64,000 nt of DNA from Diplonema papillatum (lineage: Eukaryota > Euglenozoa > Diplonemea > Diplonemida > Diplonemidae), in NCBI GenBank assembly GCA_030068145.1, contig JAPJBO010000532.1, forward strand, positions 62,001 through 126,000. The letters are read 5' to 3'. The translations under genes and the position numbers were made by a program. Below, one piece after another: positions 1-64,000 of this stretch (the first letter of the stretch is position 1; each line of letters starts with the position of its first letter). A model generated the notes under the pieces. It made no database searches. It was not told the origin of the DNA and saw only the letters and a list, made by a program, of their open reading frames with translations.

Positions 1-171
1 GGGCATCCAGAGCAAAGACACGTCAAGGATCAACGTTTACTGCTGTGAAGAGATGTGTTACGTAACCTTCCCAAGGGCACTAGGTTTCCCCTTTCAGAGT
101 CGTAAAACTCTCAAGTTCGACCCGTAGATTCCCCCCGGAAGGCGTTCTGCGCGCTGGCCAACCTCCCCACG

Positions 172-484
172 AGTTAGAGTGCAGGGACCATCTCTCCGAG
201 GAGTATCCGGTCGCCAAACTACTATCCCGTACTACTACGGCGGGCGCAAGTCGTTGCGCCGTGGGCGCGGAGCGAGCCGCGGCCCAGTCAAAGATGATTG
301 TTGCACCGATGGTGGCGCAGCCGGGGGCGTTCTGACTGGCGGACGAGACCGCCTGGCAGGCGTGTGTCGACACGTTGTTTCGCGGGCTCTCCTCCTTTTG
401 GCAATAGCCCGCCCTATGGCGCGGCTAGCATCTTGACGGAGAACCTCAACTCCCACTGAACAAAGGGTACGTCGTGCGGATAAT
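172..484. repeat. Dispersed repeat A, copy 1
   Basis: About 313 bp that recurs almost unchanged at 34624-34936; a diverged relative lies at about 32395-32680. It starts with GTTAGAGTGCAGGGACCATC, the same sequence that ends the foldback arms at 63331 and 63983. Minus-strand frames look protein-like but disagree between copies, so I do not call a gene. Confidence 0.85.
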
Positions 485-818
485 ATTCAGGCACAGAATC
501 GTCCAGCTGTTACGGGCGCAAACTGGTTAAATGATGGCGAACGCGTTTGTTACCGTGGTAGGACTTTTTCCCTTTCGCACATTTTGCTTCTTGCGAGTTT
601 CGTGCGACTTTTCGCGCGTGTAAACTGTCGTTCCGGAGAGGTGTTCTCTTTCACGACAACTGTACTGAGGATGGGGGGAGAGAGGGGAAAAGTTTTACAA
701 ACGGACTTGTTGCTGGTGCTTGACAGCCCCTTCCGACTTGGTGTCGGCTCGCCGCACGCAATCAGGCTGGTAGACCGCGGTGCAGACGCCGGGTGGTCAA
801 GAAAAGTGAGCCAATTCA

Positions 819-1047
819 CCCCCCCCCCCCCCCTCAGGTCCCCCCCCCCCCCTGAAAACGACCTGAGCTCGATTACGCGGTGATTACACGCTCCTAAACC
901 CGACTACGGCGCAGTCACGTTTCCGTGCAGATCATCGCCACAAACTCTATATTCATTTCCCGAAAATATGACGTTCGACAACGTTCGATCAGGGGGGAGT
1001 TGCAAGAACGTGCTTGGAATCGGGGGGGGGGGGGGGGGGGGGGGGGG
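819..1047. repeat. Homopolymer tracts
   Basis: Two C tracts (about 819-855, split by TCAGGT) and a run of about 27 G at 1021-1047. These are low-complexity sequence and their lengths may be unreliable. Confidence 0.8.
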
Positions 1048-1154
1048 CTCACCAAGCGCGGGCAGGGGGTAGTTGAGTCGCAGCTCTCTCTGCGGCAGAT
1101 AGAGAGACCAAGGCGACGCTGTTCTATAGTTCGCTTTTCCCCCTTTCGCGGGTC

Positions 1155-1560
1155 GGTCCTGCTTTTAGAGTGCAAGTTCGCTTAGGGATCCGGGGTTTTA
1201 TAGTTGATTTGGTCTCCTTGACTCGCTGTCGCTGGGCTCGCTGGATTCCAAGGGCTCGCGGATGTACCTGCGAACCGTTGACATCCAGAGAGCCTGCAAC
1301 CTAATAATGCGCCTGCAAAGGCGGCCCCGAGGTCAATTATTCAAAAAGCCGGTGCCTCCTATGTATGTCAGCGGCAACTGAACGTTAGCCGCCAGCTTCA
1401 CGAAACGAGCTGTGGCAGAGGAAATCGTAGGAGAAAACACAAGAAGCCGCAGCGGCACAGCGGCGGACGCTCCGGGTGACCATTGTCGTAAAGGTTCCTT
1501 CAAGGTATAGGATGTTAGTGTGCGTATCGTGTCTGCTGTAGTGGCAGTACGTGTACTTGT
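1155..1560 (-). repeat. IT (intron-tail) element, interrupted copy
   Basis: 1155-1195 matches the TTCGCTTAGGGATCCGGGG end of the IT element. 1470-1560 matches its other half (CTCCGGGTGACCATTGTCGTAAAGG onward). About 275 unrelated bases separate the halves. No exon is visible beside it. Confidence 0.55.
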
Positions 1561-1879
1561 GCGTGTGTCTTTGTTTGCCTTTTGCCGACTATTCGACTCA
1601 TTTTAGCGCGCACTGTCATTTCCTATGTGTCTTGCCAATTCCACGGCTCTTGTGACCGACACCGAGTTCACGTTCGCGAGCAAACCTTTGTGGCACGCTA
1701 AATATTCCCGTCTACAGAAGTCTAGTCAACTATCCCCCCCCCCTGAGCGCTTCCTCCTTTTACTCGACGTGTTGATTGACCTGATAATGACAACATACAT
1801 TGCCGCAGTTCCGCACGCGGGAACTGACGGCGAAGAGGGAAGAAGGTACAAGTGCTGGTACAAGGTGAGGGGAGATCAA

Positions 1880-2180
1880 AATACTCGGGGGACTGCCTTG
1901 TGCTCATTTCGAAGGTAGGTAGAGGGGGAGAAAGCAATACAACTACAAAGTGGGTCTTTTTCGTTGAACGCTTACGCCCGCCACTAAACCCAGATTTACC
2001 TATGTTTCGTGTGTGGGCTTCAGCACATTCACCTCCTTTGAGATTGGAATATATATTGTTGCGACAGTGGGGGGTCATCGGTCGCGCCGATGGGTGCCCC
2101 ACTAGGTTCGCACCTTGAGATTTCGCAACTGGCAGTCTCCTCAAGCATTTCCTACAACGCAGGTGCTTATACAAAAAAAG
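1880..2180. repeat. Dispersed repeat B, copy 1
   Basis: Contains GAACGCTTACGCCCGCCACT followed by a TTTCGTGTGTGGGCT block and CTGGCAGTCTCCTCAAGC. Further copies are at about 34275-34480, 42755-42900 and 60495-60715; a fragment starts near 23900. Some copies carry a palindrome around GGTCGCGCCGATG or its variants. Confidence 0.8.
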
Positions 2181-2487
2181 CGGGGAGGGGAAGAGAAGGG
2201 TTTGCACGTCCACGTGTGCCAATCTGAATGTTGGTGTACATGCTCTAGTACAGGTTGGAGCCGCGTAGAGCGACAGCTTGTAGGTGATAATGTACACTAG
2301 TATCCTGGCCGACAGCCACTTTGCCCCTGGCTCGGCATCACTAGCAGCATCGCTGTTGCTTTATTTTATTGCGCTGCGCCATATGCTTGAGTTTAGCGCG
2401 TGGATCTTCAAGCAGTGTTGAGCTAGCTGCTTTTCGAAATAAAACAACCGTGGATTCCTCGGATACACATGCTTTGTGTCATCCTAC

Positions 2488-2718
2488 GGAGACATGCGGA
2501 GTAGCTTTGGGCTCGGGGTGTTGTAGTACATGCGGCAGAGGTCGTCTCGCTTGCGTACGGGAGACGCGGTGTTGGCCATCATGGCGAGGGAAAGCGAAGC
2601 GGCGTCGGCGTCTGCTCGCTAGGATGCCCGGATGCGGTCGAGTTTGTTCTTCGTGGTCAGGTGCCGGATCTGCAGGCTCAGCTCCGCCTTGCGCTGGGCC
2701 CGGTACTGCCGGTCGTGG
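2488..2718 (-). pseudogene. Truncated copy of EF-hand-like exon 2 (second copy out)
   Basis: Nearly identical to the 3' part of the exon at 3659-4323, including the codons for the LSLQIRHLTTKNKLDRIRAS region, but joined to an unrelated repeat at about 2718. A stop replaces the serine after RIRAS in this copy. The sequence at the former donor is CC followed by GTAGGA, weaker than the intact GTAAGA. Confidence 0.85.
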
Positions 2719-2837
2719 CGCTGAGAGACATGCTTGAGTTTGGCGCGTGGATCTTCACGCAGCGTCGAGCAAGCTGTTTTTCCGAATGCCCGTACGAACT
2801 CCACACCGGATGCACAGGAGTATGTTGCCGTGCGTCT

Positions 2838-3265
2838 CACGGAGACATGCGGAGTAGCTTTGGGCTCGGGGTGTTGTAGTACATGCGGCAGAGGTCGTCT
2901 CGCTTGCGTACGGGAGACGCGGCGTTGGCCATCATGGCGAGGGAAAGCGAAGCGGCGTCGGCGTCTGCTCGCTAGGACGCCCGGATGCGGTCGAGTTTGT
3001 TCTTCGTGGTCAGGTGCCGGATCTGCAGGCTCAGCTCTGCCTTGCGCTGGGCCCGGTACTGCCGGTCGACGGCCTCTCGGTCGGCTCCCCAGCCGAGGGC
3101 GGACGCCCTGCGCAGCTCCTCTTCCCTCGCCCGCATCGCGGCCAGGTTCTCCACCTCGCTGCCGCTGGGCGGCACGTGGTCCGGGATTGTGTACAGCGGC
3201 TTGTCCAGCCGCACGGCGAAGCGGCTGAAGTACAGCCCGTCTACCACCTCCGGGTTGCGCATGCA
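2838..3265 (-). pseudogene. Truncated copy of EF-hand-like exon 2 (nearest copy)
   Basis: About 425 bp matching exon 2 of the adjacent gene from its donor end up to the codons for MRNPEVVDGLYF, then unrelated sequence. It has a stop after RIRAS and lacks the 5' third of the exon. A usable donor (CC|GTGAGA) is kept. It is probably non-functional. Confidence 0.88.
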
Positions 3266-3517
3266 GTCCTCTCGCCGTCACTAGAAGCATCGCTGCTGCT
3301 CTCTTATCCTGCGCTGAGTGCTGTCTTGAGTTCAGCGTGGATCTTCAAGCAGTGTTAAGCATGCCATTTTTCCGGATATCCGCAGAACACCGATCTTTGC
3401 GCCTGTCTACTCGCCGTTACTAGAAAGCTCCGCTGTTGCTCTTTTCCGCCGCTGAGTGAGACGTACTTGAATTTTGCGCGTGGATCTTCAAGCAGTGTCA
3501 AGCAAGCTGTTGTTCCG

Positions 3518-3520
<3 letters not shown>

Positions 3521-3556
<36 letters not shown>
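3521..3556. repeat. (AT)n microsatellite
   Basis: About 18 AT units inside the repeat-rich downstream flank of the EF-hand-like gene. Confidence 0.95.
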
Positions 3557-3560
<4 letters not shown>

Positions 3561-3658
3561 AGAACACCGGATGGACCGGCTTCACAGGAGTTTGTTGCAG
3601 CGCGTGAGTGTTGAGCTAGCTGCTCTTCCAAAGAAATTTCCGCTTTGTGTCATCTTAC

Positions 3659-5056
3659 GGAGACATGCGGAGTAACTTTGGGCTCGGGGTGTTGTAGTAC
3701 ATGCGGCAGAGGTCGTCTCGCTTGCGTACGGGAGACGCGGCGTTGGCCATCATGGCGAGAGAAAGCGAAGCGGCGTCGGCGTCTGCTCGCTCTGACGCCC
3801 GGATGCGGTCGAGTTTGTTCTTCGTGGTCAGGTGCCGGATCTGCAGGCTCAGCTCCGCCTTGCGCTGGGCCCGGTACTGCCGGTCGACGGCCTCTCGGTC
3901 GGCTCCCCAGCCGAGGGCGGACGCCCTGCGCAGCTCCTCTTCCCTCGCCCGCATCGCGGCCAGGTTCTCCACCTCGCTGCCGCTGGGCGGCACGTGGTCC
4001 GGGATTGTGTACAGCGGCTTGTCCAGCCGCACGGCGAAGCGGCTGAAGTACAACCCGTCTACCACCTGCGGGTTACGCATGCCCCACCGCGCCCAGTCCA
4101 CGAACTGCAAGGCCTCGCCCTGGGCAGAGGCCAAGTCGCCGATGGTCGCGGGGGTCCAAGCGACCCCGTGGTGCGTGAAGTAGTCGCGCAGGTGCGCCAC
4201 GGGCAGGACGTTGTTCACCTCGATCTCGGCGTACAGCCGCCGCAGCTTTTCCGACATCGCGGCGTCGATGCCGAGCTCAGTGGCAACATGTGCCCGCGAA
4301 GGCGACCCTAAGAACGTCGGTCCCTGTGTAGAGTGGAAGGTTCGCTTCAGGATCCGGGGCTTTTAAGTCTTCGGAGTCCATCGTCAGCTTCTAGAAATAA
4401 AGCTCTTTTTGCTAGCTGCAATGACCGTAGTACCTTTGTATGGCGCTTTCTTTTGTTTGTGCGCGCTAGCGGAACTCACCCCGCTCACGTGCTGTTTTCT
4501 CACTCAGGACTTTGACCTGTTTTGTTTGTGTGATTTGTCGTGTCGGGGTGACCTCACGTCCGTTCAACACGTGGTTCGGTAGCTACAGCACTTGGGATCC
4601 CTTCTGTTCTTTGTGGGGCAGCGTCGTCGAGCATTTCCTTTCAAGCTGGCGCTTATGTAAAAAAAAGACAGGCGCTTCGTTTTGTTTGTGCGTGCTTGAC
4701 GGGCAACCCACAAGATTGTTGGTACTAAAAAAAAGGCCCGAGCGTACCTGCATGGGCAGGAGGGACGGCTCCCTCGCCACCGCTGAGTGGGCCACGGCCG
4801 GCTGGAATGCAAACAGCTGCGCGCCCGGTCGCAGCTGCGACGGGTTGTGCAGGTCGCTCCAGCGCTGGAGGGAGTCGTCGTACACTTGCAGCGCCTGCAC
4901 GTGGAACGGCATCCCGCGCAGCACCTCCTGCTGCCGGGCGTCCCTTTCCACGGCGAGAATCACGTCGCTCAGGGCCGGAGCCCCCTGGAACTGTAGCGTC
5001 GATGTGTGCCTGTTGCCGTACAGGTCAGTGGTCACGGTCAAGGGGAAGGCTGCCAT
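3659..5056 (-). CDS. Two-exon gene: ubiquitin-like N-terminus plus EF-hand-like region
   Basis: Exon 1 is 5056 down to 4748 (start MAAFPLTVTTDLYGNR). Exon 2 is 4323 down to 3659. The intron at 4747-4324 has donor CAG|GTACGC and acceptor CTACACAG|GGA, and both ends are phase 0, so the reading frame continues. Exon 1 resembles a ubiquitin-like fold ending in WSDLHNPSQLRPGAQLFAF. Exon 2 continues GPTFLGSPSRAHVATELG and carries a degenerate EF-hand-like pair (SEKLRRLYAEIEVNNVLP and EALQFVDWARWG) that lacks the usual acidic calcium loop, then a charged, probably coiled-coil tail with LRRASALGWGADREAV. Exon 2 ends at CC|GTAAGA, so at least one more exon lies to the left; I did not find it. An AG (GCTGCAG) precedes the ATG by about 40 bases. 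The general plan recalls flagellar or cytoskeletal calcium-sensor-like proteins, but the exact family is not recognised. Confidence 0.75.
4324..4747 (-). other. Intron with IT element at its 3' end
   Basis: A 424-bp GT-AG intron. Its last 50 bases (minus strand) are the dispersed IT element end: CCCCGGATCCTGAAGCGAAC, then CTTCCACTCTACACAG at the acceptor. Its 5' part holds repeat G (TTCGTTTTGTTTGTGCGTGC). Confidence 0.75.
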
Positions 5057-5184
5057 TTTGGTTTCTCTTTTTTTTCTTTTTCTAAAATACCGTTTGACCT
5101 GCAGCATCAAGTTGTGACATCGACGTTTTCAAAAGGCTCCCGGTCTACCCGGCGTGGGTTCGTTCACGTGCACCCAATGGCAGA

Positions 5185-5255
5185 CCCACGTCGATGTGTG
5201 CCTGTTGCCGTACAGGTCAGTGGTCACGGTCAACGGGAAGGCTGCCACTTTGGTT
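5185..5255 (-). pseudogene. Fragment of exon 1 (5' end), copy 1
   Basis: Matches the first 60 or so bases of exon 1 at 4990-5060 including the T-rich leader, but the ATG is changed (GCTGCCAC on the plus strand). It lies upstream of the gene. Confidence 0.8.
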
Positions 5256-5259
5256 TATC

Positions 5260-6390
5260 TTTTTTTTTTTCTCTAAAATATTGGCTAATAGCGGGTGGTG
5301 GAGGCCAGGCAGAGAACCGTGCGGCCGCCGCGGAAGACGCGGAAAGGCATGAAGGCACGTGGGACCGGATCTGGACGACCCCCGGAAGCGCGTGATCTCG
5401 CAGGCTGCGCGGCGCATGCGCAAGGTTAATGCGCTGAAGTACATCGACCAACTCATTTGTGCGGCACCGACCTGCCACGTTCAAGCTTGCTCCGACCACT
5501 GCACCCTCTGCCGACACTCGCTAGCCGTCGACGCTCATGACGGCAGCCCCATCCTGAAGTGCAAATACTGCCGACGCGTCACTGCTGCTGTGTGCGCTCG
5601 GATTGGCGCCGCTCAAGCGGCCACCTTTGTCACTCGTTCGTTTGCAAAGATTGCTCCGTTCTTCTCCCTGACTTGTTCCCGGATTAGGATGACACATACT
5701 ACTACTACTACTACTTTCTAAAATATCTTTTGACCTGCAGCATCGAGTTGTGAAATCGACGTTTTCAAAAGTATCCCGGTCTACCCGGCGTGGGTTCGTT
5801 CACGTGCACCCAATGGCAGACCCACGTCGATGTGTGCCTGTTGCCGCACAGGTCAGTGGCCACAGCCAAGGCTGCCATTTTGGGCTATTTCTTACTTTTT
5901 ATTGTTGGACCTGCAGCATTGCGGTTTGGGCTCACGTGCACCAACGCCCGTCCCTGCACACCCAGCATCAGGTTGAAGCGGGAACTTCTTGCTCGCGTTC
6001 GTATTGTGCAGAGGCTTGCAGAATGTTCCGTTAGCTGGAAGTCGCCACAACACCCCCGATTGCATAAGACAGCGGCTGTGTGCTGACCGAGCATATTGCA
6101 TAGTACTACATAGTGCTATAGTAAGTCTACCCTCTTACCGCACAATACCAGAGAGCTAGTACTACATAGTGCTATAGTAAGTCGACCCCATTTACCGCAC
6201 AATACCAGAGACATAGCTACGAAAGATTCTTCAAGATATGTAAAATTGAGCGGCCGGAAATAATCTTCTTCTTTTCACTTTTGAAAATAGAAAGACTTTT
6301 TCTTTGTAAAATATAGCCATTTTTTTTGGTGACTGCATAGATGTGAAAGAAGCTCATAAAATGATAAATCGCGGTAAAAAGTGAGGGCAA
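5260..6390. other. Gene-free repeat-rich stretch
   Basis: Apart from the exon 1 fragment at 5826, I see no supported gene. A short tandem duplication, TACTACATAGTGCTATAGTAAG, occurs at about 6103 and 6151. A (TAC)n tract lies at 5698-5714. Confidence 0.6.
5826..5885 (-). pseudogene. Fragment of exon 1 (5' end), copy 2
   Basis: Second upstream fragment of the same exon start. It shares with copy 1 a roughly 95-bp preceding block (TCGACGTTTTCAAAAG to CAATGGCAGACCCACG) seen at about 5125-5190 and 5755-5825, so block and exon fragment were duplicated as a unit. Confidence 0.8.
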
Positions 6391-6666
6391 AACTTACGCT
6401 ATTGTGCGCCGATGGTAAAAGGCCGAGCATGCGTCGAACGTGTTGATTTTGACGTTGGGCTTGTCACAGTCATCGTCAAAGTCAGCGTCTTCCTCGTGAA
6501 CAATGTGGGGGAAGCCTCTCGAAGCACCAAGGAATTCTTGGCGGCCCTGTTGGCTCAATGTAAGCAGGCCACCTACGCCAAGTTCGAACCTCTTTTGAAA
6601 CGCTGAAAAAGCTGTCGCAGCGAAGACAAATGTTCGTACTCCTCCCATTCCTCCCAGACACGCTCA

Positions 6667-6880
6667 CCTTTTCCTTCTTCTTTCTTCCATACCAATACTT
6701 GTTATACGCCTGAGCGTTTTCAGACATGTCAGCGACAGGCTTGTCTTCGTCTTCTTTGTCACTTGGCACGTCGTAGGTCCGGGTTCGCTCTCTTCGTCCT
6801 CTTCTGCTTCTTCTACCTCACTTGCACTGGACGTCTCTTCAGAAGAGTCGCATCTTGGTCTCTTTGGCACGCTTGTCTTT
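6667..6880 (-). CDS. Candidate exon, acidic and lysine-rich
   Basis: A minus-strand frame reading TYDVPSDKEDEDKP then ENAQAYNKYWYGRKKKEK ends exactly at a good donor, AAG|GTGAGC. A different frame upstream starts at an ATG (MPKRPRCDSSEETSSASEVE). The two frames need a frameshift to join, so this is either a decayed exon or chance. No family is recognised. Confidence 0.3.
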
Positions 6881-6964
6881 CATAATAAACAAGGTGCCTG
6901 GCAGGTTTTGGTCTTCTGCAGATGCGTGGACACAGCGACTGGTCACAAAGCCCTCTAACTGCGC

Positions 6965-7140
6965 GCGGTGCCCCTACCTTAGTCGGCGTGCACAAGCTTG
7001 ATCTAGAAAACTTCTTCGTTGACCGCACTACCCTGAGCCCAAATCCTGGACGTGGATTCAGGAGGCAAATTTGGCAAATGATCATGATCAGAAGGTCCTA
7101 GTTGGGCGGTTCAGTTTCCTCACACATTGCATGTGGCTAA
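6965..7140. repeat. Relative of the terminal foldback arm (repeat F)
   Basis: Shares GACCGCACTACCCTGAGCCC, ATCATGATCAGAAGGTCCTA and TCCTCACACATTGCATGTGG with the palindrome arms at 63331-63610. Inverted or diverged relatives lie at 61013-61085 and 28080-28175. Confidence 0.8.
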
Positions 7141-7684
7141 AAAAAAAAAAGTCTTTTTTTTTCCCCCGAAGATTTGTTCTCTTCTTCTAAAAGAGAAAAA
7201 AGGAACTACGCAGAAAGCTATTGTGAAACCCGCCACTTCTCCTGGTGCGCGCTTGGTGGGACGTCTTTCGGCCGTTTTTCCGACATACACCGATCTTGAG
7301 CAAGTTTTTGTAGAACCCAGTTTTGAGGGACGCGTGAGCTTCCAGCGATGGACGAAGTCGCTCACTTGGCGTCGGTCCAAAGGCAAGTTGCTCGCCTCAA
7401 GACTGCCACTGACGAGCTCGTTCGGACGTGCGGGATTACCGAAAGGGAATGTCGTGAACATTCGGCAACCCGAATGCGGAGATCTGAAGTGGTGACACAT
7501 TGACGATCGTGTTGACCATGTCCACAGGCCCCGGATGATGCAGTCGTCTCTTTTTGAAGGTAGGGTTGACCCTTGAAACGCTTCACGCGGGGACAGGGTT
7601 AACTATCCTGGAAAGCTGCACGTAGTAGGGTGTCTTGTGGATGTGCATGATACAGATGTGCACTCAGCCATCGCCGGTGCTTAG

Positions 7685-7860
7685 ACAACAGGCGCTTCGT
7701 TTTGTTTGTGCCGGTTGATCGGGTTTCCACTTGTATTTACCCTGTGTCATTTTCAGGTAAGGAATTCTGATCAACCACCAAAACACGCTGCCTACGTCTT
7801 TTTAGCCTGCACAATACATTGAAGGGCAACCCGCAAGATTGTTAGTACCAAAAAAGGAAC
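7685..7860. repeat. Dispersed repeat G, copy
   Basis: Contains TTTGTTTGTGCCGGTTGATC, CAGGTAAGGAATTCTGATCA and GCACAATACATTGAAGG. A near-identical copy is at about 63186-63328, and its end pieces are in the intron at 4676-4740. Confidence 0.8.
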
Positions 7861-8610
7861 GGGATAGACAAAAAGAGGAGGATCCACACAGCAGAGAGGC
7901 GTGCGTTTGAAGCTGGGCAATTCAAGACAACTGCGGGATAGAACTTGGGATGCGGCGCTCAGCCACGGGTTTACAACCCGCGCCTGATCATCACGATTGG
8001 CGGCAATGAGGAAAAAAAAGACGAGTCCAAAGGGATTTCGTGCTGGGCGTGGCTAAGGGTGTCGCAAGCACGAAGGCAAGATGGCGGGTTGACGGCTGAG
8101 TCCGCTGGTTTGCGACGAGATGAAGTGCACACAGGACCGCCGCCTCAAGCTGGTCCATCCCATCCTGATAGTGGTGTACCGTGGTACACTGTGATCCTTT
8201 AGTTAGCTCGGATTCGAATGCAAAGAATTTGTGGCGTAACGTAGACACGGAGTGTGCATAGTGTCGTTGCTCAGGGTAGTCGAGGGCCTGACAATCACAC
8301 TAATGCAACAAATTTGTGGGTGGTGACCCCTCCGAACAGCCTCCCTGGCCCTGGCCCACGCCTGATGCCGCAACCCCTTAACCCGGGCGGCGGCGCTTTG
8401 GCATGAGCCAGGAACCTCAAGGGGAGCAGCGCGAGAGGCATCATCCACGCTTCAAAGGCCCACACAACAAATTTACGATTTGTGGCGATCGCCGGCGTCA
8501 CAGTTACCTCTTCGCACGTGATGGTGTCATGCGTTCACCTCTTCCGCTCATCTTGATCGTCGAGCTCAGGCGCGCGCTTGGTGCATCGCCTTTTTGAGTT
8601 AGAAAATGCA
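7861..8610. other. Gene-free stretch
   Basis: No supported gene or clear repeat. The last bases (8600-8610, GTTAGAAAATGCA) lead into the satellite and are shared with single-copy relatives at about 51500 and 61570. Confidence 0.55.
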
Positions 8611-11600
8611 GACCATCTGTAGCGATGGCCTGCAATAGTTACTGGGTGACTACTTATTCGATCGTAGTGTCGTCCTTCCGGCGCTTATACTCAATCGAAT
8701 CATGCGTCTTCACGTGGTCGCTTTGACCATCTGTAGCGATGGCCTGAAATAGTTACTGGGTGACTACTTATTCGATCGTAGTGTCGTCCTTCCGGCGCTT
8801 ATACTCAATCGAATCATGCGGCTTCACGTGGTCGCTTTGACCATCTGTAGCGATGGCCTGCAATAGTTACTGGGTGACTACTTATTCGATCGTAGTGTCG
8901 TCCTTCCGGCGCTTATACTCAATCGAATCATGCGGCTTCACGTGGTCGCTTTGACCATCTGTAGCGATGGCCTGCAATAGTTACTGGATGACTACTTATT
9001 CGATCGTAGTGTCGTCCTTCCGGCGCTTATACTCAATCGAATCATGCGGCTTCACGTGGTCGCTTTGACCATCTGTAGCGATGGCCTGCAATAGTTACTG
9101 GGTGACTACTTATTCGATCGTATTGTCGTCCTTCCGGCGCTTATACTCAATCGAATCATGCGGCTTCACGTGGTCGCTTTGACCATCTGTAGCGATGGCC
9201 TGCAATAGTTACTGGATGACTACTTATTCGATCGTAGTGTCGTCCTTCCGGCGCTTATACTCAATCGAATCATGCGGCTTCACGTGGTCGCTTTGACCAT
9301 CTGTAGCGATGGCCTGCAATAGTTACTGGGTGACTACTTATTCGATCGTAGTGTCGTCCTTCCGGCGCTTATACTCAATCGAATCATGCGGCTTCACGTG
9401 GTCGCTTTGACCATCTGTAGCGATGGCCTGCAATAGTTACTGGGTGACTACTTATTCGATCGTAGTGTCGTCCTTCCGGCGCTTATACTCAATCGAATCA
9501 TGCGGCTTCACGTGGTCGCTTTGACCATCTGTAGCGATGGCCTGCAATAGTTACTGGATGACTACTTATTCGATCGTAGTGTCGTCCTTCCGGCGCTTAT
9601 ACTCAATCGAATCATGCGGCTTCACGTGGTCGCTTTGACCATCTGTAGCGATGGCCTGCAATAGTTACTGGGTGACTACTTATTCGATCGTAGTGTCGTC
9701 CTTCCGGCGCTTATACTCAATCGAATCATGCGGCTTCACGTGGTCGCTTTGACCATCTGTAGCGATGGCCTGCAATAGTTACTGGGTGACTACTTATTCG
9801 ATCGTAGTGTCGTCCTTCCGGCGCTTATACTCAATCGAATCATGCGGCTTCACGTGGTCGCTTTGACCATCTGTAGCGATGGCCTGCAATAGTTACTGGA
9901 TGACTACTTATTCGATCGTAGTGTCGTCCTTCCGGCGCTTATACTCAATCGAATCATGCGGCTTCACGTGGTCGCTTTGACCATCTGTAGCGATGGCCTG
10001 CAATAGTTACTGGATGACTACTTATTCGATCGTAGTGTCGTCCTTCCGGCGCTTATACTCAATCGAATCATGCGGCTTCACGTGGTCGCTTTGACCATCT
10101 GTAGCGATGGCCTGCAATAGTTACTGGGTGACTACTTATTCGATCGTATTGTCGTCCTTCCGGCGCTTATACTCAATCGAATCATGCGGCTTCACGTGGT
10201 CGCTTTGACCATCTGTAGCGATGGCCTGCAATAGTTACTGGGTGACTACTTATTCGATCGTAGTGTCGTCCTTCCGGCGCTTATACTCAATCGAATCATG
10301 CGGCTTCACGTGGTCGCTTTGACCATCTGTAGCGATGGCCTGCAATAGTTACTGGGTGACTACTTATTCGATCGTAGTGTCGTCCTTCCGGCGCTTATAC
10401 TCAATCGAATCATGCGGCTTCACGTGGTCGCTTTGACCATCTGTAGCGATGGCCTGCAATAGTTACTGGGTGACTACTTATTCGATCGTAGTGTCGTCCT
10501 TCCGGCGCTTATACTCAATCGAATCATGCGGCTTCACGTGGTCGCTTTGACCATCTGTAGCGATGGCCTGCAATAGTTACTGGGTGACTACTTATTCGAT
10601 CGTAGTGTCGTCCTTCCGGCGCTTATACTCAATCGAATCATGCGGCTTCACGTGGTCGCTTTGACCATCTGTAGCGATGGCCTGCAATAGTTACTGGGTG
10701 ACTACTTATTCGATCGTAGTGTCGTCCTTCCGGCGCTTATACTCAATCGAATCATGCGGCTTCACGTGGTCGCTTTGACCATCTGTAGCGATGGCCTGCA
10801 ATAGTTACTGGGTGACTACTTATTCGATCGTAGTGTCGTCCTTCCGGCGCTTATACTCAATCGAATCATGCGGCTTCACGTGGTCGCTTTGACCATCTGT
10901 AGCGATGGCCTGCAATAGTTACTGGATGACTACTTATTCGATCGTAGTGTCGTCCTTCCGGCGCTTATACTCAATCGAATCATGCGGCTTCACGTGGTCG
11001 CTTTGACCATCTGTAGCGATGGCCTGCAATAGTTACTGGATGACTACTTATTCGATCGTAGTGTCGTCCTTCCGGCGCTTATACTCAATCGAATCATGCG
11101 GCTTCACGTGGTCGCTTTGACCATCTGTAGCGATGGCCTGCAATAGTTACTGGGTGACTACTTATTCGATCGTAGTGTCGTCCTTCCGGCGCTTATACTC
11201 AATCGAATCATGCGGCTTCACGTGGTCGCTTTGACCATCTGTAGCGATGGCCTGCAATAGTTACTGGATGACTACTTATTCGATCGTAGTGTCGTCCTTC
11301 CGGCGCTTATACTCAATCGAATCATGCGGCTTCACGTGGTCGCTTTGACCATCTGTAGCGATGGCCTGCAATAGTTACTGGATGACTACTTATTCGATCG
11401 TAGTGTCGTCCTTCCGGCGCTTATACTCAATCGAATCATGCGGCTTCACGTGGTCGCTTTGACCATCTGTAGCGATGGCCTGCAATAGTTACTGGGTGAC
11501 TACTTATTCGATCGTAGTGTCGTCCTTCCGGCGCTTATACTCAATCGAATCATGCGGCTTCACGTGGTCGCTTTGACCATCTGTAGCGATGGCCTGCAAT

Positions 11601-13284
11601 AGTTACTGGGTGACTACTTATTCGATCGTAGTGTCGTCCTTCCGGCGCTTATACTCAATCGAATCATGCGGCTTCACGTGGTCGCTTTGACCATCTGTAG
11701 CGATGGCCTGCAATAGTTACTGGATGACTACTTATTCGATCGTAGTGTCGTCCTTCCGGCGCTTATACTCAATCGAATCATGCGGCTTCACGTGGTCGCT
11801 TTGACCATCTGTAGCGATGGCCTGCAATAGTTACTGGATGACTACTTATTCGATCGTAGTGTCGTCCTTCCGGCGCTTATACTCAATCGAATCATGCGGC
11901 TTCACGTGGTCGCTTTGACCATCTGTAGCGATGGCCTGCAATAGTTACTGGGTGACTACTTATTCGATCGTAGTGTCGTCCTTCCGGCGCTTATACTCAA
12001 TCGAATCATGCGGCTTCACGTGGTCGCTTTGACCATCTGTAGCGATGGCCTGCAATAGTTACTGGGTGACTACTTATTCGATCGTAGTGTCGTCCTTCCG
12101 GCGCTTATACTCAATCGAATCATGCGGCTTCACGTGGTCGCTTTGACCATCTGTAGCGATGGCCTGCAATAGTTACTGGGTGACTACTTATTCGATCGTA
12201 GTGTCGTCCTTCCGGCGCTTATACTCAATCGAATCATGCGGCTTCACGTGGTCGCTTTGACCATCTGTAGCGATGGCCTGCAATAGTTACTGGGTGACTA
12301 CTTATTCGATCGTAGTGTCGTCCTTCCGGCGCTTATACTCAATCGAATCATGCGGCTTCACGTGGTCGCTTTGACCATCTGTAGCGATGGCCTGCAATAG
12401 TTACTGGGTGACTACTTATTCGATCGTAGTGTCGTCCTTCCGGCGCTTATACTCAATCGAATCATGCGGCTTCACGTGGTCGCTTTGACCATCTGTAGCG
12501 ATGGCCTGCAATAGTTACTGGGTGACTACTTATTCGATCGTAGTGTCGTCCTTCCGGCGCTTATACTCAATCGAATCATGCGGCTTCACGTGGTCGCTTT
12601 GACCATCTGTAGCGATGGCCTGCAATAGTTACTGGGTGACTACTTATTCGATCGTAGTGTCGTCCTTCCGGCGCTTATACTCAATCGAATCATGCGGCTT
12701 CACGTGGTCGCTTTGACCATCTGTAGCGATGGCCTGCAATAGTTACTGGGTGACTACTTATTCGATCGTAGTGTCGTCCTTCCGGCGCTTATACTCAATC
12801 GAATCATGCGGCTTCACGTGGTCGCTTTGACCATCTGTAGCGATGGCCTGCAATAGTTACTGGGTGACTACTTATTCGATCGTAGTGTCGTCCTTCCGGC
12901 GCTTATACTCAATCGAATCATGCGGCTTCACGTGGTCGCTTTGACCATCTGTAGCGATGGCCTGCAATAGTTACTGGGTGACTACTTATTCGATCGTAGT
13001 GTCGTCCTTCCGGCGCTTATACTCAATCGAATCATGCGGCTTCACGTGGTCGCTTTGACCATCTGTAGCGATGGCCTGCAATAGTTACTGGGTGACTACT
13101 TATTCGATCGTAGTGTCGTCCTTCCGGCGCTTATACTCAATCGAATCATGCGGCTTCACGTGGTCGCTTTGACCATCTGTAGCGATGGCCTGCAATAGTT
13201 ACTGGGTGACTACTTATTCGATCGTAGTGTCGTCCTTCCGGCGCTTATACTCAATCGAATCATGCGTCTTCACGTGGTCGCTTT
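8611..13284. repeat. 114-bp satellite, 41 units
   Basis: Units start with GACCATCTGTAGCGATGGCC. Starts at 8611, 8725 and 8839 give a period of 114, and 4,674 bp is exactly 41 units. Each unit holds CACGTG, TTCGATCGTA and TCAATCGAATCATGCG. Variation is limited to single bases: TGGGTGAC or TGGATGAC, GTAGTG or GTATTG, and one AAATAG. The first and last units share CATGCGTCTT where internal units have CATGCGGCTT. All frames are closed, so it does not encode protein. A centromeric or heterochromatic role is possible but nothing here shows it. Confidence 0.97.
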
Positions 13285-13317
13285 GAGACAGCCACGCAAC
13301 ACTCCCTTTGCGCTAGC

Positions 13318-13669
13318 ACAGCCTAGGACATTTAGGAGCATCACAGACCTGCTATTGGCTCGCTCTTCCGCGCGCTATAAGTCGCGCGCAGTCCCCTTAA
13401 GAAGTAGTGCGCGTCTCGGGTAAGCAGCAAGCCGCCGATGCCAAAAGACACCCCCTACAACGACACGCCCACCTATTTAAGGGTCGAGATCTCGTTCGTT
13501 AACGGAATCAACCTGACAAATCACTCCACCAACCAGGAGCGGCCATGCACCACCACACAATTCATCGAGAAAGAGCTCTCAATCTGTCAATCCTTGAGAT
13601 CGTCCTGACCTAGTGAAATTCCCCGTGTTGAGTCAAATTAAGCCGCATACTCCACGCCTGGTGGTGTCA

Positions 13670-13702
<33 letters not shown>

Positions 13703-13800
13703 ATGTACTCCCCCCTGAACCCATAATCTTTGATTTCTCGTTCGGGGAGTGCCGTGGGAGCCTCGTCAGCGAAGGGTGAGTGTCGGTGTCTTCGGATAGT
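13318..13800 (-). rRNA. 18S rRNA fragment (internal)
   Basis: The reverse complement carries universal small-subunit blocks: AAACTTAAAGGAATTGACGG, TTAATTTGACTCAACACGGG, GTGGTGCATGGCCGCTCC, TTGGTGGAGTGATTTGTC and CTCCTAAATGTCCTAGGCTG. Order and spacing fit the 3' half of eukaryotic 18S. Variable helices are shorter or different from animals and fungi. Both rRNA ends are missing: the left end runs into the satellite and the right end into Mog1-flank repeats. It is therefore an orphan fragment, not a working rDNA unit. Confidence 0.9.
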
Positions 13801-13814
13801 GTCCGCCTTGCTGA

Positions 13815-14820
13815 GACAACCGTTCGAGAAGTCTGATGCTGGCGACCGAACAGAGGCAAGGGAGGCGAGGCTAGGGAGCCACAGCTTCAGAGGGTTCCCT
13901 GATGTAAGTCTGTGGTCCGTTGACATCGAAACAACTAGCTCGTCGAGAAAAGTCTGGAGACTGGAGGCAGCTCCACTTGAACGGCCAAACAGACCAGACA
14001 ATACGGAGTGCAGAAACTCCCGAACAGAGGCAGCAAAATACAAGTTGGCATAACAATTGCATCAGATGCACGGCTAGAATTGCCCGCTCCGGTTGACTAC
14101 TGGGCTACTAGCTGACACCCGCAGCAACCGGATTCCGCATGCGGCATAGGCTCGGGATGGTCTCTCCGAGGAACGAGGCGTCCGTGGGGATGCCCTGCGC
14201 CGCCGCCGTCTTGATCGAGAGCAGTCCCCGCGGGTACGAAGGGTCGAGCAGCATACGGGCCAAGATGCTTCAGAGGGTTCCCCTGTGTTGTTGTCCTCCC
14301 CGCGAGCAAGCCTGTCGTTGACTGTCTGAAGAGCTGACATCAAGACAACTGCCCAGACTACCGAATAGAGGCAAAGAAAGCAAGAGAGCCACAGCTTCAG
14401 AGGGTTCCCTGATGTAAGTCTGTGGTCCGTTGACATCGAGTCTGGAGACTGGAGGCAGCACCACTCGACCTGCCAAACAGACCAGACAAGACGGAGTGCA
14501 GAAACTCCCGAACAGAGGCACGGGTCGCGAAGCTTCAGAGGGTTTCCTTGTTGTCGTCCTCCCCGCGAGCAAGCCTGTTGTTGACTAGTGGCAAGGGTCG
14601 AGATGCTTCAGAGGGTTCCCCTGTTGTTGTCCTCCCTTATCGTTGACTGTCTGAAGAGCTCACATCGAGACAACTGCCCAGACTACCGAACAGAGGCGAA
14701 GGAGGCAAGGGAGCCACAGCTTCAAAGGTTCCCTGTTGTTCTGTCTTATGCTCTCCGCGTTGCGTGTGAGTCTGTGGTTCGTTGACATCGAAACAACTCG
14801 GCTGGAGGCAGCTCCACTCT
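13815..14820 (-). repeat. Repeats built from the Mog1 3' end
   Basis: Variants of ACCGAACAGAGGCAAGG and AGCTTCAGAGGGTTCCC recur at about 13850, 13885, 14270, 14360, 14395, 14510, 14600 and 14690. The intact Mog1 C-terminus (14819-14855) has ACCGAACAGACCGGGGTCC and AAGCTTCAGAGAGG. The repeat units thus look like diverged copies of the last codons of Mog1 plus flank. Confidence 0.7.
14127..14266 (-). CDS. Candidate internal exon
   Basis: An open stretch reading ILARMLLDPSYPRGLLSIKT then AAQGIPTDASFLGETIPSLC is bounded by a possible acceptor (CTGAAG|C) and a possible donor (CGG|GTGTCA). Composition is protein-like and GC-rich, like the accepted exons. No family is recognised and no partner exon was found. 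Confidence 0.3.
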
Positions 14821-15361
14821 AACTACCGAACAGACCGGGGTCCAGAAGCTTCAGAGAGGTGACGACGGGCTGGAATACGGACTGGGTGGCGACAGGAGCG
14901 GCCGCGTCCGACGACTCTGCGCTGACGACGCTCGGCGTGTTGATGGTCAGCAGCAGGTCCGCCGAGGCAGGCGGCGGTAGCCGCACGACGGCCAGCTCGA
15001 TGGTGACTACGTTCTTCGCGGTTTCGTTGAACTTCGACGCCACCTGCTCGCCCTTCAGGTAGGCCTTCGTCACCGCCTGCGGAAAGTTGGGCAGGTCCAG
15101 CCTCCCGCACTCCAGCACTCTCGCGTCCGCCGGAGTGCACCCGTTTGCCTTGGCCAGCTCGTTGAAGTGATACCTGGCCGACTCTTCGTGAGACTGCTCC
15201 ACGGGCTCGAGAATCTCGAGGATGATGCTCCGGTTCGTGTCCATGTCGGCCCAAACCTCTTGGTGGTCCGGCACCTGTCGAAAGTCGCTCGTGTCGACGA
15301 ACGACGCCGGGATCGACATCTCCATCGCCCCGCCGTACATGGGCTTCGTTGAGAAGCTCAT
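14819..15361 (-). CDS. MOG1: Ran guanine nucleotide release factor Mog1
   Basis: A 180-residue intact single-exon reading frame. Mog1 binds the GTPase Ran, promotes nucleotide release and acts in nuclear transport. Family signatures are in order: MYGGAMEMSIPASFVDTSDF (residues 8-27), RQVPDHQEVW (28-37), SIILEILEPVEQS (45-57), YHFNELAKANG, a central VVTIELAVVRL strand, and a C-terminus ending LLDPGLFGS, matching the family's hydrophobic D-x-x-LF ending. Length fits the family (about 185-220). The ATG is chosen because the family start aligns there. The upstream 60 bases are T/C-poor on the sense strand, but AG sites (AACTCAG, AACACAG) lie 30-50 bases before the start. Three truncated copies of the 5' part follow upstream. 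Confidence 0.93.
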   Translation of the reverse strand: MSFSTKPMYGGAMEMSIPASFVDTSDFRQVPDHQEVWADMDTNRSIILEILEPVEQSHEESARYHFNELAKANGCTPADARVLECGRLDLPNFPQAVTKAYLKGEQVASKFNETAKNVVTIELAVVRLPPPASADLLLTINTPSVVSAESSDAAAPVATQSVFQPVVTSLKLLDPGLFGS

Positions 15362-15435
15362 CCTCCTCTTCGCCTTTTTTTACTGACCTGCTGTGTTTCA
15401 ACTTTTTCTTCTGAGTTTTCATTAGTAAAGAAGGA

Positions 15436-15562
15436 GGGGTGGGGGTCTTTTAGTGTAAGTTCGCTGAGAGTTCCGGGGGTTTAGAGTCTCCGGGTGACAA
15501 CTGTCGAAATGGTTGCTTTAAGGTATCGTGTACTAGTATGCGTATCGTATCTGCGGTAGTCG
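15436..15562 (-). repeat. IT element, reference copy
   Basis: About 125 bp. On the minus strand it starts near ACCGCAGATACGATACGCAT and ends GCGAACTTACACTAAAAG. Further copies in the same orientation are at 15917-16043, 16398-16524, 17005-17120, 39425-39548, 39977-40095, 40189-40310, 40398-40515 and 40610-40730. End pieces are at 4331-4370, 30050-30125, 31116-31190, 41203-41260, 51007-51065 and 61693-61745. One opposite-strand copy is at 23330-23402. Confidence 0.85.
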
Positions 15563-16790
15563 AGAAGTTGGGCAGGTCCAGCCTCCCGCACTCCAGCACT
15601 CTCGCGTCCGCCGGAGTGCACCCGTTTGCCTTGGCCAGCTCGTTGAAGTGATACCTGGCCGACTCTTCGTGAGACTGCTCCACGGGCTCGAGAATCTCGA
15701 GGATGATGCTCCGGTTCGTGTCCATGTCGGCCCAAACCTCTTGGTGGTCCGGCACCTGTCGAAAGTCGCTCGTGTCGACGAACGACGCCGGGATCGACAT
15801 CTCCATCGCCCCGCCGTACATGGGCTTCGTTGAGAAGCTCATCCTCCTCTTCGCCTTTTTTTACTGACCTGCTGTGTTTCAACTTTTTCTTCTGAGTTTT
15901 CTTTAGTTAAGAAGGAGGGGTGGGGGTCTTTTAGTGTAAGTTCGCTGAGAGTTCCGGGGGTTTAGAGTCTCCGGGTGACAACTGTCGAAATGGTTGCTTT
16001 AAGGTATCGTGTACTAGTATGCGTATCGTATCTGCGGTAGTCGAGAAGTTGGGCAGGTCCAGCCTCCCGCACTCCAGCACTCTCGCGTCCGCCGGAGTGC
16101 ACCCGTTTGCCTTGGCCAGCTCGTTAAAGTGATACCTGGCCGACTCTTCGTGAGACTGCTCCACGGGCTCGAGAATCTCGAGGATGATGCTCCGGTTCGT
16201 GTCCATGTCGGCCCAAACCTCTTGGTGGTCCGGCACCTGTCGAAAGTCGCTCGTGTCGACGAACGACGCCGGGATCGACATCTCCATCGCCCCGCCGTAC
16301 ATGGGCTTCGTTGAGAAGCTCATCCTCCTCTTCGCCTTTTTTTACTGACCTGCTGTGTTTCAACTTTTTCTTCTGAGTTTTCTTTAGTTAAGAAGGAGGG
16401 GTGGGGGTCTTTTAGTGTAAGTTCGCTGAGAGTTCCGGGGGTTTAGAGTCTCCGGGTGACAACTGTCGAAATGGTTGCTTTAAGGTATCGTGTACTAGTA
16501 TGCGTATCGTATCTGCGGTAGTCGAGAAGTTGGGCAGGTCCAGCCTCCCGCACTCCAGCACTCTCGCGTCCGCCGGAGTGCACCCGTTTGCCTTGGCCAG
16601 CTCGTTGAAGTGATACCTGGCCGACTCTTCGTGAGACTGCTCCACGGGCTCAAGAATCTCGAGGATGATGCTCCGGTTCGTGTCCATGTCGGCCCAAACC
16701 TCTTGGTGGTCCGGCAGCTGTCGAAAGACGCTCGTGTCGACGAACGACGCCGGGATCGACATCTCCATCGCCCCGCCGTACATGGGCTTC
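15436..16790 (-). pseudogene. Three 481-bp tandem partial copies of Mog1 plus flank
   Basis: Reading frames starting MSFSTKPMYGGAMEMSIPAS recur at 15842, 16323 and (starting at MYGGA) 16783, exactly 481 bp apart. Each keeps Mog1 codons 1-93 (to RLDLPNF) and then jumps into an IT element (GTAGTCGAGAAG junction). The third has substitutions (SVFRQLP) and lost its first codons' context. All lack the C-terminal half, so none can make Mog1. The two inner copies are almost identical, so the duplication is recent. Confidence 0.95.
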
Positions 16791-17004
16791 CTTCAGAAGC
16801 TCATCCTCCTCTTCCCTTTTTTTCGTAATAACAATTAATTGTAAACACGAAAGAGAACGCTGGCAGCGTGTTTGGGAGAAGTTTAGCCTACCGATCAAAT
16901 TCACTCACTATCACTCACTAACAGGCTAATCCTCCCCCGGCACGTACAAACAAAAACATGGCACTGACCTGCTGTTTTTCAACTTTTCTGAGTAAAGGAG
17001 TGGG

Positions 17005-17120
17005 GGTCTTTTAGAGTGTAAGTTCGCTTCGAGATCCGGGGCCCTAAGCCTCCAGGTGTCCATTGTCCAAAAGGTTCTTTTAAGGTATCAAATACTAGTA
17101 TGCGCGGTAGTGGCAGTACG
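17005..17120 (-). repeat. IT element copy
   Basis: TTAGAGTGTAAGTTCGCTTC to GTAGTGGCAGTACGTG. It lies upstream of the Mog1 copies with no exon beside it. Confidence 0.8.
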
Positions 17121-17164
17121 TGTGCCTGTCTTTTGCTAAATTCGGACGGCGTTTGCGCCCAGGA

Positions 17165-17815
17165 CTCTGGCACAGGGTTGACAGTGCTTTTCCCCGTGCC
17201 CTTTTTAGGTTGGTAATTTTGATCAACACCAAAACGCGTTGGCGGTATCTGCTCATTTGTCCTCCTGACACATTTAGACGCAAGGTGGACGCCAGTGTCA
17301 TGAGTGTCTGCAGACAGGACAGGGAGATGCAAGAACGTACTTGGAGCAGCGTGTGCTCAGTACCAGAGCGTCCTACACGGGCACAATGTTCTGGCACAGG
17401 GTTGACAGTGCTTTTCCCCGTGCCCTTTTTAGGTTGGTAATTTTGATCAACACCAAAACGCGTTGGCGGTATCTGCTCATTTGTCCTCCTGACACATTTA
17501 GACGCAAGGTGGACGCCAGTGTCATGAGTGTCTGCAGACAGGACAGGGAGATGCAAGAACGTACTTGGAGCAGCGTGTGCTCAGTACCAGAGCGTCCTAC
17601 ACGGGCACAATGTTTCGGGCTTTCAGGTCACGGCCACACAAGGCACCATCATCAGCGCAGAACCTAAGTGTCTGCAGACAGGACAGGGATGCAAGAACGT
17701 ACTTGGAGCAGCGTGTGCTCAGTACCATTTCCTATATGTGCATTGTTTCGGGCTTTCAGGTCACGGCCACGCATGGCGGACAATCATCAGCGCGGAACCT
17801 GTCTAGCAGCGTCTG
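17165..17815. repeat. 224-bp tandem duplication and repeat D copies
   Basis: 17165-17388 is repeated at 17389-17612 (offset 224). Both contain TGCAAGAACGTACTTGGAGC, the mark of repeat D. Two further repeat D pieces follow to 17815, with ATCATCAGCGC and GTCTGCAGAC motifs. Other repeat D copies are at 35180-35400 and 57065-57290. Confidence 0.8.
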
Positions 17816-18190
17816 CAGACAAGGCATTTGCGAGGTCGCGGTGACAAAGAGGAGAAAAGCTAACGAGTCACTGGAAAATTACGGGCAACAGCGGGTTCAG
17901 GCTAGTGGCTGTAACGTTAGACCAGGTGTGTAGGATGACTGCTGGGTGTGTAGATGCTTGGTTATTGGCGCGCTCCCGGATCGCAGCGTTTGACGTCGGC
18001 GTGCAAATCTGCCTATCTGAAAAGATAGGCCGCCGGTGAACCCAACACGGGAGGCGGCAAAAAGACAATCCAGCCCACTTCTCTTCGGGGGTGACCATCA
18101 GAGTTACTTGGAGGGGGGGAGTCGAATACAAGCCGTACCTCTTGTATTCGGCGTGCCGATCCTGCAATTTTCCCGAGAGTTGTTGAGTTG
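17815..18190. other. Gene-free stretch with two adjacent stem-loops
   Basis: At 18010-18057, GCCTATCT-GAAA-AGATAGGC forms a perfect 8-bp stem with a GAAA tetraloop. It is followed at once by GCCGCC ... GGCGGC around about 18 bases. I do not recognise a known RNA. Confidence 0.5.
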
Positions 18191-18370
18191 CAGCTCTTGA
18201 CAAAGATAGATGGAAAAAAGAAGGTGTTTTTATTCTTCGCTTTTTCTCACGAACGGGGGGGGGTCGGTCCTGCTTTTGGCTTTGTAGGTTCTCCCGACTC
18301 CCCTATTCGTGGTCAGCACAAACTCACGAGGTCTAGTCAACTATTCCCTGCAGTATTGGCATACTTTCAA
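18190..18370. repeat. Dispersed repeat C, copy 1
   Basis: AGTTGCAGCTCTTGACAAAG, GATGGAAAAAAGAAGGTG and GAGGTCTAGTCAACTATTCC. Copies are at 19105-19360 and 19912-20095; a diverged copy is at 61955-62050. Two copies end exactly where the EGF-protein exon C and its broken copy begin. Confidence 0.8.
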
Positions 18371-18830
18371 AAACAAATAGAAGAAAGTACCGCAAACCCG
18401 GAACCCGCGGGAACCCCCTTCTTCTTGGAAGACGCACGTAGTTTGTGGTCCCCGGGTCTACTTTTCACGGTTCTCTTCATCGGAGCTGAACGCGAGCACA
18501 AATTCGCCGAAAAAGGTCTGCTACCCGGGCCAGCAAAGAATTGTCACCAACCAGCGGGTCGATTCCCGTCCTTTCCCTTGAAAACCTGTGGGTTCCACGC
18601 CCGGTGCCCCGCATCTGGTAAAGACCCACGAACCACGCACATAAGTTTTGGTCCCCGGGTTCTCTTCATCGGAGCTCATCGCGATCAGAAAACCGTCGAA
18701 AAAGGTCTGTTATGCGGACCAAGAAAAAATCCAACTTTTTTCCAGATTCCCAAAGTGCCTATTCTATGCAAGGTACCTCCTGTATTCGACCCCCCCAGTA
18801 ACCTTCTCTTAAAGTGAAAAGTTCACTTGA
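18371..18830. other. Internal duplication, no gene
   Basis: Two related pieces around GTCCCCGGGT ... TCTTCATCGGAGCT ... AAAAAGGTCTG occur at about 18450-18520 and 18650-18715. A plus-strand open frame crosses both but looks like chance. I see no gene. Confidence 0.5.
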
Positions 18831-19360
18831 GAATCCCTGCTTCAAAATCTCGGCGTACATCTGTTACCTGCAGCAGCAGCTCTTGGCTTCCGGCGAGATC
18901 TTGCTGCTACAAAACTGACAAGGCTGGACAGAAACGTGCGCTAACCTTGCGTGCACTTGTACCGGACGTTTCCGTCGACCGTCTCCTGTGCAGTGTAGGA
19001 GATGATAGCAAGATAGCACGTAGCTGCCAGGCGCCATTATTTGCTCGCTTCGCTCTTATTGGCTTCCTTTGTTTGTGCGCACTGACGGCACACAGGAATA
19101 GTTGAGTTGCAGCTCTTGACAAAGGTAGAGAGAGAGAGAGACGAGTTAGAGTGCAGGGACCATCTCTCCGGGGAGTTTCCGGTCTCCTCACTTCTCTTCG
19201 ATACGAGATAGATGGAAAAAAGAAGGTGCTTTTATTCTTCGCTTTTTCTCACGAACGGGGGGGTCTGTCCTGCGTTTGGCTTTGTAGGTTCTTCCCGTCG
19301 TAGTTAGCACAAACTCAAGAGGCCTAGTCAACTATTCCCTGCAGTATTAGCATACTTTCA

Positions 19361-19665
19361 AAAAAGAAACGCATACGAACTCCTCGGCGGCGCACGCGTC
19401 GCAAACGTCGAGCGCCGGGGGCCCGGCGACGACCGGGAACGCCGACGGGAGGTGCGGGCACGCGGACTGCACGCCCGGGTACAGCTGCCGCAGGACAGCG
19501 CACGTGACGGCTTCGCGGCACCGCGGCCCGCCCCACCCCACGTCGCACGCGCAGTTGCCGGACGGCGAGCACCGGCCCCTGCCCGCGCACTGCGAGTCGT
19601 CGCAGCGGGCGGCGCAGCCGGCGCCGCAGCGGCCGGCCGCGCACTCGCACGCGACCCGCACCTAG
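19361..19665 (-). pseudogene. Broken copy of the 3' end of EGF-protein exon C
   Basis: About 300 bp nearly identical to 20105-20395, covering the EGF-like codons and the donor GTTC|GTATGC, with its own repeat C flank. The copy starts abruptly in the middle of the cysteine-rich region, so it lacks all upstream coding sequence. Confidence 0.92.
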
Positions 19666-20104
19666 ATTCTTGAGACAAGTCGAAGAGCCCTTCTGGCTTC
19701 CGGCGAGATCTTGCTGGTACAAAACTGACAAGGCTGGTCAGAAACGTGCGCTAACCTTGCGTGCACTTGTACCGGACGTTTCCGTCGACCGTCTCCTGTG
19801 CAGTGTAGGAGATGATAGCAAGATAGCACGCAGCTGCCAGGCGCCAATATTTGCTCGCTTCGCTCTTATTGGCTTCCTTTGTTTGTGCGCTCTGACGGCA
19901 CACAGCGTTGCAGCTCTTGACAAAGATAGATGGAAAAAAGAAGGTGCTTATATTCTTCGCTTTTTCTCACGAACGGGGGGGTCTGTCCTGCGTTCGACTT
20001 TGTAGGTTCTTCCCGATTCCCCAATTCGTGGTTAGCACAAACTGAAGAGGCCTAGTCAACTATTCCCTGCAGTAATAGCATACTTTCAAAAAAGAAACGC
20101 ATAC

Positions 20105-22458
20105 GAACTCCTCGGCGGCGCACGCGTCGCAAACGTCGAGCGCCGGGGGCCCGGCGACGACCGGGAACGCCGACGGGAGGTGCGGGCACGCGGACTGCGC
20201 GCCCGGGTACAGCTGCCGCAGGACAGCGCACGTGACGGCTTCGCGGCACCGCGGCCCGCCCCACCCCACGTCGCACGCGCAGTTGCCGGACGGCGAGCAC
20301 CGGCCCCTGCCCGCGCACTGCGAGTCGTCGCAGCGGGCGGCGCAGCCGGCGCCGTAGCGGCCGGCCGCGCACTCGCACGCGCCCGCCACCGCGACCTGCC
20401 CCCGGCCGCACGCACACCCCGCCCGGCTGCACACGCCGCCCGACGCAACGCAAACCGCCGCGTCGCAAACCTCCTCTACAACCCCGTCACCCCCCCATTC
20501 GCCAGCCTCGTAGCGAAACTCCGTCACGACCCCCTCCCCAGGGGCCACCCCATTGCACCCGTCCGGGTGGAGGTGCGGGGCTGTGGTGGCGAAGACGGAA
20601 TACGGAGCAACCGACAGAAGAGTCACGTGCCCGCCTTCCAGCTGCACGCAGTTCGGCAATACTCGGACCACCCCCCTGCCACCACCGGAAGCGTCCTCAA
20701 CCGCCAGCAACGGCATAACCCGCCCTTCCAGCGAAACCGGGTCGAAGCCGCCCGTCTGCAGGTACCGCAGCACCGGCGCGGCCACGCGGAACCGGACTCC
20801 CGCGGCGCCGCAGGAGGCGGCGAAAACCGCGTTTTTCGACGCGGGCGGCGGAGTTCGCTCGAAAACAGGCGCGTCCAGCGGCGAAAGGCGACGGGCGGCG
20901 GCGGCGGCGACGCAGAGCCGCGGGGCCGTGGCGGGGTCTGCCGCGGCGGGCGCGTGGAACGTCGTGAAGTACCCGCCAGGCGGGGTTGGGAACCCGCATT
21001 GGTCGCCGAGGCCGGGCAAACGGAGGACGAACGTCCAGCGGGAGCCCGCTGAGAATTCGGGGGACGCGTCGATCAAGGGAGTCACGTCCACCCGGAGCGC
21101 GCCGCCGCCTCCCTTCGGCAGCGTGCCGTTGACGGCTGCCGATGCGTCGCCCCCGAGCAATTCGACGGACACACCGGAGCAGCGTGCCAGAGCCTCGCTC
21201 GCCCCGTTGCCTCCGGCCGCGAACAGCCGCAGGTGCACCGCCATACCGCGTGGGACTTTCCCCCGGAGCGAAGCCGCGTCGAACGCCGCCGGGAACGTGA
21301 GGTACACAGCGCCACCCGTGGCGACGGTCAGCCCCCTTCCGTCCGCTGCCGCTGGGGCCGCCGCCACCCCGGTCGCCACGGCTGCGGCGCAGCCGGTCGG
21401 CAGCGGCCAGCCGCCGGCGCGGGGTGGGGCCGCAGCGCCCTCCCCGGTTTGGTGGCGGTACCAGGCGAACGGTTGCCCCGGTTGCTGCTGCTGCTGCAGC
21501 AGCAGCAGCGAGCCCCCGGCGTCGTCGTGGAGCACCCGTTCGACGAAGATTTCGTGGGGGGCCGTCACCCGCACGTGGCAGATAGCCCTGTCGCCGCCGC
21601 CGCCGCCGCCGCCGCCGCAGGCGTACGCCACCTCCCCGGGTGCAACCTCGGCCAAAACCGAACCTTCCCCCGCCCCCAAAAATCCCTCCCTCGCCGGCGC
21701 CTTGTGCCGCGCCGTGCCTTCCCGGGTCCCATCCGACACCAGCACGCCGCCCTCCACTAGCCACACCCCGAGGACACCCCCCCCTACCCCGGTCCCCACC
21801 GGTACGGTCTGCGGCCGCGCCGGCGCAACCCGCAGCGGGTGCTCGTCGGACACGACCCAAGGGGGCCCCCCGCCTGGCGACCAGCCGAAAAGGTAGTATA
21901 CAGAGCTGTCTTTCGTCGCGAAAAAAAGCAGGATTCGGTCTCCCAGGGCGACGCCTGCCAGCGGGTTGGAGGAATCCACCCCGGGGGCGATATCCGCGAG
22001 GAGTTGTACGGCGGGGGGGTTGCCCTGGTGTGTTGCCGGCGGGCACTCGGCTTCGAACTCGACGAAGTCGACGGCCATCGGCGCGCCGGTGGAGTGGCTT
22101 CCATCGGCGTCGGTGCAGGACACCGCCTGGAACCTCCAAGCCGACGACGAGCCACCCCCGTGGACTTCGTGCCTGCGCCTTCCGCCGCCTGCGGCGGGGT
22201 CTGTGAACGAAGCAACGGTGGCCCACGTGCCGTCCGCCCGGCGCCGCTGCACCCGGAGCGCGCGAGGGCAGCAGCCGGCGGTCGCCCCGCCGCAGCCGCC
22301 CCACGACACCGCCCGCACGCTGGCGGTTGTGCGCGGCCACTCCCACATGACCCAACCCCCCGCCCCGACGATCAGCTCAGCGCCGTCTGCGAAGCCGGCG
22401 GCGGTGCTCGCGTTCCCGCCTTCCGAGTCGCTTGTCACCGGCACCGGGCAGTGCTTGT
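20105..22458 (-). CDS. Large secreted or surface protein, exon C (discoidin-like region, EGF-like modules)
   Basis: An open stretch of about 784 codons. Acceptor CTCGCAG|AC (or ACAAG|CAC) is at 22458; donor GAGTTC|GTATGC is at 20105, phase 0. The N-terminal 150 residues resemble a discoidin-type module (GWVMWEWPR ... WRFQAVSCTDADG ... VDFVEFEAECP). Next comes a beta-propeller-like part with LLFFATKDSSVYYLFGW and GGVLVSDGTREGT, recalling ELWxxDGTxxGT repeats. The C-terminal 110 residues are cysteine-rich, with EGF-like spacing (CECAAGRYGAGC, CSPSGNCACDVGWGGPRC). Contains short polyQ and polyG runs. Joining to exon B is in frame either as G|HC with phase 0 or as GV|YKHC using a second GT. Downstream exons were not found. 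Role: probably extracellular adhesion or matrix; this is an inference. Confidence 0.8.
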
Positions 22459-24130
22459 CTGCGAGAGAAGGTGTGGTAAAACGGGGGGTTTGCCTACAGG
22501 CTTTTAGCTATGAAGATAAGTGTCTTAAGTCTTCTCAGTCAAACCTGGTGGCAGGCCTTGAGCTTTATTAGTGTCTTTTGACGTTTAGTCAGTCGAAGCA
22601 GGTGAAAGAGAGTCTGTTAGAGATGGCCAAACTGTCATCCACCTGACATCGTCAAGTCTTCTACGAAGAAGATAGTTATGAAAAGAAATGGGAAAAGGGG
22701 AAACAGGGAGTGTAAGACTCCACATAGGATTGGGGGCTTCTGAGGGGAAAATGGATTACGAAGGCCAAAGGCCACTTGTGTCATAACTCACTGGCCACCA
22801 CCACCACCACCACCACCACCACAAAGCAGCCTTGTACCAGGTGCCGTACCCCCATCGGTGTGTTGACCCCCTCTCACAATTGACGGCCCAATGCAAACCC
22901 CTGAAAGCAGGTGCTGTGGTTCAAAAAGGGAGAATTTTTTTTTTGCGAGGGGTCTCCTCTACAGATTTCTGCCTACGACCCCCACGAAAAATTAAACGGA
23001 TTTATTTCCCTAGGGACAATAAATTTCATTTATTTGTTTCGACTGAAGATAGCTGGCGGCGCAAAATAAATTCCGAGATCGGAAAAAATAAACTCGTTTA
23101 TTTGTCTGGCCTGTGTAAACACAACGGAATCCTGTCAAAAAAAATAAACGAATTTTATCGTCACGCTCCGCAAGCCATTTCCACCAGAGGGAATTTGTTT
23201 TTCCCAATAAGAACTTAGTACTTGGTGTCGGTCACAAACAGTCCCGGACATGGCTAGCCATAACCCATAACGAAAGCGTGCACTAAATATACAACCCGTA
23301 ACCACATAGCCATTTCTTGCTCTAAGAGAACCCATTCATGAACGGTCACACGGAGACCCTAAAACCCCGGAATTTCAAGCGAACTTTAACTCTAAAAAGG
23401 ATAAGCGGGGCCATACTCACAACAGCCGGGATGTCGGGGACGATGCACTGCCCATTTGCGCGCAAATTCCGCATTCGCCCTACGAAACCCGCCGTGGGTA
23501 GCATATCTGGAACACTCAGCGAGCTCTGCAGCAGGTGAAGGTATGGTGGGCAAGAGGAGAGCAATGGAAATAGGATATATATCTGGGCTGAAACCCACAA
23601 AAAATTGCACTCATATCAGTCTGCGATGTATCACACCCGTGACGACAGCCTGTTTTTCGATCGGTAAAAATCTGCCTACTTTTTAATGCCCCGTTGGCAC
23701 GAAAAGAGCGGAATCTGCTCGCAATTTGGCGAAGTGACTGATTTTGATTATAGCCAGCAGGGGCAGGAACTCTTCTGCGCCAGCGGATGCAATTTTCTGG
23801 TGAGAACTTGGTCAGATTTTTAGGGATTGGAAGTACTCGGAGAGGCCGCCCATCAACGGAGGCTAGAACGAGGAAACCGGAAATCAATAAGTGTGTCTGT
23901 TGAACGATTACGGCCCGGCACTAAACCCAGTTTGCGTGAGCGACGGCACATTTCCTGTTGTTATTGTCATCAGGTCAACCAAACAAGTTGAAGGAAGAAG
24001 CGCGGCTGAAGATTTCAATTCGTCCCAGCAGCCTCTCGCAAACGAGGTTGCATTATGAAGAGCAGCTGCTATCCTCACATGGCCATGGTCGACGAACCCG
24101 TATGGGTGTCCAGGTCGCTGCTAGATATGA
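22459..24130. other. Intron interior, no gene
   Basis: Part of the long intron between exons B and C if they belong together. It holds a (CCA)n tract at 22797-22822 and A/T-rich sequence around 22930-23160 with ATTTATTT motifs. I see no coding signal. Confidence 0.5.
23218..23402 (+). repeat. IT element plus repeat H, opposite orientation
   Basis: Runs from TTGGTGTCGGTCACAAACAG through GACATGGCTAGCCATAAC to CAAGCGAACTTTAACTCTAA. It is the reverse complement of 51007-51180 and of about 41203-41375. It shows that some IT elements are longer and start with the repeat H terminus. Confidence 0.8.
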
Positions 24131-24134
24131 AAGT

Positions 24135-26150
24135 GATGTCTAAGGTCGACAACTTCAAGACGAATCAGATGTCGAAGGTTGTGAAGGTTGTTTACCATTC
24201 TCTCCAAAGGAGACGTCGTAAGTAGCGAATATTCTTAGTAGTCATCATGCAGAACGACAATTCTCAAGTGAACTGGGTGTGAAGGTTGTTAACAGGATGG
24301 CAACTTTAAGTGAAACCGAAATCAGGTGTCGAAGGTTGTGAAGGTTGTTTACCATTCTCTCCAAAGGAGACGTCGTAAGTAGCGAATATTCTTAGTTGTC
24401 ATCATGCAGAACGACAAGTTTCAAGTGAAATCAGGCATCGTGAAAAAGGTTTCAACAGAAAAACAACTCTCATCCAATCAGATGTCGAAGGTTGTGAAGG
24501 TTGTTTACCATTCTCTCCAGAGGAGACGTCGTAAGTAGCGAATATTCTTAGTTGTCATCACGCAGAACGTCAAAGGTTGTGAAGGTTGTGAACAGGATGG
24601 CAACTCTGAAGTGAAATCGAAATCAGATGTCGAAGGTTATGAAGGTTGTTTACCATTCTCTCCAAAGGAGACGTCGTAAGTAGCGAATATTCTTAGTTGT
24701 CATCATGCAGAACGACAAGTTTCAAGTGAACTCAGGCGTCAAAGGTTGTGAAGATTGTTAACACAACAGGATGGCAACTTTAAAGTGAAACCGAAATCAG
24801 ATGTCGAAGGTTGTGAAGGTTGTTTACCATTCTCTCCAGAGGAGACGTCGTAAGTAGCGAATATTCTTAGCTGTCATCACGCAGAACGTCAAAGGTTGTG
24901 AACAGGATGGCAACTTTGAAGTGAAATCAAAATCAGATGTCGAAGGTTGTGAAGGTTGTTTACCATTCTCTCCAAAGGAGACGTCGTAAGTAGCGAATAT
25001 TCTTAGTTGTCATCATGCAGAACGACAAGTTTCAAGTGAACTGATTGTTAACAGGATGGCAACTTTAAAGTGAAACCGAAATCAGATGTCGAAGGTTGTG
25101 AAGGTTGTTTACCATTCTCTCCAGAGGAGACGTCGTAAGTAGCGAATATTCTTAGCTGTCATCATGCAGAAAGACATGCGTAGTTTTGTTTTATTCTTTT
25201 ACTTGTTAGTTGTCGACAACTTGTTTTGTGTTGAGGTGTCACTCAGATGTAAATCCAAAGCCGCCCACGTCAAATTTTGTTAAGCAGCGGCTGCCAAAAC
25301 TTGCCGTGACACCTATGATCAAAGTAAGTAGGAAAGGAGAAAGGTTGTTTAAAAAAAAGAAATGGGGGTAGGTGATAGTTTTTCGACCCTCGTAGCTCGC
25401 TGGGTCAGGCGCGCCAGGTAGGTGCTGGGCTAATTTCGGTCTGGGCTTGGGCTTTGCAGTCCTTCCGAATTCCCTTCACAGGTCCTTTCGTGCACACCCA
25501 CACCAAACTGGTTAGCGAACGGGTTGCCGGACCTTGTTGTTGTCACGCCACAATGGCGGCATTTGAGTACGTTCTGGGAATTCTGTTCTTGTGTTTGTGG
25601 GATGTTTGCGGCTGGACTTGCCTGCGAGTCTTGTGTTTGTGTTGGCGTTGACGGACCCATCGGAAGAACAGGTGATCGCGATTCCGGCGTTTGCGGTCGA
25701 GACAAGTTTCAAGTGAACGCAGGCGTCGGAGGTTGTCAACAGAACGACAGCTTTCAAGTGAAATCAAAATCAGATGTCGAGGTTGTGAAGATTGTTTACC
25801 ATTCTCTCCAGAGGAGACGTCGTAAGTAGCGAATATTCTTAGCTGTCATCATGTGAACGCAGGCGTCGAAGGTTTTCAACAAAACGACAACTTTCAAGTG
25901 AAATCGAAATCAGATGTCGAAGGTTGTGAAGGTTGTTTACCATTCTCTCCAGAGGAGACGTCGTAAGTAGCGAATATTCTTAGCTGTCATCATGCAGAAC
26001 AACAAGTCTCAAACGGGCGTCGGAGGTTGTCAACATAACGACAACTTTCAAATGAAATCGAACTCAGATGTCGAAGGTTGTGAAGGTTGTTTACCATTCT
26101 CTCCAAAGGAGACGTCGTAAGTAGCGAATATTCTTAGTTGTCATCATGCA
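24135..26150. repeat. Irregular tandem array, about 130-180 bp units
   Basis: Ten copies of the core AAGGTTGTTTACCATTCTCT, CCAAAGGAGACGTCGTAAG and TAGCGAATATTCTTAG lie near 24190, 24345, 24500, 24645, 24820, 24955, 25105, 25790, 25930 and 26085. Linkers vary (AACGACAAGTTTCAAGTGAA, GGATGGCAACTTTAAAGTGA). The array is split at 25170-25705 by a retroelement remnant and resumes in the middle of a linker. Confidence 0.93.
25430..25705 (-). pseudogene. Retroelement 3' remnant: terminal zinc finger
   Basis: A 91-residue minus-strand frame ending in CRHCGVTTTRSG ... VHERTC. The spacing C-x2-C-x19-H-x3-C and the words LKCRHC and HERTC match the extreme C-terminus of the reverse transcriptase-protease protein at 52658 (LRCQHC ... 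HERRC). The preceding Pro/Ser/Gln-rich linker is also similar in style. It lacks everything upstream, as expected of a 5'-truncated retroelement insertion. It splits the tandem array around it. Confidence 0.7.
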
Positions 26151-26388
26151 AGACAACAAATGCATGCACATACATGTCTCATGCGTGCTTGATGCTAGCA
26201 TCAAGTCTTCTTCGAAGAAGTGTGAAAGCGGGGGTTTGCCTACAGGCGTTTCGTGTTATTCTGCAGATGCTTTGCTATCTTTGTCTATGCTTGTATTCGT
26301 CTTCTCAACCCATGGTTAAGTGCGCAAATGGTGTCGGCCGAAGCTGGTGAAGCTTTCAGCGTTTATTGTGGTTTAGAGGTTCGGTGTT

Positions 26389-26517
26389 TTAGGGTCTCCG
26401 GTTGACCATTGAGGCTGTGAGGCGGGTAGTATGTGGGTAGTAGGTATGCTTATACACTTTAACTGCGGCTAGGCCATGTTTGTAAGCAAACGGGGGGCAT
26501 AAAAAAGCGACACACAC
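26389..26517 (-). repeat. IT-related segment at start of intron B-C
   Basis: GGTTCGGTGTTTTAGGGTCT, then TTGACCATTGAGGCTGTGAG. A close copy lies at 50350-50430. It sits just downstream of the exon B donor. Confidence 0.65.
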
Positions 26518-27940
26518 CCCGCAGCGAAGCAGCGTGTCTGGATCGGCCTTGAAGGCGGTGGCGTTCCATGTCGTCGTGTTGACCACCGCGCCGGCCCTGA
26601 ACACCGAGCAGCGGCCGGCCTCGCACGCCCACTTCAGCCGCGTCCATGCGCGCAGCGGCACGTCGACCGACCCGCCGGCACACCCGATTCGGAAGCACCG
26701 CAGCACCAACTCCGAAGGCCACCCGCCCGATGGGTCTGCTATTGTGACGTTCAACACCCCGCGGCGGACCACCCCAACCGTCAGCCCAGCCGGCGCCGGA
26801 TGGTTGGCGGGGAACTCTGAGCAACCGCCGATATCGTCGGAGACACCGATAAGCTTGGAATTAGTGGCGCTCGTTCCTATCGACACGTCCACGGTGCACT
26901 CCGGAGCTGCGTACCACAACCCGACGCCAGCCACGCCGAACGCAACCCTCCACAGCACCGCACCCTCGCGGCCATCCATTCCAGGCTGCTCGATGAGGGT
27001 AACCGCGTGGTCCGTCGGCAACTCGGCCGGGAAAACGTCGAATTCGACCTCGAAACCGTCGCAAGGCGGCGCGCCGAAGCATTCCGCCAAGGAGGAGACG
27101 GAATCCCCGACCGCCAACGGAGCGTGGTAAGCTTCCGCGCCGGTAAACGCCAGCTCCAAGCAGGGGATGCCGGGCGGCGGCGGCGGTTCGGCTCCGCCGC
27201 TGTATGCCCAGAGCTCCATGCCGTGCGGGGCGTCCCCTGCGCGGAACACCACGACGCCGCCGATCGCAGCGTAAAAGTCGAGGGCTCCCCCGCCGCTAGA
27301 AAGGTCGATTTGCACCGAAATCTCCGGGAATCCGCCACCGCCGAGGGCGGGGGAGTGCGGGCCCCCGCAGGTAGCCCGCGACACGTGCGCGCCGAGCGAA
27401 GCGCCCCACTGCGAGGTTTCCGCGGAAAAACAGTTTTCGACGGTGAACGAGAAGTCGCCGACGGGCGAACAGGAGTGGTCGGGTGCGGAGGGGGTGGCGT
27501 TCGCGGCGCCCGGCGCCTCCGCCGGCGGCGGTTTCCCGTCGAAAAGCGCCCAAGGATCGGTCAGAAAGCGAGCGTCGAAGCTAGTGTACACAGCGCGCCG
27601 CCTCTCCTCCCCCCGGCACGCCAGCTTCGCCACGTAATGCCCCCTCCCGCGCCGCGTCCAGTCCCCCCCCGCGCCCTCCCAGTCGGCCCGCCCCACGTCT
27701 ACCCACGCGGCGTGCTCCCCGAAGTCAGCCACCACCCGGTAGCCTGCCGCGAGCCCCTTCAGCACGTGCACCTGCCCCGTGCCGCTCGGCCGCAGGAAGT
27801 CGACGCCGCCGGCTGATCCCATGACGGGGAACCCGCCGCCTCCTCCGCAGTACGCGTGGACGCTAGGACCGCACCGGTACAGAAGCACGCTCTCTTCGGT
27901 GGCCACGTCGTATCCGTATAACTCCCAAGGCGAAGTAGAA
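26518..27940 (-). CDS. Large secreted or surface protein, exon B (lectin-like and ELW-like region)
   Basis: 1,423 bases, entered at acceptor CACACGCAG|T with one base completing a codon (phase 2 from exon A), left at GGG|GTGTGT. Reads STSPWELYGYDVATEESV first, then a long non-cytosolic-looking sequence with Cys and NxT/S sites. GMELWAYSGG and VVFRAGDAPHG recall ELWxxDGT repeats. The second half (FEVEFDVFPAELPTDHAVTL, AVLWRVAFGVAGVGLWYA) resembles a LamG/ConA-like beta sandwich. Joining A to B is exactly in frame (AG + T gives Ser), which supports one gene running 29524 to 20105. A truncated copy of its first 350 bases lies upstream at 28185-28540. Confidence 0.8.
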
Positions 27941-28184
27941 CTGCGTGTGGAGGGGTGGTGCGATGAGACTGGAATTGAATTCAAACTCGGATTTTCGAAG
28001 TAAAAATGGGGACAAGGAGAAAGCAGAAGAAGTGAAAAACTAAGATTTTCGTGTTGTATAGGCTAATGCCCTGACTACACTGTGAACCCCTGGACGTGGT
28101 TGCAGGTGGCAACTCGCCACTGATCGGAGGGTCCAATCCTGGACGGATTCCGCTTCCTCACACATTGCTCGTGGCTAAGATAAT

Positions 28185-28540
28185 ACCGCCTCTCCTCGCC
28201 CTGGCACGCCAGCTTCGCCACGGAATGCCCCCGTCAGCGCCGCGTCCACAGTCCCCGCCCGCGTCCTCCGCCCCACGTCTACCCACGCGGCGTGCTCTCC
28301 GAAGTCAGCCACCACCCGGTAGCCTGCCGCGAGCCCCTTCAGCACGTGCACCTGCCCCGTGCCGCTTGGCCGCAGGAAGTCGACGCCGCCGGCTGATCCC
28401 ATGACGGGGACCCGCCGCCTCCTCCGCAGTACGCGTGGACGCTAGGACCGCACCGGTACAGAAGCACGCTCTCTTCGGTGGCCACGTCGTATCCGTATAA
28501 CTCCCAAGGCGAAGTAGAACTGCGTGTGGAGGGGTGGTGC
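28185..28540 (-). pseudogene. Broken copy of exon B start
   Basis: Nearly identical to 27590-27945 including the acceptor TGCGTGTGG on the plus strand, but with deletions (for example at 28235-28275 and a lost C at 28410) that shift the frame. It lies inside the A-B intron. If used as an exon it would end translation early. Confidence 0.9.
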
Positions 28541-28865
28541 GATCAGATGTTCGGAAAAAAATCCAAAACTGGGGTTTCGAAGTAAAGAAAATCCGTACAC
28601 CGTTGGAGAGTTAATTTACGAGAAAGCAGAAGAAGGGAAAATCTAAAATCCTCGAGGGGCTGCCTTGTGCTTACTTCGAAGGAGGCTAGAGGGGGAGAAA
28701 CAAAACAACTACAAAAATTCGCATGCAGGGTCAAAACCTTGTGTCTTTTTTAAACGCTGCCGCGGGGCCGATGGCCCCCAAATTTTTTTTTTTGGAAAAA
28801 AATAGATTTGCTCAACTTCATCAAAAAAGTTCGTCTGGAAGTGGGTGAAGACGGCGAGTGCACAC

Positions 28866-29524
28866 CTCGGACGGAAGATCACGCCGAGCATCAAATTGCC
28901 GAGGCGGCGGAGGTGCAGCTCCGCCCCCTCCTCGCTCCGGCCGGTTCCGGGGCAGACCACGCGCACGACTACTTTCAGGCACGGCTGGCCCACCCACCGC
29001 AAGGGTGTCACCTTGACCGCGAGCACCCGCCCCTTCACCGCTGTTTCCCTGCGGGGCATCGAATGCTTCTGGGCCCCAGGCGACGTTCTAGGGGCGGTTC
29101 TCGACGCTGGACTGCCGTCTTCTTGCAGGTCGACCCAGTTCCCGAGAGCGTCTTGATACGCGACCCTGGCCGAGAGGTATCCAGCAGCGCAGGCTTGAGA
29201 ACCGTCGGCGGAGTCCCAGCAAGGGGGGAGCACTTCGACGCTCGTCAAGAGAGACCCCCGCCCGTCGCTGCCCGCGAGGTCCAGCCGCAAGTCGCCTCCT
29301 CCTTCGGCGCCCGAGGCGCACCAAGCCGCTTCGCTCGGCGGCCCCGCAGCTTCGGCCGGGCACGCGGGCCGCAGAGTGTGCGCGTCCAGCACCGCGCCTT
29401 TCGCCACTGAGTACACGCGCGTGTCGCCCTGCAGCGTGTAGTACGCCCCGCCGCCCACCCGCACGCTGCTGCAGAGAGCCGCGCAAGCCAGCACCACGAG
29501 CCCGCAAGCGGCCGGTACTTTCAT
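28866..29524 (-). CDS. Large secreted or surface protein, exon A (signal peptide)
   Basis: Starts MKVPAACGLVVLACAALCSS, a clear signal peptide. The ATG follows directly on TTCCGTAG after a C/T-rich tract, so an acceptor (cis or trans) abuts the start. It encodes 219 codons plus two bases to donor CCGAG|GTGTGC. The mature part begins VRVGGGAYYTLQGDTRVYS and contains GNWVDLQEDG and VVVRVVCPGTG, consistent with a discoidin-like beta domain. This is the only copy that is open through to the donor; several broken copies follow upstream. With exons B and C it gives about 1,480 residues. Confidence 0.8.
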
Positions 29525-29621
29525 CTACGGAAGAGGGGGCGAAGGAATAGTTCTTCAGCGCAGGATTCGAGCAGAACGCTGCATTTTTCAGGGCCTGGGG
29601 GTTTTTCAAAGTGCAAGGTCT

Positions 29622-31690
29622 TTAAAGTGGAAGGGCTTTGTCGGACTTTCCCACGACAGCAAGTGTCACCCGAAGGGGATTCTTTTTTTTTTTCTTGTAG
29701 CGTTTTTTTAGAGGTGGTTTAGAGTCGGTGTTTAGGAGTCTTCGCTTGACCGAGGCGCGCCAAGCCGCTTCGCTCGGCGGCCCCGCAGCTTCGGCCGGGC
29801 ACGCGGGCCGCAGAGTGTGCGCGTCCAGCACCGCGCCTTTCGCCACTGAGTACACGCGCGTGTCGCCCTGCAGCGTGTAGTACGCCCCGCCGCCCACCCG
29901 CACGCTGCTGCAGAGAGCCGCGCAAGCCAGCACCACGAGCCCGCAAGCGGCCGGCATGCCTATGTGTACGGGGAGAGGGGCTGGGGAAAGGGATCTTCAG
30001 TGCAATATTCGCACAGAACACTGCATTTTCAGAGCCTGAGAGCGGGTCTTTTTTAGAGTGTGGATTCGCCTGGAAATCCGGGGAGTTTTCTTTGGTGTTT
30101 TAGAGTCTTCAGTTGACCATTGAGGCTGGGAGTCGAGCAGTGTATACGGTGACTTGTTCGCGCAGAACACTGCATTTTCAGGGCCTGTTTTTGGCTATGG
30201 AGGACGTCTTCCTGCAGGTCGTTCCCAAGAGCGTCTTGATACGCGACCCAGGCCGAGAGGTATCCAGCAGCGCAGGCTTGAGAACTGTGCGAGGAGCACT
30301 TCGACGCTCGTCAAGAGCGACCCCCGCCCGTCGCTGCCCGCGAGGTCCAGCCGCAAGTCGCCTCCTCCTTCGGCGCCCGAGGCGCACCAAGCCGCTTCGC
30401 TCGGCGGCCCCGCAGCTTCGGCCGGGCACGCGGGCCGCAGAGTGTGCGCGTCCAGCACCGCGCCTTTCGCAACTGAGTACACGCGCGTGTCGCCCTGCAG
30501 CGTGTAGTACGCCCCGCCGCCCACCCGCACGCTGCTGCAGAGAGCCGCGCAAGCCAGCACCACGAGCCCGCAAGCGGCCGGTACTTTCATCTACGGAAGA
30601 GGGGGCGAAGGAATAGTTCTTCAGCGCAGGATTCGAGCAGAACGCTGCATTTTTCAGGGCCTGGGGGTTTTTCAAAGTGCAAGGTCTTTAAAGTGGAAGG
30701 GCTTTGTCGGACTTTCCCACGACAGCAAGTGTCACCCGAAGGGGATTCTTTTTTTTTTTCTTGTAGCGTTTTTTTAGAGGTGGTTTAGAGTCGGTGTTTA
30801 GGAGTCTTCGCTTGACCGAGGCGCGCCAAGCCGCTTCGCTCGGCGGCCCCGCAGCTTCGGCCGGGCACGCGGGCCGCAGAGTGTGCGCGTCCAGCACCGC
30901 GCCTTTCGCCACTGAGTACACGCGCGTGTCGCCCTGCAGCGTGTAGTACGCCCCGCCGCCCACCCGCACGCTGCTGCAGAGAGCCGCGCAAGCCAGCACC
31001 ACGAGCCCGCAAGCGGCCGGCATGCCTATGTGTACGGGGAGACGGGCTGGGGAAAGGGATCTTCAGTGCAATATTCGCACAGAACACTGCATTTTCAGAG
31101 CCTGAGAGCGGGTCTTTTTTAGAGTGTGGATTCGCCTGGAAATCCGGGGAGTTTTCTTTGGTGTTTTAGAGTCTTCAGTTGACCATTGAGGCTGGGAGTC
31201 GAGCAGTGTATACGGTGACTTGTTCGCGCAGAACACTGCATTTTCAGGGCCTGTTTTTGGCTATGGAGGACGTCTTCCTGCAGGTCGTTCCCAAGAGCGT
31301 CTTGATACGCGACCCAGGCCGAGAGGTATCCAGCAGCGCAGGCTTGAGAACTGTGCGAGGAGCACTTCGACGCTCGTCAAGAGCGACCCCCGCCCGTCGC
31401 TGCCCGCGAGGTCCAGCCGCAAGTCGCCTCCTCCTTCGGCGCCCGAGGCGCACCAAGCCGCTTCGCTCGGCGGCCCCGCAGCTTCGGCCGGGCACGCGGG
31501 CCGCAGCGTGTGCGCGTCCAGCACCGCGCCTTTCGCCACTGAGTACACGCGCGTGTCGCCCTGCAGCGTGTAGTACGCCCCGCCGCCCACCCGCACGCTG
31601 TGCCGCGCAAGCAAGCACCACCAGCCCGCAAGCGGCTGGAATTTTCATGTATGAGGAGAGATGATGGGGAAGAAGATCCTACAGTGCAGG
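29622..31690 (-). pseudogene. Exon A debris in a 1,066-bp tandem duplication
   Basis: Matching frames at 29957 and 31023, and at 29524 and 30590, are each exactly 1,066 bp apart, as are flanking IT pieces (30050 and 31116). Each unit holds a truncated exon A start (29750-29957, 30816-31023) and a longer copy with an internal deletion (30195-30590; 31244-31648, the latter with a deletion in the signal peptide codons). None reaches an intact donor. Copies keep the ATG region, so spurious short proteins are possible. Confidence 0.93.
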
Positions 31691-31699
31691 ATTCAAGCA

Positions 31700-33235
31700 G
31701 AACGCTGCATTTTCAGGGCCTGGGGGGTTTTCAAAGTGAAAGGCTCTTAGAGTGAAAGGTTTTTAGAGCAGTGCCGTTGGGGGGGGTGATTTCGCCTTGT
31801 TGTCGCATTCTGCAGCCCTTATTTCAGCCAAACGAGCGTCCTACCACTTTTCCCGCATTTCCGGAGCGTTTTGTGGCCACCTGAGTGGTAGGCTTTCGAG
31901 TTTCGGATTTCTGGCGACGCCCAGTTTCGGACAACCAATTTCTGCTTCCCTGGAGACAGTATTTGTTACAGCTAAAAAGAACGTTGGCAGCGGTTTAACC
32001 AAATCACATACAGGTTAAATCGCACAAACAAAAAATTGCCTGCGAGTACAGCCCACCCGAGCAAGTGTGACGAGAAATCTGGCACTTGGACCGTCTGTCT
32101 CGGAAGGGATGTGGGAAGATGAAGAAGGTCCTCCGAATCGCTTCTCACACAAACGCGCGGGTCGAAGTCATTCGAGCAAAGGTCTGCTGCGAAGAAGGAA
32201 AGTTGCCTTCGGTTCACCGTTGCCGAATCTGACTGCATCAGGGACACGAAGCCAGCCCCCTTCACTGGCTGGGCGTTGCAGCGTTTCCTACAACCGGCCA
32301 GCACTCGAGTACCGCCTTACTCAACAGCCCAAAACAGGCGTCCTCGGGGTCGAGCAGTGCATACGCAGAAGCATAAAAGAGAGAGAGAGACGAGGGATCT
32401 CTCCGGAGTTTCCGGTCTCCTCACTTCTCTTCGTGCTGCTACGGCGGGCGTAAGTCGCTCCGGAGGCGCGCTGCAGGTTGCGGCTCTGCTGCAGTGAGCG
32501 GCGGCACCGGAGTTGGTGCTGCAGCGGGCGCTCTGGCAGGCGGGTGAGCTCCGTCTCGCGGGGGATCGCCGCCTTGTAACGCTGCGGGCCCTTCTTTCTC
32601 ACGACTGCGCGGCCTACGGCGGCGGCTAACACCTTGATGGGAAACTTCAGCTTCTATTGAGCGAAGGTTGTGTCCTGGGGCGCTTGTCGTCGACTTTGCT
32701 TGTACGATGGTTGCGGAATACGGCAGCGGCTCTCGCACCAAACGAAAATACTGGCGTCGGCGCTGTACTCACAACACGCGCAATGAATGCCGATCTCTCG
32801 TTCTAGCGCTCTCCACGAACGCAACATACCGGTAAGCGCCGGGGGTTTAGAACACGTGTGAAGTTTCCTAGCAAACTGCTTCTATGCCGTTTAACATCAT
32901 TTCTGTCCTCCGTCCAGCCGCAAAACGTGGACGGTGTGTGAAGCCCTATATAAAAGATAAAGGGAAAGCGTGATGAGGCGCTACCGGTGCGCGTAGATAC
33001 CAGGTCCAAGGCAAGGAACGTCAGGCACGGTGCAACATCGCGGTTTCATGCGTGTTCGAGCCTTCCGACGTTCGCGTCGAAGAAGCAGTTCAGATGAGGC
33101 TAGCACCAAAAAGGGGGAGTACTGCCAGGTAGAAGCGAATGATAGGAAGCATTGGGGAAATCGCTTCCTCGACCTACTCTCAAGAGTTCGGGGTTGCTTC
33201 ACTGAAATCTGACGCAAAAGGCCTGTTTCAAGTGG
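31700..33235. other. Gene-free stretch
   Basis: Includes a (GA)n tract at 32372-32390 and, at 32395-32680, a diverged relative of repeat A. No supported exon. Confidence 0.5.
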
Positions 33236-33244
33236 GCCACTCTA

Positions 33245-33400
33245 GAGATAAGCCTCCTCCTTCGGCGCCCGAGGCGCACCAAGCCGCTTCGCTCGGCGGC
33301 CCCGCAGCTTCGGCCGGGCACGCGGGCCGCAGGGTGTGCGCGTCCAGCACCGCGCCTTTCGTAGTACGCCCCGCCGCCCACCCGCACGCTGCTGCAGGCT
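33245..33400 (-). pseudogene. Short exon A fragment
   Basis: Two pieces of exon A (the GPPSEAAW region, and the VRVGGGAYY region) joined with the middle deleted. Distal member of the exon A debris field. Confidence 0.88.
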
Positions 33401-33524
33401 CACCCCGCAGGGGATTCGTTTTTTTTTTCTTGTGGCGTTTTTGTGAGGTGGTTTAGAGTCGGTGTTTTGGAGTCTTCGCTTGACCACGGACGCTGGACTG
33501 CATTTTCAGGGCTTGCTCTCATAC

Positions 33525-33900
33525 GCGATCCTGGCTGAGAGGTATCCAACGGCGCAGGCTTGAGAACTGTCGGCGGAGTCCCAGCACAGGAGGAGCACGC
33601 GATCCTGGCTGAGAGTCCAACGGCGCAGGCTTGAGAACTGTTGGCGGAGTCCCAGCACAGGAGGAGCACGCGATCCTGGCTGAGAGGCATCCAACGGCGC
33701 AGGCTTGAGAACTGTCGGCGGAGTCCCAGCACAGGAGGAGCACGCGATCCTGGCTGAGAGGCATCCAACGGCGCAGGCTTGAGAACTGTCGGCGGAGTCC
33801 CAGCACCGGAGGAGCACGCGATCCTGGCCGAGAGGCATCCAACGGCGCAGGCTTGAGAACTGTCGGCGGAGTCCCAGCACAGGAGGAGCACTTCGACGCT
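33525..33900 (-). repeat. 74-bp minisatellite derived from exon A
   Basis: Units begin GCGATCCTGGCTGAGAGG at 33525, 33599, 33670, 33744 and 33818 (74, 71, 74, 74). The unit equals exon A bases at about 29160-29235 (GCGACCCTGGCCGAGAGG, then AGTCCCAGC and GGAGCAC). 74 is not a multiple of three, so the array cannot be an in-frame protein repeat. Confidence 0.93.
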
Positions 33901-34060
33901 CGTCAAGAACGACCCCGCGGCCGCGAGAGGAAACGAGGGCCGACTTCAAGTTCTCCGAATGATCGCTCTACTACAGGGTGTCGGTTCGTCTTTGACAGCA
34001 GGACTGGCGAAGCAGGATGAACCGAGAGATGCATTAATAGATAGAAGGGACGCGTTCCTA

Positions 34061-34265
34061 TGTTCCTCTTCGCCCGTCTGTGTACAGAACATCGCCCATC
34101 GAGAAGCACAGAATATGTTCACAGCTGTCTAAGCATGGCGGAGGACGGATTTCTATGTTCCTCTTCGCCCGTCTGTGTACAGAACGTCGCCCATCGAGAA
34201 GCACAGAATGTTCACAGCTGCCTAAGCATGGCGGAGGACGCATTTCTATGTTCCTCTTCGCCCGT
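34061..34265. repeat. Tandem repeat, about 94 bp, 2.3 copies
   Basis: TGTTCCTCTTCGCCCGTCTG recurs at 34061, 34156 and, diverging after CCCGTC, 34249, with AGCATGGCGGAGGACG between. It leads into repeat B. Confidence 0.88.
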
Positions 34266-34623
34266 CGGGGTCGTGTTTGCCGAACGCTTACGCCCGCCAC
34301 TAAAACCCAGATTTACCGGGTTTCGTGTGTGGGCCACACGAACCTCCTTTGAGATTGGAATATTGTTGCGATAGTGGGGAGTCATCGGCATGCCGATGAG
34401 TACCACGCTTGACCTTTTGAGATTTCGGAACTGGCAGCCTCCTCAAGTATTTCCAAAGCCGGTGCTTGTACAATAAGAAATGAGCCGACTCGAGCACCCC
34501 TGGGTGCAAGAAGATGACGTCAACGACAGCAGTCCTCATGGAAGCGCGATTGTTGTTGATCGAATCGATGGCAGATCTCCGAACAGGTGCACTGGGCGAG
34601 AAGATGAGAGAGAGAGAGAGACA

Positions 34624-34936
34624 AGTTAGAGTGCAGGGACCATCTCTCCGAGGAGTATCCGGTCGCCCCACTGCTATCCCGTACTACTACGGCGGGCGCA
34701 AGTCGTTGCGCCGTGGGCGCGGAGCGAGCCGTGGCCCAGTCAAAGATGATTGTTGCACCGATGGTGGCGCAGCCGGGGGCGTTCTGACTGGCGGACGAGA
34801 CCGCCTGGCAGGCGTGTGTCGACACGTTGTTTCGCGGGCTCTCCTCCTTTTGGCAATAGCCCGCCCTATGGCGCGGCTAGCATCTTGACGGAGAATCTCA
34901 ACTCCCACTGAACAAAGGGTACGTCGTGCGGATATT
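34624..34936. repeat. Dispersed repeat A, copy 2
   Basis: Almost identical to 172-484; preceded here by (GA)n as at the foldback ends. Near-identity over 34 kb points to recent copying. Confidence 0.9.
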
Positions 34937-35179
34937 CAGGCACGGCATCAGATGGTGCTGGCACGTCAGAGCTGTGAACCTGACAACAGCGACGAAGGCC
35001 TGTTCACGGATTCCGCAGCTGGCCAAGCATAGGGCTGCATGCCCGACAGCAACCGACGGAGCTTCGTCAACCCTTCAGGTTTTCCCGCCGTAGACGCTGA
35101 ACACCTTGGCGAATGTCGAGGCATGCGCGTCGATAAGGCTCAACTGTGTTGTTGCTTTGACTCTGAATAGAAGAAGGGG

Positions 35180-35400
35180 AATTGCAAGAGCGTGCTTGGA
35201 ATGGGTATGTGCTCAACACCGCACTGGTCCCGTCTGCGCCGTGTTACGGTCCTGTAAGCCACAGACACACAAAGCGGACCATCATCAGCGCGGAACCTGA
35301 GTGTCTGCAGACAGGACTGCGGTGTGAGTCTGGTTTGTCAGGCGGCTGTTCGTAGCTCGTCACAGCCAGGACCACCCGTGCTACTATGCACAGGCGAATC
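35180..35400. repeat. Repeat D, full-length-like copy
   Basis: From TTGCAAGAGCGTGCTTGGAA to GTTCGTAGCTCGTCACAGCC. Closely matches 57065-57290. The minus strand has CTGATGA, a GGTCC/GGACC stem and GTAAC (see the hammerhead-like finding). Confidence 0.85.
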
Positions 35401-35552
35401 CGTCTGCCAGTCTCAGTGCCGCTGCGTAAAAGGGTAAGTAGAAAACGAACCAACTGTTCGTCGGTTAATATTAATCTTCTAAGACTAGCGTCTTACACGA
35501 CTAATATAATAATGTTGTGGGGTCTATCACATGATGGTCATGATGAACTTAC

Positions 35553-36852
35553 CTTCTTTTTGGAGCTGAAATTGCTTTTTGAGACATACGATTTCGGCTC
35601 CGTGCGGCTTGTTCTCAAGCCAGGCCCGGGAGCAGACGCTGCGGCCCTCCGACGAGACCATCCAGTCGTCGAGCATCTGGACGGCGTGGAAGTTGAAGAA
35701 CTTGTTGAGCGTCTTCGCCACAACCGCCGCCGGCGCGTCTGGCGGGATCCCCCTGTATTTGAGGAGGCACTCGGCCGTGCGCGGCGTAGCGCTTCCGTTG
35801 GAGAAGAAGTGCAACTCCTCCTGCGGGCACTCGGGGACGACGGACGAAACGTCGATGTGGGCAGAGATGTGCGTGAAGTTGAAGGGCGGGACCCCGAAGG
35901 CCGGCACCGAATCGGAGGGCAGCAGCGGCGAGAGGGGGGAGATCGACACGTACTTGCCCGTCTCGAGGGGGACGGAGCTCACGATGTGCACGAGCCGCGT
36001 TTTTTCGTCCGTCAGCAGCTTCGCGTTGGGTGGCAGCGAGAGCCACAGCCGGCCCTGCCGCACCCTGCGGTCGGCCGCGTCAAACACTGGATACACTGCG
36101 AGGTGCTGCGGTGCCTCCCTCCACCACGACCTGGCGATGACCGTGCTGTACGCCCACTTCACATCGAGCGTAGCGTTCGTCAACAGCTCTACCCTCGGCC
36201 TGAAAAACCGGTCGATCCCAGCCTCCATCCGCTCCACGAGGGCGCGCCGCCTCGCGGCGGCGCGCTGGGCCACCTTCGGAAGGCATTGCAGCTCTTCCTT
36301 CGACCAGTACAGGTCGTTTCGGGGAGCCGCCGGGAGGACGTCGAGCCAGTCGTGGAAAAACGACGCTTCGGAGAGTTCTTTCTCGACGAGGATGCCGACG
36401 ACGAGGGCGAATTGGTGGAACAAAACGTCCGAGTCCCCCAGAAATTCTTCGATTTCGTCTTGGTACGTCTGGAACACGGGTTTGAGGCGCTTCGAGCTGG
36501 TGACGGATTGCACCGTGATCGACGCTTCAGGCGGGATGGCAAGGAGAGACTCGTTCGCGTCGATGCCCGCCTGCGCCTGGAGGGCCCATCCCCAGCCTTT
36601 CCGGCGGATGAGGCCGATGTGCGGGGGGGCCTGCATCTTGGCCTTCTCGGGCCACTCCGAAAAGCGCTGGAAGCGGCCGCCGAAGACGAGGTCCCGCGCC
36701 TCGTCGTCGAGGCCGTCCAGCAGCTGGTACAGCCCGGCCGCGGCGACCGCCGCGCAGAGCACGGCGAAGGACGCCCACGCGAGCCGCGACACGGCGCGGT
36801 CCTTCGCACGTTCCTTCTTCGCCCGCTTCTCCTTCTTGTCTCCCTTTCCCAT
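35553..36852 (-). CDS. SET-like membrane-anchored protein, first exon
   Basis: Start MGKGDKKEKRAKKERAKDRA, chosen as the first ATG; a lysine-rich head is followed by one membrane segment (LAWASFAVLCAAVAAAGLYQ, residues about 25-44). The rest resembles SETD3/RLSMT-type SET proteins: GWGWALQAQAGIDANESLLA with IPPEASIT, then SEASFFHDWLDVLP with LYWSKEELQCLP, then KWAYSTVIARSW. The usual NH motif after the SR.F block is not apparent (VYPVFDAADRRVRQ instead), so methyltransferase activity is doubtful. The exon ends GAAG|GTAAGT (phase 1), so the gene continues left of 35553; the next exon was not identified. A 509-codon plus-strand frame across it is an antisense shadow. Confidence 0.6.
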
Positions 36853-37270
36853 TGCAACCCGCCCTTTTCGGTGTCCCACGATCCTATCGAGAGACTTAGG
36901 TATTTCAACACATGACAAGTACCCGTATTACGACGTGAGAGACCAAGATAGTGCACGTACTACTCTCCGGTCTCCGGAAGCGACTAAGATATGTCACTGC
37001 AATGCATGAAGTGTACACGTGCTACGACGGGTGCTGCCAGTGCACGTGATGACGGACGCACGACATGACGCGTTGAATAACCACGTGAGAAAATGGTAAG
37101 CAAGTCGAAATAACCACGCCGAGAAGGAGCTACTTGGCAAAGCAGCCAGAAAACATGAAGTCGATCGAAAGAGGGACGAAAGAAAGAGAATGAGAGACAG
37201 AGAGAGCAAAAGAAGAGACAGAGAAATGTATGTATTCTGTGTTGCTTGCGTGCCCGCGCACGCCGGCAGT
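36853..37270. other. Gene-free stretch
   Basis: Upstream flank of the SET-like gene. AG-rich on the plus strand near 37160-37225. No coding signal. Confidence 0.5.
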
Positions 37271-37430
37271 ACGATGGCTGCTCTAGCCGGTACGATGGCT
37301 GCTCTAGCCGGTACGATGGCTGCTCTAGCCGGTGCGATGGCTGCTCTAGCCGGTACGATGGCTGCTCTAGCCGGTACGATGGCTGCTCTAGCCGGTGCGA
37401 TGGCTGCTCTAGCCGGTACGATGGCTGAAA
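37271..37430. repeat. 21-bp minisatellite
   Basis: Eight units of GATGGCTGCTCTAGCCGGT with TAC or TGC variants. The period is divisible by three, so long frames run through it on both strands, but no flanking coding signal supports a protein. Confidence 0.93.
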
Positions 37431-38295
37431 CGGTGCTTGGAGCGAATATGTGCTCATCATCGGCACTGGTTCTATCGGTGTGAGACTGGAGGGGGAGCTA
37501 TGGGGTGGAGGGGATCGTGGTTTTATGTGTACACGGTAGAATCGAGCTAAAACTGGAGCTGGTGCCACACCCTCGCTTACCTTTACACGAGGACACTGGC
37601 CTGGTCACAGGGGGTGGTTTGCAAGAACGTTGAAGTATTGCTAAAGATAGTGTCACCTGAGGGGGTAATCTCAGGGCCGCCCACGTGATAAGCCGTTAAG
37701 CAGTGTGAACTTGAAATGCAGGTACCACAGGGGTAAGCTTGCATTTGTCATTAAGCGTTGAGTTCTTTTAAGTACATGAACCACACGGATTAACACGCAC
37801 TGTTAAGCAGCGGCTGCCGGCTTATCCCGTGACACCTTTTATATGTACGTTGTAGAAAGAGTAGCGTTGGCACTCTTACCGGTTCGTTTCCTCGTAGCTT
37901 GCCGGGAACCAGTCCACCGGGCACTCCAGTGAAACTGGGTATGTTATATGTTACCGTTTCAGGTTTGGATTTTGGGAGCATTGCCTCATGTGAATTCTGA
38001 GACCTATTTCTCCCACGAATGGTGAACCAGCTCTGGTGACCGCTGTTCCGCATGGATATGTGCTCAACACCACACTGGTCTCGTCTCCGTGGTTCGGTTC
38101 TTTAAGCGACTAGTAAGAGGGGGGTCGGTCCTGCTGAAAACGTGGCAGACCGCAGACAAAGCCTCGGAGACTTCTCTGGCGACGGGCGAGGGGTATGCGA
38201 TAAACAAAAGTGAAGCGGCATCTCCCGGAGCCTATCGAGCCCACAGAGCACGGCATATGATGCGGGAGCTGCCAGGCAGCAGCCGTGAACCCGCT
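37431..38295. other. Gene-free stretch
   Basis: Contains a repeat D fragment near 38040-38105. No supported exon. Confidence 0.5.
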
Positions 38296-38297
38296 CA

Positions 38298-38560
38298 GTC
38301 GCAGGAGTCGTTCTGGGACCGGCTACACGGAGGCTGCCGGAGGGGCAGGGTGACTTCAATGGTGTTGCTTGCGTCCGGCAGCAGCGCGAGCAGCGTGCTC
38401 CGCGACGTTTTCAAGCTGCTGCGCTGGGAGAGCGGCGACACGAACCCGGCGACGGAACGCGTCCTGGGCGTGTTGTGAACCGGCGTGCTGGGCTGCATGG
38501 GGTCGTTGTCGGAAGGAGACGTTGAGCGGCACAACCTGACTGGCAGCCTCCGCCGCCGAC
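38298..38560 (-). pseudogene. Copy of the 3' end of unknown-gene exon
   Basis: Matches 38850-39110 (codons for RSVAGFVSPLSQRSSLKTSR to the stop) with a few substitutions (NTIEV for NTIQV, NDSCD for NDSYD). It lies downstream of the intact exon and lacks its first two thirds. Confidence 0.92.
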
Positions 38561-38849
38561 AAAGTGCGTGGAGCTTGTGCATTGTCCTCGGTTCTTTGGA
38601 CTGCAGAATTCGACTCTCAAGTTTAAGGGTCGTCCCCACTTTTCGGACGGCCAAAAAACTCGAACCACCGCGTTTGGGTTGTCCTCTGTTTTCTTGGGCA
38701 TCCAAAAGAACCCGAGAATCTTTCGAGTTCGAAGGTTGCCCCAAGGCTGGTGTCTCATGTTGCGCACGCTGCCAACTACTAATGTCTAGTACCAACAATG
38801 CGTCGTTAACACGCACACGCATGGGCCTGCCAGGAATCCGCGGACCCGC

Positions 38850-41184
38850 TCAGTCGTAAGAGTCGTTCTGGGACCGGCTACACGGAGGCTGCCGGAGGGG
38901 CAGGGTGACTTGGATGGTGTTGCTGGCGTCCGGCAGCAGCGCGAGCAGCGTGCTCCGCGACGTTTTCAAGCTGCTGCGCTGGGAGAGCGGCGACACGAAC
39001 CCGGCGACGGAACGCGTCCTGGGCGTGTTGTGAACCGGCGTGCTGGGCTGCAGGTCGTTGTCGAAGGAGACGTTGAACGGCACAACCTGACTGGCAGCCT
39101 CCGCCGCCGCGAAGTGCGCCGAGGCGCGGGAGGGTGAGTGGGGCTGCAGGTTGACGTCTGGAAAGTGGCCTCCCAGCGGAAGCTGGCGCAGGGTTACGGA
39201 CAGGCTGATGGTGTACTGAGGCAGGGTGCGCGCCAGGGCCAGCAGGCTGTCCCTGCCCGGGGCGACGATGTGGACGTGGAGCAGGTCCGGCGGGTCGAAA
39301 TACTCCTCGGGCGACACCGAGTACTCCTCCGGCAGGCCGTCGACGGCGAAGCGGACACTTTCCGCCCGCACGCAGTGCACGAACCCTTCGGGGCACGCAA
39401 GCACCGCCCCCTGTGTTTTGTAGAGTTAAAGTTCGCTTAAAGAACCGGGGGGGTTTAAGTCTCGGGGTGATCATTTGTTGTAAAGGTTCCTTTAGGGTAT
39501 CGTATACTAGTATGCGTATGCGTATAGTATCTGCGGTGGTGGCACTAACACGTACACATTTAGCCTAGACACTTTCCGCCCGCACGCAGTGCACGAGCCC
39601 GTCAGGGCACGCAAGCACCGCCCCCTGTGTTTTGTAGAGTTAAAGTTCGCTTAAAGATCCGGGGGGGTTTTAGGCGAGGCGCGGGAGGGTGAGTGGGGCT
39701 GCAGGTTGACGTCTGGAAAGTGGCCTCCCAGCGGAAGCTGGCGCAGGGTTACGGACAGGCTGATGGTGTACTGAGGCAGGGTGCGCGCCAGGGCCAGCAG
39801 GCTGTCCCTGCCCGGGGCGACGATGTGGACGTGGAGCAGGTCCGGCGGGTCGAAATACTCCTCGGGCGACACCGAGTACTCCTCCGGCAGGCCGTCGACG
39901 GCGAAGCGGACACTTTCCGCCCGCACGCAGTGCACGAACCCGTCGGGGCACGCAAGCACCGCCCCCTGTGTTTGTAGAGTTAAAGTTCGCTTAAAGATCC
40001 GGGGGGGGTTTTAAGTCTCGGGGTGATCATTCGTCGTAAAGGTTCCTTTTAAGGTATCGTATACTAGTATGCGTATAGTATCTGCGGTGGTGACACTGTA
40101 CATGTACACACATAGCCTAAACACTTTCCGCCCGCACGCAGTGCACGAACCCGTCGAGGCACGCAAGCACCGCCCCCTGTGTTTTGTAGAATTAAAGTTC
40201 GCTTAAAGATCCGGGGGGGTTTTCAGTCTCGGGGTGATCATTCGTCGTAAAGGTGCCTTTTAAGGTATCGTATACTAGTATGCGTATAGTATCTGCGGTG
40301 GTGACACTGTACATGTACACACATAGCCTAAACACTTTCCGCCCGCACGCAGTGCACGAACCCGTCGGGGCACGCAAGCACCGCCCCCTGTGTTTTGTAG
40401 AGTTAAAGTTCGCTTAAAGATCCGGGGGGGGTTTTCAGTCTCGGGGTGATCATTTGTCGTAAAGGTTCCTTTTAAGGTATCGTATACTAGTATGCGTATA
40501 GTATCTGCGGTGGTGACACTGTACATGTACACACATAGCCTAAACACTTTCCGCCCGCACGCAGTGCACGAATCCGTCAGGGCACGCAAGCACCGCCCCC
40601 TGTGTTTTGTAGAGTTAAAGTTCGCTCAGGGATCTGGGGGTTTTAAGTCTCGGGGTGATCATTTGTCGGAAAGGTTCCTTTAAGGTATCGTGTACTAGTA
40701 TGCGTATAGTACCTGCGGTGGTGGCACTATACATGTACACATTTAGCCTAAACACTTTCCACCCGCACGCAGTGCACGACCCCGTCAGGGCACGTAAGCA
40801 CCGCCCCCTGTGTTTTGTAGAGTTAAAGTTCGCTTAAAGATCCGGGGGGGGGTTTTAAGTCTCGGGGAGAAAAGTGCCACACCATTTTCTTGCCCCGCAG
40901 CACCTTTTCCGCCTGCCGGCACGCCTCCGCCACGCACGCTTCGTCCGACAGCCGGATGGCCACCTGGACCGCATGCAGGCAGTCGGGCAGCAGCACGATT
41001 TCGGCGACTTCGAACAGCGGGTCGTGGGTGCAGCTGACGCAGTTCCCCATCTTCCCGTTGAACCGGAGGCTGATGCACCGGTCCAGGGCGTGCCACGAGG
41101 CGATCACCGTCCCCACCGGCGCCAGGTTGGCGGTCGACTCCTTCTTGGCCATCGGGATGAAGCCGGTCGGCAGGAGCAGCGAGC
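38850..41184 (-). CDS. Unknown gene, last two exons
   Basis: Penultimate exon 41184 down to 40883 (acceptor CTCTTCAG|GC; reads SLLLPTGFIPMAKKESTANL, then ISLRFNGKMGNCVSCTHDPL and a helical end). Its donor is AAAATG|GTGTGG, phase 0. Last exon 39410 down to 38850 starts after CTACAAAACACAG|GGG, also phase 0, so KKM|GAVLACPEGFVHC is continuous. It continues VDGLPEEYSVSPEEYFDPPD, HIVAPGRDSLLALARTLPQY and a Ser/Thr-rich tail that ends in a stop. I do not recognise the family. The intron between them (39411-40882) is almost wholly made of partial copies of the last exon's head and IT elements. Upstream exons were not found. Confidence 0.68.
39560..40866 (-). pseudogene. Ladder of exon-head copies with acceptors
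   Basis: Six copies of the start of the last exon, each preceded on the minus strand by IT element and CTACAAAACACAG|GGGG. Short copies of about 55 bases lie at 39570-39636, 40122-40187, 40340-40397, 40545-40610 and 40757-40815. A longer copy at 39672-39973 reaches the codons for HSPSRAS. The short copies run from the exon into GTGTTTAGG, which gives an in-frame TAG. Spacing of the short units is about 205-215 bp. Confidence 0.9.
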
Positions 41185-41202
41185 CTGAAGAGCGGTTTGT
41201 AG

Positions 41203-41440
41203 AGTTAAAGTTCGCTTGAAATTCCGGGGGTTTAAGGTCTCCGTGTGACCGTTTATGAAATGGGTTCTCTTAGAGCAAGAAAGGGTTACGGGTTGTATAT
41301 TTGGTGCACGCTTTCGTTCTGGGTTATGGCTAGCCATGTCCGGGACTGTTTGTGACCGACACCAATTACATTCCTTCATGGAGTGTAGTCTTGGGCCCCC
41401 ACGTTCTACAAGTTGAGCAGGGGTTGCCTTGTAGCCCGTA
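41203..41440 (-). repeat. IT element with repeat H
   Basis: AGAGTTAAAGTTCGCTTGAA to TGTTTGTGACCGACACCAA, then CACGTTCTACAAGTTGAGCA. Close copies at 51007-51250 and reversed at 23218-23402. It lies directly upstream of an acceptor, as in the other introns. Confidence 0.82.
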
Positions 41441-43190
41441 CCGGTCTGTTGTCCGCGTTTTTATGTATTTTCTCGTAGAGTAGTGCTTGGGTTTCATGAC
41501 ACTTGCGGCACTTCACGTGGTACGGGTTGTTTCCGCCCTAATATAAGGCTTGTTTTTGGGTATATTTGCAGGGTAAAACTGTTCGTTGCTCGCCGCAGCT
41601 AAAGCACCTGGGCACACTGGGTACCCGTGGTTAGTGAGGTTATTCGTCTGATGTAGTCGTCGTTGCTGTGCGTCGTTATACGGTGCTTCTTTTTGCACCA
41701 GGGCTTATGGAGGCGTTTGTAGTCGGCGGGATGGGCACCCTGAAGGCTGTGTAAAGTGAGGCGGCAGAAGACGAGCAACATCAGAGGCCCGCAACATCAA
41801 CATCGAAACCAGCGGCGAGGGTCAAAAGACGACATCGACGCGAGTGAAGAAGCGGCGAACGGACTCTGAGTCGAACCCGACAACAAAACGGCGCCAGAGG
41901 AGCGCCCATCGAAGCGCGGCCATCGCCCAAGCGCCGTCAATTGACGCAGAATCGTGGTAGGAAGGAATGCTTTGTGAGCGTTTTTTCGTATTCTTATGAG
42001 GTTCGAGCAGAACCCGTTTTCTCCTTCAGAATAGACACCCAGCCCGTTTTCTCTGCCGAGCCTTAATACAGGGGGGGTCCGGGGGGGCACCGCCCCCCCG
42101 GGAGACGGTACGGTACATTGAGCCTCAGAATCTGATGTCCTGGCTGAAGGCAGGCCTTCTGCAGCCAGCTTTCTCTTTTCAGAAGACACCTAGCCTGCCC
42201 CTGCCAACCCAGAATACAGACACCAGAACGCTGCCCAACCCAATCCGAGGTAGTGCAAATCACCCAAACCTCCCACCCGATTTCTAATTATTTTTTTTGG
42301 GTGAGTTACCTGAGAGAACTTACCTCACCCAACCGCTGCAGTGCATAACCCCCTGGGTTCGAAGGTCGAAGGGCTCCCCGGTTGAGCATTGAGGCCAGGA
42401 GTTCGGTGTAGAAAGGTTCGCACGCACGCGAATGACACTTGCACGGGTTTCCGGAAGAAATGTGAAAACGGGGGGCTTAGCCTGGAGGCTTTTCGTGTTA
42501 ATTCTGCAGATTGCTTTGAGCTCTACTAGCGTCTAATTTGCGTACGTCCTCTTAACCGCATACGGATGGAGGGTGGGAGTTGATTTTTGGGAAAATGGAC
42601 TTTTCCAGGCAAACCTTGGACATACTCAAGAGGGGGTTTCGTCGGTCAAAAATGGGAACCGAGAGGCGAATTTGAAAGATTTCGTGGCAGATCTTTCAAA
42701 TGCGCACCTCGAATACACATGGAAGTGACCCAGGACGGGCAGCGTGAGTTTTGTTGAACGCTTACGCCCGCCACTAAACCCAGATTTACCTGTGTTTCGT
42801 GTGGGCTACAGCACATATACCTTCTTTGATCTATCGCAACTGGCAGTCTCCTCGAGCATTTCCTACAAAGCAGGTACTTATACAAAAGAAAAGCAGTCGT
42901 GGTAGTGATTGTCGGACTGCCGAAGCAGCCGGAGACAGCAGGCGCAGGGGGCAGGTCACTTGCTTCATCACGGTCACGAAAGGATTGTGCCCTACAGAGA
43001 TGATGAGGTTGACCAGGCCCCAACAGAGTTGTTGATAAGAATTCTGATCTCGGGTCAAATGAGTCGCGCCCCGAGGACTGAATGTAAGCACACCTCTGCT
43101 CATGTTGTTGTGCGGCATGGCTTCTTCGTCAAGGCTGTGTGGTGGATTGGGAAGTAGATGCCCCGTGTCACGCCCGTGCACAACCGTGCC
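41441..43190. other. Gene-free stretch with repeat B
   Basis: Contains repeat B at 42755-42900 and an IT-related piece at 42355-42410. A C-rich palindrome-like tract lies at 42068-42105 (GGGGGGGTCCGGGGGGGCAC and CCCCCCCGGG). No supported exon. Confidence 0.5.
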
Positions 43191-43194
43191 ATAC

Positions 43195-43435
43195 CACGGA
43201 TGCCAGGCACGTGATCGGCATCAATCAATGCCCATAGGGGAATAACATGTGACCAACACATGCACATCATAGGTGCACGGCATGTGACCAGCTCATGCAT
43301 AACTAACGCCAGGCACGTAACATGAATCAATGCCCATAGGTGCATAACATGTGACCAACACATGCACAGCATAGGTGCACGGCATGTGACCAGCTCATGC
43401 GTAACTAATGCCAGGCACGTACCATCTAGGTGCCT
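43195..43435. repeat. Tandem repeat, about 104 bp, rich in CATGTG/CACATG
   Basis: CCAGGCACGT recurs at 43203, 43309 and 43411, with AACATGTGACCAACACATGC and GGCATGTGACCAGCTCATGC in between. Confidence 0.88.
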
Positions 43436-43663
43436 GGATATGACCAAGTGATGGGTCGGAATCAAGTCGAAAACACGTCGCTTGGACTGCAACAAGAACC
43501 CCGCGCCACAGGTGCGACGGGAAAGGTGATAAAATTGGCCGACTCACGTCATTGGTGAGGACCTTTACAACCGCTTTTCGGGTGCGGATGTACACGCGTT
43601 TTGGTCGTTTGCGCGGGTGTCCTCTTTAACTCCAGCAAACTTGCATTGTGGGTTACACAGCAT

Positions 43664-46600
43664 TCACTCTGTGACGAGAAGACATAAAACCTCATACTCG
43701 TCGTCGGTCATGCGGCGGTCCGTGAGCATCTTCGAGTAGTTGTAGCTGATGAGAATGACGGGGAACGCGAGGACGAAAATGCCGGTGAGCATGGCCACCG
43801 ACGCCACGAGCTTGCCCAGGGGGCTCACGGGCACGTCGTCTCCGTATCCAACGGTCGTCAGCGTGCACACGCACCACCAGAATGCGTGCGGAATCGACTG
43901 GAACTTCGACACGACGCCAGCCTCGGTGACCCAGACCCGGCGAATGTTGTCAAACTCCGACGTGGTCTGCTCAGCCATCCAGCTGTGTTTGCAGGTCAAG
44001 GTTTCTGGCTCTCATAAAATTAGTGTAAACGTAACGTTTATGGTGTGATCCGGTGGCCTTTCTTGGGTGCACAAGGGATGTACTCGGGAAGTTCATGGGA
44101 AGTACTAAAATGCAAAAGATCGCAAGAAATCGCCTTCTTGTTGCGTTTGTGGTATGGTCCTTTGACAGAGTGAGCCGATGCCTCTCATCTCACCTTTAAA
44201 ACACGGCTGAGTCACGCATGCTCTTGACAGACGCTAGCGTCCGACATTTCGCACGCGCGTCGCAGTCGTTGGGTGGTATTGAAGGGGTTTCATCGGATAC
44301 TCGGATGAGCTTCGTTACTTCACCGCCGCAGGTTCCCCCCTGCCCTGGGAGGTCTGCTTGGCTGCCTTCGGTTTGCGTCTCCGTGTTGGTGTTGTTGCTC
44401 TGCTTTTGGACTCCTTCTTCGGCTTGGCACGGTTCCCAACGGCCTGATCTGCTCTTGGCGCCCGTCTTGCGCTCATTCTGCGCTGCTCGTTTCTCCTGCT
44501 TGACTTCGTGTTTCCATCGGGCCTGTTTGCGTTCCCATCCCGACTGGTAATGCCTCTGGGGACGAAAGCTGCCGTTCAGCGTCGCAGCTTCGCGGAGTTC
44601 CTGCTTGCGGTACGGCTCGCACCTTGTCGCCGGCCTTCTTCGCCGTCTGCACTCGTGCGGCTGCATCATACGCGCATCATCATATGCGCGCATCACGACT
44701 TCGAAGGCCTGCTGGTTCGACACCTGCGGCCTCTTATTAAGGCCGGCCATGTTTCCGCCTCCAAGAGACGTCAGGACGTTGACGTGAACCTCGAGTGCCG
44801 GATGCACTGGCTTCTGTACAATCTTTGCCAGGCGTCGCATCGCGCCCTTCATCGCGTATGACTTCGCGGTCACCGAGTTGCGATAATCCGCCGTCGCCCG
44901 TCTCTGAACTTCGTCCATCGCGCGGTTCGACTAAGTCAGCTCTCGGTTCATCCCGCTTCGCCAGTCCTGCCTACCAGACGTGGCCCACTTAGAACCAGGA
45001 TTCTACGTCAGGGTTCAATGAAGTAACCCCGAGCTCACGCCCATTTAAAGTTTGAGAACAGTTCGAGGAAGCGTTTTCCCCAATGCCTCCAATCAATTCG
45101 CTTCACCTGGCGCAACTCCTGTCTTGGTTCTAGGCAGGGGAGTTGTTACACACTCATTAACGGATGCCTGAAGTGTTTTGACTAGAAGCTGCAACAGAGA
45201 CTTACATACATTAGGCTTGAGAACACGATGACGCTGATGAAGAGGAGAAACATCAGTAGGATGAGGGCGTCTACGCTATGCCGGAGAACAGTGATTACCT
45301 GTATGTGTGGTGTTTCGCGTATAATGGCCGCTGTAGGATATCATAGCCAGGGGGAACTGCAAGAACGTGCTAGGACCGGTTACCCACTCGCTGAACGTAC
45401 TGACTTGTCTACACGGTGGCGGTCTGCGAAGGAACTCCACAAAGCGCAGTGGATATGGGGTTGCCGTGTGCAGCACCAAGCACCAACGGGGATAGAGTGC
45501 GAGGACAGCATGTCACTTTCATGGGATAGTGTAGCACTGAAGCCGCACTGATCTGAGTTGTACGGGGCAGGGGAATCTCTTCGATCCTTTTGTTCTTCGC
45601 TTACACCACTGCATGCTGTTTTCTCACTCAGGACTTTGACCTGTTGTGTTTGTGTGTCTTGTCGTGTAGGGGTAGACCCGCATGACCTCATGTCCGTTCA
45701 ACACGTGGTTCGGTAGTTACAGCACTTGGGGATCCCTTCAGTTTTTTTGTCTGGCAGCGTTTGTCGAGCATTTCCTTCCCCAGCTGCGCGCTTGGGGAAG
45801 GAACTGGGTTGGGTACTTATGTAAAACACTTCCTCTTTGATCTAGTAGTGCTTGGGCGGAGTATTGCCTTGTATATAAGGAGGGAATTGGCAGCTAGCTT
45901 CTGGCCTCATCGCACTTGGTCTCGGCTTGGGTCATCGAGTTTATTCTTCATCGGAAAGGGAAGGAAGGAGAGAAGTCTGACAGAAGCCTGATAACTTGCT
46001 TACTAGCAAATGGTAGAGGGGTTGAGGTGGGTCTTCTGAGACTGAATTTTTGTTTTGTTTTGCCGCGACAAAGTGGAGTATTGCTGGATAGTAATCCACT
46101 AATAATCCACTTTGCCGCGACAAAGTGGAGTATTGCTGGATAGTAATCCGCTAATAATCGACTTTGCCGCGACAAAGTGGACTATGAATCCACTTTGTCG
46201 TAATCCGGTTACTATAGAATCCGTTTTTGTCGTTGACCCTTAATTTGGTGCTTGGGCGGAGTATTGCCATGGAGGGGTTAGACACACCATTTTGAACGGT
46301 TTGCTATACTGCCCAACTTTGAACATCCTGACGACTTTCGCCAGGCGGAGAAACAGAAGGTTGACGTTGGAGCTCGCAGACGCACGGTCGAGGTAGAAGG
46401 GGAGGATGGCGGCTACGTCGATCCACAGCATCGGGTCCCTCACCAGCTTGGCCAGGTCGTTTGTGCACACTTTCAGGAGGATTTCAACCGTGAACACCGA
46501 CACGCATATGACCTCGATCTTGAAAAAGATGCCGGTCTGGTCGTGGAACTGGGGCAGGCTTTGCACGATGAAGCTGGTGACGGAGAGCACGATGAGGAAG

Positions 46601-47081
46601 AAGAGGAAGGCGGTGACGGCAATGGACGCCTGCCGATGGCCTTGCGTCGGTTGCTCCGCGCCGGGGTCGAGCACGGACGCGATTTGCTCGCGCTTCGTCC
46701 ACGGTCGATTCCCGCACGAAATTACGGGGTCCGCAGAAGCAGCCGAGCTGCTCCTCGGGCCGGTGCTGGTGTCAGCTCCAGTGTCATTGTCCGGACCCGT
46801 CTGCCCTGCTTGCGTGGTCGCCTCGGCGGCCGTGGCGTTCCGGCTGTACAGGTCGGCGGGGGCCACGCGCCGCAGCGCCTGCAACTCATTGCAGCTCCTG
46901 CCGTCGGGTCGACGGCGTGATGGGGGGCCCCCAGAGGGGCAGTCGACGCCCGCCTTCCTGGACACCTTCGACAGCAGTTCTCTCCGGCGGGAGGGGGTGG
47001 CGGCTGCAGAAGAGACGGAGGCTTCCGATTCTCGGCTGAGAGTCTCGCGCTGGACTCCAGTCTGATCTGAAGCTTCTTCTC
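43664..47081 (-). CDS. Voltage-gated potassium channel (Kv type), three exons seen
   Basis: Exon 1 seen: 47081 (acceptor AGTCGCAG|GAG) to 46288 (donor AAAATG|GTGTGT). It has a charged N-terminus, then S1 (TAFLFFLIVLSVTSFIVQSL), S2 (IFFKIEVICVSVFTVEILLK), S3 (PMLWIDVAAILPFYL) and S4 with a basic residue every third position (LRLAKVVRMFKV). Exon 2: 45298-45206 (acceptor ACATACAG, donor TAT|GTAAGT), 31 codons, S5 (DALILLMFLLFISVIVFSSL), in phase. Exon 3: 43982 (acceptor AACACAG|C) down to 43664, with the pore helix and filter FWWCVCTLTTVGYGD and S6 (LTGIFVLAFPVILISYNYSK). Exons 2 and 3 do not share phase, so a short turret exon is probably missing between them. It may end at the stop or at a GTTTTA donor near 43693. 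Selective plasma-membrane potassium conductance is expected. No T1 domain is seen. Confidence 0.92.
44196..44918 (-). CDS. Unidentified 240-residue ORF inside the Kv intron
   Basis: An intact minus-strand frame starting MDEVQRRATADYRNSVTAKS, followed by ALEVHVNVLTSLGGGNMAGL and a basic, Gln/Glu-rich half (WERKQARWKHEVKQEKRAAQ). It lies between the S5 and pore exons of the channel and is not part of a channel. Composition suits a nucleic-acid-binding mobile-element protein. I recognise no domain. Confidence 0.4.
   Translation of the reverse strand: MDEVQRRATADYRNSVTAKSYAMKGAMRRLAKIVQKPVHPALEVHVNVLTSLGGGNMAGLNKRPQVSNQQAFEVVMRAYDDARMMQPHECRRRRRPATRCEPYRKQELREAATLNGSFRPQRHYQSGWERKQARWKHEVKQEKRAAQNERKTGAKSRSGRWEPCQAEEGVQKQSNNTNTETQTEGSQADLPGQGGTCGGEVTKLIRVSDETPSIPPNDCDARAKCRTLASVKSMRDSAVF
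45299..46020. other. Kv intron interior
   Basis: Contains fragments of repeat D (CTGCAAGAACGTGCTAGGAC at 45357) and pieces shared with the intron at 4500-4640 (CTCACTCAGGACTTTGACCT at 45625). No coding signal. Confidence 0.6.
46055..46205. repeat. Palindrome-containing tandem repeat
   Basis: TTTGCCGCGACAAAGTGG recurs about every 52 bases (about 46058, 46110, 46163). Each unit can form a hairpin between CACTTTG and CAAAGTG arms around CCGCGA. Confidence 0.88.
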
Positions 47082-47100
47082 CTGCGACTAGCCGGGGCTG

Positions 47101-47760
47101 TTTTTCTATGACTTGAAATGAGTCTTTTCACGCAAGCTCGACTCCAGTCTGAACAACAGCTTCGAACTAAGCTTCGTCTGGTTGTAGTCTCGACTTGAGT
47201 CTCGCGCTGGACTCGAGTCTGAACTCAAACGTTTCTCCTGCGACTGGCCGGGGCTGTTGAAATGAGTCTTTTCACGCAAGCTCGACTCCAGTCTGATCAA
47301 CAGCTTCGAACCAAGCTTCGTCTGGTTGTAGTCTCGACTTCAGTCTGCAGTCTGAACCGCAGTTTTTCTGCTGCCGCTAGCCGGGCCGCGTTCGTGAATC
47401 GAGTCCTCTCCAGTCTGAAGTACAGCTTCGAAAAAAGTTTTTTTCGTCTGGTTGTAGCCTCGACTTGAGCCCGGTGCTATACACCGGTCCGACCTAAAGT
47501 TGTCTTCTGCCGCTGGACTGGCTGTAGTCTCGACGTGAATCTTCGCTTCCAGTGTTAAACTGCGGCTTCAAAGCTTCGTCTGCTATTCGCCTGGCTGAAA
47601 CCTGGACGCGAGTCTGGTGCTCAAGGTCCGAAGTACAGCTTTCTTCTGCCACTGGCCTGGCTGTATTCTCGACGTGAGTCTTCGCTTCCAGAGTGAAGTG
47701 CGCTTCGAAGCTTCGTAGCTTTGACTGCAGTCTCGCGATTGAACCCGAGGGTTGTCTTCT
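47101..47760 (-). repeat. Diverged repeats of the Kv exon start
   Basis: Upstream flank of the channel exon. Pieces such as CGCGCTGGACTCGAGTCTGA with TTTCTCCTGCGACTGGCCGG (47205-47260) repeat the exon head and acceptor at 47050-47090. More diverged versions continue to 47760. Confidence 0.75.
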
Positions 47761-48345
47761 CACGCTCGTCTGGTTTCAATCTTGACTTGAGGTGTCCCGC
47801 CAGACTTCAGCCGGAGCTGATGTTTCTTCTTGTGCTCGTCTGGCTTCGATCTTGACTTGAGATGCCGCGCAAGACCTCAGTCTGAGCTGACGCTTCTTCT
47901 TGTGCTCGTCAGGCTTCGATCTTGACTTGAGGTGTCCCGCCAGACTTCAGCCTGAGCTGATGTTTCTTCTTGTGCTCGTCTGGCTTCAATCTTGACTTGA
48001 GATGCCGCGCAAGACCTTAGTCTGAGCTGACGCTTCTTCTTGTGCTCGTCAGGCTTCAATCTTGACTTGAGGTGTCCCGCCAGACTTCAGCCGGAGCTGA
48101 TGTTTCTTCTTGTGCTCGTCTGGCTTCGATCTTGACTTGAGGTGTCCCGCCAGACTTCAGCCTGAGCTGATGTTTCTTCTTGTGCTCGTCTGGCTTCGAC
48201 CTTGACTTGAGATGCCGCGCAAGACCTCAGTCTGAGCGGGCGCTTCTTCTTGTGCTCGTCAGGCTACAATCTTGACTTGAGGTGTCCCGCCAGACTTCAG
48301 CCTGAGCTGATGTTTCTTGTGCTCGTCTGGCTTGCCGTCCGGGCA
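47761..48345 (-). repeat. 70-bp satellite with alternating units
   Basis: CTTGTGCTCGTCTGGCTTC starts near 47829, 47899 and 47969, giving a period of 70. Two unit types alternate (GAGGTGTCCCGCC and GAGATGCCGCGCAAG), making a 140-bp higher-order unit. On the minus strand, AAGAAACATCAGCTCAGGCT followed by GAAGTCTGGCGGGACACCTC aligns with the first about 43 bases of the Kv exon (GAAGAAGCTTCAGATCAGAC, TGGAGTCCAGCGCGAGACTC). Confidence 0.88.
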
Positions 48346-48349
48346 ATGA

Positions 48350-49785
48350 CGCGAGCCTGACCTGAGGAAGGTGCGGGAACAACCGGTGGCTCCCAACGAG
48401 AGGGTGGGGATGAGGCAAAAAAACAAGCGCGGAGAGAACGATCCCAAACGGGGGGGTTTGCGGCGGAGGAGGCGGGGGAAAAAAAAGTTTGACGGGGGTA
48501 GTCGCCGCCAGTTAAAATTACATTGCTGGCTCAGCGCCTCCTCGCAGGGTCGTTCCGCGTCCGTGCAACCTCCTACACCCCCAGCTGTGTGCAACTCTCT
48601 GAGCTCTGCAGCGGACGGGCACTGCGGTTGTACTCTGTTGGTCAGCCCTACCCCTTTTTCCTCCCCCTCCCTGTGTGGGTGTGTGTTTAAGTTCAGGGCT
48701 TTGGGTGGCTAACGGCTGAATCGAAGTATAGCCCACTTGTCACTTTCACCAGTCGGTTTTGCGTCTCCGACACGCTGCTTTCAGGTCCTGTGCCTCCTCG
48801 ACCTTTGACTTCATTTGTACATGGTTATGATCAGCATGTTCGTTCTCGCATGCCAGGCTACAACTTCGACCCGAGGTACCCTTAGACCCTGGGAACTTGA
48901 TCACCTGCCATTGCGTCGTCAAGTTCGACCAACGGGAGCAAGGACGTTGTTGGCGCTGCTTTACTCACGCAATGATGGGAGGCGTCGCCTGCTCCTCTTG
49001 TTGGTAAGGGACCTCGGATACTCCGCGTTTCATCCGTATCCAGCCGTCGCGTATCCTCGTTTAGAGACACCGAGTAGGGCTGGGGGGAAAAACTGAGTTC
49101 AAGGGTCACATCTGTTACAGGTCCGAAGTTCCCCGTCAGTGCCGCGGGTAACGTCCTCAGCTCTTTCCTATCCTGGTCGATCCGTAGAAGCCAAAGCACA
49201 GCACATCACTTGCGAAGAGATGACCGAAAAGCCGGCGATGCCACAAATTGATGTGAAATCTACTCCAAGTAACGCTTTCCTATCCTGGTTGATCATCGTG
49301 CGTAGTTAGTCACGATGCCTCATTGTAAAGAGAGACTGTGGCGCTATCCCGCACTTGACCTGACCCCTACCTACAGACGGACAGAGAGGCCGCGGTGCGG
49401 GCGTGACCTTGAGCACCTAACGTCCCTCACATCCTTACGCTGCCTTCCTGCGGCATTCTGGGCGGGGCAGCCGAATGGAAAAATAGCGATTACTCAGACA
49501 CCGAAAAGCAAAGCTTTTCGCAGTGGAGAAAACGATTGTGCTGTAAGTGCGAAGCTGCAGCACGGGCCGGGCTGCGGAATTGTTGGTTGCAGCGCCCTGC
49601 TTTGAGCGAGGCGCCGGGTGTCGAGAGAAGAGTGGAAACTCGTCTCGGACATCTTATTGAGAGTGCAGGAAAGTGTACTGTCGGTAGTAGTCTCTTCTCT
49701 CCTGAGGTACTTCCAGGACACGAGAAGAAGTCGGGCATACGTGCCAGTTTCTTGTTGTAAACAGCTCACGTGTCATGTTTTGCTT
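48350..49785. other. Gene-free stretch
   Basis: No supported gene. TTTCCTATCCTGGT-like pieces occur at 49164 and 49269, as a short local duplication. Confidence 0.5.
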
Positions 49786-49790
49786 CGCTT

Positions 49791-50152
49791 TCATTCAGAC
49801 CTTCCTCCAGTCGCGGCGAGCGCGAGAACAGCTCCGATTCCTTGCTCGTCGTCTTCCTTTCCGGAATCTCCGGAAATGGGTTCTGGCGCGGGATCAGCTG
49901 AGTCGAGGTCATGCTTCGTATTCGAGGTGGCAGAATCGCATTGCGGCTCGGGCGTAGGAGTCGGGCCAGCGGCATGGGACCCTGTCGGCTGTTCAGCCAG
50001 TGTTCGGCACGTGCCGTGGTCACCGCGGGGGCCTGTGTCAAGCTCTTCTCGGATCTGGTCCAAGAACTCGCGGCGCTTTGCCGCTGCTGTGTTGTCGTGC
50101 TCTGGGGGACGGCCGTCTTGCTCAAGCTTCAAGAGAATGTTGAGGTGCTTCT
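49791..50152 (-). CDS. Candidate terminal exon
   Basis: An open stretch from acceptor CACCCACACAG|AAG (near 50152) reading KHLNILLKLEQDGRPPEHDN, then TAAAKRREFLDQIREELDTG and an acidic Ser/Pro-rich tail to a stop at 49791. The start is helical and the acceptor good, but no partner exon or family is recognised. Confidence 0.4.
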
Positions 50153-50344
50153 GTGTGGGTGTGTTTGTGTGTACGTGAGTGTCAGAAGGAGAGCAAACGA
50201 GAGATGTAAGGCAGGGCGAGGGGGTGGAATTATAGTTTCGTGTTCGGGGGCCACATGACTTTCATGTATGTTTGATGCTAGCATCAAGTCTTCTCGCGTC
50301 ATGTTGCAGACAATCAACCAGAGTTGTTCTCTTTTCGCGTTTAC

Positions 50345-50430
50345 TGTGGTTTGGAAGTTCAGTGTTTTAGGGTCTCCGGTTGACCATTGAGGCTGTGAGG
50401 CGGGTAGTATGAGGGATGTAGGTATGACTA
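50345..50430 (-). repeat. IT-related segment
   Basis: GTTCAGTGTTTTAGGGTCTC then GGTTGACCATTGAGGCTGTG, as at 26366-26440 and, more diverged, at 30090-30130. Confidence 0.75.
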
Positions 50431-50458
50431 TACACTTTACTTGGCTAGCCAAGTTTGT

Positions 50459-50544
50459 AAGTGTTGCGACCGACACCAAGAAGAAATTCGCTTTTCTTTC
50501 TTTTTTCCAAAGCGAATTTCTTCTTGGTGTCGGTCGCAACACTT
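50459..50544. mobile_element. Perfect 86-bp palindromic element
   Basis: Arms 50459-50494 and 50509-50544 (36 bp) are perfect inverted repeats around a 14-base pyrimidine loop. The arm contains TTGCGACCGACACCAAGAAG, the end sequence of repeat H (GTGACCGACACCAAG at 51165, GCGACCGACACCACGACC at 52220). It looks like two repeat H termini joined head to head, as in short foldback or MITE derivatives. Confidence 0.9.
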
Positions 50545-51006
50545 TTTCTTCTTTACTTCGTTGTCGACAGCTTCTTTTTTCTTTGCCATGCGAATTTTGA
50601 ACTTTTTTGGTGCCGTGGGGGGGGTGCCGGGGGGGTGAGCAAACAACGACAGATACGAGACAAGGCGACAACACTCTTCCGTTGGCCTGCGCGTTGTGTG
50701 CATGACTCCAGCCTTTTCACACGAAACGAGCGGAGTAATAACAACAACAAGAATTCACCACTTTTCTCGGGACAGTAAAGAATGGCCACTTCATGCGCCT
50801 CAGGCGCTCAAGCTAGCTTGTTAGTACGTGTATCCGTGCGAGAGAGTGTATACACGCACGTACACACGTGGTCGTACTTTCGTGAAGGGAGGCACCACGT
50901 TAAAACAGGTCCGTAACACGCACGTACACAGATGGTATTCGGCTCCAGACTGCTGTTCTCATCTTGCGGTGCTGGTTGGACGGGAAACCACCTGCATCCC
51001 CGTTTT

Positions 51007-51250
51007 CAGAGTTAAAGTTCGCTTGAAATTCCGGGGTTTAGGGTCTCCGTGTGACCGTTCATGAATGGGTTCTCTTAGAGCAAGAAAGGGCTATGTGGTT
51101 ACGTGTTGTATATTTAGTGCACGCTTTCGTTATGCGTTATGGCTAGCCATGTCCGGGACTGTTTGTGACCGACACCAAGTACATTCCTTCGTGGAGTGTA
51201 GTCTTGGGCCCCCCACGTTCTACAAGTTGAGCAGGGGTTGCCTTGTAGCC
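51007..51250 (-). repeat. IT element with repeat H
   Basis: TTCAGAGTTAAAGTTCGCTT through GACATGGCTAGCCATAAC (reversed sense) to CACGTTCTACAAGTTGAGC. Almost identical to 41203-41440. A further repeat H piece is at 52205-52320. Confidence 0.82.
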
Positions 51251-51489
51251 CGTACCGGTCTTTTCGGCGCAAGTCTTTTCCAGGTATCTTCGGTCGTGCA
51301 CACAGGCCTTGAAGTTCAGAAATAGCTGGGGGACCCAGAATTTCGAACAGAGCATCGATCGGGTTAAGTGATCTTTGCACCGCCACATTCTCATTCAACC
51401 CGATTCAACTCGATCGATAATGATCAGCAAGCCAATCATCGTCGAATCGAGAGTCGAACGCAGTCTGAGAGATTAGATTTTAAAGCGGT

Positions 51490-51545
51490 TGCTGTGGTTA
51501 GAATGCAGAGCATCTGTAGCGATGGCCTGCATTAGCCACACACGG
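51490..51545. repeat. Single-copy relative of the 114-bp satellite start
   Basis: GGTTAGAATGCAGAGCATCT then GTAGCGATGGCCTGCATTAG. Also present inverted at 61535-61580. The satellite's left junction (8598-8650) has the same order, so the array may have started in such a dispersed repeat. Confidence 0.7.
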
Positions 51546-51589
51546 ATGATGAGTGCAGGCCATCTCGTTGCAGGCCAGAAAGTAGATAC

Positions 51590-51910
51590 CTCAGCTTCTA
51601 TGGCGGTCCTGCCGGAGTCGTTGAGGGCATCTTTGAGCCGGTCGAGTGACTCTTTCTGCAGCTGCCTAAGTTGCACCCGCGTCTCAGAGTGCAGGGCTTG
51701 CATCTTGATGGCGTTGCAGCGGTCTTCGTCATCGCAGTTTAGCTGCTGCCCCTTGCGCTGCGCTTCGGCGTCGAGCATCTCCTTGATGCGGTCGCCGTAC
51801 TCGCGGTGCAGCAGAGCCTTCACCCGCGCCAGCTCCGCCTTCACTTCGTCTTCTGAGAAAGCCGGCAAAGCCAGCGGGAGGTTTTCTGCGAACTCCGGTC
51901 TCACCGACAT
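51590..51910 (-). CDS. Coiled-coil protein, first exon
   Basis: Start MSVRPEFAENLPLALPAFSE, 107 codons, ending at donor GCTGAG|GTATCT. The sequence after residue 20 is a continuous amphipathic helix (VKAELARVKALLHREYGDRI, then HSETRVQLRQLQKESLDRLK) typical of a coiled coil. The ATG lies 10 bases after an AG (CACGCAG), so an acceptor sits close to the start. Family unknown and later exons not found. The next bases to the left contain the satellite-related motif. A mutated fragment of this exon is 9 kb away at 60740-60890. Confidence 0.6.
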
Positions 51911-51919
51911 TGTTTCCTC

Positions 51920-52650
51920 TGCGTGCTCTTTGCTCCTCCCCCCAGGGGGGGAAAATCTTAGTTCGTAGTAGTTAGTAGTAGCAGGGGGGGGGGGTCGTTG
52001 TATAATGGTTTAGCTTGAAGGGTGTTGGAAAGGTTGAAAAAGGTTTTGGGGGTCACCGTCGGTTTGTGTTTTTATTTTTTTCTGTTTATTTCTTTTGGGG
52101 GGTAATTATTTTTTCGGGGGTTCGCGTAACCCTTCTTTTCCGGAAGATAACGTTATCGTTTCTTTTCTCTCTGGCGCTCTTTTTCTCTCTATCTCTCTCT
52201 TTGGCTAGCAAAGCGACTATTGCGACCGACACCACGACCACACCCGTAATGAATGTGATCAAGGGCCCCCCACGTTCTACATGTTGAGCAGGGGTTGCCA
52301 TGTAGCCCGTACCGGTCTAAGCCTTCATTGCAGCTTCCATAAGCACCCCCGTTGGGACGGGTCCGACGGTCCGTTAGTCATCAGCGACATCGGGCGGGAA
52401 AAAGTAAATAAAAAGAAAGGGGAAAAATGGGGGTGTGGGTGGATAAGCTCGTGGTAGGTTGTTCGGAAATAAGTACAACCTCAAACTACGTCTAGCACAG
52501 GGCCAGGCGGCATATACGTGCCTTCATCCTCTCATGTTAGTGTGCGTTCACTCGTACAGACACTTCGAGTTTTTCCCGTTAGTCAGGGTAAACGGGTGCG
52601 GAGTGAAACATAGACCAGCCAGCAATCAAGAATCCGATGAGGCTCAAACG
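51920..52650. other. Gene-free stretch, presumed 3' flank of the retroelement
   Basis: A T-rich block at 52060-52200, repeat H at 52205-52320, then sequence that should be the retroelement's 3' untranslated region. No tandem repeat or ribozyme was recognised in it. Confidence 0.5.
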
Positions 52651-52657
52651 ACGCGGA

Positions 52658-55600
52658 TCAGAATCTCACACCCGCGAGGTGGCAACGTCTCTCATGCGCG
52701 CGGAGTCCCCTCAGACCTTGGAACGTCTGGCCATCCTTCGTGCATTCGACGGAGCAGTGTTGACATCGCAGCACCGGGGAACCTGTTAACTGCTGTTCAA
52801 ACAACTGACCATGCGGTGTCAGACATTGGGAGTCCGGCAAGGGCGGGCAGGGTGGCGAATTACCAAAGGGGCAGAAGGAGTCAGGTGATCCTTCCGACTG
52901 CCGGCTCATCAAATTACCGGCTGAACCTGGGGGTGCAGGCAAGTCGGGTAGCCGATCCTGAGTAGGAAGCACCATGGAGGGTGACGGGGCACGGACAGTC
53001 ATGTCGTGGGCATTCCGGGGGATCCGGACAAAGGCCGCGAGGTAAACGTCACCCCACGGAATGTCGTCGACAGAGGTGACGTGCAGGTCGTCGAAGAGGA
53101 TCCACCCCGTGTCTTGCGCAACGTACGTGACGTAGTGCCCGCTAGCCGTATCCTCCCCCATGTGCACCACGACGGCTGCGAGGCGTAGCAGATGGTCCGG
53201 CGGTCCGAAGAAGGGGGGCAGTTTCACGTCATTCTGGCGCCTGGCACCGTTTCTCGTGTAGATGCCAAACTGCATCAGAACACATTCAGCTGTCAGACGG
53301 AGATCCATACTTTCAACCACCGTACCTACAGCCTTGCAGTCGCATACTCTCTCCGGATTCACAAACCCGTGCACGTGGAGAGAGTCTTCCAGCTTCCTTC
53401 CGCAAGGAATTTGCAAACATTGCATTACCTGACTGCTGGAAGAAGTGCGTCCACATGCACTGCATCGTACTGAGCTGGTCCAGCCGTTCTCCAAGCATGT
53501 TACGAAGAGTTGGTAGCCCGGGCAGGGGGTCCCCGTTTCGTCCGGACCCAGCGTCGCACTAGTCGCGCTGAGTATCGCTACCAGAGCTTCGTGCGCATCG
53601 TGCTGCCGTGCATCGCAGAAGTTTGCGAACATGCTCAGGATGGCTTGGACACCCATTCTCCGACAATCCCGGCTACGCTGGTCACCACTGTCGCGAGAGC
53701 TTGACAGCATGGCAAAGTAAGCCAGGAAGTCCCCGAGAAATCCACGGCAGTTGGGGAGGTCCTGCGCAAGGCTCCAGTACATCTCTCTGATCGGCCCAAC
53801 CCGTAGCAGGAGCTGCAGCACCGCACCAAAGAAGCACGTGTTCCCCAGATTCGGGAGGCCGGCGGGGCCAAACAGCGTCGGATCATGCCTCACGGAAGGC
53901 GGGTGTGTACAAACGACTGATCGGTAGCACGTGGATGGAGGGGCAACTGTTAGAACCGGTTTGTGGACATTCGAGCGGCGTCGCTTTGAAGCCCGTTGTT
54001 CGTCCTCTTCAGCCTTTCGCTTGTGGCCTTTCCGCGTGGACTCACGGGGGGCGGTCGTGTCAGCCTGTCGGGTCGGTGCTTCGGTGGGCGGTGATCGGGG
54101 GGAGTCATCTTCAGCTTCCGGGACAGGTTGGGGGCGGCCATTGTATTTCACGAAGGGTCTTTCAGCCAGAAGGCGCTCGATCGCAAGGTCCATCGCGGCC
54201 GGCTCTGGCAGTGATAGAGTGCGTTCCACCTCGTGAATGAGCCAGAAGAAGTGCCCCCGCACCTTCCCGCAATGCTCGCCAAATTTGGCCTCTGGGTATG
54301 TGTCCAGGAGCCATTTGCGGAATCCACTCTTCAAAACGCTTTTCCGGTAACCACGCCGCATGAGTTTCAAGACCGTGTTGTTCATTTCGGTCTTGAAATC
54401 ATATATGTTGTTGGCGATCCTACCGTTGCGAACGAGGGCCCCAATGAGGATGCTCGAACCGAAGTTGGACGGGGCCGTAGACAGGACTGACGTGTACGCG
54501 AGGGGGCGGTACGGGTAGGCTTTCGCCTTGTCCAAGACCGACAGTCGCATGTATCGCCTTCCAGACGCGCCGGAGACCTCATGTCGTATCCGTATGCCAA
54601 GGAAAGTCGCATCCCCTACGCATGCATTCGTCTGCTTGTACCCCATGCTGTAGATGGACTCGGGAGGGGGTTTCGTCCCGAAACAGAGCAGGTCATCTAT
54701 AAAACGGCGCGTCATGCTGAGGAGTGTAGCCCGCCGGATGTCCCTTTCAGCCAGGAGTCTCATCATGTACCTCTTCTCCTTTGCGTAGCAGAAGAGATTG
54801 GCAATGTCTGGGGAGGCGTTAGCGCCCATCGGGATGCCCAATATTTGCCGCATGAGGATGCCGTTCACCAGTACGTACGTGTTCGCCAGGCAGAAAGCGA
54901 GGAGGGCCTTGAGGTCGTGTGCAGAATATGCTGCCTGCTGCGAGCTCAGATCCGTCACTAGCATGAACGCAAAACAACGTTTCTTCTTCTGTGGCCCATG
55001 TTGGCTCTTCGGTCGTACTAGGACCAGTTCATCAACCCGTACGCCGAGCCGTTCGGCCTCCGCTGCAAAGGCTTCGTCGATGGTACCAGCGATTTCCTCC
55101 AGCAGTTCCTCGAGTCCCAGCTGGTCGTACATGGTCGTGAAATCCCATGTACCCGCGACCAGGCCCGAGAGCTCGTCAACATGCGTCTTCAGAAAGAAGG
55201 CGGTGTCGTCACTGGACTCCGTGATCCAGAAGAATCTAAACCCGGTCGCGTTGAATCGGTCGTTGTCCTCCCTCCGTAGGATCTCCATGACTGATTTCAA
55301 CAGACCCGTTAGATCCAGCTGTGCATCCGTCGTCGATGAAAATGTTGCATCGGGGCGGCGTGTTTCGCGTTCAGGAAAAGTCTCCCCCGGGCCCACAGTG
55401 TTTTTGCGGGAGACCCCGGCGATGTACCGCATGGTTATCACCTCCTTGTGTAGTTTCAAGGTGCCATAAAGGTAGGGGAGGGTGTTCGTGGGGCTCAGCC
55501 CTTTTTGCTCCAGGTACGTCTTGTGATCTGCTACGACTTCTTCCGGTGTCTTCTCGCTCGGGGCGTAGTTCACGCTGTGGTTAACCTTCGTGTACAGATC

Positions 55601-55840
55601 CTGGTTGTAGAATCTTCTACACACGAACCCGAAGTCGTGAGAACTCTTGTCGACCGGGAGAATTACGAGGTCCTTGTGCAGTTCTCGCAGGCGTCGACGC
55701 GATGTGGTTGTCACCTCCGGTTCGGCACCAATACGCGTCACGCCGACGGTCGACATTATCTTCTCCCGCAGCAGTCTGGCGAAACTAGGCGGGGAGTCAT
55801 TAAAGTACCCCTCGACGAACAAAGCCACCGCCCTATCCAC
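52658..55840 (-). CDS. Reverse transcriptase-USP protease-zinc finger polyprotein
   Basis: At least 1,060 residues from 55840 (numbering used here); the frame is open further upstream to about 56100. Reverse transcriptase motif A is TWDFTTMYDQL (Asp233), motif B QILGIPMGANASPDIANLF (332-350), motif C RRFIDDLLCFG (Asp382, Asp383). All catalytic Asp are present. After a basic linker (620 or so; RKGHKRKA and ASKRRRS) comes a USP domain: Cys box GLPNLGNTCFFGAVLQ (Cys669), RQHDAHEALVAIL, matching the QQDAHE box (about 745), a zinc-knuckle-like CSAC ... CDC, and His box VVHMGEDTASGHYVTYV (His902) with ILFDD (Asp918). The C-terminus has C-x2-C-x19-H-x3-C (1026-1053). The first is the copying enzyme, the second would remove or cut ubiquitin. 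Both look intact. The fusion is one uninterrupted frame. Confidence 0.93.
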   Translation of the reverse strand: MDRAVALFVEGYFNDSPPSFARLLREKIMSTVGVTRIGAEPEVTTTSRRRLRELHKDLVILPVDKSSHDFGFVCRRFYNQDLYTKVNHSVNYAPSEKTPEEVVADHKTYLEQKGLSPTNTLPYLYGTLKLHKEVITMRYIAGVSRKNTVGPGETFPERETRRPDATFSSTTDAQLDLTGLLKSVMEILRREDNDRFNATGFRFFWITESSDDTAFFLKTHVDELSGLVAGTWDFTTMYDQLGLEELLEEIAGTIDEAFAAEAERLGVRVDELVLVRPKSQHGPQKKKRCFAFMLVTDLSSQQAAYSAHDLKALLAFCLANTYVLVNGILMRQILGIPMGANASPDIANLFCYAKEKRYMMRLLAERDIRRATLLSMTRRFIDDLLCFGTKPPPESIYSMGYKQTNACVGDATFLGIRIRHEVSGASGRRYMRLSVLDKAKAYPYRPLAYTSVLSTAPSNFGSSILIGALVRNGRIANNIYDFKTEMNNTVLKLMRRGYRKSVLKSGFRKWLLDTYPEAKFGEHCGKVRGHFFWLIHEVERTLSLPEPAAMDLAIERLLAERPFVKYNGRPQPVPEAEDDSPRSPPTEAPTRQADTTAPRESTRKGHKRKAEEDEQRASKRRRSNVHKPVLTVAPPSTCYRSVVCTHPPSVRHDPTLFGPAGLPNLGNTCFFGAVLQLLLRVGPIREMYWSLAQDLPNCRGFLGDFLAYFAMLSSSRDSGDQRSRDCRRMGVQAILSMFANFCDARQHDAHEALVAILSATSATLGPDETGTPCPGYQLFVTCLENGWTSSVRCSACGRTSSSSQVMQCLQIPCGRKLEDSLHVHGFVNPERVCDCKAVGTVVESMDLRLTAECVLMQFGIYTRNGARRQNDVKLPPFFGPPDHLLRLAAVVVHMGEDTASGHYVTYVAQDTGWILFDDLHVTSVDDIPWGDVYLAAFVRIPRNAHDMTVRAPSPSMVLPTQDRLPDLPAPPGSAGNLMSRQSEGSPDSFCPFGNSPPCPPLPDSQCLTPHGQLFEQQLTGSPVLRCQHCSVECTKDGQTFQGLRGLRAHERRCHLAGVRF

Positions 55841-55905
55841 TTCAGTACAAATAGCTTCGTCGCCGCCATCCGGGCGGAACTTGCGACCTTTGTCGAAGAG
55901 CGTAA

Positions 55906-56857
55906 CTAGTTCGCTGCAGGTGTCGAGGAGGTGTGCTTGCCCACACGCATGGCCTTGAATGTGGTATCCTTGCAGCAGATACTTTTGACACGGGCAGTCT
56001 TCGGGCGGAGGGGCCGGCTCCGGGGTCGTCTGTCTTGAAACCTCCGTGAAGTTGGAAAGGAGGACCCCGAGAGGGGGTTGAGTGACGTAGAGACTCTCGT
56101 GTTGATGAATTCCGTGGGGTCGGCGAGGAGAGCACGGAGTTGGGCATCATGGCGGAAGATAGCGGCAAGTTTGCGCTCGTCCAGCAGCTTGCTGACCTGT
56201 TGGATGCAGAACCACGGGGTTCGTGCCGCACTTTTCTTCTTTTTCACGAGGTGGTTTTTCTCACCAAGCCGTGCAGTGAGCAGCTCGTCCAGGATCCCCA
56301 CCTTCGGATGCTGCAGGTGTTCGATCATGAACCGCCGAACCCACGTCCGAACCCTGTACACCCGGCTCTTCATCCACGGGTTCACGTCATACTCCCGCAG
56401 TGCGTCCTCCTCCAGTCCGAAGAGGTGCTGCAACTGCCTACGGATGCCGAAGAATCTACCCCGTCCCTGGTTGATCCGTATCTCTTCGCCATCCACGTGA
56501 ACCCACGGCTCCCCACGCTCGCGTGAAGCTCCTTGGGCGTCCCGTTCGTTGCCCGGTGCCTTTGTGAACGATGGTGCAGTGCGGGGCTTTTTCCTCCGTC
56601 TGTTCAAATCGCTGGCTGTCCTCACCGTGTTGAACATCGGCTGCAGCATCGCGATGAACGCCATCTCTATCGGCTCCGACACCCTGTCGAACGAACTCCC
56701 GTCGGAGTAAAACGCACCAGGGATGTCGTAGAGCACGAAAGCGTACGGCGGGGAAGGGAGGTTCTGTAAGTGACGCTTGAACTGGTCCTGTTTGCTGTTC
56801 CTGCCAGACCAGTGTTTGGCGACCCTTTCCTGCATCGTCTTGCCTGTCTTGCCGTGA
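55906..56857 (-). CDS. GIY-YIG endonuclease part of the retroelement, 5'-truncated
   Basis: Frame with MQERVAKHWSGRNSKQDQFK preceded in frame by HGKTGKT; a stop lies just upstream inside the foldback junction. YAFVLYDIPGAFYSDGSSFD and EMAFIAMLQPMFN complete the GIY-YIG core. A long region follows (FFGIRRQLQHLFGLEEDALR, then DPTEFINTR) equivalent to the linker before the reverse transcriptase in such elements. The frame then ends at 55906, while the next frame is already open and reads CPCQKYLLQGYHIQGHACGQ, a CxC ... GH block that clearly belongs to the same protein. The frame change thus lies in 55910-56105. Confidence 0.85.
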
Positions 56858-56861
56858 GGGG

Positions 56862-57592
56862 GGAGACGCTACCTGTCACTCTCTAAGGTGGTCACCACGG
56901 TGGGCGGTCAGAAAAAAAAAAATTTCTTTTTGCCCCAAATACCCCAAATACCACACTTTGGAAAACTTTTGTGGGCCCACTTTTGGCAGGGAATTTTGAC
57001 CATTTCACCTTAGAAAATTTGACCACCACCCAGCCTCCAAGGCAACTGCACTGTAGAGGGGGGGGGGATTGCAAGAACGTGCTTGGAATGGATATGTGCT
57101 CAACACCGCACTGGTCCCGTCTGCGCCGTGTTTCGGTCCTTTAAGCCACGGACACATAAGGCGGACCATCATCAGCGTGGAACCTGAGTGTCTGCAGACA
57201 GGACTGCGGTGTGAGTCTGGTTTGTCAGGCGGCTGATCGTAGCTCGTCACAGCCAGGACCACCCGTGCTACTAGAGCACAGGCGAATCCGTCACGGGGAG
57301 AGGGGGGGGGGGGGGGGGGGTCTGGTTTATCCGGCCATCCGGCCAAAGTGGCTGATCCTTAACAAGAGCGCTGCCCCCCCCCCCCCCCCCCCCCCCCTTC
57401 CACAGTGCAGTTGCCTTGGAGGCTGGGTGGTCGAATTCTCTAAGGTGAAATGGTCAAAATTCCCTGGCAAAAGTGGGCCCACAAAAAATTTTCAAAGTGT
57501 GGTTTTTGGGGTATTTGGGCCAAAAAAAAAATTTTTTTTTCTGACCACCCACCGTGGTGACCACCTTAGAGAGTGACAGGTAGCGTCCCCCC
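56862..57592. mobile_element. Foldback element, about 200-bp inverted arms
   Basis: Left arm 56862-57067 and right arm 57393-57592 are inverted copies (GACGCTACCTGTCACTCTCT on the left, reversed on the right). Both carry an A/T tract (AAAAAAATTTCTTTTTG type). The 325-bp interior holds a repeat D copy between a G tract (57301-57322) and a C tract (57375-57398). The left outer end is where the retroelement nuclease is cut off. Confidence 0.9.
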
Positions 57593-58248
57593 TCCACAGT
57601 GAAAATAGCCTGTATATAGGGGGGGGGGGGTCAGGTCAGATTCTGCCAACGACTCCGCAATCTGGCCGCTTAGGGCCACCCCTGGGGGGCATGCATAAAA
57701 ATAAGGCCACGGGTAACGGGTAACGGGTAACGGGGGTATCTCCGGATCCCGGGTCACCCACACTATGAACACGCGATGTCACATTATGTACATGCCTAAC
57801 CCCCGGCATATGGACCGGATGTGCTCAGGAGCTGACAGAAACCCCAGATCCTCCTTTCAAGGGCGAATATGGCGGGCCAGCCGGCCATAGTCTACCCAAA
57901 TATCGACATGCTCCAGGCCAGGCCCGCACCCCACGGGTGGTCGGCGGCAGTCAGCCAGCGTGCCAGCCAGCGTGCTCGGTGTTAGGGTACGTCACCTGCT
58001 CACGCTATCCTTGGAATCTGCAGGCGGCAGGGTCTAGGCTCCCCTGTGTGATCGTGACCCGCTCCTTGTCCACACGGCTTTCTTTGCTGCCCCTCCGTCT
58101 TCCCCGTCCATCCATCCATAACCTGCTGACAGATTTCCCGCTGTCCCTTACCTGCCCTTGGGCTGACTCCTCGAAACATCCAGGGGGGGCCCTCCAAAAA
58201 CATCCGGGGGTGGGGGGGTGGTGGTGAAGACAAAGACGTTCAGTTCTG

Positions 58249-59277
58249 ATGCTGGTGTTTGATGTATTCGACAGTCTGAGCAGCCATTCTGCAAAGACGA
58301 AGAGTCGCCTCTTCAAGCAGCTCATCGATGCAGGGTGCAAGGAGGGCGACAGGGTCGAGGTGAGCCGCACAGCGCAGTCGACAAGCACTTCTGTCGTCCA
58401 CATTGAAGCCGAGCTACGCTCTGCAACAGAGGTGCTCCTGCAAATCGAGGCACCATCGGGTTTGCAGTCTCTCCATAAGCTTGTGCAGGAAGCTTTTGAC
58501 ACCATGTTGCAGTTCAACGATGACCAACGGGCTATTCTGAAGATCTTGAAGTTTTTCTACTTCGATCTAAGCAACATGAGCACTGCCGAGATTGCTGCGT
58601 ACGGCAACAATGAGCTTCAGGAACTGCAGGGGCCAATCCTTTCACGACTGGGTGCTGAAGGGATCGACCTCAAACAGGCCTGGTGCAGTGCCAAGGCCCT
58701 TGCGGCAGGGATGAGCAGTGGCTCCAGCTTGCGCTGCGTGACATGCAGTCTTCGCGAGACGGACATAGAGCACAACGTTTTTCTTGCTGATGTGCTTGAG
58801 GGAATAGCTCTACTTGGCAGTGTGTCGTGCTGTTCTATTGAATCTCACTTTGCAGCGGTACGGCAGCGGCTTGGACTGTCTCGCACAAAGCTTCGTATCA
58901 CACTTCTTGAGGCTGAGCTGTTTGTGCATGAACTAGGACCAAGCCCCGCTACATGCCGCGAGTTTGTTCAGACTGGAGTGCGCTCTTTCTTTGGTGATCG
59001 AAAGAGGAGAGCCCCAGGAGGTGGCCGCAAGAGGCTAGGACCAAAGCCCACTCGGTTACAGGTAATTGAAGAGGGCCTTCGAAGTCAGTGCCTCCTGCGC
59101 GAATACGAGGACGAAGAAGACAGCGAGGAAGATGAGGAGTGCGAGGAAGATGAAGAAGATGAAGAGTGCGAAGAAGATGAAGAGGAGTCTGAAAACGAGG
59201 ACCTTGAAGAAGATGAAGAAAGCGAGGAAACAGAAGACAGCCCAAAGAATGTCAGAAAAAGAGCGCGCCGAAAATAG
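58249..59277 (+). CDS. hAT-like transposase C-terminal part
   Basis: 342 residues on the plus strand, the only accepted plus-strand frame. YGNNELQELQGPI and the segment LADVLEGIALLGSVSCCSIE with SHFAAVRQRLGLSRTKLRIT resemble the C-terminal dimerisation region of hAT (ZNF862-like) transposases (cERxFS..k..R..L pattern). It ends in a basic patch and a long Glu/Asp-rich tail from a GAAGATGAA microsatellite. The N-terminal half with the BED finger and catalytic Asp residues is not seen upstream, so the copy is probably internally deleted, or has introns I cannot resolve. MLVFDVF is only the first ATG and may not be the real start. Confidence 0.55.
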   Translation: MLVFDVFDSLSSHSAKTKSRLFKQLIDAGCKEGDRVEVSRTAQSTSTSVVHIEAELRSATEVLLQIEAPSGLQSLHKLVQEAFDTMLQFNDDQRAILKILKFFYFDLSNMSTAEIAAYGNNELQELQGPILSRLGAEGIDLKQAWCSAKALAAGMSSGSSLRCVTCSLRETDIEHNVFLADVLEGIALLGSVSCCSIESHFAAVRQRLGLSRTKLRITLLEAELFVHELGPSPATCREFVQTGVRSFFGDRKRRAPGGGRKRLGPKPTRLQVIEEGLRSQCLLREYEDEEDSEEDEECEEDEEDEECEEDEEESENEDLEEDEESEETEDSPKNVRKRARRK

Positions 59278-59639
59278 GATCCTCATCGTTCTTCAGGGTC
59301 ATCTCGTTTTTTTCTTGAGGCTGACACCGAGCTCTTACCAGTGTTTTTTTGAGTACCAGCCCTCGGGGTTCGCTACGAGCAGCACCATTTCCGTGCCCCT
59401 TCGCCCTTTGTACAGTCCCGAGGTTTTGAAAGCACCTCCTCCATCCGGCTCTTTGAGAGTTCAACCATCTTCGGCACGTGTTGCTGATTCTTTGGTGCCG
59501 TCGCTTGTGCTTTATTGCCAACTTCAGCCCCTCCCCCCCCCGTCTCTTTCGCCCCTCCCTTTCGTATCGAGTCCGATCAGAACTCCGAGTACTTTGCTGG
59601 CTGCGTTTTTGCAGTACTCATTTTGTTTTGTATGTCTTT

Positions 59640-60085
59640 CGTGAGTCTTGAGCATTCTTTTTGGTCCAGTTTGGGCCTCAGCCGCAGTCCACCAGCATGC
59701 TGCACCTCAGGCGCGCTGGCCTCAAGCCCAGTCCACTTCAGCCACAGTCCACCCAGCGTGCTGGGCTTCGGCATTCCACCTAGTGTCATCTTTCGTGAGT
59801 CTTGAGCATTCTTTTTGGTCTCAGCGTTCTTCTTGTTTTAGCGTTTGGGCCTCAGGCGCGCTGGCCTCAAGCCCAGTCCACTTCAGCCACAGTCCACCCA
59901 GCGTGCTGGGCTTCGGCAGTCCACCTCAGCAATAGCCCACCCAGTATGCCGGGCCTCAGGCACAGTCCACCCGACGTACTGGGCCTCACGCACGCCGGGC
60001 CCCGGCGCAGTCCACGCGCAGTCCACTCGGCGCGCTGGGCCGCAGCAACGCACCCACCATGCTGGGCCTCAGGAGCAGCCCACCT
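59640..60085 (+). repeat. Degenerate GTCCAC...GCTGGGC repeat
   Basis: GGCGCGCTGGCCTCAAGCCC with CAGTCCACTTCAGCCACAGT recurs at 59711 and 59855; a shorter CAGTCCACCC...GGGCCTCA motif continues to 60080. TTCGTGAGTCTTGAGCATTC is duplicated at 59638 and 59791. Inside the hAT element, downstream of its frame. Confidence 0.85.
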
Positions 60086-60494
60086 CAGCCACAGTCGGAT
60101 AAAAATAAGGACGGGTAACGGGTAACGGGTAACGCCCCCCCAGAAGGCCGATTCTTATTTTTATGCATGCTGGGGGGGGGGGGACAGAAGGCTTTACCTG
60201 AATGGTGGTCGTAAAGGGTGAAAAGCAAGACGGAAATCTACTGGAGAGTAGTTGATCAGGGGGGAGCATGCTTATCACTTCAATTGAGCTTCATCGGTGG
60301 GCGTGAGCTTCGTGAGCGGGGTCGTCGTCCCGCAGCTGCGCATGGCGTCCTCAAGTCAAACTTCAGAAGGTCCTTCGTCAGCCGGACTCCGAGTCGCTCT
60401 CCCGCGGCCGCCACTGGCTGTGCCAGGGTGACGTCACGCTGTAGAGACGGTCCGGACAACAACTTTAGGACTTCCAGCCATCCACCCAGCGACG

Positions 60495-60715
60495 CCGGGG
60501 GAAATACTCGAGGGACTGCCTTGTGCTCATTTCGAAGGAGGCTAGAGGAGAAAACAATACAACTACAAAGTGGGTCTTTTTTGATGAACGCTTACGCCCG
60601 CCACTAAACCCAGATCTACCTGTGTTTCGTGTGGGCTACAGAACAGTTACCTCCTTTGATCTATCGCAACTGGCAGTCTCCTCAAGCACTTCCTACAAAG
60701 CTTATACAAAAAGAA
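60495..60715. repeat. Dispersed repeat B, copy 4
   Basis: ATACTCGAGGGACTGCCTTG through GAACGCTTACGCCCGCCACT to TCCTCAAGCACTTCCTACAA, as at 1880-2180. Confidence 0.85.
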
Positions 60716-60739
60716 TTCTCGAGGGGGGGGCAGAATCTC

Positions 60740-60890
60740 CCTGAGTTGCACCCGCGTCTCAGAGTGCATAGGGCCTGCATCTTGATGGCGTTGCAGCGGT
60801 CTTCGTCTTCGCAGTTCAGCTGCTAGCGCTGCGCTTCGGCGTCGAGCATCTCCTTGATGCGGTCGCCGTACTCACGGTGCAACGCCCAGT
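60740..60890 (-). pseudogene. Fragment of the coiled-coil exon, 9 kb from the source
   Basis: GAGTTGCACCCGCGTCTCAG through TTGATGGCGTTGCAGCGGTC to GATGCGGTCGCCGTACTC match 51670-51815 in order, with small indels (an inserted ATAG, a lost CCCCTTG) that break the frame. Both ends are truncated. Confidence 0.9.
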
Positions 60891-61012
60891 GTCCAAATTG
60901 CCGTCATTGGATTGATGTTGAACCGGGTAAAACCTGGGAGGGACTTGCGCAGCTCTTTTGTCTTGGAGCTAAATACCTACCGAAAATCAGTACGTAGGGT
61001 CAGTAGGACCTT

Positions 61013-61090
61013 TTGATCATGATCATTTGCCAATTTGGCACCTGAAACCACAGCCAGAATTTGGGCTCAGGGTAGTGCGGTCAGTGACAA
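61013..61090. repeat. Repeat F fragment, inverted relative to 6965
   Basis: TTTTGATCATGATCATTTGCC and GGGCTCAGGGTAGTGCGGTC match the palindrome arms at the window's end. Confidence 0.8.
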
Positions 61091-63185
61091 CCCTAGCTTC
61101 TCTTTCTACTTTCTCCTACTCTGTGCGGTGTACGGTTTCTCACGCGCACAACCGTGTTGTTCTGGGAATAATAACGGAAACTGCAAGTTCAAAGAAAACG
61201 GCGAAAAGCAACGTGCAGTCATGGAGAGGGAAGAGGAGACGCTGGACCCCCCCCAAGGGCCCCGAACGTCGTCGAGGGGTCTTCGTAACCCGCCCGTGGG
61301 GTCTGGTCGCAGAAGATGGAGTGAAAGAGGGTGTGGAACATTTCCGGAGTCGGAGCTTGCGTCTGATAAACGTTCACGCGAAAGAACACGAAACTCTTCC
61401 CGTACCATTTTGATCACCTTTGGTCAGTTGATGCTGATCGTTCCGGTACTTCGTTTATGAGCCAGTCGACGCCTATTTCCTGGAACTGCGCCGAATTGCC
61501 TGCTGCTGGCTATCACAGTGATGCAAGTAATAGTGACTAGTGCAGGCCATCGCTACCACAGATATTCTGCATTCTAACCTCAACGAACCCAGAGTATCAC
61601 GGGCTATCACAGGCTATCACAGGCAAGCATATAGTCTATCAGCAGGGGGCGCACCGGCTCAGTACAGTTTCGTTGGCTTCGTTTTCTTTTTCAGAGTGAA
61701 AGTTCGCTTGAAACTCCGGGGTTTTAAAGTCTCCGGGTGACCTTCGTCGATAAGGGAAGATATTCTTTGTGCTCTGAGTGTCGTAAGAGTGGTGGTTACA
61801 CGAGGTAAATCGGTGGGTACCTTGGTCGTTGGTCATTGGTGGTTTCGGCCAGTGTCCACATACCGTACTTACGGTTTTCATGTGCAACCGTTGTTTCCGG
61901 AAATGTTCCCGTCAGTACCAATGCACTACTAAGAAAAAATAAAAAGGTCAAGGAATAGTTGACCCGCAGCTCTTTGTGGGATCGGTCCTGCTTTGGTTTA
62001 CATAAGGTTCCGACTCGACGCAATCGTGGTTCGCAAGAGGTCTAGTCAACTATTAAACTCCAGGCTTTGAAAGAAACTTTTCGGCAGCATAGCCCGCCTG
62101 AAACTCCGGGCTTTCAAGGAGAGTTTCGGCAATATAGGGTATGTCCTTTATATGTCTAGATCACAAGAAATCGGTAAAAATCACAAAAAGATCGTTCTAA
62201 ATCACAAGAAATCATCAGGAATCGTCGTCTTGTTGCGTTAGTGGGGAGTCATTTGCATGCAAATGAGTACCACACTATCAAAAATCACACGGAATCACAA
62301 CAGATCACATGACAGCCCATGATAATTTGTGATCCTCCCCGTCGACCCGACGACCATGACCACCCCAATACGAGCATGTTTTTGAAGGTGGTGGTTACAA
62401 CGTGGGGAGAGTCTCGGTGTGTATTCCCTGGTTGTTGTGTTGATCGTTGGTGGCTATCTCTCAGCAAAAGAAACGCCAGGCCTGCGTCTTTTTAGAGGGA
62501 AGCGCATGGCAGAATGAGCAAGAGTTTGGGAGGAGGCGGGGTTTCAAGTTGACAGTCACTCTGGCGTTACCAAAAAGACCAAACCCAGCAGGATCAAAGA
62601 ATGTCAGTCTCACCTTCCTCTTTCTTTTGCGATGATTTGGGGGGCAACCGTGAGAAATCAAAAAGGTAGTACACCATGGCCCCTACACTAAAAAGTTGCA
62701 ACAAGTTAGCGTTGCACTCACTTGCTTGCAAAATGACTCCCCGCCAACGCAACAAGAAGACGAAACAAGTTGTGAAAAGTTGTGTATTGAGAGTCAGGTA
62801 GGTAAATCAAAGACTGGAAAATGAAAGTGACTGGTATCCATAGGGCGAGAACGCTAATCACTAGAGTGAGCCAATCACATTCTGAATCCGCTCTAGTGAC
62901 ATTACCTTAGCTAACTAATCTGGCATGACCTCGCCTCTGAGCTGGAAGCAAGTTCGAGGCCGAGCTGGGGCACTTTTTTTCTTCTGGGTTTGCCCCTGTC
63001 CTCCCTACACGAGGGCCTGGAGGGGGGGCAACCGCAGCATATGGAGGACATGCCCAAGCTCTAACAAGTTGTAAAAAGCTGCAACAAGTTGTGAAAAGTT
63101 GTGTATTGATCTAGTGTGGTACTCATTTGCATGCAAATGACTCCCCACTAACGCAACAAGAAGGTATTGATCCGAGATTCTGTGA
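61091..63185. other. Gene-free, repeat-rich stretch
   Basis: Holds a satellite-start relative (61535-61580), an IT element end (61693-61745), a repeat C piece (61955-62050), and palindromes with ATTTGCATGCAAAT at 62250-62264 and 63128-63141, each flanked by ACTCCCC or inverse. No supported gene. Confidence 0.55.
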
Positions 63186-63328
63186 AGTTTTGTTTGTGCG
63201 TGCCGGTTGATCGTTTTTCCCACTTGTATTTACCCTGTGTATATTCAGGCAAGGAATTCTGATCAACCACCGAAACACGTTGCCTACGTACTTTTATCCT
63301 GCACAATACATTGAAGGAACCCGCAAGA
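63186..63328. repeat. Dispersed repeat G, copy
   Basis: Near-identical to 7690-7850 (TTGATCG, CACTTGTATTTACCCTGTGT, AAGGAATTCTGATCAACCAC). Confidence 0.85.
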
Positions 63329-63330
63329 TT

Positions 63331-63983
63331 GAGAGAGAGAGAGAGACGAGTTAGAGTGCAGGGACCATCTCTCCGGGGAGTTTCCGGTCTCCTCGCTGAG
63401 ATTGATGACGACAGCACCAAAAATAGGTGGATTTCGTTGACCGCACTACCCTGAGCCCAAATCCTGGACGTGGTTTCAGGTGGCAAATCTGGCAAAATAT
63501 CATGATCAGAAGGTCCTACTTGGGCGGTTCAGTTTCCTCACACGTTGCATGTGGCTAAAAACTCTGAGTTTAATTTTCCCCACTAAACTGGCGCGCGTCC
63601 GTTGGACGACTCGGAAACGAAAGAGTGAAGAGATAATCAACAGAGAGCTTCAATCCCTCGCCAGGGCTCGCACAGGCTTGGTGTTTGCGGCAGCGTTGTC
63701 CGGGTCGTCCAACGGACGCGCGCCAGTTTAGTGGGGAAAATTAAACTCAGAGTTTTTAGCTACATGCAACGTGTGAGGAAACTGAACCGCCCAAGTAGGA
63801 CCTTCTGATCATGATATTTTGCCAGATTTGCCACCTGAAACCACGTCCAGGATTTGGGCTCAGGGTAGTGCGGTCAACGAAATCCACCTATTTTTGGTGC
63901 TGTCGTCATCAATCTCAGCGAGGAGACCGGAAACTCCCCGGAGAGATGGTCCCTGCACTCTAACTCGTCTCTCTCTCTCTCTC
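63331..63983. mobile_element. 650-bp foldback palindrome
   Basis: Arms 63331-63610 and 63704-63983 are inverted copies over about 280 bp with almost no differences (for example GTGGCTAAAA against GTAGCTAAAA), around a 93-bp spacer. Each arm ends in (GA)n then GTTAGAGTGCAGGGACCATC, which is also the start of repeat A. No coding capacity. Arm pieces (repeat F) are dispersed elsewhere in the window. Confidence 0.95.
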
Positions 63984-64000
63984 TCTCTCTCTCAACTCCG

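Follow-up and report, generated by a model that had tools for sequence, protein, structure and literature searches.

The marine flagellate Diplonema papillatum carries what is almost certainly a permuted-order Penelope-like retrotransposon, in which a GIY-YIG nuclease, a CxC motif and a telomerase-like reverse transcriptase (RT) are followed by a C-terminal ubiquitin-specific protease (USP). The copy described here lies in a stretch of 64,000 nucleotides (hereafter the window), and its features are collected in Table 1. The best overall explanation, which we regard as reasonably probable, is that a Penelope-like element has been extended by a USP that looks functional and that this deubiquitinase protects the element's own complex.

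Table 1. Features of the element copy, in window coordinates.
Feature	Position	Strand	Basis
Window copy of the Penelope-like element with deubiquitinase, truncated at its 5' end	51995..56854	-	blastn to copy L005, 99.5% identity
C-run directly past the element 3' end	51984..51994	-	sequence
3' untranslated region	51995..52657	-	stop codon to common 3' boundary
1,162-aa open frame with RT and USP	52658..56146	-	open reading frame, Pfam
Second frame: later GIY-YIG part and EN-RT linker	55906..56868	-	read against relative P0001
CxC motif, EN/RT interval	55988..55996	-	both Cys invariant (C388 and C390 of the 7-row alignment)
Telomerase-like reverse transcriptase, CxC to thumb	54149..55996	-	AlphaFold2 model, VIA, Foldseek
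RT motif A Asp335 (DFTTMY)	55142..55144	-	motif
RT motif C Asp484-Asp485 (FIDD)	54692..54697	-	motif
Variable linker, basic NLS-like stretches	53870..54148	-	dN/dS; basic motifs at residues 709 and 721
Ubiquitin-specific protease domain	53009..53869	-	
USP catalytic Cys771	53834..53836	-	motif
USP catalytic His1004	53135..53137	-	motif
USP Asp1019-Asp1020, third catalytic residue	53087..53092	-	Asp1020 invariant versus 6 host USPs
C-terminal C2HC-type zinc finger pattern (CxxC...H...C)	52682..52765	-	pattern

As a preliminary description of this DNA had stated, RT and USP share one uninterrupted frame, and the length of 1,060 residues and the Cys669 given there are consistent with a start placed 102 residues inside this frame. 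The N-terminal GIY-YIG nuclease assigned to the same protein is present as described in the relative P0001, where GIY-YIG, RT and USP lie within a single protein, but in the window copy only the later part of the nuclease is left (from ..GKT..) and it falls outside the RT-USP frame. This follows from 5' truncation at about position 56854 together with a one-base difference in the length of a C-run near 56075, which, when the frames are read against P0001, appears to split the two. Fourteen genomic copies have an open frame of 1,585 aa, the part after the first Met being 1,499 aa as in P0001, and the motif [LI]YIGKT is found in some frame at 23 of 36 loci. The Pfam GIY-YIG score of P0001 is exactly at the cut-off (22.6 bits), with P0003 (23.0 bits), P0008 and P0009 above it and P0002 and P0005 below. 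Frames in the 2 kb 5' of L005 are all shorter than 200 aa, and none makes a convincing ORF1. The full-length members P0001 and P0003 both carry the annotation 'putative ubiquitin carboxyl-terminal hydrolase 16'.

The RT motifs DFTTMY, GIPMG and FIDD are recognisable in the window protein. Pfam, proposed earlier as a check, returns UCH (PF00443; residues 762-1027 of a query beginning one codon inside the RT-USP frame, E 7e-21) but gives no RVT_1 match up to E 1, so the RT assignment is carried by the motifs and the fold. RVT_1 is also weak in relatives, including P0011 (E 0.0012), P0010 (E 0.005), P0030 (E 0.0063), P0027 (E 0.15) and seven of the 12 members of set A2 (best E 0.0011), which comprises the 14 Josephin-type matches less P0020 and P0022; among the scores viewed, only that of P0028 (E 1.2e-7) passes the cut-off. 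An AlphaFold2 model of the RT (pLDDT 86.5, pTM 0.83) aligns with telomerases over most of its length, and telomerases occupy rows 1-17 of a VIA fold search and rows 1-14 of a Foldseek search (E 1.1e-11). Telomerase TERT is itself a single-copy cellular gene without an endonuclease, which fits neither the multiple copies of the element nor its GIY-YIG.

All of the USP landmarks claimed in the preliminary description were found, namely the Cys box (Cys771), a QHDAHE box, CxxC and CxC finger pairs, His1004 and Asp1019/1020. The domain has the USP fold of Peptidase C19, its catalytic motifs are kept at 36 of 36 loci, and these motifs align with those of six host-type USPs, taken out of 37. The closest known enzymes of this kind, the USP46/USP12 deubiquitinases, are about 22% identical, and the element USP differs from them by its fusion to RT and GIY-YIG. 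The element USP is very probably a catalytically active deubiquitinase. In most pairs of copies selection acts less strongly on the USP than on the RT, as might be expected of a pseudo-enzyme retained solely as a ubiquitin-binding module, but with the catalytic motifs intact throughout and aligned with those of host enzymes we consider such a role highly improbable.

Many other copies in the genome also encode RT and USP in one shared frame, and the possibility raised earlier that the USP is a neighbouring host gene, joined to the RT only in this assembly, is refuted. Retroelements do transduce neighbouring sequence, and the USP might on that ground be a passenger, either a piece of a host gene picked up in a single transduction or the product of an assembly fusion. 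Such an origin has, in our judgement, a negligible chance of being correct, given that the element is spread over at least three subfamilies and tens of copies, that the fusion occurs in a transcript of another organism (P0011, which we read as a Rhynchopus transcript), and that the USP is distant from the six host USPs compared (at most 31 bits, versus 34-44 bits for the P0011 USP). Moreover, dN/dS calculated separately over RT and USP is far below 1 for the USP, indicating purifying selection between subfamilies. The USP is not a neighbouring host gene, because it moves along with the element, is kept by purifying selection and resembles the P0011 USP; copy number and selection together rule out a host-gene fusion. 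The ratio of USP to RT dN/dS is 3.7, 1.1 (L005-L027), 1.7 and 2.2, about 2 against the third subfamily and 0.8 for L005-L026, so that the USP often, though not in every pair, evolves faster than the RT; the linker has a dN/dS of 0.41 (L005-L028). Purifying selection on the USP shows that it is used, not which use it has.

By computation, the ends of the element resemble those of target-primed reverse transcription. Every readable 3' junction (22 of 22, from 30 loci) runs into at least five C, and 10 of the 14 breaks at the 5' end have a C- or G-run of at least six in the 35 nt upstream of them, where rough arithmetic on the window's 73 such runs gives an expectation of about 5%. The 3' boundary lies about 676 nt past the stop codon in most copies, and the window copy ends in CAACGA, as is common to the copies. 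Tandem pieces take the form of about 113 nt of 3' end immediately preceding L019 and L026, a head-to-tail arrangement of L014/L015, and a downstream piece at L028 (at least 803 nt) and L025 (127 nt); the remaining loci have none within their stretch. An Rfam search for a hammerhead ribozyme gave no match at E up to 1 in L005, L031, L028 or L043. Permuted Penelope-like elements have a microsatellite insertion bias and an insertion-in-fingers domain in the RT, and are not known to carry a hammerhead ribozyme. The permuted Penelope-like reading of the preliminary description is supported by the N-terminal GIY-YIG, the CxC motif, the telomerase-like RT fold, the tandem pieces and insertion at C-runs. 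One scan of viral contigs (IMG/VR, with A3) produced 20 pattern matches, none of which was a relative.

Homologue searches scored the 8,000 candidates sharing most words, and within that limit UCH is listed for only four of 14 homologues; the other D. papillatum models among the 14 are partial matches, truncated or chimeric. Relatives carry Josephin or OTU deubiquitinases at the same place as the USP. In the Josephin-bearing relatives (P0013-P0026), Pfam detects Josephin in four of the 12 A2 proteins (best E 1.1e-10), the Cys box is present in 11 of the 12 (absent from P0019) and the His in all 12. A deubiquitinase is not universal in the group, because none was found in P0010, which lies inside the USP clade, or in P0028, P0030 and P0031. 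The RT tree has 21 rows, all from our own searches, and leaves out P0019-P0022 as well as those D. papillatum models that are partial or chimeric (P0002, P0004-P0006, P0008, P0009 and P0012). A single USP clade (with P0010) is rejected by the AU test on all rows (p 0.004). Without P0030 it is not rejected (p 0.17), and without P0028, P0030 and P0031 the rejection is marginal (p 0.04). The P0029 USP scores 25 bits against host USP L040 versus 12-13 bits against element USPs (P0003 only), and the P0007 USP matches only that of P0011 (18-19 bits). Independent capture of a USP in P0029 is suggestive only, because long branches are in play.

In the mechanism that we propose, the GIY-YIG nuclease would nick C-rich DNA and the RT would prime on the nick, while the tethered deubiquitinase would remove ubiquitin from the RNA-protein complex of the element, and perhaps also from adjacent proteins, sparing the complex from degradation as it copies itself. 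Self-protection is put forward tentatively as the main role of the deubiquitinase, at somewhat short of even confidence. The faster evolution of the USP would be easier to reconcile with substrates among host partners than with the element as substrate, and the deubiquitinase might act instead at the target site, on chromatin or on proteins of repair (e.g., ubiquitinated H2A, H2B or PCNA), and in this way open the site or bias how the nick is repaired. A host-facing part might outpace the RT in most pairs, and the NLS-like basic stretches of the linker and the C-terminal zinc finger pattern are also in keeping with such substrates; USP1 in complex with FANCD2-ubiquitin and the SAGA Ubp8 module are among the solved structural neighbours listed for the USP, but this support is weak because all 50 neighbours listed fall within 3.3 Z units. 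Nevertheless, two pairs (L005-L027 and L005-L026) do not show the faster rate and, to our knowledge, removing ubiquitin from histones is not typical of Josephin and OTU enzymes, so we view action at target-site chromatin as a less likely role, although one to be taken seriously. Processing proteases do occur within long single-frame proteins of other elements, and the USP is similarly placed for a retrovirus-like cleavage of its polyprotein. Since USP, Josephin and OTU enzymes recognise folded ubiquitin, however, and the Pfam scans of element proteins reveal no domain of ubiquitin type, nor is an RGG motif present in P0001, P0003, P0007 or P0011, polyprotein processing is very unlikely and appears the least probable of the functions suggested in the preliminary description; we also know of no processing of single-ORF Penelope elements.

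Among known systems, Naiad and Chlamys were reportedly described by Craig et al. in 2021 as permuted Penelope-like elements with an N-terminal EN. The present element resembles them in having GIY-YIG at the N-terminus, a CxC motif, an RT akin to telomerase, tandem pieces and insertions into simple repeats, and in the failure to find a hammerhead, but differs in its C-terminal deubiquitinase; we know of none described in the Naiad/Chlamys group. Ulp1-like proteases are of the SUMO type. NeSL and Utopia non-LTR retrotransposons, according to excerpts of PMC4640811, likewise have a cysteine protease of the ubiquitin/SUMO sphere, but it is Ulp1-like, N-terminal and accompanied by a restriction-like endonuclease, and these elements are neither USP-bearing nor Penelope-like. 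Penelope/Poseidon elements (PAc, in the excerpted text of PMC11167929) share the single-ORF RT and GIY-YIG and the tandem pLTR arrangement, but have a C-terminal nuclease and a hammerhead, with no protease named in that text. Helentrons, in the sections of PMC6431247 covered, are mobile elements with a deubiquitinase-like domain, although they are rolling-circle DNA transposons and the domain is OTU rather than USP or Josephin. The word 'josephin' is absent from the main text of PMC6431247, PMC3846280 and PMC5718144, and in the Diplonema genome paper (PMC10161547) the main text, so far as covered, has neither 'Penelope' nor 'ubiquitin'. Excerpts of PMC9033089, PMC12910113 and PMC10941475 offer class names, citations and descriptions of a general kind. 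Within the portions of the open PMC literature covered, we found no Penelope-like element reported to carry a deubiquitinase, and no retroelement described as having its own USP-type deubiquitinase.

Ubiquitin is a partial route of host restriction of retroelements. It is an evenly balanced proposition that protist Penelope-like elements have repeatedly captured USP, Josephin and OTU domains at the same C-terminal site, with ubiquitin being a general barrier to, or handle on, target-primed retrotransposition that is removed in cis. Deubiquitinases of three unrelated classes in a shared position within a single element group would strongly argue, on comparative grounds, that ubiquitin removal aids target-primed retrotransposition. 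For D. papillatum itself, about three quarters of the scored USP-domain matches in the genome are probably mobile-element genes.

The preliminary description had placed a reverse transcriptase (RT) and a ubiquitin-specific protease (USP) in one frame of a Penelope-like element, and this organisation is borne out by the 1,162-codon open frame of the window copy, in which a CxC motif and the RT motifs DFTTMY, GIPMG and FIDD lie upstream of a UCH/USP domain found by Pfam (E 7e-21). The N-terminal GIY-YIG nuclease proposed at the same time is present in the closest protein, P0001 (D. papillatum "putative ubiquitin carboxyl-terminal hydrolase 16", 1,499 aa, 99% identical), but in the window copy the GIY-YIG end occupies a separate frame. 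In our reading, the two frames are split by a one-base length difference in the C-run near 56075. The P0001-type start codon is supported by dN/dS values of 1.00 before it and 0.08 over the next 80 codons. The window copy starts at about 56854, within the GIY-YIG motif, and extends to 51995, where it meets a C-run.

Features of the window (nucleotide positions) and of the intact protein P0001 (residues)
Feature	Location	Strand	Remarks
RT-USP open frame, 1,162 codons	52658-56146	-	uninterrupted reading frame
Second frame, GIY-YIG end and linker	55906-56868	-	
178-aa frame	51473-52009	-	ATG ~51910, ~74 nt beyond the element's C-run
18S and 28S rRNA fragments	13316-13644 and 44944-45142 (-)		
Frame with Pfam ion transport domain	46243-47127	-	E 3.7e-15
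P0001 GIY-YIG	86-129		Pfam E 1.3e-4, exactly at cut-off
P0001 CxC	388-390		
P0001 RT	extends to ~1003		
P0001 USP	1100-1365		
P0001 C2HC zinc finger pattern	1465		

Part of the 178-aa frame is repeated at 60737-60881. A 99-nt stretch of the element 3' UTR (52220-52318) recurs with 81% identity about 1 kb on, outside the element (51163-51261), possibly as a short non-autonomous element with a shared tail. About 3,600 scattered 28S pieces are described for the Diplonema genome in PMC10161547.

The window protein matched 42 rows in the 271-Mb D. papillatum genome. Identity is 99-100% over residues 22-1161 in 21 of them (L002-L022), 14 have an open frame whose length is exactly 1,585 aa, and a second subfamily (84%) has five rows with a 1,590-aa open frame. 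For the third subfamily (P0003), 31 rows were obtained, of which 27 are at 98-100% and 13 have 1,562 aa. When the genome was searched with PF00443, 149 of 935 candidates were scored; by hand count 112 matches agree with the element in length and profile range and the other 37 differ, a classification made on those two properties rather than on RT in each of the 112, many of which have short open frames. These genome copy counts are lower bounds. A search with the homologue P0011 gave 38 rows, all at 33-34%. Further copies with both domains had been proposed as a check on the fusion, and USP and RT motifs are kept, in some frame, at all 36 loci examined.

The 3' end can be read by one string in 22 of 30 loci, the other eight being truncated, near a contig end or without the exact string, and all 22 ends consist of CAACG plus at most one base followed by a C-run of at least 5. 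The 5' ends are spread over kilobases, as left by target-primed reverse transcription. Ten of 14 5' breaks, read by eye, have a C or G run of at least 6 within 35 nt upstream (L006, L007, L010 and L024 lack one); the remaining 16 loci, including the reference L005, have no 5' break inside their own stretch. Tandem pieces occur at five places (L019, L026, L014/L015, L028 and L025), and Rfam identified no ribozyme in the four element loci scanned (L005, L031, L028 and L043; E up to 1). A foldback repeat (56860-57592; arms ~205 nt, with C/G-rich stretches) adjoins the 5' end of the window copy, and sequence like its end directly follows the 3' C-run in L012 and L019, so that the repeat may be a preferred target.

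Separate dN/dS values for RT and USP, also proposed earlier, were obtained by NG86. For L005-L028 they are 0.058 (RT), 0.154 (EN), 0.212 (USP; bootstrap 0.15-0.31), 0.407 (linker) and 0.360 (C-tail). RT and USP values are 0.171 and 0.196 for L005-L027, 0.104 and 0.178 for L027-L028, 0.119 and 0.264 for L005-L024, and 0.250 and 0.191 for L005-L026; against L043, of the third subfamily, where dS is near saturation, they are 0.062 and 0.080 (RT) and 0.126 and 0.158 (USP). L005-L019 and L028-L029 have too few differences to be usable. Every usable pair thus shows purifying selection on the USP, as a rule less strong than on RT. The usually faster evolution of the USP, together with the zinc finger and NLS-like stretches of the element protein, favours the chief rival to a self-protective role, namely that the deubiquitinase would act on a chromatin or repair target.

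Among 14 homologues matched in the protein database, UCH is listed in four (P0001, P0003, P0007 and P0011), and P0002 retains the USP start only. Six D. papillatum gene models (P0004-P0006, P0008, P0009 and P0012), with 31-72% of the query matched, show no UCH; at least P0004 and P0012 look partial or chimeric, since they keep the element's C-terminal zinc finger. P0005 and P0012, annotated as Ribosomal RNA-processing protein 12 and as Magnesium/proton exchanger, contain element pieces and are probably annotation fusions. USP is present in P0007 (43% over RT), P0011 (34%; EukProt prefix Rhum, which we read as Rhynchopus humris) and P0029. P0007 has five C2HC zinc finger patterns between RT and USP; in the D. 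papillatum element a single one follows the USP. P0013-P0026, from metagenomic contigs, have a domain of Josephin type: of 12 proteins scanned, Pfam recognises it in 4 (best E 1.1e-10), and the Cys box is present in 11 and the His in all 12. Their third catalytic position is E or D in the 7 rows compared; ataxin-3 has N there. P0027 carries OTU (E 5.6e-8) and, near its C-terminus, DnaJ (E 5e-19), and no deubiquitinase was recognised in P0028, P0030, P0031 or the P0010 model. Three deubiquitinase types occur at one place in the element and its relatives. The RT tree unites the D. papillatum rows with P0007, P0010 and P0011 in one clade (98/99) and ten Josephin rows in another (100/99), with P0029 outside the former on long branches. 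The evidence for a second, independent capture of a USP is suggestive only, because the rejection of a single group of USP rows depends on the selection of rows (p 0.004, 0.17, 0.04).

Protease-bearing mobile elements are known: PMC4640811 and PMC6431247 describe an Ulp1-like protease in NeSL and Utopia elements and an OTU-like protease in Helentrons, respectively. No Penelope-like element with a deubiquitinase was found in the open-access papers searched. We propose that the nuclease would nick C-rich DNA, that RT would prime at the nick, and that the tethered deubiquitinase would strip ubiquitin from the complex or from its surroundings. Cleavage of a polyprotein is unlikely, because such enzymes require substrates of ubiquitin-like type, of which the scanned proteins showed none. 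Our first choice for the main role of the deubiquitinase would be self-protection of the element, since the three unrelated folds have only ubiquitin-removal chemistry in common.
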